Below, one piece after another: positions 1 to 33,353 of a DNA stretch of 33,353 nucleotides. The DNA is from Flavobacteriales bacterium (GTDB lineage: Bacteria > Bacteroidota > Bacteroidia > Flavobacteriales_G > Salibacteraceae): positions 1 through 33,353 of the forward strand of contig JABMOM010000042.1 of NCBI GenBank assembly GCA_013204105.1. The letters run 5' to 3'. The notes beneath the pieces were generated by a model. That model ran no database searches, was not told the origin of the DNA, and saw only the letters and a program-made list of their open reading frames with translations. Numbering within the stretch: the first letter of the stretch is position 1; every line of letters begins with the position of its first letter. A program made the translations under genes and the position numbers.

Positions 1-3000
1 CATCACCTTACAGCTACGCATGGAGTGGAGGAGCAGGGTCATCAGCGACAGCTAGTGGTCTATCAGCAGGAACTTACACGATAACAGTAACGGACGCCAA
101 CGGTTGTACCGATACAGAGACCGTAACGATCACCGAACCCACAGCGGTAGTCGCGAGCATCGGCACCCCGACCAACGTAAGTTGCAACGGAGGCAGCGAT
201 GGATCAGCCACAGCCTCAGGGGCAGGTGGAACATCGCCTTATAGCTACGCATGGAGTGGCGGGGCAGGATCATCAGCAGCGGCTACCGGTCTATCAGCAG
301 GAACATATACGGTAACGGTAACAGACGCCAATGGATGTAGTGACACCGAGACGGTGACCATCACTGAACCAACCGCTACGAGTGCCTCCATTAGTTCATC
401 TACGAATCTTTCATGTTTTGGAAGCAACGACGGATCAGCGACAGCTTCGGGCTCAGGCGGTACTTCTCCATATTCATATGTCTGGAGTTCAGGAGCGGTT
501 ACGGCAACCGCCAGCGGGTTGGCAGCAGGAACGTTTACGGTGACCGTAACGGACGCCAATGGTTGCACGCAAGTAGCTTCAGTTACAATTACACAACCTA
601 CAGTGCTCGCCACGACTGTTTCACTTGACAATAATGTCAGTTGTAACGGCGGAAACGATGGGGGAGCAAGTGTGTCTGTGAGCGGTGGAACGTCGCCGTA
701 TTCCTACATATGGAGTTCAAGTGAAACCGCAACTTCCTCAGACTCTTTAAGTGCGGGCATGGCATACGTCACGATTACTGATGCTAACGGTTGTGAAGCC
801 ATTGACTCGATACAGGTTACTGAACCGAACGTGTTGAGCGCGAGCATCAGCGCTTCAACAAATGTCAGCTGTAACGCAGGAAGCGATGGGTCTGCAACAG
901 TGTCCGTTTCAGGTGGCACAACTCCGTATGCATATGCATGGAGTGGAGGCGGCGGAACCGCCGTATCTGCTACTGGCTTGTCAGCAGGCACGTACATAGT
1001 GACAGCAACCGACGCTAACGGTTGTACCGATACGGCTAGCGTTACGATTACCGAACCCACTTCGATCAGTTTAGCAACCTCCCCAACCAATGTGTCGTGC
1101 AACGGTGCAAACGATGGATCCATCAGTGTAGTTGCGTCAGGTGGTACGGCAGGATATTCTTACTTATGGTCAACAGCAGCGACAAGTGCGACAATTACGA
1201 ATCTTTCACCCGGTAATTATACCGTGACTGTGACAGATGCGAATGGATGTACCGAGACTGCCGCCCAGGCAATCACACAACCCGCAGCATTGTCCGTAAC
1301 CGCAACACTTTTGGCCAACGTTTCCTGTGCTGGTGGTAACGATGGGTCAGCAAATGCCTCAGCGGCTGGTGGAACATCTCCTTATTCCTATGCTTGGAGT
1401 GGCGGTGCTGGATCATCTGCTACAGTAGTTGGATTGTCCGAGGGTACCTATACAGTGACGACTACGGATTCGAACGGGTGCACCGCTGTTGACTCTGTCA
1501 CAGTAGGCCAATTGGACACTGTTAGTCCATCCGCACTCTCTTTCGATATGATAACGCTCTACCTTGATGCAACTGGAGCCGTTTCTATATCCTATAATGA
1601 TGTAGATAGTGCTTCTTCTGATAATTGCAGCGTTACAAGTCTCTCGCTCAACGATTCTGTATTTGATTGCTCTGACGTCGGTTCATCCTTTAGCATTGTA
1701 CTCACAGCCATGGATGGCGCTGGCAATAGCGACACATCTCATACTTGGGTAAGTGTAATGGACACCATTGCACCAAACGTGCTTTCAAATGACACCACGT
1801 TGTTCTTAAGTGCAGCAGGAACGGTAACCATTACCCCGAACATGCTCGATGCTGGATCATCGGATGCCTGTGGCATTGCTAGCATGCAATTGGATACTAC
1901 AGCATTAAATTGTTCGTCTGCTGGAGACAGCGTTGCCGTGACATTGTATGTTACCGATGTCAATGGTAACGTAGATTCATCGACGTCCTACGTTTATGTA
2001 GTCGACACAGTGGCTCCTAACGTAATTACACAAAACATTAATGTCCAGCTCGATTCCTCTGGTTCGGTCTCAATTACAGCCAGTATGGTCAACGCTTCTA
2101 GCGGTGATAGTTGTGGCATTGATTCCATGTGGATAAGCCAAGAGACTTTCAATTGTGGAGATACGGCCGCGCCTAATTTGGTGATGCTGTATGCTATGGA
2201 TGTATCTGGAAATGTGGACTCCAACTCTGCGTTCGTGAGCGTATCCGATGTGATGGCTCCGAATGTTCTGCCATTTACAAGCTTCACAGTGGCGTTAGAT
2301 GCTTCTGGAAATGCAAGCATTACTGCAAATGAGTTGGATTCTGCTAGCTTGGACAATTGTGGTATTGATACCCTTTACTTGAGTCAATACACGTTTGACT
2401 GTTCAGATACCGGCGCCTTTGCATCGGTATGGCTTTATGCGGTCGATTTCAGTGGTAATGTGGACTCTGCGCAAGCGTCGGTTGAAATCATTGACAGCTT
2501 AGCGCCAACGGTGATTACCCAAAACTTAGTCGCGTACCTCGATGCATCAGGTCAGGTTACGGTTACCGCGGATAGCGCTGACGCTGGTTCTTCAGACAAT
2601 TGCGCGATTGATTCCATGTATTTGGGACAATCGACCTTTGATTGCGGCGACGTTGGAGTGAACTTTACCAACCTTTTCGTAGTCGACGCGAGTGGAAACT
2701 TGGGAATGGACTCGGTGAGTATTACAGTATTTGATACGATATCTCCACAACTTACAGTACAAGGGGATGATACCATTTACTTAGACGGAGTGGGTGAGGC
2801 TTCCTATTCATACTCGCAGGCCATTGGGGTGCTTTATGATAGTTGCGGCATTGACTCGATTTGGTTGAGTGATTCACTCTTCACTTGTTCAGATACAGGA
2901 CAGAACAGCATAACAATTTTCGCGCAAGATGTTTCTGGAAACATCAGTCAGGATCAGTTTACGCTTACCGTGATGGATACCGTATCGCCTGAGACGTTTG

Positions 3001-5123
3001 CCATAAACGATACGACCTTGTACCTGAATGCTTCGGGTACGGTGTCTATAACGGCTGCAGAACTGGACAGCGCTTCGATCGACAATTGTGCCATCAGCTC
3101 AATCATCTTAGATCAATCAACGTTTGATTGTTCTCATTTAGGATCGAATACAGTGACCTTTACAGCAACAGATGTGAGTGGAAATTCCTCTTCTGCTGAG
3201 GTGATGGTTACCGTATTGGATACCATGACCACTATTTCCATCAATATCGATTCCGCGCTTCAATGTGCTGGGGATAGTTTAGGAGTAGCAACGGCGACGG
3301 CGACTGGAATTTCAGGAGGGTATACCTATCTGTGGAGTGATGGTCAAACTAACGCAACAGCTATAGATCTGGGACCAGGCACTTACTATGTGACAGCTAC
3401 CTCAACAGGAGGTTGCGAGATAGTTGATTCTGTCACTTTTGTCGAGCCAGTGGGAATGCAAGGTGCGTTAACCGCGCAAGACATCACATGCTTTGGTGGA
3501 AACGATGGTTGGGTCAGTGCTTCTGTAACCGGAGGAGCTCCTGGGTACGTATACGCATGGAGCAATGCGGCCACAACGGATTCTATCGGTGGTCTTTCAG
3601 CCAGTACTTATTTGGTGACGATCACGGACACAAATGGATGTACGATTGAAATGGATACGACGCTTGTTTCTCCAAGCCAGATCCTCACGCAGATTACATC
3701 ATCAGACAGTGTCCTGTGTGCTGGAGACAGTTCAGCAACCCTTACGGTTGTTATCTCAGGCGGTGTAGGTGGATACGGTTCACTATGGGATATCGGAGGC
3801 AACGCAATGACAGGAGATACTGTTGAGAATGTAGGGGTAGGTACCCACTACCTAGTCGTTACAGATTCTGCAGGATGTATGGTATTTGATTCTGTCACCA
3901 TTGCTGAAAACCCACTTCCTGCAGTCTCATTTGAGATCGCAGAGGATACGGTATGTGCGGGAACCCAAATCGCCTTGGACAGTGTTTCTCCTTTCGGAGG
4001 ATTCTACCTAGGCAACGGAGTGGTCGGTGATACCTTATTTACGGACTCACTGATTGGAACCCAATTCGTCAGCTATACGTTCGTTGATTCCAACGGCTGT
4101 GCGAATGCCGCTGTGGATTCGATTCATATTCTGCCATTGGCGATCATCAGCTTTACTTCAGATCCAGTTGAATTATGTGCGGGAGAACAGATTGCCCTCA
4201 ATTTTGCTTCTCCAGCGGGCGGGGTGTATACATCTCAGTTCATTGATGGCGACATGCTCGTGGCTCCGGATACTGTTTACAGTGGCATCGGAGGCTGGTA
4301 TGTATTCGAGAATGCCTGTGGGGTTGATTCGGATACGTTCTCCATTCTGGTACATCCATTGCCTACAGTGGATTTGGGTCCGGACACTATGCTTTGTAAT
4401 GCAACTGGAATGACCTTGACTGCTGGTTCACATGCGGGCTATCTCTGGTCTACCGGCGCAACTACCTCAAGTATCTTATTGAACGGCGGTGAAGAACCCC
4501 TCACGGAAGATCAGATCATTTGGGTGCAGGTTTCAAGCGCCGAAGGATGTCTTGGGTCGGATACACTCATGATCGACGTGATAGAGCAGCCAACCTTCTA
4601 CCTTGGAGACAACTTGGATATATGCTTGGACGAAGAGCATACCCTAAGCGTGCCGAATGTTTATGACAACTTCTTGTGGAGCGATAGTTCTACAGGACTG
4701 AGCATCCTTGCGCACGACGGTACCTTGAAGACGCCAGGAATCTATCAGTTCTGGGCACTTGGATACAATGAGGCTGGATGTAGTTACTCAGACACAATGT
4801 ACCTGTCACTGATTGATTGCGATGGAGTATTTGTAGGCATCGAAGAAGTGGGAGACGGCGCCTTTGGATTCGATTTCTATCCTAATCCTGCTTCTGACAA
4901 TGTCAACTTGGTCCTCAATGCTTCTGCAGATGACCTGCGTTCAGTAGGCATTTACGGTGCGATGGGGGAGATGGTGAGAACGTATGGGAAGGCCGATTGG
5001 AATTCCAACGGACACGAAGACGAAGTGGTGATTGATTTGGGAGAGATGGCCAATGGCATCTACCTCATTCAAGTGAATCACGCAGACGGTATTTCAACGA
5101 AGAGATTGGTCATCGGACGCTAA
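1..5123 (+). CDS. Giant SprB-repeat surface protein with T9SS sorting domain (5' end outside window)
   Basis: The frame is open from base 3 to the TAA at 5121-5123, giving 1706 visible residues; the true start lies before the window. In order it shows about six and a half SprB-type repeats of ~75 residues (visible residues 1-504; core features are a CNGGNDGSA-like segment, GGTSPYSYxWS and TDANGC), seven ~81-residue HYR/Ig-like repeats starting D-T-x-x-P-x (505-1072), three more divergent SprB-like repeats (1073-1303), several Ig/PKD-like segments with paired cysteines (1304-1611), and a type A T9SS C-terminal sorting domain (1612-1706) with FYPNPASD and a GIYLIQV...KRLVI ending. The layout matches SprB-like gliding adhesins and other large T9SS cargo. 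It should be exported by Sec and T9SS and displayed on the cell surface. Whether it is a motility adhesin, or an adhesin for other surfaces, cannot be decided here. Confidence is high for the class, low for the exact role. Confidence 0.9.
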   Translation, partial: SPYSYAWSGGAGSSATASGLSAGTYTITVTDANGCTDTETVTITEPTAVVASIGTPTNVSCNGGSDGSATASGAGGTSPYSYAWSGGAGSSAAATGLSAGTYTVTVTDANGCSDTETVTITEPTATSASISSSTNLSCFGSNDGSATASGSGGTSPYSYVWSSGAVTATASGLAAGTFTVTVTDANGCTQVASVTITQPTVLATTVSLDNNVSCNGGNDGGASVSVSGGTSPYSYIWSSSETATSSDSLSAGMAYVTITDANGCEAIDSIQVTEPNVLSASISASTNVSCNAGSDGSATVSVSGGTTPYAYAWSGGGGTAVSATGLSAGTYIVTATDANGCTDTASVTITEPTSISLATSPTNVSCNGANDGSISVVASGGTAGYSYLWSTAATSATITNLSPGNYTVTVTDANGCTETAAQAITQPAALSVTATLLANVSCAGGNDGSANASAAGGTSPYSYAWSGGAGSSATVVGLSEGTYTVTTTDSNGCTAVDSVTVGQLDTVSPSALSFDMITLYLDATGAVSISYNDVDSASSDNCSVTSLSLNDSVFDCSDVGSSFSIVLTAMDGAGNSDTSHTWVSVMDTIAPNVLSNDTTLFLSAAGTVTITPNMLDAGSSDACGIASMQLDTTALNCSSAGDSVAVTLYVTDVNGNVDSSTSYVYVVDTVAPNVITQNINVQLDSSGSVSITASMVNASSGDSCGIDSMWISQETFNCGDTAAPNLVMLYAMDVSGNVDSNSAFVSVSDVMAPNVLPFTSFTVALDASGNASITANELDSASLDNCGIDTLYLSQYTFDCSDTGAFASVWLYAVDFSGNVDSAQASVEIIDSLAPTVITQNLVAYLDASGQVTVTADSADAGSSDNCAIDSMYLGQSTFDCGDVGVNFTNLFVVDASGNLGMDSVSITVFDTISPQLTVQGDDTIYLDGVGEASYSYSQAIGVLYDSCGIDSIWLSDSLFTCSDTGQNSITIFAQDVSGNISQDQFTLTVMDTVSPETFAINDTTLYLNASGTVSITAAELDSASIDNCAISSIILDQSTFDCSHLGSNTVTFTATDVSGNSSSAEVMVTVLDTMTTISINIDSALQCAGDSLGVATATATGISGGYTYLWSDGQTNATAIDLGPGTYYVTATSTGGCEIVDSVTFVEPVGMQGALTAQDITCFGGNDGWVSASVTGGAPGYVYAWSNAATTDSIGGLSASTYLVTITDTNGCTIEMDTTLVSPSQILTQITSSDSVLCAGDSSATLTVVISGGVGGYGSLWDIGGNAMTGDTVENVGVGTHYLVVTDSAGCMVFDSVTIAENPLPAVSFEIAEDTVCAGTQIALDSVSPFGGFYLGNGVVGDTLFTDSLIGTQFVSYTFVDSNGCANAAVDSIHILPLAIISFTSDPVELCAGEQIALNFASPAGGVYTSQFIDGDMLVAPDTVYSGIGGWYVFENACGVDSDTFSILVHPLPTVDLGPDTMLCNATGMTLTAGSHAGYLWSTGATTSSILLNGGEEPLTEDQIIWVQVSSAEGCLGSDTLMIDVIEQPTFYLGDNLDICLDEEHTLSVPNVYDNFLWSDSSTGLSILAHDGTLKTPGIYQFWALGYNEAGCSYSDTMYLSLIDCDGVFVGIEEVGDGAFGFDFYPNPASDNVNLVLNASADDLRSVGIYGAMGEMVRTYGKADWNSNGHEDEVVIDLGEMANGIYLIQVNHADGISTKRLVIGR
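3..1514 (+). repeat. SprB-type tandem repeats, first block
   Basis: Six full units and one partial unit of about 225 bp each encode ~75-residue SprB repeats. The first two visible units are nearly identical at DNA level around the PYSYAWSGGAGSS segment, whereas later units diverge. This pattern fits recent tandem duplication or gene conversion at the N-terminal side of the block. Confidence 0.85.
1515..3218 (+). repeat. HYR/Ig-like tandem repeats
   Basis: Seven consecutive units average 243 bp (81 residues). Each begins with a D-T/S-x-x-P motif, has a Y-L-D-A-S-G-like strand, a D-N-C-x-I core, a F-D-C-S-D segment and ends in a D-x-S-G-N strand. The spacing and cysteines suggest disulphide-stabilised immunoglobulin-like folds forming a stalk. 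Confidence 0.75.
3219..3911 (+). repeat. Second, divergent block of SprB-like repeats
   Basis: Three units carry the SprB hallmarks (C-x-G-G/D-x-S, GGY-x-Y-x-W-S, and TDTNGC- or TDSAGC-type ends) but are much less alike than the first block. They sit between the HYR-like stalk and the C-terminal Ig/PKD-like segments. Confidence 0.7.
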
Positions 5124-5133
5124 GTTCGATGAC

Positions 5134-5592
5134 TCAATGCTCGGATTGCTCAAGTTGGAGTCCTACTTCCATGAGCAAAGGCAAAGGATTCGCCGTTTCT
5201 TGACTGATGCGAAAGCTGTATTCGCCTGGGACGAAGGTGTGTCCAGCCATAAAGCGATAAGAAACATCCCAAAGGTCCACAGAACCTTCACCTAAATAAT
5301 CGCCTTGATCATCCCTGATCGGGATAACAAAGGATACGACGAGCGATGTGTCTGGAGTAGTGACCTCGCATTTCAAGGCAATGGACCTGTACTGAAACCC
5401 ATGGAGATGACGGATGAGGACGGTAGCATCCAGGACTTGAGTTTCATAGGTGGTATACTCGAAAGTTTGCACATCATCTGCAGCCCATGTCCAATCTTTG
5501 ATTTCGTGATTCTCTCTGTACTCCCAAAGCAAACCGCATCCAAGGAGAACGACAGAGAGCGTGGAAATTCTTAAAAACGAATTGACTTTCAT
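5134..5592 (-). CDS. gldH: Gliding motility lipoprotein GldH
   Basis: The 152-residue product begins with a lipoprotein signal ending in VVLLGC (lipid-attachment Cys19), predicting an outer-membrane-anchored periplasmic protein. The body fits the GldH pattern: a TWAADD segment after the anchor, a central IRHLHGFQYRS strand, PIRDDQGDYLGEG, FVPGEYSFRISQ and a closing MEVGLQLEQ. GldH is a known accessory lipoprotein needed for gliding and T9SS function in Flavobacterium; its biochemical role is not established. The gene converges on the giant SprB-like gene with only 10 bp between stop codons and diverges from the yqeY-like gene across 57 bp. Identification is by recalled motif pattern and length, so moderately high confidence. 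Confidence 0.8.
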   Translation of the reverse strand: MKVNSFLRISTLSVVLLGCGLLWEYRENHEIKDWTWAADDVQTFEYTTYETQVLDATVLIRHLHGFQYRSIALKCEVTTPDTSLVVSFVIPIRDDQGDYLGEGSVDLWDVSYRFMAGHTFVPGEYSFRISQETANPLPLLMEVGLQLEQSEH

Positions 5593-5604
5593 ACACTTAG
5601 TTTA

Positions 5605-5635
5605 GTCCACAAGCATAAGCATTAAATTCGTGGAC
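5605..5635. promoter_or_regulatory. Inverted repeat in the gldH/yqeY divergent gap
   Basis: Six-base arms GTCCAC and GTGGAC are separated by 19 bases in the 57-bp divergent intergenic region. A one-mismatch -7 box (TAAATTCG) for yqeY lies inside it. It could be an operator or chance; no known regulator site is recognised. Confidence 0.25.
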
Positions 5636-5649
5636 CAACAAACAACACA

Positions 5650-6102
5650 ATGAGCATAGCACAACAGATCAACGACGATATCAAGAAATCCATGCTTGCA
5701 AAAGACAAGGCTAGATTGGAAGCGCTGCGCGCCATTAAAAGTGCCATCCTCATGATCGCAAGTGAAAAAGCAGGATCCGTAGTTTCCGATGACGATGCCA
5801 TGACAGCTATGCAGAAACTGGTCAAGCAACGAAAGGATGCTGCGGCCATCTATGAAGAACAGGGGAGGGAAGACATGGCCGAAGTCGAAATATTTCAGGC
5901 AGATGTGATCTCAACTTACCTTCCGGAGATGATGGGTGAGGAAGAGGTGAGAAAGCTTGTAATGGATAAGATTGCGGCCAGCGGTGCTTCCGGGCCTCAG
6001 GATATTGGTAAGGTGATGGGACCTTTGATGGGTCAATTGAAAGGAAAGGCTGACGGTAAATTGATTTCACAATTGGTGAAAGAAGAACTGGGAAAGCTCT
6101 AA
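5650..6102 (+). CDS. yqeY: GatB/YqeY domain protein
   Basis: A 150-residue helical protein of normal family length. Recognisable features are the N-terminal ISxDIKKSMLAKDKARL-type helix, the LRAIKSAI segment, the YEEQGREDMAEVE segment, the ADVISTYLPEMMGEEE segment and a DIGKVMGPLMGQLKGKADGK block near the C-terminus. It resembles the tail domain of GatB, the amidotransferase subunit that recognises misacylated tRNA, so a tRNA-related role is suspected, but the free-standing protein has no firmly established function. The ATG at 5650 is the only start consistent with the family N-terminus. A hairpin follows the stop. Confidence 0.9.
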   Translation: MSIAQQINDDIKKSMLAKDKARLEALRAIKSAILMIASEKAGSVVSDDDAMTAMQKLVKQRKDAAAIYEEQGREDMAEVEIFQADVISTYLPEMMGEEEVRKLVMDKIAASGASGPQDIGKVMGPLMGQLKGKADGKLISQLVKEELGKL

Positions 6103-6120
6103 CACGAAGCTTCAGCACAT

Positions 6121-6148
6121 AAAAAAAGCCCCGGACACCCGGGGCTTT
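6121..6148. terminator. Intrinsic terminator between yqeY and groEL
   Basis: A ten-pair stem AAAGCCCCGG / CCGGGGCTTT closes an ACAC loop (6125-6148). Read on the minus strand it is followed by seven Ts, making a strong terminator for groES-groEL. Read on the plus strand the T tract is interrupted but usable for yqeY. Confidence 0.85.
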
Positions 6149-6170
6149 CTTGTTTATTGTAGTGAAAGAT

Positions 6171-7817
<1,647 letters not shown>

Positions 7818-7832
7818 TTATGTGGTTTTGAA

Positions 7833-8114
7833 TTATGTGAGGCTACCCAAGATGTCGGATGCTCTCATGATCAAATATTCCTTTGCGCCGATTTGGATCT
7901 CTGTTCCTGAATACTTTCCGTAGAAAACAGTATCCCCTTCTTTGAGCGTCATCGGCTCATCCTTTTTGCCAGGACCCACAGCTATGATCAAGCCTTGCTG
8001 CGGTTTTTCTTTTGCTGTATCAGGAATGATGATTCCTCCTGCTGTTTTTTCCTCTGCCGCAGCTGGTTCTACCAGCACACGGTCTTCGTTTGGTTTGAAA
8101 TTCACTTCTGCCAT
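7833..8114 (-). CDS. groS: Co-chaperonin GroES (Hsp10)
   Basis: A 93-residue protein of standard length that caps the GroEL ring. It shows the DRVLVEP strand, a mobile-loop segment [21 protein letters not shown], the [27 protein letters not shown] core and the C-terminal [11 protein letters not shown]. It is the first gene of the groES-groEL unit. The leader carries an inverted repeat and a sigma-54-like box (annotated separately) and no Shine-Dalgarno sequence. The ATG at 8112-8114 is the only fitting start. Confidence 0.97.
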
Positions 8115-8149
8115 TATTAAGAAGGTTTATGTTACATGCAGGCCATGGT

Positions 8150-8190
8150 CACAATTTGTGCCAGCGGACCTTTGTGTCATGATTTTGACA
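8150..8190 (-). promoter_or_regulatory. Candidate heat-shock/sigma-54-like control region of groES
   Basis: On the minus strand a perfect TGTCA-N6-TGACA inverted repeat (8190-8175) lies 11 bases before TGGCAC (8163-8158), identical to the -24 box of sigma-54 promoters. The downstream bases give TTGTGA one base earlier than the ideal GG-N10-GC spacing, so the -12 half is imperfect. No CIRCE element and no clear TAnnTTTG box is visible. Seen: the motifs. Inferred: their use. Confidence 0.35.
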
Positions 8191-8197
8191 GATGGAC

Positions 8198-8235
8198 AAA
8201 AAAAATGTCAGCTCGCCGTGACAAGCTGACATTTT
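8198..8235 (-). terminator. Intrinsic terminator of the secG operon
   Basis: A 12-pair perfect stem AAAATGTCAGCT / AGCTGACATTTT (8202-8213 with 8224-8235) closes a 10-base loop. On the minus strand it is followed by eight consecutive Ts (8205 down to 8198), 20-odd bases beyond the secG stop. Confidence 0.85.
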
Positions 8236-8258
8236 ATCAATGTTTTGAGTGACGCTAC

Positions 8259-8582
8259 CTATTCAGGAAGAGGCACTGAGCTCTCTTCGACTCCCTGCAC
8301 TGGAGCACCCACTTGATCTCCGATCATGCCTTCAATCTGACTAGATGCTTCTTCAGTCGATGAAGTGCTGATCATAGCAGTAGACACTAGGCAAAGTGAC
8401 AAAAGCGCAATGGCCAAGATCCAAGTACCTTTTTCAAGGAAGTCAGTGGTTCGCTGTACACCGGCGATCTGGTTGCTCGATGAGAAACCTGAGGCCAAGC
8501 CGCCTCCTTTGGAGTTCTGTATCAGAACGATACCCATCAGTAAAAGGCTGACGATAAAGATGAGGATAGAAATGACGATCAT
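8259..8582 (-). CDS. secG: Preprotein translocase subunit SecG
   Basis: A 107-residue inner-membrane protein with two hydrophobic helices (residues ~2-22 and ~52-72) separated by the family-typical loop with [12 protein letters not shown]. SecG is the small subunit of the SecYEG channel and assists polypeptide export. The acidic C-terminal extension after residue ~75 is common in Bacteroidota SecG. It is the last gene of the miaB operon, 13 bp after the TPR-like gene, and is followed by a strong terminator. Confidence 0.93.
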
Positions 8583-8595
8583 GATCTATATATTT

Positions 8596-9678
8596 TTAAT
8601 CTGTCTTCAGTTTTTCAATAAGGCCGGCAAAATAACTGCTTTTTTCAGGATGCAGCAAGCTAAGTTTTTCATAGGTCGAAATTGCCTTGGAAATGTTGCC
8701 TTGTTGAGCATATACCTTGGCAAGCGTCTCGGTTACAATGTCTTCACGATCTAGCAGGCTCGACTTCGCTGCCTTCGCTGGTTTAAAGAATTCGGCTCGC
8801 TTTGGTACGATGTCATCTTCCTTTTCAATGAAATTATCAATGATCGAAGCAGCTTCTTTGAACGAACGAGGCGTGCGGATCTTCGATGCTTCATTAGAGG
8901 CTGTCACCGAAGGACTCACAATATCAATATCCCTCGAGCTGTTCGCATCGTTAGACAAGGTGGCCATCCAGCGTGAAAAACTTTGTTTGTCTGGCACTAC
9001 TGGCGCAGCACTCTCTTCTTTGTCGTCGATTGCTGCCTCGACACCAAGCGACGCTTCCTTTTCATCGACCTTGGGCTCTTGCGCTCCGATGGCATCGACG
9101 TCCTCAACTGCCTCACTTGATTCCGCAACGGCTTCCTGTAAGGGTCGATCTTGATCTTCAAACGCGTCTAATCGGTCAATCAAGTCTAATGCGGCCCCAG
9201 CACTCAAAGCCTCCGCTAAGTATTGCAGTTCAAAGGGGTCGTCCGTTTGTACGTTCGTTTCTGGTGTTTGAACGGTTTCTTCTAGTGCCTTCAATGGCAA
9301 ACGTTGGACACCCTCAGCGTCTTCATTTACGCGTGAAATCAATTCGATCGACTCAACTACGCGTGAAATCAATTCGATCGACTCAACTTCAGGCACGTCT
9401 ACCAATTTTGTCTCGGAGGCGCCAACGGTGGTGTGAGGATCGACTTCAGTTTCTTCCTCAAACAAGAACGAGTGCAATTGCCGTCTGCTGTTACTCAGCA
9501 GCGCGGCCCTTTGGATTAATGTTTCGTACCGCACATCACCCTTCGCTTCGTAAGCCTTTGTCAAGGCAATGGCCAACGTGGATGAATACGGATGTTTTTG
9601 TAGGGTTTCAGACAAAAGCGTCAGCTCTGTATGATCCAATCCTTCTAGGCGATCGATATTTTCTTCGGTGATCTTCAT
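8596..9678 (-). CDS. TPR-like hypothetical protein
   Basis: A 360-residue, very acidic protein without signal peptide or membrane segment, so probably cytosolic. The N-terminus (ENIDRLEGLDHTELTLLSETLQKHPYSS) and the C-terminus (ETLAKVYAQQGNISKAISTYEKLSLLHPEKSSYFAGLIEKL) look like tetratricopeptide-type helical hairpins; the middle is low-complexity and rich in E, D, V, A. I chose ATG at 9678 because its A overlaps the lptE stop (TAATG), although a TTG lies two codons upstream. It carries a perfect 30-bp tandem duplication. The position between lptE and secG suggests a link to envelope biogenesis, but no function is recognised. Confidence 0.8.
   Translation of the reverse strand: MKITEENIDRLEGLDHTELTLLSETLQKHPYSSTLAIALTKAYEAKGDVRYETLIQRAALLSNSRRQLHSFLFEEETEVDPHTTVGASETKLVDVPEVESIELISRVVESIELISRVNEDAEGVQRLPLKALEETVQTPETNVQTDDPFELQYLAEALSAGAALDLIDRLDAFEDQDRPLQEAVAESSEAVEDVDAIGAQEPKVDEKEASLGVEAAIDDKEESAAPVVPDKQSFSRWMATLSNDANSSRDIDIVSPSVTASNEASKIRTPRSFKEAASIIDNFIEKEDDIVPKRAEFFKPAKAAKSSLLDREDIVTETLAKVYAQQGNISKAISTYEKLSLLHPEKSSYFAGLIEKLKTD
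9329..9388. repeat. Perfect 30-bp tandem duplication inside the TPR-like gene
   Basis: Two adjacent identical 30-base units (9329-9358 and 9359-9388) encode the decapeptide VESIELISRV twice, in frame. The perfect identity indicates a recent slippage or duplication event in the low-complexity middle of the protein. Confidence 0.95.
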
Positions 9679-10202
9679 TACCAATTTCCGAGTGTTCGGT
9701 TGAAGATATCTTGGGTTAGTTTTTCGTTGATCGCTTCGATCAACTGCTCTTCCACTTCAGCCAAGGTCTGAGTAGATGCGTCAAATTGTTCCATGTTCGA
9801 GAATGATTGCTCGTAGCTGTTCTGCTCATTCTTGGTGTCAATGAATCGCACCTTTACTGAAATCGTCAGTCGACTCAAGGTTGTAACCGACGCTGTTGTT
9901 CCTGTAGCAGCTTCATCTCGCTGAACATAGCCTGTGATTTCGCCGTCGATCATTAAGTCTCCATTGTTCTTGACCAAGGTGAGACTCGTTTGACGTAAAA
10001 AACGATCCTTGAGCGCTTCCGTAAAGCTGAGGCTGAGGCTAGGGGGGGCAAGAGGAGTGCGCGTAGCGTCGAAGGTTGCGATGGAAATGGTGTTGACATC
10101 AAGTGAAACGCTGGCTCCGGTGAAAGAGTAATTCACTTTGCAACCTCCGAGGAAGAGCAAAGGAAGGCACAGCCATATTCCCCTGAGGTCAATTGAGGGC
10201 AT
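9678..10202 (-). CDS. lptE: LPS-assembly lipoprotein LptE family
   Basis: A 174-residue lipoprotein with signal ending LLFLGGC (Cys21). The pattern matches the Bacteroidota LptE family: a KVNYSFTGAS start, ISIATFDATRTPLAPPSLS, SFTEALKDRFLRQTSLTLV, a GDLMIDGEITGY strand and a C-terminal EQLIEAINEKLTQDIFNR helix. LptE plugs the LptD barrel and helps deliver lipopolysaccharide to the outer leaflet. The start ATG lies within the end of the sigma-54 activator gene (14-base overlap), implying translational coupling, and the stop overlaps the next start. This gene lies in the same window as waaA but in a different operon. Confidence 0.85.
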   Translation of the reverse strand: MPSIDLRGIWLCLPLLFLGGCKVNYSFTGASVSLDVNTISIATFDATRTPLAPPSLSLSFTEALKDRFLRQTSLTLVKNNGDLMIDGEITGYVQRDEAATGTTASVTTLSRLTISVKVRFIDTKNEQNSYEQSFSNMEQFDASTQTLAEVEEQLIEAINEKLTQDIFNRTLGNW

Positions 10203-11427
10203 ATTCTTTAATCTTTCGGTACAACGTCCTTTCTGATATTCCCAATTCCTGAGCGGCGTTTTTTCTTCTGCCTCGGTGCTTGTGCAAAGCTTTCTTGATC
10301 AACTCCTTCTCTTTTTCTTCAATACTGAGCGACTCTTCTACCACTTCCGATTCGTAAATAGTGCCGTCTGCAGAATAATCTTGATCATAACGTTGGATCT
10401 CATACTCCATTCCTTCTGGAGTAGAAGTTCCACTCGAACCCGCTGTTCTTCCCTCGAGTAAGGGGTAAAGACGTTTGATGGCATCGGTGTCCAAATCAGA
10501 ACCGTTGTTTTCTATGATTTCCATGACCAACTTCTTCAAGTCATTCATGTCATTCTTTAATTCAAACAAAACTTTGTACAAGATCTCCCGTTCGGACATG
10601 TCTTGCTGCTCCTCCTTCTCAAGCACCATTGGAAGCCGGCTCGCCGAAGCGTTGGGAAGGTACCTGGCCAATGTAGGACCGTTGATCTCACGATCGCTCT
10701 CAATGACCGAGACCTGCTCCGTCACATTTTTCAATTGACGGATGTTTCCAGGCCAGCGATAACTTTCCAGCATCGACACGGCGTCTGCAGTAAGTCGAAC
10801 GGGAGGCATGCGGTACTTCTCTCCGAAATCCGACGCGAATTTTCTGAACAGGAGATGGATATCTTCTTTGCGTTCTCGAAGGGGCGGTAGGTGAATTGGA
10901 ACCGTGTTCAATCGGTAGTAGAGGTCTTCCCTAAACTTTCCTTTTTTGATCGCATCGGGGATGTTCACGTTGGTAGCGGTCACTATGCGTACATCCGTCT
11001 TTTCAACCTTGCTCGATCCCACTTTGAGAAATTCGCCCGTTTCCAGCACGCGAAGCAATCGCACCTGGGTCGAGACGGGAAGTTCTGCTACTTCATCCAA
11101 AAAGATGGTGCCGCCATTGGCAACTTCGAAATATCCTTTGCGAGCTTCATGGGCACCCGTGAAGGAGCCTTTTTCGTGACCAAATAGTTCTGAGTCAATC
11201 GTTCCTTCAGGTATAGCACCGCAGTTTACAGCGATATAACCAGCATGCTTTCTGGTGCTGTTGTGGTGAATGATCTGCGGCATGCGCTCCTTTCCCACAC
11301 CACTTTCACCCGTGATGAGTACCGAAAGATCAGTAGGCGAAACGCGCAAGGCAGTTTCGATCGCCCGGTCCAAGATTGGACTGATCCCAATGATTCCAAA
11401 ACGTTGTTTAGCTTGTTGTATCGTCAT
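10189..11427 (-). CDS. Sigma-54 interacting AAA+ transcriptional activator, no receiver domain
   Basis: The 412-residue protein starts directly in the AAA+ domain: Walker A GESGVGKE (residues 40-47), the sigma-54 contact loop GSFTGA (87-92), Walker [13 protein letters not shown] (105-115) and arginine-finger region [11 protein letters not shown] helical linker rich in E, K and D follows (~270-330), and a Fis-type helix-turn-helix ends the protein ([20 protein letters not shown]). There is no N-terminal receiver, GAF or PAS domain, so it is either constitutively active or regulated in trans. Its ATG overlaps the miaB stop by four bases (ATGA) and its end overlaps lptE by 14, so it is fully embedded in this operon. 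Targets cannot be read from the sequence. Confidence 0.92.
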
Positions 11428-12854
11428 GCTTTTTCTACGATTTCTCCGATGAGCGTGGCCGAGGTGCAGTCGGTTATCTTCACCTGCACATAGTCTCCAA
11501 ACTTATGATCGCCTTTTGGAAAGACACACATGACGTTCTGGGTATTTCTGCCACAAAACTGAGCATCGCTCCTCTTGGATGAACCTTCTACCAATACTTT
11601 AAATGTCTTTCCGACCGAACGCTTGTTGCTTTCTAGGGAGTGCTCCATTTGCAATTGTATGATCTCATTCAATCGCCGTTTCTTTTCTTCTAGGGGCACG
11701 TCGTCTTCAAATTTCCGTTCGGCAAGCGTCTTTGGACGTTCACTGTAGAAGAACATGTAGGCGAAGTCATACTTTACAGCTTGCATCAAACTCAATGTAT
11801 CCGCATGCTGTTCTTCGGTCTCACCGCAAAATCCAGCAATGACATCCGTGCTGATGCCACAATCCGGCATAATCCTGCGGATGGCGTCGATTCTATTGAA
11901 ATACCATTCGCGGGTATAACCTCGGTTCATCCTCTGCAAGACGTCGCTGTTTCCCGACTGAACAGGCAAGTGGATGTATTTGCAAATATTTTCGTGTTTA
12001 GCCATCGCGTACAAGACCTCATCGGTCATGTCTTTGGGGTGTGATGTGCTGAAACGAATGCGTAGATCGGGATGCACCTGGGCGACCTTCTCAAGCAGTT
12101 GCGCGAAATTGACGCTCTCCTTTGCATTGTCGATCACCTCACTTTTCTTGCTCATGTTCCAGCGGTAGCTGTCTACGTTCTGGCCAAGAAGTGTGACTTC
12201 CCTATACCCGCGATTGAAGAGGTCAGCGGCTTCAGCAACGATCGATTCAGGGTCACGGCTCCGCTCTCTTCCTCGCGTGAAAGGAACCACGCAAAAACTG
12301 CACATGTTGTCACAGCCCCGCATGATCGAAATGAAGGCACTGATGCCATTGGTGTCGAGTCGAACCGGTTTGATCTCAGCATAGGTCTCTTCTCGCGAAA
12401 GCAATACGTTTACTGCCTTTTGCCCAGATTCCACCTCCTGTATTAAACCAGGAAGTTCTCGGTACGCATCAGGACCCGCAACCAAGTCAACAAGCTTCTC
12501 TTCTTCGAGAAGCTGAGATTTGAGACGTTCAGCCATGCAACCTAGAATTCCAATCACCTTGTCTGGATTTGCCTTTTTCTCTTGATTGAATTGTTTCAAT
12601 CGATTGCGAACGCGTTGCTCCGCATTGTCGCGAATCGAGCAAGTGTTGATCAGAACGACATCAGCTTCATCAGCAGATGCCGTGGTCTCGTATCCGGCTT
12701 GTCCCATAATAGACGCGACGATCTCGCTATCAGAAAAATTCATCTGACAGCCATAGCTTTCTACATAGACCTTCTTTCCGTTCAGAAGTTCACTCTGTGC
12801 CTTGAGTACTATTGCCTCTCCTTGCCGCTGTTCTTCTAGCATTTCTTCGCTCAT
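11424..12854 (-). CDS. miaB: tRNA-2-methylthio-N6-isopentenyladenosine synthase MiaB
   Basis: A 476-residue radical-SAM methylthiotransferase that modifies A37 of tRNAs reading U-starting codons. The N-terminal domain has the three cluster cysteines (C36, C72, C106), the radical-SAM triad is CDNMCSFC (C181, C185, C188), and a TRAM domain follows at the C-terminus (~410-476, ending GEIVEKA). Length is normal, with a short ~25-residue N-terminal extension rich in E and Q before the conserved KVYVESYGC. It is the promoter-proximal gene of the operon running to secG; a good TAnnTTTG box lies just upstream. Confidence 0.97.
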
Positions 12855-12880
12855 CGACCTTGCTGTTTTTTAAAGGTCAG

Positions 12881-12909
12881 CAAAGGTACGGAATCGACTT
12901 GGCTGCAAA
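12881..12909 (-). promoter_or_regulatory. Bacteroidota-type promoter of miaB operon
   Basis: On the minus strand a perfect -7 box TACCTTTG (12888-12881) is preceded after 17 bases by TTTG (12909-12906). The spacing is slightly shorter than the usual ~19. The ATG follows 26 bases after the -7 box. Confidence 0.55.
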
Positions 12910-13015
12910 AATGTCAGGTGTTAAAATCGCTTGTTGAGGGGTTGCTATACCATAAAGAGAAACGAAGCAATATATTTTGCGTTTTATTTGCACTCATCGA
13001 AATGAGAGGAAGCAT

Positions 13016-15319
13016 ATGAATTTGGTGATTGTTGAGTCTCCTGCGAAAGCAAAGACAATTGAAGGGTATTTAGGAAAGGATTTTGTCGTACGGTCCAGCT
13101 ATGGGCACGTTCGGGATCTTCCAACGAAAGGACTTTCGGTAGACCTTGAGAATGATTTTAAGCCCGATTATGTAGTAATGCCTGACAAGAAAAAGGTCAT
13201 TACCGAATTGAAAAAATTGAGTAAAGACGCCGAAATGGTCTGGCTCGCGACGGATGAGGACCGTGAAGGAGAGGCCATCAGTTGGCATTTATTCGAGGCA
13301 CTTGGACTGAAAGAGGATAAAACCAAGCGCATTGTGTTTCATGAGATCACCAAGCCGGCGATCATGAGCGCGATCGATAATCCAAGGCAGATCGATAAAA
13401 ATTTGGTGGATGCCCAGCAGGCTCGAAGAGTACTGGATCGGATCGTTGGATTTGAATTGAGCCCAGTTCTCTGGAAAAAAGTAAAACCTTCCCTTTCTGC
13501 TGGTCGTGTGCAGTCTGTCACAGTGCGTTTAATTGTGCAGCGTGAAAAAGAAGTCGATGCATTCACGTCGAAACCTTATTTCAAGGTAAGGGCGGTTTTT
13601 TCGTCGGATGGAAAGATATTTTCCGCGGATCTGTCCAAACGCTTGGAGTCCGAAGCAGAAGTGAAGGATTTCCTGAAACGATGCGAGAAAGCTTCATTCG
13701 TAGTGAATTCGGTAGATAAGAAACCAGGAAAGAAATCTCCGGCGGCGCCCTTTACCACATCAACCTTGCAGCAGGAAGCGGCTAGGAAGCTGGGTAACTC
13801 GGTAGCTCAGACCATGCGCCTGGCGCAGAGTCTTTACGAAGCAGGAAAGATTACCTACATGCGAACGGATTCGGTCAACTTGAGCACAACGGCCATTGAG
13901 GCCGCCAAGGCCGAGATCATGAGTCAGTATGGCGACGACTACACGAATCCACGAAAATATTCTACCAAGACGGCAAATGCCCAAGAAGCGCACGAAGCAA
14001 TCCGCCCGACTTATTTCAATCGACTTCAGGTTTCGGATGACAAGCGAGAACAACGCCTCTATGAATTGATCTGGAAGCGGGCCATTGCCTCGCAGATGAG
14101 CGACGCGAAATTGTTGCGCACAACTATCCGCATCGGTGCTGAGGGATTGGAAGAGCTGTTTGAAGTGAAGGGTGAGATCATCACGTTCGATGGCTTTTTG
14201 AAAGTCTACATGGAGGGTTCGGATGATGAGAACGAAGAGGAGAACAATGCCAACCTCCCCAATGTGAACGCAGGAGATAAGCTTGGTCAAGAATCATTTG
14301 AAGCCACGCAGCGCTTTACACACCACCCGCCCCGATATTCGGAAGCTAGTCTGGTCAAGAAATTGGAAGAGCTTGGGATCGGCAGACCATCAACCTATGC
14401 GCCGACCATTAGCACCGTTCAAAAGCGAGGCTATGTAGTGAAGGAAGACCGCGATGGAAAGGAACGCGTTTACACGGTCATCACACAAAAGGGTTCTGAA
14501 CTTAGCCAAGAAGAGCGTACGGAGAATACCGGCGCTGAACGGAATAAACTCTTTCCGACGGATATTGGAGTTGTCGTAAACGATTTTCTTGAGGAGAATT
14601 TCCCCAACATCCTGGATTACCATTTCACGGCAAGTGTAGAGGAGGAGTTTGACCATATATCTCGGGGTGAGCTGCAGTGGTCGACGATGCTCTCTAAGTT
14701 TTATAAACCTTTCCATGCCACGGTTGAAAACACGCTAGAGCATTCGGAGCGAGCCACGGGAGAACGCGTGTTGGGTGATGATCCAAAGACGGGAAAACCC
14801 GTCATCGCAAGACTTGGTCGATATGGGCCCATGGTTCAAATCGGAGTGGTAAGCGATGAAGAGAAACCACAATTTGCAAAACTTCGCGATGGTCAGAGCA
14901 TCCAAACCATTGAATTGGCAGATGCCCTAGAGTTGTTCAAGTTGCCGCGAAGCGTGGGCGAGTACGAGGGTAAAGAGGTGATTGCCTCCGCAGGTCGCTT
15001 CGGTCCGTTTGTTCGCTTTGATGGAGGCTTTTACAACCTCGGTGAATTGGATCCATTGGAAGTCACTTTGGATCAGGCGATCGAGGTGATTGTCACCAAA
15101 AAGGAAGAAGCAAAAAAAGCGATCATCCACGAATTTGATCATGATCCAATCATCAAGGTTTTGAAAGGGAGATTCGGTCCGTACATGACCTTGGGGAAGG
15201 AAAATTACAAGCTTCCGAAGACAGAAGATCCGGAGGCCCTTACCTTGGAACGTTGCTTAGAGATCATTGAAAGTTCTGAGCCGACCAACAAGGGTAAAAG
15301 AAGAAAAGGCAAGAAATAA
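13016..15319 (+). CDS. topA: DNA topoisomerase I (TopA)
   Basis: The 767-residue type IA topoisomerase relaxes negative supercoils. I start at ATG 13016 because MNLVIVESPAKAKT is the canonical N-terminus; an upstream TTG at 12977 would add an unsupported 13 residues and overlaps likely promoter sequence. The Toprim domain has E7 and the TDEDREGEAISWH motif, and the catalytic tyrosine is Y281 in ITYMRTDS. The C-terminal part has Topo_C repeats of the GRYGP, GRFGPFVRFDGGFYNL and GRFGPYM type instead of four-cysteine zinc ribbons, followed by a lysine-rich tail. It diverges from miaB across 161 bp and is followed after 9 bp by the arginase-like gene. Confidence 0.97.
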   Translation: MNLVIVESPAKAKTIEGYLGKDFVVRSSYGHVRDLPTKGLSVDLENDFKPDYVVMPDKKKVITELKKLSKDAEMVWLATDEDREGEAISWHLFEALGLKEDKTKRIVFHEITKPAIMSAIDNPRQIDKNLVDAQQARRVLDRIVGFELSPVLWKKVKPSLSAGRVQSVTVRLIVQREKEVDAFTSKPYFKVRAVFSSDGKIFSADLSKRLESEAEVKDFLKRCEKASFVVNSVDKKPGKKSPAAPFTTSTLQQEAARKLGNSVAQTMRLAQSLYEAGKITYMRTDSVNLSTTAIEAAKAEIMSQYGDDYTNPRKYSTKTANAQEAHEAIRPTYFNRLQVSDDKREQRLYELIWKRAIASQMSDAKLLRTTIRIGAEGLEELFEVKGEIITFDGFLKVYMEGSDDENEEENNANLPNVNAGDKLGQESFEATQRFTHHPPRYSEASLVKKLEELGIGRPSTYAPTISTVQKRGYVVKEDRDGKERVYTVITQKGSELSQEERTENTGAERNKLFPTDIGVVVNDFLEENFPNILDYHFTASVEEEFDHISRGELQWSTMLSKFYKPFHATVENTLEHSERATGERVLGDDPKTGKPVIARLGRYGPMVQIGVVSDEEKPQFAKLRDGQSIQTIELADALELFKLPRSVGEYEGKEVIASAGRFGPFVRFDGGFYNLGELDPLEVTLDQAIEVIVTKKEEAKKAIIHEFDHDPIIKVLKGRFGPYMTLGKENYKLPKTEDPEALTLERCLEIIESSEPTNKGKRRKGKK

Positions 15320-15328
15320 CCGCTTCCA

Positions 15329-16465
15329 ATGGAACTCAGCCATTACTTCAAAGGAATTGAGATCGAGAGCGATCGAAAAGCTACCCTGATCGATAGCATC
15401 ACAGCGTATTCGGACGGATTGGATTGCCGAGACTTTGATCTCGCCATATTATACGTTCCCGAAAATCGATGGATGAGCAATGAACGTGCTGACCACGCCT
15501 ATCAGATCACAGCGGTCCTCAACGAATTTGCATCCCTCTTTGTGCACGACTACGAACCGAAGATTCTCAACTTTGGAGAGTTCGTTCTCGGCAATGAAAT
15601 TGCTGATACCGAAGCGGGTCTTTCCGAAGTGATCGGTCACCTCGTAAAATCCAAGGTGATTCCGATTATCCTTGGTGGCGGGAGAAACTTAACCTATTCG
15701 GTTTACAAGTCGTTTGAAGCGCAGGAGCAGATCGTGAACATAACTTCAGTAGATAACTACCTGAACTTGGATGAGAGTACCATTCAGAATTATGTCGGAA
15801 GGATCATTAAGGAGCAGCCGAACTTTTTATTCAATTACTCGAACATTGGTTACCAGACCTATTTCGTTTCACCCGGCGAACTTGAATTGGCAGATGAACT
15901 CTACTTTGACACCTATCGATTAGGTGTTGTGAGAAGAGAAGTGTTCAGTGTTGAACCTGTCCTTCGAAGCGCAGAAGTGACCTCTTTTTCAATGGACGCG
16001 ATCAAGTCAAGTGATTTCGGTGCCAACTGCGAACCCCAGCCAAACGGTATCTATGCTGAAGAAGCTTGTCAGATGTTTCGTTACATCGGTCTGGCTGAAA
16101 AGACGAAGGTTGTTCTCATTACGGAATTGACAGGCGAAGGAGCAACGCGTAGAGACGATCTGTTGCTCGCTGAAATGCTTTGGTGCGTTGTGGACGGATA
16201 CTACGGACGGCGTTCGGAGATCCCTGGCTCCAAGAAAGAAGGATTCCTCAAGTATCGCGTTCCGCTGCGCAACGATGAATTCCAATTGATCTTTTATAAA
16301 AGTGCCGCTACCGATCGGTGGTGGATGGAAGTTCCGGTACCCCCTCAATATGCCAACAAGTACAGGAAACATCATTTGGTTCCTTGCGCATATGAAGACT
16401 ACTTGATAGCCACGCGGGACGATCTACCAGAAAGGTGGTGGAAAGCCTATAAAAAAATGCTCTGA
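15329..16465 (+). CDS. Arginase/formimidoylglutamase-fold protein lacking canonical metal ligands
   Basis: The 378-residue protein matches a Bacteroidota family usually labelled formimidoylglutamase or arginase. It retains fold signatures (IPIILGGGRNLTY at 112-123, a FLFNYSNIGYQTYFV segment, LYFDTYRLG, PNGIYAEEACQMFRYIG, and a DRWWMEVPVP...LVPCAYEDY...RWWKAYKKM ending). The classical Mn ligands are absent: GGDHS is GGGRN (116-120), DAHxD is VDNYLNLD (141-148), and the SxDxDxxDP motif is SFSMDAIKSSD (219-229). The bases 9 bp after topA suggest co-transcription. I therefore regard the assigned enzymatic activity as doubtful; a non-catalytic role, perhaps linked to the T9SS genes that follow, is an inference. 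Confidence 0.8.
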   Translation: MELSHYFKGIEIESDRKATLIDSITAYSDGLDCRDFDLAILYVPENRWMSNERADHAYQITAVLNEFASLFVHDYEPKILNFGEFVLGNEIADTEAGLSEVIGHLVKSKVIPIILGGGRNLTYSVYKSFEAQEQIVNITSVDNYLNLDESTIQNYVGRIIKEQPNFLFNYSNIGYQTYFVSPGELELADELYFDTYRLGVVRREVFSVEPVLRSAEVTSFSMDAIKSSDFGANCEPQPNGIYAEEACQMFRYIGLAEKTKVVLITELTGEGATRRDDLLLAEMLWCVVDGYYGRRSEIPGSKKEGFLKYRVPLRNDEFQLIFYKSAATDRWWMEVPVPPQYANKYRKHHLVPCAYEDYLIATRDDLPERWWKAYKKML

Positions 16466-16528
16466 ACAGGGTTTCATCGGGGAAGTGAACCGATTGATGT
16501 TGAAAAACTGCACTGTTCGTGGAAAATC

Positions 16529-16558
16529 TTGACTCCATTTGAATTTTAAGTAATTTAG
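16529..16558 (+). promoter_or_regulatory. Candidate promoter of the sprF-gldKLMN cluster
   Basis: TTG at 16529-16531 lies 19 bases before TAATTTAG (16551-16558), a one-mismatch version of the TAnnTTTG -7 box, at the normal spacing. The sprF-like ATG follows 34 bases later. Confidence 0.45.
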
Positions 16559-16592
16559 CGACTCTCAAAAATCTAGACCTGTAGTACGTCCT

Positions 16593-17609
16593 ATGAATTT
16601 TAAGATTGGAATACTTTTCGTGGCTATAGCGGTTTCCGCCGCAACAGCAACCCAGGCACAGCAGGACCCACAGTTCAGCATGAACGTGAATAATAAGCTG
16701 TTCTTCAATCCTGCATATGCTGGAATGAATGATGGCATCTGCGTTTATACCATCGGCCGACAGCAATGGGTTGGGTTTGAGGGTCGTCCAGAATCTTACT
16801 TGTTGGGTGGACATGGTACGTTTACCATCCCTGGCATTAACTTAAGGAGTGGTGGAGGCTTGGTGGTTTTGGGTGATGCACTCGGTCAGATGCATTTCAC
16901 GACAGTGAAAGGGATGTACAGCGCACATATCCCCTTGGATATCATAGGTAGTGATCCCGGACACTTAGGTGTTGGCGTCTCCGTTGGAGCCATTCAATTT
17001 GGAATTGGAAACAACTGGAGAAGCGTAAGCCCATCTTACAGTGACCCACTTATTCCGGATGGTGGATACCAGGCAACCTCATTTGATATGGACTTTGGTC
17101 TTTGGTATCAAACAAGTAAGTTATACGTGGGTGCGTCGATGTCTCACTTGAACCAAGCATCTTTTTCTGATACAGGTAGACTTCCTGGCTTTGACGACAA
17201 TCCAGAGGTTGTGAATTGGAATACAAGTTTTAAAATGAAGTCGCATTTGTTTGTGACGGCTGGATATGACTTTCCGCTACCGAATCCTTTGTTCGTTCTT
17301 AAGCCTTCGATCTTCGTGAAATCTGATCTGGTAACTGCTCAAATTGACCTTAATGCGATCGTGGAGTACAATAATTTTATTTGGGGAGGGTTAACCTATA
17401 GGTACATCGATGCTGTGGCAGTTATGGCAGGTGTCAATTGGCTTCCTGGTTATATCCCTGGAACCGTGCGCGCCGGTTATGCGTATGATGTTACCACTAA
17501 CAGACTTGCAAGTGGAAGCAGTGGATCTCATGAGATTTTCCTGCAATACTGTTTGCAGCTGAAACAGAAATCCCCAGTTTCTAGACATAAGAGCGTCAGG
17601 TTCTTATAG
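16593..17609 (+). CDS. PorP/SprF-family T9SS outer membrane protein
   Basis: A 338-residue protein with a cleavable signal (hydrophobic ~6-20, ending ATATQA before QQDPQF). The mature start DPQFSMNVNNKLFFNPAYAG is the hallmark of the PorP/SprF family, and alternating aromatic/glycine strands to the C-terminus fit a 14-stranded outer-membrane barrel. Family members anchor T9SS cargo or secretion components at the cell surface; SprF serves SprB in Flavobacterium and PorP acts with PorK/PorN in Porphyromonas. Its position directly before gldK is the conserved arrangement of porP-porK-porL-porM-porN. Which of the two roles applies is not decided by sequence. Confidence 0.9.
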   Translation: MNFKIGILFVAIAVSAATATQAQQDPQFSMNVNNKLFFNPAYAGMNDGICVYTIGRQQWVGFEGRPESYLLGGHGTFTIPGINLRSGGGLVVLGDALGQMHFTTVKGMYSAHIPLDIIGSDPGHLGVGVSVGAIQFGIGNNWRSVSPSYSDPLIPDGGYQATSFDMDFGLWYQTSKLYVGASMSHLNQASFSDTGRLPGFDDNPEVVNWNTSFKMKSHLFVTAGYDFPLPNPLFVLKPSIFVKSDLVTAQIDLNAIVEYNNFIWGGLTYRYIDAVAVMAGVNWLPGYIPGTVRAGYAYDVTTNRLASGSSGSHEIFLQYCLQLKQKSPVSRHKSVRFL

Positions 17610-17617
17610 GATTCGCT

Positions 17618-17625
17618 TACTTTTG
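17618..17625 (+). promoter_or_regulatory. -7 box upstream of gldK
   Basis: TACTTTTG is a perfect TAnnTTTG box in the 69-bp gap before gldK. No TTG lies at the standard distance upstream, so only the -7 half is supported. It would give gldKLMN its own transcript. Confidence 0.4.
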
Positions 17626-17667
17626 TAACTTTTGAGTTCAACCCTCAAGAAAGTTCTAAACCAAAAA

Positions 17668-17673
17668 AAGGAG
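17668..17673 (+). promoter_or_regulatory. Shine-Dalgarno site of gldK
   Basis: AAGGAG ends five bases before the gldK ATG at 17679. Clear Shine-Dalgarno sites are scarce in front of most other genes in this window, so this one stands out and fixes the start. Confidence 0.6.
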
Positions 17674-17678
17674 ATAAT

Positions 17679-19004
17679 ATGAAAAGATTGCTCAAATACT
17701 CAGTGGCGGCGGCACTCGTGTTGCCTTTCCTTCTGAGCAGTTGCGGAAGCTCCGGAAATGGTCAGTTGATCGGTGTTCAGAACAGGATAGCCTGGTATCA
17801 ACCCGATCCATATGGTATGCTCTACCTTCCGATGGGCTCCTATAATATGGGACCCAGCGACCAAGACGTGCCATACGCTACTACGGCTAAGTCAAAAACC
17901 GTTTCGGTTCAAGCATTCTACATGGATGAGACCGAGGTTACCAATAATGAATACCGTCAGTTTGTTTACTGGGTACGCGATAGTATCGCACGCCGCATCC
18001 TCGGTGAGGAAGTAGATGAGGAGGAATACCTCATTACGGTGAATTATTATGATGAGGACATCGATCCGCCTCATATCGATTGGAATTCACGCATTGATTG
18101 GGAAGATCCCGATCAGCGTGAGGCGCTGGAAGTTATGTACTATCCAGAATTTGAGCGATTCAGAGGGCGCAGAGAAATCGACGCAAGAAAGCTTGATTTT
18201 GAATACTTCTGGATCGACTATCGCGATGCGGCAAGAAAAGGTGGCCCAGGTGCTCCTCTTCGGCAACGTGGTATGACAGACCGTTCGATCTTCATCAAGC
18301 GAGATGTCATCAATGTTTATCCGGATACATTGTGTTGGGTACATGATTTCACGTACGCCTTCAATGAGCCGATGACCAAGATGTACTTCAGCCACCCGGC
18401 ATATGATGATTACCCAGTAGTGGGAGTCACTTGGAAGCAGGCAAGGGCCTTTGGAATCTGGAGAACGGAATTGCTCAATCACTACTTGAGAGAAATCGGG
18501 GGTGGTCGTGTGCAAGATTTTCGACTTCCAACAGAGTCAGAATGGGAATATGCCGCAAGAGGTGGTCTGGACTTGGCTCCTTATCCATGGGGCGGACCGT
18601 ATATCCGGAATACACGAGGATGTTTCCTCGCCAACTTTAAGCCGATGCGCGGTAACTATGTTGACGATGGTGGATTCCATACTGTACCTGTAAATTCTTA
18701 TTCTCCAAACGACTATGGTTTGTACTGCATGTCAGGAAACGTAGGCGAGTGGACAAGTAATGCATTTGATGAGTCTTCTTTCGACTTTGCCCATGATCTG
18801 AACATGGACTATGTTTACGAAGCAAAGGATGACGATCCTCCCGTTCTGAAGCGAAAGGTTATTCGCGGAGGTAGCTGGAAGGACATAGGATATTATCTAC
18901 AAACGGGTACACGTAGCTATGAGTATCAGGATACAGCTAAGAGTTATATTGGTTTTAGAAACGTAATGACTTTCCTTGGCCGTGCCAAGGGGGATGATAT
19001 TTGA
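17679..19004 (+). CDS. gldK: T9SS/gliding ring lipoprotein GldK (PorK)
   Basis: A 441-residue outer-membrane lipoprotein with signal ending LPFLLSSC (Cys22). The mature part is an FGE-sulfatase (SUMF1-like) domain: LPMGSYNMGPSD, MDETEVTNNEYRQFV, PVVGVTWKQARAFGIWR, FRLPTESEWEYAARGG and a closing IRGGSWKDIGYYLQTGTR. The cysteines used by true formylglycine-generating enzymes in the RGGSW region are absent, as expected for a structural family member. GldK with GldN forms the large periplasmic ring of the T9SS attached to the outer membrane. An aspartate/glutamate-rich insert (residues ~100-170) matches known GldK. It leads the gldKLMN run and has a good Shine-Dalgarno site. Confidence 0.96.
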   Translation: MKRLLKYSVAAALVLPFLLSSCGSSGNGQLIGVQNRIAWYQPDPYGMLYLPMGSYNMGPSDQDVPYATTAKSKTVSVQAFYMDETEVTNNEYRQFVYWVRDSIARRILGEEVDEEEYLITVNYYDEDIDPPHIDWNSRIDWEDPDQREALEVMYYPEFERFRGRREIDARKLDFEYFWIDYRDAARKGGPGAPLRQRGMTDRSIFIKRDVINVYPDTLCWVHDFTYAFNEPMTKMYFSHPAYDDYPVVGVTWKQARAFGIWRTELLNHYLREIGGGRVQDFRLPTESEWEYAARGGLDLAPYPWGGPYIRNTRGCFLANFKPMRGNYVDDGGFHTVPVNSYSPNDYGLYCMSGNVGEWTSNAFDESSFDFAHDLNMDYVYEAKDDDPPVLKRKVIRGGSWKDIGYYLQTGTRSYEYQDTAKSYIGFRNVMTFLGRAKGDDI

Positions 19005-19062
19005 TAATTTTCAACGTCTTTTTTAACTATAACTATAAACACAACCCAAATCGTTATTAATT

Positions 19063-19908
19063 ATGTCTCAAGAAGTTAAAGGATTCAGACCAGGAAGCGC
19101 CAGCTGGAAAAAGTTTATGGCTAAGCTTTATGGAATTGGTGCTGCAGTAGTAATTATCGGTGCCTTGTTTAAAATTATGCACTGGCCATTTTCTGGACCA
19201 CTATTGGTAGTTGGTCTTAGTACTGAGGCTGTGATTTTCTTCTTTTCGGCGTTTGAACCGCTTCACGACGAGCCAAAGTGGGAATTGGTATACCCAGAAC
19301 TCGCAGCGCATGTGGAGGATGAAGAGCACGAAGAGATCGCTGAAACATCATCTGATGATGGAAAGGAAGAGCTTCCGATTACAGAGCAACTGGACAACAT
19401 GCTTGAAGAAGCGAAAATTGGCCCAGAACTTATTGAAAGCCTAGGTACTGGTCTTCGATCACTCTCAGATAACGCGGGTAGATTGAGCAATATTTCTGAT
19501 GCATCTGTTGCAACAAATCAGTATGTGGACAGCGTTCGAAACGCTGCAACAAGCGTTGATCAATTGACTCAGAACTACGCTAAGGCTTCTGAAAGCCTTG
19601 CGAGCATCAGCATGACATCTGACGATGGCAACAGCTATGCAGACAGCTTGCGGAGCGTTTCTGCTAAGCTTCAAGAATTGAATCAAGTGTATGACCTTCA
19701 ACTACAAGGGAGCAAGGAGCAAATGGAGACGAACAAGCAGTTCTATGCTGGTATCTCTGAAATGATGGGCAACCTTCAGGCTTCAGTGGAAGACACCAAG
19801 AGCTATAAAGAGAACATTGCTGAGCTTTCGAGCAATCTGTCCGCACTCAACAGAGTGTATGGCAATATGCTAGCAGCTATGAACATGGGTGGTGGTAATA
19901 AGGGTTGA
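19063..19908 (+). CDS. gldL: T9SS/gliding motor protein GldL
   Basis: A 281-residue inner-membrane protein with two transmembrane helices (~21-40 and ~46-64) linked by KIMHWPFSG. The conserved membrane glutamate in LSTEAVIFF (E55) is the residue class thought to couple proton flow to GldM rotation. The long cytoplasmic tail (residues ~66-281) is acidic and then strongly coiled-coil/heptad-like. Family knowledge: GldL and GldM form a 5:2 proton-driven motor that powers T9SS and gliding. It lies 58 bp after gldK and 34 bp before gldM. The tail is longer than in the short GldL form of Flavobacterium johnsoniae (length recalled, not measured). Confidence 0.95.
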   Translation: MSQEVKGFRPGSASWKKFMAKLYGIGAAVVIIGALFKIMHWPFSGPLLVVGLSTEAVIFFFSAFEPLHDEPKWELVYPELAAHVEDEEHEEIAETSSDDGKEELPITEQLDNMLEEAKIGPELIESLGTGLRSLSDNAGRLSNISDASVATNQYVDSVRNAATSVDQLTQNYAKASESLASISMTSDDGNSYADSLRSVSAKLQELNQVYDLQLQGSKEQMETNKQFYAGISEMMGNLQASVEDTKSYKENIAELSSNLSALNRVYGNMLAAMNMGGGNKG

Positions 19909-19942
19909 TAGTTTCATATAACACCAGAAAAGAATAGAATAA

Positions 19943-21586
19943 ATGTCAGGAGGTAAAGAAACCCCGAGGCAGAAGATGATTGGTATGATGTACTTAGTAC
20001 TTACCGCTCTTCTTGCCATGAACGTATCGAAAGACATCCTTGATGCATTCGTAATCATCAATGAAGGACTTGAAGTGACCAATGCAAACTTCATGGCCAA
20101 GAATGAGTTTACGTACAGTCAGTTCGAAAAAGCCAAGGCGAACGACCCAGCGAAAGTTGCTGAGTACTACAACAAGGCAATGCGAGCTAAAGGATTGACG
20201 GAAGAAGTCTACCTACACATTGAAGAACTGAAGAAGTATTTGATCGCGACAACCAGTGGAAAGAATTCCATTGAAGAGGTTGAGGCAGATTCGCTCTTTA
20301 AGCTGAAGAATGTGGATTCAAAGGACAACTACGATATTCCAACACTGCATTTGATAGGGGGTGACCCTGCAAATCCAAAAGATGGTGAGTGGTCTGCGCA
20401 AGAGTTAAAGACGAAGATTGATAACTTCAAGCAGGAGCTGTTGTATTTGTTCGAAGATGATGTGGAGCGCGATGCACTGGCTCTAGGATTGATGACGGAT
20501 GGTGAGTACAGGGATGCAAGCGGTGTCAAGGAGAGTTGGATTTCAGCAAACTTTTATCACTTACCCTTGGCGGCTGTTGTGACCAATTTGTCTAAGATTC
20601 AAGCCGATATAAGAAATGCCGAAGCGGATATCATTAAGGCGCTTTATCGCAATATCAGCGCGGATGACTTTAAGTTTGACACGCTTGCGGCCAAGGTGAT
20701 TCCACGATCTACCTATGTGATTCAGGGTGATAGCTTCATCGCAGACGTTATTGTTGCGGCATTCAGTACAACACAGCCACCACGTATGCGGCTGGCTACT
20801 GAATTTAATGATAGCAACGATATGCCAATCTACGATGATTTTGAGCAGCTTGATAGCAGCAATATATACATGGTTGGAGGAGCAGCACGCTATGCATTAC
20901 AAGCGAATACGACGGGTATTCAAGAATGGGGCGGAGTCATCCAGATCAAAGGTCCTGATGGAACGTACCGCTCTTTTCAAATCCCTAAGCAAACCTATAC
21001 GGTGGCCAAGCCTGCGTTGGTTGTTTCACCAACCAAAATGAACGTTTTCTACCGAGGTTTGGATAATCCTGTGGAGGTATCCGTTCCTGGTGTGCCTACT
21101 GAGAAACTGGAGATTAGTATTTCTAATGCCAGCAAGTCAGGAAGCAACGGAATATTTATGGTTAAACCTGGAAACGGAACAACGTGTAATATATCCGTGA
21201 GCGCCGAATTGAATGGAAAGAAGCAAAGTTTTGGCACGAAGGAATTTCGGGTAAAGAACGTACCGGATCCGAAACCATTTTTTGGTGGAAAGACGGGCTC
21301 GGATGCGATTCCGAGACGTGACCTTTTGGCGGCAGGTGGTATCATCGCTGAAATGGAGAATTTTGAATTTGACCTTCGATTCCAAGTACAGAGTTACGTT
21401 GTATCTGCTACAATCCGCGGCAACGTTGTTGAAGCCAATTGTGGTGGACCGGGTTTGTCTTCTGATGCAAAGAAGATTCGTGCGGAATTGAAATCGGGTC
21501 AGAAAATCTATTTTGAGAAGATCAAGGTAAAAGGTCCTGACGGCTCAGTACGAGACCTGGGAACGCTTTCGCTGAAGATCATCTAA
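19943..21586 (+). CDS. gldM: T9SS/gliding motor protein GldM
   Basis: A 547-residue protein with one transmembrane helix near the N-terminus (KMIGMMYLVLTALLAMNVS, residues ~11-29) and a large periplasmic part. The start MSGGKETPRQKM and the following DILDAFVIINEGLE segment are family hallmarks. Known structures show four periplasmic domains (D1-D4) that span the periplasm and contact the GldK/GldN ring; the length is compatible with all four. The C-terminal stretch (PRRDLLAAGGIIAEMENFEFDLRF...VRDLGTLSLKII) fits D4. Spacing is 34 bp from gldL and 22 bp to gldN, so it is co-transcribed. Confidence 0.96.
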   Translation: MSGGKETPRQKMIGMMYLVLTALLAMNVSKDILDAFVIINEGLEVTNANFMAKNEFTYSQFEKAKANDPAKVAEYYNKAMRAKGLTEEVYLHIEELKKYLIATTSGKNSIEEVEADSLFKLKNVDSKDNYDIPTLHLIGGDPANPKDGEWSAQELKTKIDNFKQELLYLFEDDVERDALALGLMTDGEYRDASGVKESWISANFYHLPLAAVVTNLSKIQADIRNAEADIIKALYRNISADDFKFDTLAAKVIPRSTYVIQGDSFIADVIVAAFSTTQPPRMRLATEFNDSNDMPIYDDFEQLDSSNIYMVGGAARYALQANTTGIQEWGGVIQIKGPDGTYRSFQIPKQTYTVAKPALVVSPTKMNVFYRGLDNPVEVSVPGVPTEKLEISISNASKSGSNGIFMVKPGNGTTCNISVSAELNGKKQSFGTKEFRVKNVPDPKPFFGGKTGSDAIPRRDLLAAGGIIAEMENFEFDLRFQVQSYVVSATIRGNVVEANCGGPGLSSDAKKIRAELKSGQKIYFEKIKVKGPDGSVRDLGTLSLKII

Positions 21587-21608
21587 TACTGAATTTAACT
21601 CATTTGTC

Positions 21609-22463
21609 ATGAAACGATTGATCGTATCCCTACTGACAGTAGCAAGCTTAGCAGCAATTCCTGCTGAAAGCCTTGCTCAGGATGTTTTGGATGGTATTTA
21701 CCGCCCTGAACACACCCTGGAACGTCGTGTGATTCCATACGCTCCCCTTCGAGAAGCCGATGTAATGTGGCTTCAAAGAGTATGGAGAAGGGTGGACCTT
21801 AGGGAGAAGATCAATCATCCGATGTACTATCCGGAAAAGGCAGCACAAGGCCGAAAGTCACTTTTTGATGTCATCAAAGATGCCATCATGAATGATGGAA
21901 CCCTCACTGCGTATTATCCTGGAGCATTGGGAGACAATGATATGTTCACCGAGCGAATGACCACCGACGAAGTGCGTGACCTACTCTTTAAAAAGGATAC
22001 GGTTTTCACACAGGATCTCAACACCGGTGAAATGGTTCAGAAAGTGGTTCCTATGGAGGTGAAATCAAACGAAATCAAATGGTATGAGATCAAGGAAGAA
22101 TGGTTTTTTGATCGTCAGCGTTCTGTAATGGACGTTCGGATCATAGGCATCTGTCCTATGAAGGCGAAGATTGATGGCCTTACGGGTGAGTACCGTGGTC
22201 TCCAACGCCTTTTCTGGATCTATTACCCTGAAGCACGTTATGTCTTCGTCAAGTCTGAGGTGTTCAACCGAGGAAATGACGTTGAGCGCAGAACGTATGA
22301 GGATGTATTCTGGAAGCGTCAATTCGGTAGCTACATCGTGAAATCAAGTAATGTGTACGATCGACAGATTGTCGAATACAAGACGGGATTGGAAGCGTTG
22401 TTAGAAGCTGAAAAGATCAAAGGTCAGATCACCAACATGGAACATGACTTGTGGAGCTATTAA
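21609..22463 (+). CDS. gldN: T9SS/gliding ring protein GldN (PorN)
   Basis: A 284-residue periplasmic protein with a cleavable signal (hydrophobic ~4-18, ending SLAQ at ~24). Family signatures are DVMWLQRVWRRVDLREKINHPMYYP, GRKSLFDVIKDA, the WFFDRQRSVMDVRIIGICPM segment and GEYRGLQRLFWIYYPEAR. GldN pairs with GldK to build the periplasmic ring of the T9SS. It ends the gldKLMN transcription unit: an intrinsic terminator starts about 30 bp after the stop. A paralogue (22560-23420) follows on the other side of that terminator. Confidence 0.96.
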   Translation: MKRLIVSLLTVASLAAIPAESLAQDVLDGIYRPEHTLERRVIPYAPLREADVMWLQRVWRRVDLREKINHPMYYPEKAAQGRKSLFDVIKDAIMNDGTLTAYYPGALGDNDMFTERMTTDEVRDLLFKKDTVFTQDLNTGEMVQKVVPMEVKSNEIKWYEIKEEWFFDRQRSVMDVRIIGICPMKAKIDGLTGEYRGLQRLFWIYYPEARYVFVKSEVFNRGNDVERRTYEDVFWKRQFGSYIVKSSNVYDRQIVEYKTGLEALLEAEKIKGQITNMEHDLWSY

Positions 22464-22492
22464 GCTTCTGTTTATTGATAGTTAAAAGAAGA

Positions 22493-22520
22493 AGGGGAGG
22501 CGAGAGCCTCCCTTTTTTTT
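22493..22520 (+). terminator. Intrinsic terminator after gldN
   Basis: A seven-pair stem GGGAGGC / GCCTCCC (22495-22512) closes a GAGA loop and is followed by eight Ts (22513-22520). This is a strong terminator on the plus strand and separates gldN from the second gldN-like gene. Confidence 0.9.
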
Positions 22521-22559
22521 GTGCTAATACTACTTCTGTCTGACGGGCGTTCAAGGTGC

Positions 22560-23420
22560 ATGACTTTTGTTATCCGCTCGAAGCAAGCACCCCAAATCTT
22601 GTTGTCGCTCGGATTGGTTGTAGGATTAGCGTACCAAGCTAATGCCCAATTAGAGCCCTCCCCAAATAATCCTTTGGATGGTCGTCCAGCGCCTAGACAA
22701 AGTGTTCGGCCGAACGACATGCTTTGGATGCGGACCATATGGCGCAGGGTTGATTTGAGGCAGAAGATGAATCAAACCATGTATTTCCCAGAAGATCCAT
22801 CCCAGGGGCGTAAATCCTTGTACCAATTCATGTTAGATGGATTACTTCAAGAACAAATGTTTACGGCTTATTCAGTAGGTCCGCTCGGCTTAGATGATAT
22901 GTTCTCTACTCCTCTGGACAAGACTGGAGTGCTGGACATTGTCCGTAAGCTGGACACAGTGCTTTCCATCGACCCCATTACACTTGAGGAAGGGTACGTT
23001 TCGGTTACAAGTTGGATTGATTCAGAGGACATCATCGCCTTTGATATCAAAGAACGCTGGTACATAGACGCTCAACACGCCACCATGAAGGTTGGGATAG
23101 TAGGCATTGCCCCAGTTGCCGTGGTCATTGATCCGGAGACAGGTGAATACAGGGGAACGAAAAGATTGTTTTGGGTCAACTATGAGGAGGCTCGATACGC
23201 CATGGCCACTTGGCCAGTATTCGTGCGCTCTAATGACGTGCAATACATCTCCTACGATGATTTTTTTACCCAACGAAGGTTTGACGGTACCATCACCAAG
23301 GTGTCGAATGTGTACGACCGGGCTTTTGTGGAATACTTAGAACCTGAAGACGCCCTCTATCAAGCACGCCAGGAGCATGAAAAGATCAGGGAGCTAGAGT
23401 TGGATATGTGGAACTTCTAA
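22560..23420 (+). CDS. gldO: Second GldN-family protein (GldO-like paralogue)
   Basis: A 286-residue protein colinear with GldN over its length: DMLWMRTIWRRVDLRQKMNQTMYFP, GRKSLYQFMLDG, RWYIDAQHATMKVGIVGIAPV, GEYRGTKRLFWVNYEEAR. I start at ATG 22560, not at the GTG at 22521, because the latter abuts the T tract of the gldN terminator. This start gives a signal peptide with a hydrophobic core (~13-26) ending NAQ. In Flavobacterium johnsoniae gldO partly substitutes for gldN; whether this copy does so is unknown. It lies convergent to rfbB with 4 bp between stops and no terminator between them. The symbol is by position and similarity only. Confidence 0.85.
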   Translation: MTFVIRSKQAPQILLSLGLVVGLAYQANAQLEPSPNNPLDGRPAPRQSVRPNDMLWMRTIWRRVDLRQKMNQTMYFPEDPSQGRKSLYQFMLDGLLQEQMFTAYSVGPLGLDDMFSTPLDKTGVLDIVRKLDTVLSIDPITLEEGYVSVTSWIDSEDIIAFDIKERWYIDAQHATMKVGIVGIAPVAVVIDPETGEYRGTKRLFWVNYEEARYAMATWPVFVRSNDVQYISYDDFFTQRRFDGTITKVSNVYDRAFVEYLEPEDALYQARQEHEKIRELELDMWNF

Positions 23421-23424
23421 CGGT

Positions 23425-24486
23425 TCAGCGATGGGTGTACTGCTGCTCATAGTACGCTTGATACGCTCCCGTGCGCACGCGCTCGATCCATTCTGGATTT
23501 GATAAGTACCAGTCGATCGTCTTGGCCAAGCCTTCTTCAAAGGTCATGGACGGTGACCAGCCTAGGGCATCCTTGATTTTGGCGCAATCGATGGCATACC
23601 TGAAGTCATGACCCGCGCGGTCCTTGACATACGTGATGAGCGCATTGCTCTCACCTGCAGATCGACCAAGTTTTTGATCCATTTGGGTGCAAAGGACCTT
23701 GATCAATGCGATGTTGCTCCACTCGTTTTCTCCACCGATGTTGTAGGTCTCACCCATCTTCCCTTCATGGAAAATGAGATCGATGGCTTCGGCGTGGTCC
23801 TCAACGTACAACCAGTCGCGCACATTTTCACCTTTTCCGTAAACGGGGAGGGGCTTCTTCTCTACAATGTTGCTAATGAATAGCGGAATCAACTTCTCTG
23901 GAAATTGGTGGGGGCCGTAGTTATTGCTGCAATTCGAAATAACAACCGGAAGGCCATAGGTATGACCAAATGCCCTGACCAAGTGGTCCGAACTTGCCTT
24001 GGAGGCAGAATAGGGGCTTTTGGGGTCGTAGGAGGTCTCTTCTGTAAAGAATCCTTCATCACCCAGCGATCCATACACCTCGTCGGTTGAGACATGGTAG
24101 AATCGTTTTCCTTCAAGGTTTTCGCCCCAAGCCATTCGTGCACATTGAAGCAAGTTTGCCGTGCCCACCACGTTGGTGTTGATGAAGGCCAATGGATCTA
24201 AAATGGAACGGTCGACGTGGGATTCTGCCGCTAAATGAATAATGCTGTCTGCATCGTATTGGTCAAAAACCCGTCCTACTTCCTTTGCATCGCAGATATC
24301 TACTTTCTCGAAAACGTAATTGTCCGAGGATTCGATGTCCGCGAGGTTTTCTAGGTTGCCGGCATAGGTCAGAAGATCTAGGTTGATGATCCGGTAGTGC
24401 GGGTATCGGGAAACAAGTCGGCGTACGACATGGGAGCCAATAAAGCCTGCTCCACCCGTAACAATGATGTTTCTTTCGAACACCAT
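23425..24486 (-). CDS. rfbB: dTDP-glucose 4,6-dehydratase
   Basis: A 353-residue extended short-chain dehydrogenase with the NAD-binding GGAGFIGS (11-18), the LAAESHVDRSI segment, the catalytic STDE (133-136) and Y159-x3-K163. It converts dTDP-glucose to dTDP-4-keto-6-deoxyglucose, the precursor of rhamnose and other 6-deoxysugars, in the cytosol. No rfbA, rfbC or rfbD is in the window, so the product feeds a pathway encoded elsewhere. Last gene of the minus-strand sugar operon; its ATG overlaps the preceding stop by one base (TAATG). Confidence 0.95.
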   Translation of the reverse strand: MVFERNIIVTGGAGFIGSHVVRRLVSRYPHYRIINLDLLTYAGNLENLADIESSDNYVFEKVDICDAKEVGRVFDQYDADSIIHLAAESHVDRSILDPLAFINTNVVGTANLLQCARMAWGENLEGKRFYHVSTDEVYGSLGDEGFFTEETSYDPKSPYSASKASSDHLVRAFGHTYGLPVVISNCSNNYGPHQFPEKLIPLFISNIVEKKPLPVYGKGENVRDWLYVEDHAEAIDLIFHEGKMGETYNIGGENEWSNIALIKVLCTQMDQKLGRSAGESNALITYVKDRAGHDFRYAIDCAKIKDALGWSPSMTFEEGLAKTIDWYLSNPEWIERVRTGAYQAYYEQQYTHR

Positions 24487-25787
24487 TATAGGCTCCAGTA
24501 TATCAATTCCTTGATCTTTCCTTTGAAGATGCCTTTCACGTCCACGAAGATGCCTTTGTCGTCCGTCATCATTTTGCGAAAATCGGACTCTTGCAACTTC
24601 ACGTATTCATCGTGGTTTACGGCAACGATGATGGCGTCATACGCGCCTTCTTTGATCTCCGAAAGACCAAAGCCATACTCGTGTTCCAATTCAGCACTGT
24701 CAGCATAAGGATCGGCAACTTCTACGTCTACCATAAAGGACCTGAGTTCCTTGATGACGTCAGCAACCTTCGAATTACGGATATCGCTCACGTTCTCTTT
24801 GAAAGTGGCTCCCATGACCAATACTTTAGCCCCGGCAACGTTTTTACCCTGCGCTAGGATCTTTTTTACCGTTGTCTTAGCAACGTAAAATCCCATGCTA
24901 TCATTGACGTAGCGTCCAGAATTGATGATACGCGCGTGGTATCCCAATTTTTCTGCTTTATAGGTCAAATAATAGGGGTCTACACCGATACAGTGACCAC
25001 CTACCAACCCAGGAAAGAATTTAAGGAAGTTCCACTTGGTACCCGCTGCTTCAAGGACCTCGAACGTGTTGATGCCGAGGCGGTTGAAGATGATAGATAG
25101 CTCATTCATCAACGCAATGTTTACATCGCGCTGCGTGTTCTCAATGATCTTGGCAGCTTCTGCTACCTTGATGCTGGATGCTTTGTGCACACCAGGTTCA
25201 ACGATGATCCTGTATACATCGGAGATGATGTCGAGAGACTCTTCATCACAGCCAGAAACCACCTTCAGGATCTTTGTGATGGTATGTTCCTTGTCGCCTG
25301 GGTTGATGCGCTCCGGGGAATACCCAACCTTGAAATCACTGATGAACTTCAATCCAGATTTTTCCTCGAGTACAGGCACGCAATCTTCTTCCGTACAACC
25401 AGGATATACCGTTGACTCGTACACAACGTAGTCGCCTTTTTTCAAGGAGGAACCCACCGTGTTAGATGCCCCCAGAAGGGGTCTCAGATCTGGAGTATTA
25501 TGCGCATCAATAGGAGTTGGAACTGCGACGATGAAGAAGTTTACCTCCTTCAGGTCTTCTTTGTTGGCGGTGAAGACGATGTCGCTATCTGCGAAATCAG
25601 CAGCGTCCAATTCATCGCTAGGATCCACATGTTTCTTCATCATCTCAACGCGCTCTGCGTTGATGTCAAATCCTACAACCGCTACTTTTTTCGCAAAGGC
25701 CAAGGCGATGGGCAGGCCTACATAACCGAGACCGATCACGCCGATCTTCGCTTCTTTCTTCAAAATTTGCTCGTACAAATTGCTCAT
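24486..25787 (-). CDS. UDP-N-acetylhexosamine 6-dehydrogenase (WbpA/TviB-type)
   Basis: A 433-residue nucleotide-sugar dehydrogenase with Rossmann motif GVIGLGYVGLP (16-26), the STVYPGCTEE segment and the catalytic cysteine C266 in GLVGGHCIGVDPYYL. The latter block and the YSPERINPGD segment distinguish the TviB/WbpA/WecC group from UDP-glucose dehydrogenases such as the ugd gene in the same operon. The expected reaction is the two-step oxidation of UDP-GlcNAc or UDP-GalNAc to the uronate. In this operon it would supply the substrate for the WbpE-like and WbpD-like enzymes. Which hexosamine is used cannot be read here. Confidence 0.9.
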   Translation of the reverse strand: MSNLYEQILKKEAKIGVIGLGYVGLPIALAFAKKVAVVGFDINAERVEMMKKHVDPSDELDAADFADSDIVFTANKEDLKEVNFFIVAVPTPIDAHNTPDLRPLLGASNTVGSSLKKGDYVVYESTVYPGCTEEDCVPVLEEKSGLKFISDFKVGYSPERINPGDKEHTITKILKVVSGCDEESLDIISDVYRIIVEPGVHKASSIKVAEAAKIIENTQRDVNIALMNELSIIFNRLGINTFEVLEAAGTKWNFLKFFPGLVGGHCIGVDPYYLTYKAEKLGYHARIINSGRYVNDSMGFYVAKTTVKKILAQGKNVAGAKVLVMGATFKENVSDIRNSKVADVIKELRSFMVDVEVADPYADSAELEHEYGFGLSEIKEGAYDAIIVAVNHDEYVKLQESDFRKMMTDDKGIFVDVKGIFKGKIKELIYWSL

Positions 25788-25797
25788 ATCTATTTTC

Positions 25798-26379
25798 TTA
25801 CGCTTCTATTTTGGTGACCCGTCCATTGTCGAGTCGATATTTCTGTTTGGATTCAGGACAGATGGCGATCCCTGATTCGTCAAAATGAAGACGATGACCG
25901 TGGGTGCTCATCCAACCGATTTGCTTTGCAGGATTGCCAACTACAAGGGCAAAGGACAGGACCTCCTTGGTCACCACAGCCCCTGCGCCTATAAAGGCGT
26001 ATTCTCCGATGTCATGACCGCAAACGATCGTAGCGTTGGCGCCGATCGATGCTCCTTTTTTCACCACTGTGCGTGTGTATTGACCCCGTCGGTTCACACC
26101 ACTCCTAGGGTTGACTACATTGGTAAACACCATGCTGGGACCTAGGAATACATCATCTTCACAAATCACACCCGTATACACCGAAACATTGTTTTGGATC
26201 TTTACGTTTTTTCCTAGCACAACGTTAGGGGAAATCACACAGTTTTGACCGATGTTGCACGACTCACCAATCTCGCAATCCGGCATGATGTGACTGAAGT
26301 GCCAGACCTTGGTGCCTTCGCCGATCGTGCAGCCTTCATCGATTACTGCTGTTTCATGTGCGTAGTAGGACTTGCTCAT
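25798..26379 (-). CDS. WbpD/WlbB-type sugar N-acetyltransferase (left-handed beta helix)
   Basis: A 193-residue protein made of hexapeptide repeats ([39 protein letters not shown] and following), typical of trimeric left-handed beta-helix acyltransferases. The [16 protein letters not shown] segment and [18 protein letters not shown] ending match WbpD/WlbB, which acetylates the 3-amino group of UDP-2-acetamido-3-amino-2,3-dideoxyglucuronate. The C-terminus has a single C-P-x-S segment with no second cysteine pair. The start overlaps the end of the UDP-xylose-synthase-like gene by four bases (ATGA). The symbol is left empty because the exact substrate is inferred from neighbours. Confidence 0.88.
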
Positions 26380-27359
26380 CTGAAGTAGGCTTCGAAATTC
26401 TTATGCTCGTTCTTGTACAGCTCATCCTTCGATAGGCCTTTGAAGTAATCGTATGTGATACTCAATCCTTCGGCTCTATGCACTTTAGGCTCCCAGTGGA
26501 GGATATCTCTTGCCTTAGTAATGTCTGGTTGTCTTTGTTCGGGGTCGCCTTCTGGCAAATCCATATGGACCACTTTCTGGGTCGTTCCCGTCAATTTGAT
26601 GATCTCTTGCGCGAAATCTCTGATGGTAATCTCGTCGGGATTGCCAATGTTCATCGGCATGGAATAGTCGCTCAATAGCAAGCGGTAAATGCCCTCAATG
26701 AGGTCGTCCACATAGCAGAATGATCGGGTTTGGCTTCCATCCCCGAAAATGGTCAGATCCTCACCACGCAGCGCTTGTCCGATGAAGGCAGGCAATACAC
26801 GACCATCATTCAGGCGCATCCGCGGACCGTAGGTGTTGAAGATTCGGACGATTCTTGTTTCAAGCTTATGAATGCGCTGATAGGCCATCGTCATCGCCTC
26901 CTGAAAACGTTTCGCTTCGTCGTAGACACCTCTCGGACCCACCGGATTCACATTTCCCCAGTATTCTTCCGTTTGAGGGTGCACTTGCGGGTTGCCGTAT
27001 ACCTCTGAGGTGGAGGCGACCAATATCCTAGAGCGCTTGGCGCGGGCCAAACCGAGCAGGTTGTGCGTTCCAAGCGAACTCACTTTCAAGGTTTGAATAG
27101 GGATTTTCAAGTAGTCGATCGGGCTCGCGGGAGAGGCGAAGTGCAGGATATAGTCCAATTCGCCCGGTACATGGACGAAGGAACTTACATCGTGGTTGTA
27201 GAAGCTGAAATGTTCGTTGGAGAAAAGGTGCTGAATGTTTTTCAGGTCTCCAGTAATCAGATTGTCCATCCCGATTACCTTGTATCCTTCCGCAATGAAT
27301 CTGTCGCAGAGATGGGATCCTAAAAATCCAGCTGCACCTGTTATCAGAACACTTTTCAT
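26376..27359 (-). CDS. UDP-glucuronate decarboxylase (UDP-xylose synthase-like)
   Basis: A 327-residue extended SDR with GAAGFLGSH (8-16), the [12 protein letters not shown] segment, the STSEVYG active-site strand, and Y146-x3-K150. The [16 protein letters not shown] and [16 protein letters not shown] blocks are characteristic of UDP-glucuronate decarboxylases of the UXS family, which make UDP-xylose from UDP-glucuronate. The ugd gene 4 bp upstream would supply UDP-glucuronate, making a consistent two-step route. Sequence alone cannot exclude the related 4-epimerase or the 4-keto-pentose-forming variants. Confidence 0.9.
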
Positions 27360-27363
27360 CGTC

Positions 27364-28680
27364 TTACTTATTGCTTACGGTTTCTCGGCCGATGCTCTTG
27401 TAATAGTATCCACGCTCGCGCATTTTGGCTGGAACGTAAAGGTTTCTTCCATCAAAGATGGTCTTCTCTTTTAAACGGCTGTCCAGTTCACGGAAATCCG
27501 GCGTACGGAAAACCGACCATTCGGTGCAAATGATCAAGGCATCCGCACCGTCAAGGGTGTCGTATTCGTTAGTCGCATACTGAATGCTTTCGCCAATCTT
27601 GTGTTGGACGTTGCTCATCGCTTCAGGATCGTAAGCCTTAACAGTAGCCCCGAGCTTGGTGAGCATTTCAATGATATACAATGCGGGTGCTTCACGGATG
27701 TCATCCGTGTCCGGCTTGAACGCCAGTCCCCACATCGCAAAGTGCTTTCCTTTCAGGTCTCCACCGTAATAATCTATGATGGAAGGGAGAAGCACCGTCT
27801 TTTGATTTTCGTTAACGCGCATGACAGATTCCAGGATTTCGAGGTTGTACCCATATTCCTTAGCGGTTTTGACGATGGCTTGCACATCCTTCGGGAAGCA
27901 ACTTCCTCCATAGCCGATTCCTGGGAAGAGGAAACGATTTCCTATGCGTGAATCTGAACCAATACCGATGCGAACCTTATCGACGTCAGCGCCCACTCGT
28001 TCGCAAAGGTTGGCGATTTCATTCATGAACGAAATCTTTGTGGCGAGAAAGGCATTGGCCGCATACTTAGTCATTTCTGCAGATTTCTCATCCATGAACA
28101 AGATTGGATTGCCTTGACGCACGAACGGCTTAAAAAGCTCGTCGAGCACTTGCTGGGCGCGCTCTGATTCCGTACCGATCACGACGCGATCTGGCTTCAT
28201 GAAGTCATCAACGGCAAATCCCTCCCGTAAAAATTCAGGGTTGGACACAACATCAAAATCACCGGAGTAATTGGCAGAAACAGCAGCGTGTACACGATCA
28301 GCGGTGCCAACGGGGACCGTACTCTTGTCAATGATGATGGTGTAGTCTTGGATCATTTTTCCAAGATCGTTAGCCACCTGGAGGATGAACTGCAGGTCGG
28401 CGGAACCATCTGCATCTGGAGGCGTTGGGAGCGCGAGGAATATCACATTCGCATGATCTACCGCGTCTTGCAGCACAGTGCTGAAAGAAAGGCGCTTTTG
28501 CCTGATGTTTCGTTCAAAGAGGTTGTCAAGGTGTGGTTCGTAAATGGGAATGATGCCGTTGCGCATCTTCTCCACTTTCGCTTCGTCGATGTCTACACAA
28601 ACCACATGGTTGCCCATTTCGGCCAAACAAGTGCCCGTTACAAGTCCTACGTATCCGGTTCCTACTACAGCAATATTCAT
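27364..28680 (-). CDS. ugd: UDP-glucose 6-dehydrogenase
   Basis: A 438-residue nucleotide-sugar dehydrogenase with the start [16 protein letters not shown], the [11 protein letters not shown] and NPEFLREG blocks, and the catalytic cysteine C261 in [12 protein letters not shown]. It oxidises UDP-glucose to UDP-glucuronate in the cytosol. It overlaps the WbpE-like gene by four bases (ATGA) and is followed after 4 bp by the UXS-like decarboxylase that would use its product. The second dehydrogenase of the operon belongs to a different subgroup, so the two are not duplicates. Confidence 0.95.
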
Positions 28681-29807
28681 CCGTTGATAAAGCTTTTAAT
28701 GTGTCTTGTGATGTGATTCAGTTGTTCCTCACTGAGTTCCGTGTGAATCGGCAGAGAGATTACTTGTCGCGTGAGATCCTCTGTCCTTGGCATGTCCCCT
28801 TCTTTCATTCCGTATTGTGCGTATCCTTTCTGCAAGTGAACAGGCACTGGATAATAAATGTTGGCTGGAATGCCATGCTCTTGGAGGTAGGTTAGCAAGC
28901 CATCGCGATCCACGCCCTTTAGCTTCATTGTGTACTGATGAAAGCCGTGGTTGGAGTATGGGGCGCGATAAGGGGTGGTAATGGCTTCTACGTCTGCAAA
29001 TGCGCTGTCGTAATGGGCCGCGACTTCCTGACGCGCATGGGTGTATTCATTCAAATGACGCAACTTGATGCGCAGCACGGCAGCCTGAATGGAATCCAAT
29101 CGCGAGTTGCAACCGATCTCATCGTGGTAATACCTCACGCGCTGACCGTGGTTGGCCATCATGCGCAGTTTCTGCGCCAAAGCATCGTCATTGGTCATGA
29201 TTGCGCCACCGTCGCCGTAGCAGCCTAAATTCTTGGAAGGAAAGAATGAAGTGGTTCCAATATCGCCGATGCATCCAGCCATCTTCGTCGTTCCGTCGTT
29301 CGAGTGGAAAGAGCTTCCAATCGCTTGCGCCGTATCCTCAATGACGCGGAGGTTATTCTCCTTGGCAAAGGCCATGACCTCATCCATTTGGGCACATTGG
29401 CCGTAAAGGTGAACGGGAATTATTGCCTTGGTTTTAGAAGTAACCTTGTTTTTGGCGTCTGCAATATCGATCGTGAACGTGTCTTTATCTACCTCCACAA
29501 AAACAGGCTTCAGTTGCAACAAGGCGATCACCTCCGCAGTGGCGATATAGGTGAAGCTCGGAGTGAGAATTTCGTCTCCAGGTTGCACGTCCAACGCCAT
29601 CAATGCGATCTGAAGCGCATCCGTCCCATTCGCGCATGGAATCACGTGTTTGACACCTAAGTACGACTCAAGGTCGGAGGCAAAGGCTTTTACCTCTGGG
29701 CCATTGATGAATGCGGTGCTTTCGATTACATCGATCACCGCTTTGTCGATCTCTTCTTTGATCTTCAGATACTGCGTGTGCAGATCAACTAGTTGGATGG
29801 GCTTCAT
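28677..29807 (-). CDS. PLP-dependent sugar aminotransferase (WbpE/WlbC-type, DegT/DnrJ/EryC1 family)
   Basis: A 376-residue aminotransferase of family-typical length. The PLP lysine is K192 in FFPSKNLGCYGDGG and the cofactor-nitrogen aspartate is D158 in EDTAQAIG. The start PIQLVDLHTQYLKIKEEI and the CANGTDALQIAL loop are typical of WbpE-like enzymes that transaminate the 3-keto group of UDP-2-acetamido-2-deoxy-3-ketoglucuronate. It is the first gene of the six-gene operon and has a 65-bp gap to the oppositely oriented barrel gene. The WbpB oxidoreductase that should create its 3-keto substrate is not in the window. Confidence 0.9.
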   Translation of the reverse strand: MKPIQLVDLHTQYLKIKEEIDKAVIDVIESTAFINGPEVKAFASDLESYLGVKHVIPCANGTDALQIALMALDVQPGDEILTPSFTYIATAEVIALLQLKPVFVEVDKDTFTIDIADAKNKVTSKTKAIIPVHLYGQCAQMDEVMAFAKENNLRVIEDTAQAIGSSFHSNDGTTKMAGCIGDIGTTSFFPSKNLGCYGDGGAIMTNDDALAQKLRMMANHGQRVRYYHDEIGCNSRLDSIQAAVLRIKLRHLNEYTHARQEVAAHYDSAFADVEAITTPYRAPYSNHGFHQYTMKLKGVDRDGLLTYLQEHGIPANIYYPVPVHLQKGYAQYGMKEGDMPRTEDLTRQVISLPIHTELSEEQLNHITRHIKSFING

Positions 29808-29872
29808 TCACTTAAAAATGGGGTGCGAAGATACTCTTTTCATTGGCTCTTTTTAGCCGTATACTAGTTGGT

Positions 29873-30682
29873 ATGAGTGCAAAGCGCGTTGCAAGAACTT
29901 CCGGTGGCTGGCTTTCGTATTTTCGTGCTGTGAAAAGACCTCTTTTGCTCATCGTTTTGCTCTGCTTTGGACTCACGTCTTCAGGTCAGAAGACGATCCA
30001 AGACACCACCCTTCAATTCTTTGCGATTGGAGGTGAATTGGGCATTCATCAACCTTTTGGCGATTTGCAACAGCGCTTTGGAACTGGTGGATTGGCAGGT
30101 GGGTCATTCATGTTTAAATCGAGGAATAACTGGACGGTTGAAGGCAATGTTGGATTCTTTTTTGGGAATCAAGTAAAGGAAGATTCCATCTTGAAAAATC
30201 TCCAAACGGAAAATCTGAATTTTATTGGCCGCGATGGAAACCCTGTGGATGTATTCCTGTATGAAAGAGGGTTTGTTTCGACGGTTCGCGTTGGAAAGAT
30301 CTTTCCCATTGTCGGTCCGAATCCAAATTGCGGGATGCATTTGGCCCTTGGAGGTGGTGTGATGCAGCATAAGATTCGTATTCAGCCTGAATTTGAGACA
30401 CTTCCTCAATTAGAAGGGGATTACAAAAAGGGATATGACCGCTTAACCAATGGTTTGTGCCTGAGTCAATCATTGGGATACCAGCATTTCGGTAATTTTC
30501 GCTTTGTGAATTTTTACGTTGGGGTGGAGTTCTATGAAGGATTCACCCAGAACCGAAGGACCCTCAATTTTGACACGCAAATGCGCGACACGAAAGAGCG
30601 CATGGACATCATCGGGACCTTCGTTGTCCGATGGTATTTCCCCATCTATAGGCGCCAAGCAAGGGACTACTACTTCTATTGA
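29873..30682 (+). CDS. Probable outer-membrane beta-barrel protein
   Basis: A 269-residue protein not recognised as a named family. From ATG 29873 it has an unusually long positively charged N-region (~22 residues) before a hydrophobic core (LLLIVLLCFGLT) and a probable cleavage near SSGQ. A GTG at 29930 would give a more ordinary signal peptide, so the start is uncertain; the TTG upstream at 29843 is unlikely. The mature part has alternating polar/aromatic strands (FFAIGGELGIHQPFGD, NWTVEGNVGFFFG, FVVRWYFPIYR) and no enzyme motif, like small Bacteroidota barrels. It lies 15 bp before waaA on the same strand, so co-transcription with lipopolysaccharide-core synthesis is likely. Confidence 0.7.
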   Translation: MSAKRVARTSGGWLSYFRAVKRPLLLIVLLCFGLTSSGQKTIQDTTLQFFAIGGELGIHQPFGDLQQRFGTGGLAGGSFMFKSRNNWTVEGNVGFFFGNQVKEDSILKNLQTENLNFIGRDGNPVDVFLYERGFVSTVRVGKIFPIVGPNPNCGMHLALGGGVMQHKIRIQPEFETLPQLEGDYKKGYDRLTNGLCLSQSLGYQHFGNFRFVNFYVGVEFYEGFTQNRRTLNFDTQMRDTKERMDIIGTFVVRWYFPIYRRQARDYYFY

Positions 30683-30697
30683 TTTAATTTCGCGCGG

Positions 30698-31939
30698 ATG
30701 CTGTCTCTCTACACGTTCGTCACTAGGATCTTTCTGGGACTTGCTCCGCTTTTCAAGTGGACAAGCGCCAAGTTTGCGATTTGGGTTTCGACTCGAGGGC
30801 AATGGAAGGAGGATGCCCAATCCTTCAAGAAGTCAGGCAAAGTAGTTTGGTTTCACTGTGCCTCCGTAGGTGAATTCGAGCAGGCACGACCCTTGATTGA
30901 GGGAATGAAGAAGGAGAATCAGGGCGTTCAAGTGATTGTCACCTTTTTTTCCTCCAGCGGTTATGAAGTGCGAAACGACTATGCGCTTGCCGATGTCGTT
31001 ACCTATTTACCTGCCGATCTGCCAGGCCGTATGCGAGACTTCATTGCGTGTATTCAGCCGGATTTGGTCGTTTTCGTGAAGTATGAATTCTGGTTCAATG
31101 CCATGGAGCAGTTGCAACAAAAGGACATACCTATGATCCTCGTGAGCGCTCACATTACCGATAAGCATTGGACTACTCAGTGGCCAGGAATCTACCTGGG
31201 GCGGCGACTGCGTCAATTCACACGCATATTTACCCAAGATGAGGCCACGGTCAAACGTCTAGAGAGCATTGGGATATTCAATGCGGCAGCGGTGGGTGAT
31301 ACAAGGGTGGATCGCGTGATCTCCAATGCCGAGCAAGGCTATGATCTTCAAGGAATCGAGGCTTTTAAAGGGGAGTGTCAATTGTTGGTTATAGGCAGTA
31401 ATTGGTCATCCGACGATGCCATAATCCTCGACGCGGTCAAGACAAGAAACAACCTAAAGTTGATCGTGGCCCCCCATGAAATCAACGCAGATCAGTTGGA
31501 TGTTTGGAAGCATCAGTTTGGACGTGAACTGGTTAAGTTCAGCGAGATCGAACAGACACCTGGTTGGGAAAAGGCAACCGTACTCTATGTTGACCGCATT
31601 GGGTTCTTGTCAAAACTCTATCGATTCGGAGATGTGGCGTACGTGGGTGGAGGTTTTGGTAAAGCGGTTCACAATACCCTTGAAGCATCTGTATATGGCA
31701 TTCCGGTGCTCTTTGGGCCAAAGAATATGCGTTTTCAGGAAGTGCAGGAATTGAAAGCCTTGGGCGCGGGGTTGGAAGTTGAATCCGCTGAGTCGTTTCG
31801 CATTTCATTGGAGAAAGCGCTTGTTGATACAGACTTCAGAAAGGATGTCAATGCAGCTGCGGCAACGTATTTTGAAAGGCAACGCGGAGCTTCCAGCTCA
31901 ATATTGAAATGGGTCAATGAGCGCTTACACTTTAGGTAG
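30698..31939 (+). CDS. waaA: 3-deoxy-D-manno-octulosonic acid (Kdo) transferase
   Basis: A 413-residue GT30 glycosyltransferase that adds Kdo to lipid A at the inner membrane. An N-terminal hydrophobic segment (residues ~4-22) anchors it, and the catalytic glutamate is E59 in HCASVGEFEQARPLIEGM. Other family blocks are TFFSSSGYEV, PDLVVFVKYEFWFN, a GDTRVDRV segment and the C-terminal VAYVGGGFGKAVHNTLEAS and VLFGPKNMRFQE. Length is normal. The number of Kdo units added cannot be read from sequence. It follows the barrel gene by 15 bp and is followed after 63 bp by a lipoprotein gene. Confidence 0.95.
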   Translation: MLSLYTFVTRIFLGLAPLFKWTSAKFAIWVSTRGQWKEDAQSFKKSGKVVWFHCASVGEFEQARPLIEGMKKENQGVQVIVTFFSSSGYEVRNDYALADVVTYLPADLPGRMRDFIACIQPDLVVFVKYEFWFNAMEQLQQKDIPMILVSAHITDKHWTTQWPGIYLGRRLRQFTRIFTQDEATVKRLESIGIFNAAAVGDTRVDRVISNAEQGYDLQGIEAFKGECQLLVIGSNWSSDDAIILDAVKTRNNLKLIVAPHEINADQLDVWKHQFGRELVKFSEIEQTPGWEKATVLYVDRIGFLSKLYRFGDVAYVGGGFGKAVHNTLEASVYGIPVLFGPKNMRFQEVQELKALGAGLEVESAESFRISLEKALVDTDFRKDVNAAAATYFERQRGASSSILKWVNERLHFR

Positions 31940-32002
31940 GAAGATGCCCTCTATACTGGCAAATGCACTAACTTAGTCGCAATCTAACCCAAGGCCACCA
32001 CC

Positions 32003-32902
32003 ATGAGCAAACGGTCTTTGTTACTGTTCATCTCAACTGCATTTCTATGCTGTATCGTAGTTTCTTGCTCCGGTGATGTTGAGCGACTAGAATCCGAGAA
32101 CAAGGAACTGAAAGAGGAACTCCAGACGCAAGAGGATCAGATCATATCCCTGACGCTGGGCACCAAGTTCGTGGATCGCTACGTGGACTCGCTCGAACAG
32201 TTGGAAGCGAGCATTCGGGAGAGAATGAACGGTGATGAAGAGGATACCATCCTCATCCAAAAGATCAAAGACCTCACCCAGCTGGTGCATATGAACAATT
32301 CCATCGTAGCTGAAATCGAGTCGCTCTTGGTGGGTAAGAATAAAGTCGTGAAATTATTGATGGACCACGTGGTAAAACTCGATAATAAGGTCCAGCACCA
32401 AGAAAAGCAGATCGCCCAATTGTTCAGTGAGTTGGATGACATGGGCATTGAATTGGAAAATGCAAAGCAGCTGTACGCAACATTACAAGATAAATTCAAG
32501 GGTGAAAAAGAAAAGGCCGTCGAGCAGTCTCACAAGATCGAAGACTTGGAGCAGTCCTTGGTAGCGTTGGACAAGGAACTTCAGCGCAAAGACGCACAGA
32601 TGAACGAAGCGTTTTATTTCTTCGGAAGTAAGAATGAGTTGGTCAGCATGGACCTCATTGAGCGCAGCTCCATCTTGTCATGGCAGATCAACGAAGAGGC
32701 CGATTTCAACTACCTAACCAAGGTAGATATTCGTCACTTCGCCAAATTGAAGATACCCTCAGAGGAGCTAGAATTGCTTTCTGAACATCCGCGTCAATCC
32801 TATCGTCAAGTAGCGGAGAATGGCGGCTCTGCCCTCTATATTGACGATTACGAGCGTTTTTGGTCCCTTTCGAAGGTCTTGATCGTCAGAACGGGGAAGT
32901 GA
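32003..32902 (+). CDS. Coiled-coil lipoprotein of unknown function
   Basis: A 299-residue lipoprotein: signal ending CIVVSC (Cys22), then a continuous heptad-rich coiled coil (residues ~27-205) rich in E, K, L and Q, then a ~95-residue globular C-terminal domain (FYFFGSKNELVSMDLI ... EEADFNYLTKVDIRHFAKLKIPSEELELLSEHPRQSYRQVAENG ... IDDYERFWSLSKVLIVRTGK). It should sit in the periplasm tethered to a membrane. The C-terminal part resembles domains seen in many uncharacterised Bacteroidota lipoproteins, but no name is certain. The neighbouring waaA does not define its role. Codon use resembles its neighbours. Confidence 0.8.
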   Translation: MSKRSLLLFISTAFLCCIVVSCSGDVERLESENKELKEELQTQEDQIISLTLGTKFVDRYVDSLEQLEASIRERMNGDEEDTILIQKIKDLTQLVHMNNSIVAEIESLLVGKNKVVKLLMDHVVKLDNKVQHQEKQIAQLFSELDDMGIELENAKQLYATLQDKFKGEKEKAVEQSHKIEDLEQSLVALDKELQRKDAQMNEAFYFFGSKNELVSMDLIERSSILSWQINEEADFNYLTKVDIRHFAKLKIPSEELELLSEHPRQSYRQVAENGGSALYIDDYERFWSLSKVLIVRTGK

Positions 32903-32984
32903 GGTGAAACTGACGTAGGAGCATCACTGCCTAGGCTTACTTCAAATATCTTCATTGTGCTGCATAAGTCGCGCACTCAATTCT

Positions 32985-33026
32985 GAGGTTTGACCCTTGT
33001 ATAAGGATCCATCAACCTCACTTTTT
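32985..33026 (+). terminator. Probable terminator after the coiled-coil lipoprotein
   Basis: GAGGTT(T)GA pairs with TCAACCTC with one bulged T (32985-32993 with 33012-33019), with an inner CCTT/AAGG stem, and TTTTT follows at 33022-33026. The bulge and the 82-bp distance from the stop codon make it moderate. Confidence 0.4.
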
Positions 33027-33065
33027 AGTATGTATACTGAGAAGCGCACGATTTACAGGGAATGA

Positions 33066-33089
33066 AAGAGCCACCCAAAGGTGGCTCTT
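33066..33089. terminator. Hairpin downstream of the tRNA remnant
   Basis: A ten-pair stem AAGAGCCACC / GGTGGCTCTT closes a 4-base loop. On the minus strand it lies just after the remnant's CCA and is followed by a short T-rich tail (TTCATT), so it may end the tRNA transcript or be the old terminator of a lost tRNA. Confidence 0.5.
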
Positions 33090-33094
33090 CTCAT

Positions 33095-33160
33095 AGTGGT
33101 ACCCGGGGCGGGACTTCCCGCCCGAACGGCTGAAGCCCTTCAGTCGGGCGGGGAACCCGC
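33095..33160 (-). pseudogene. tRNA-Leu 3'-end remnant split in the T-loop by a 36-bp palindrome
   Basis: Positions 33095-33116 (22 bases) and 33153-33160 (8 bases) together repeat, without mismatch, the 3' end of the intact tRNA-Leu next door (33227-33256): CCA, acceptor 3' strand, whole T stem and T loop. Nothing of the tRNA 5' part, D arm or anticodon arm precedes it. The copy is interrupted between C and A of the T loop (TTC^AAGT) by the palindrome annotated at 33117-33152. It cannot make a tRNA. Confidence 0.85.
33117..33152. repeat. 36-bp palindromic insert (REP-like) inside a tRNA T-loop copy
   Basis: Perfect nine-base outer arms CCCGCCCGA and TCGGGCGGG flank an asymmetric ACGG bulge and an inner CTGAA-GCCC-TTCAG hairpin. 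No target-site duplication is visible. The architecture (long GC stem, bulge, inner stem-loop) is like REP/BIME-type palindromes moved by RAYT transposases; this link is an inference. Confidence 0.6.
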
Positions 33161-33196
33161 AAACACTAATTCATTTACTTAGTTCTTAGAAACAAA

Positions 33197-33219
33197 GAAA
33201 GCAGCCAAATGCTGCTTTC
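33197..33219 (-). terminator. Terminator-like hairpin after tRNA-Leu
   Basis: A nine-pair stem GAAAGCAGC / GCTGCTTTC closes a 5-base loop and, on the minus strand, is followed by TTTGTTTC. It lies 9 bases beyond the tRNA CCA end and is well placed to end the tRNA-Leu transcript. Confidence 0.6.
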
Positions 33220-33228
33220 AAAAATAAG

Positions 33229-33316
33229 TGGTACCCGGGGCGGGACTTGAACCCGCACGACCGCAATGGTCACGGGATTTTAAGTCCCGCGTGTCTACCA
33301 ATTCCACCACCCGGGC
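33229..33316 (-). tRNA. tRNA-Leu (anticodon UAA)
   Basis: An 88-base class II tRNA with encoded CCA. The acceptor stem is GCCCGGG with CCCGGGT (a G-U first pair), the anticodon arm is CGGGA-CTTAAAA-TCCCG with anticodon TAA, the long variable arm is GACC-ATTGC-GGTC, and the T arm is GCGGG-TTCAAGT-CCCGC. A long variable arm plus UAA anticodon gives leucine, decoding UUA and UUG. All canonical elements are intact. Its 3' end is duplicated in a damaged form 133 bases downstream on the same strand. Confidence 0.97.
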
Positions 33317-33318
33317 AA

Positions 33319-33340
33319 GTGACAAACTTGCGTTTGTCAC
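33319..33340. other. Perfect hairpin immediately upstream of tRNA-Leu
   Basis: GTGACAAAC and GTTTGTCAC pair perfectly around TTGC, two bases before the tRNA 5' end on the minus strand. An alternative GCAAG/CTTGC pairing using the first two tRNA bases is mutually exclusive with it. No T tract follows on either strand, so it is not a standard terminator; it could be a tRNA-processing or spacer element. Confidence 0.5.
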
Positions 33341-33353
33341 CCGCACTCAAGCA

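Follow-up and report, generated by a model that had tools for sequence, protein, structure and literature searches.

The 33,353-nucleotide stretch of Flavobacteriales DNA analyzed here (the window) carries, beside an intact tRNA-Leu(UAA) gene, a partial copy of that tRNA that is split in its T-loop by a hairpin and followed by the remnant of a GIY-YIG nuclease gene. Proteins of the host have their best matches, at 92%, in Salibacteraceae and Flavobacteriales MAGs. Judged from the sequence, the locus is probably the relic of a free-standing GIY-YIG homing element of Bacteroidota that invades tRNA genes. We are highly confident of the architecture, of its recurrence and of the nuclease remnant in the window. 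The trio of an intact tRNA, a nuclease gene and a hairpin-broken tRNA copy is found again in many related bacteria and appears to be what a very small selfish gene that invades tRNA genes has left behind.

The hairpin-split tRNA-Leu copy in the window

Read along the minus strand, the locus consists of GCGGGTTC, CCCGCCCGACTGAAGGGCTTCAGCCGTTCGGGCGGG and AAGTCCCGCCCCGGGTACCACT, where CCCGCCCGACTGAAGGGCTTCAGCCGTTCGGGCGGG is the insert between the two halves of the tRNA copy (Table 1). The outer 30 nt (33153-33160 and 33095-33116) are the 3' end of tRNA-Leu(UAA), and the insert junction is the T-loop sequence TTC^AA. The sequence thus confirms the preliminary description, which had reported a 36-bp insert (33117-33152) splitting the T-loop of a 30-nt tRNA-Leu(UAA) copy. 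That account had also called the insert a palindrome and drawn it as one longer hairpin with the T stem. Neither point holds as worded: the insert is not a simple palindrome, as an inner hairpin lies within it and CGTT stands next to its 3' arm, and RNA folding of this strand predicts that the right arm is instead paired to the T-stem/acceptor side. A 119-nt stretch, which includes the adjoining GAGCCACC hairpin, folds better than 200 of 200 shuffles (z -4.65). The class-C family to which the insert belongs is clear by eye and has the form CCYGCCYG, inner hairpin, CGTT, CRGGCRGG.

Table 1. Features of the tRNA-Leu locus, in minus-strand order.
Feature	Position	Strand	Basis
Intact tRNA-Leu(UAA)	33229..33316	-	ARAGORN; Rfam RF00005, 59.4 bits
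Terminator-like hairpin 3' of the tRNA	33197..33219	-	1 found vs shuffle mean of 0.7; weak when taken alone
Partial tRNA-Leu copy, 5' part (GCGGGTTC)	33153..33160	-	Sequence comparison
Class-C hairpin, 36 bp, in the T-loop of the copy	33117..33152	-	Sequence, pattern search
Partial tRNA-Leu copy, 3' part (AAGTCCCGCCCCGGGTACCACT)	33095..33116	-	20 nt = tRNA 69-88, 100%
Second hairpin (GAGCCACC..GGTGGCTC), at the terminator place	33069..33090	-	Sequence and fold; absent from terminator predictions
GIY-YIG nuclease gene remnant, limited to the N-terminal part (36 aa between stops)	32945..33052	-	Own profile E 8.9e-12; Pfam PF01541 27.0 bits, cut-off 22.6

The palindrome is not confined to this locus. 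The pattern CCCGCCCG-N6..30-CGGGCGGG occurs at 3 places in the 3.1-Mb genome of this organism, as compared to 0 for the backward control, and therefore exceeds chance. When 42 genomes of the order were searched, it was present at 6 places in 4 genomes, and all 6 sit in T- or D-loop contexts, which rules out the isolated accident that the preliminary description had considered. These places are an Arg T-loop (G027), a Leu T-loop (G028), a Val D-loop (G033) and the three in the organism's own genome, two of which lie in a tandem repeat of 157 bp at the end of a contig (G000:C32), between GGTTC and GAGTCC T-arm halves. For these 2 of the 6 places the best match, as a tentative parent, is a tRNA-Arg (15 of 18 nt). 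Each repeat unit (G000:C32 147917-148116; L005 1017-1238) holds a hairpin resembling a terminator as well as a T-arm that is interrupted by a class-C hairpin of 32 bp, and the 32-mer is identical in G027 (L121). The earlier proposal of a palindromic element aimed at tRNA T-arms therefore stands in so far as the element recurs in tRNA arms, but it is not restricted to the T-arm, with further cases in the D-loop, the anticodon region and the variable arm.

The 3' ends of tRNA genes commonly serve as attachment sites, and a duplicated attachment site of an integrase island in tRNA-Leu, followed by an unrelated later insertion, draws support from this. We regard that history as very improbable, as the same junctions occur in other genera and tRNAs, a recurrence that disfavors it, and the window holds a GIY-YIG remnant. 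An uninterrupted duplicate of the tRNA 3' end was not found in the window, where the copy is split in the T-loop. A group I intron was rejected, as the Rfam scan returned no intron in the window; it also returned none in 20 GIY-YIG loci without a tRNA. The organism's own genome has just 17 tRNA matches at 96% completeness, and several of them, like the tRNA of the window, lie at contig ends, which may mean that the assembly is interrupted by repeats beside tRNAs. An assembly artefact is unlikely to account for the units, since they are present in the single-contig genomes G028 and G020.

GIY-YIG nuclease genes beside tRNA genes

The open reading frames that touch several of the palindrome-bearing tRNA copies are GIY-YIG nucleases. 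Matches to PF01541 occur in all 42 genomes of the order, including UvrC and other long proteins. Among the matches listed, Pfam identified 90 standalone GIY-YIG ORFs in the order; for 40 of them an intact tRNA lies no more than 300 nt away, as compared to 35 of 2911 control ORFs, and all 40 lie on the same strand as the tRNA (0 opposite). The other 50 of the 90, again among the matches listed, are without an intact tRNA in reach; many belong to a separate clade of genes that are probably housekeeping. Other RNA neighbors of the tRNA-less genes were considered and dismissed, as a scan of 20 loci yielded one TPP riboswitch only. At L142, L163, L164, L166, L244, L248 and L121 an intact tRNA is present and a GIY-YIG match at E 1e-4 is absent.

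The standalone nucleases are ~80-110 aa long, little more than the catalytic domain, and match UPF0213 and Slx1 structures by sequence. In the relatives the GIY-YIG domain scores 37-60 bits (Pfam), and Y, Y, R and H are invariant in A1. Two layouts occur: a partial 5' copy, the nuclease and the intact tRNA, or the intact tRNA, the nuclease and a partial 3' copy. The nuclease gene of the relatives thus lies between the restored tRNA and the displaced copy, as in fungal mobile ORFs, and this gene is most likely lost in the window. At four loci (L212, L313, L325 and L326) the nuclease ORF takes its stop codon from the tRNA, where it coincides with positions 8-10 (TAG in U8-A9-G10; distance -6). 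At L303, four consecutive nuclease ORFs adjoin tRNA-Asp. L298, L303, L329 and L365 hold tandem arrays, made up of GIY-YIG genes or of scarred tRNA copies (Asp, His), as if one tRNA had been invaded repeatedly. A tRNA-Val(GAC) that is almost complete carries the hairpin in its D-loop at L161 (G027:C110 near 74157), and a GIY-YIG piece follows it.

Complete units occur in relatives. The L122 unit comprises tRNA-Leu, a GIY-YIG gene and a Leu copy with a class-C hairpin in the same T-loop as in the window. The L350 unit comprises tRNA-Met, a complete GIY-YIG gene, a copy with a class-C T-loop hairpin and then, by eye, the truncated start of a second nuclease. The window has the order tRNA, hairpin, partial copy, hairpin and truncated nuclease, and its resemblance to L350 makes it most likely, from sequence comparison, that the window lost a first nuclease between the tRNA and the copy and kept the second as an N-terminal stump. 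The matches nearest to this remnant are L322, L313, L126 and L122. The best of these, L322, lies outside the nuclease clade termed A and the next three inside it, and because just 31 aa are alignable the remnant cannot be firmly placed in clade A. Synteny of the downstream gene (32003-32902) was of no help, as the window's own copy is the sole match among 111 loci.

In a congener, G007 (L333), a complete GIY-YIG gene precedes a partial copy of Leu(UAA) whose T-loop holds a different hairpin. The flanks, after the Leu copy and before the gene, repeat the terminator found 3' of the element-free tRNA-Leu of G012. The link of the G007 element to such a tRNA-Leu is tentative, as the G007 contig begins there and a further tRNA-Leu gene of this genome is followed by other sequence. 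BLAST found no second partial copy in nine congener tRNA-Leu loci (L092-L100).

These loci bear on two ideas raised in the preliminary description. The suggested free T-arm mimic is instead the leftover of a duplicated tRNA gene, which elsewhere lies directly beside a nuclease gene. The suggested RAYT/TnpA-REP partner was not borne out: PF01797 is absent from G402, a genome with 34 arm sites of the palindrome, and 0 of 26 Y1_Tnp loci have a class-C hairpin. The organism's own genome has one Y1_Tnp gene, on another contig than the window. The partner gene that was found is GIY-YIG, with its remnant in the window.

Hairpin classes, nuclease clades and copies outside tRNAs

Perfect hairpins with stems of six pairs or longer occur in 30 of the 36 aligned partial copies, as compared to 688 of 2000 random windows and 38 of 102 intact tRNAs. 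For at least 7 pairs the counts are 23 of 36, 302 of 2000 and 20 of 102, respectively; in some partial copies the longest hairpin counted is a native stem or lies elsewhere than the scar, and the sequences were also read by eye. Six of the 36 are without a hairpin of at least 6 pairs. By eye, the scar hairpins lie in the D-, T- or variable loop, or in place of the anticodon arm. Their sequence differs by nuclease clade: TCCGCC..GGCGGA for Met, TCCCCAAA.. for Asp, mostly TCCCGC.. for Pro, TCCCGA.. or TCACGA.. for the Leu/Val/Met group and class C for clade A. The cleanest contrast is within the tRNA-Leu T-loop, where the window and L122 have class C, whereas L333 and L334, whose nucleases belong to another group, have other hairpins.

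Class-C hairpins lie near 19 of 23 clade-A genes, as compared to 0 of 97 other genes and 1 of 5000 random windows, with a pattern that was tuned on members already seen and with three near-identical L247 copies among the 23. The sampling of clade A is also partly biased, as many loci came from palindrome searches or palindrome-positive genomes. If clade A is limited to the genes that Pfam identified within the order, class C occurs at 5 of 7 (among the matches listed), and by eye also at L326. Clade A has a support of 0.62, and its two halves 0.93 and 0.75. At the genome level, a clade-A match at E <=1e-20 was obtained in 15 of 20 palindrome genomes vs 6 of 20 others. At E <=1e-30 the counts are 9 of 20 vs 0 of 20, where 6 of the 9 genomes had supplied query rows (3 of 14 without them). 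A clade-A gene as predictor of palindromes is thus no more than suggestive.

Among 19 class-C hairpins picked by hand, standard pairing is seen at 148 of 152 outer pairs, and both sides have changed at two pairs. This pairing, and the position of the hairpin directly before or after the ORF, fit a role at the RNA level, in which the hairpin in the tRNA leftover stabilizes or regulates the nuclease mRNA and is kept by selection on the RNA. We consider such a role improbable, as it leaves the fixed D- and T-loop positions unexplained, the predicted RNA fold of the window differs, and the L122 hairpin is by eye not a terminator, a separate terminator following it.

In a class-wide sample, 39 of 395 genomes match the palindrome pattern, many of the matches looking like unrelated GC-rich sequence. 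A search of 18 genomes with the arm CGTTCGGGCGGG gave 97 arm sites in the retrieved loci, 15 of which are without a recognizable 5' arm. The joined flanks span a tRNA at 15 of the 97 sites vs 19 of 2000 random positions; ten of these tRNA-spanning sites are at D-loop 22/23, two in the T-loop, one in the anticodon loop and two at Leu position 13. No target duplication is evident. By eye, L121, L163, L166 and L235 appear tRNA-derived, and the 34 arm sites of G402 lie mostly within GTGATGCG repeats. G409 and G228 have many class-C palindromes outside tRNAs, and together the copies in G402, G409 and G228 speak against a tRNA-only life of these palindromes. The TCCCGA scar class is also moderately dispersed: TCCCGA-N2..8-TCGGGA hairpins number 191, as compared to 44 for backward controls, summed over 42 genomes.

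Individual copies add detail. At L144 and L208-L225 of G402, class-C palindromes lie in GTGATGCG-type tandem repeats, often at CGG^TGA and sometimes nested. In G054 (L137 1501-1536), the reading frame of an htpG-like gene runs through a class-C palindrome of 36 bp, which adds ~12 residues. In L133 one class-C palindrome is placed in the loop of another palindrome, which hinted at insertion into any hairpin apex; this was rejected, as by eye many G402 copies lie in GTGATGCG repeats without an obvious hairpin.

The dispersed copies of G402, G409 and G228, the palindrome within a palindrome and the in-frame copy in the htpG-like gene would all suit an independent REP- or MITE-like mobile palindrome. 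Such an element would insert into loops, or at a site like GGTTM^GA, and would persist only in tRNA leftovers that are dispensable, the GIY-YIG nuclease merely making those leftovers. We think this unlikely: 6 of 6 places in the order are tRNA loops, the link to RAYT was not found, and within a single tRNA, as in the Leu T-loop of the window and L122 vs L333 and L334, the hairpin class tracks the nuclease clade.

A homing model and its known counterparts

The homing reading that we prefer draws on phage T6 SegB, a free-standing GIY-YIG homing endonuclease near tRNA genes whose cuts include sites within tRNA genes, with a motif, RAWTSGAAC, that covers 23 of 83 sites (PMC13096335). According to the accessible part of that report, SegB drives tandem repeats of a tRNA with C-terminally truncated segB, and donor alleles are typically cut poorly (PMC13096335). 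Among 114 intact tRNAs, 44 contain this motif as its reverse complement (0 on the other strand), 22 nt (40 tRNAs) or 24 nt (4) from the 3' end, that is, in the T-loop. The corresponding stretch in the window, GTTC^AAGTC, is interrupted by the insert and differs from the strict motif at two bases, and GTTCVA is present in 113 of 114 tRNAs.

This coincidence of the motif with the loop that is split in the window leads to the following model. The standalone nuclease would cut a tRNA gene inside a conserved loop (GTTC^AA of the T-loop in the window). Recombinational repair from a donor, with duplication, would then yield an intact tRNA, a nuclease gene in the same orientation and, displaced, a partial copy of the tRNA whose presumed cut site would be filled by a clade-typical hairpin. 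By abolishing the site, the hairpin may keep the leftover from being cut again and from recombining readily with the intact tRNA. By analogy, homing of the SegB kind is the probable cause; protection of the cut site by the hairpin is more tentative, at somewhat less than an even chance. Against homing, the intact tRNA keeps the same loop as the presumed cut site, and class-C palindromes are dispersed outside tRNAs in some genomes (G402, G409, G228), with another in an htpG-like gene of G054. It is conceivable, if rather unlikely, that the hairpins are cis-acting parts recognized by their own GIY-YIG clade and able to move in trans. Nuclease and hairpin would then be to GIY-YIG what RAYT and REP are to each other, the nuclease installing or using a hairpin of its own clade in tRNA loops. 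It is similarly doubtful that, on this trans-acting reading, free hairpins spread through genomes such as G402 as followers of the nuclease.

The units resemble REP sequences with RAYT/TnpA-REP in their short bulged-stem palindromes, which are dispersed in some genomes, but differ in the fixed places in tRNA loops and in that no Y1 link was found. Rickettsia palindromic elements are short palindromes able to lie in frame in genes. The in-frame palindrome of L137 is like them in this respect, whereas the tRNA loops and the GIY-YIG link set the present case apart. SegB is closer, as far as the available text describes it, in having a GIY-YIG gene outside introns that adjoins tRNA genes and a preferred motif that is the T-loop. 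The present elements differ in residing in bacterial chromosomes, in involving a single tRNA each time and in leaving a partial tRNA copy with a hairpin; the part of the SegB report available contains 0 occurrences of hairpins or palindromes (PMC13096335). In mobile ORFs of fungal mitochondria (Glomus; Allomyces atp6), the accessible portion of the source describes an endonuclease gene that brings a replacement gene end and displaces the native end downstream (PMC3630166). The product is similar, with a displaced native end beyond the endonuclease gene, but the hosts there are protein genes rather than tRNAs, and that portion describes no hairpin scar (PMC3630166).

With a catalytic domain, no Rfam intron in the window or in the 20 tRNA-less loci scanned and a position, in 40 of 90 cases, next to its presumed target tRNA, the nuclease gene is probably a free-standing GIY-YIG homing gene, a kind already known. 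The way in which it would exploit the tRNA genes of bacteria, leaving hairpin scars specific to its clade, is apparently undescribed, as a literature search covering few subscription papers did not find it. The finding points to a widespread class of minute selfish genes, carried on bacterial chromosomes, that would land in tRNA genes without destroying them, leaving one scarred tRNA copy per visit. The scar predicts the loop and the base cut by each nuclease, and such genes are a possible source of tRNA pseudogenes, of tandem tRNA-nuclease arrays and perhaps of some short interspersed palindromes of Bacteroidota.
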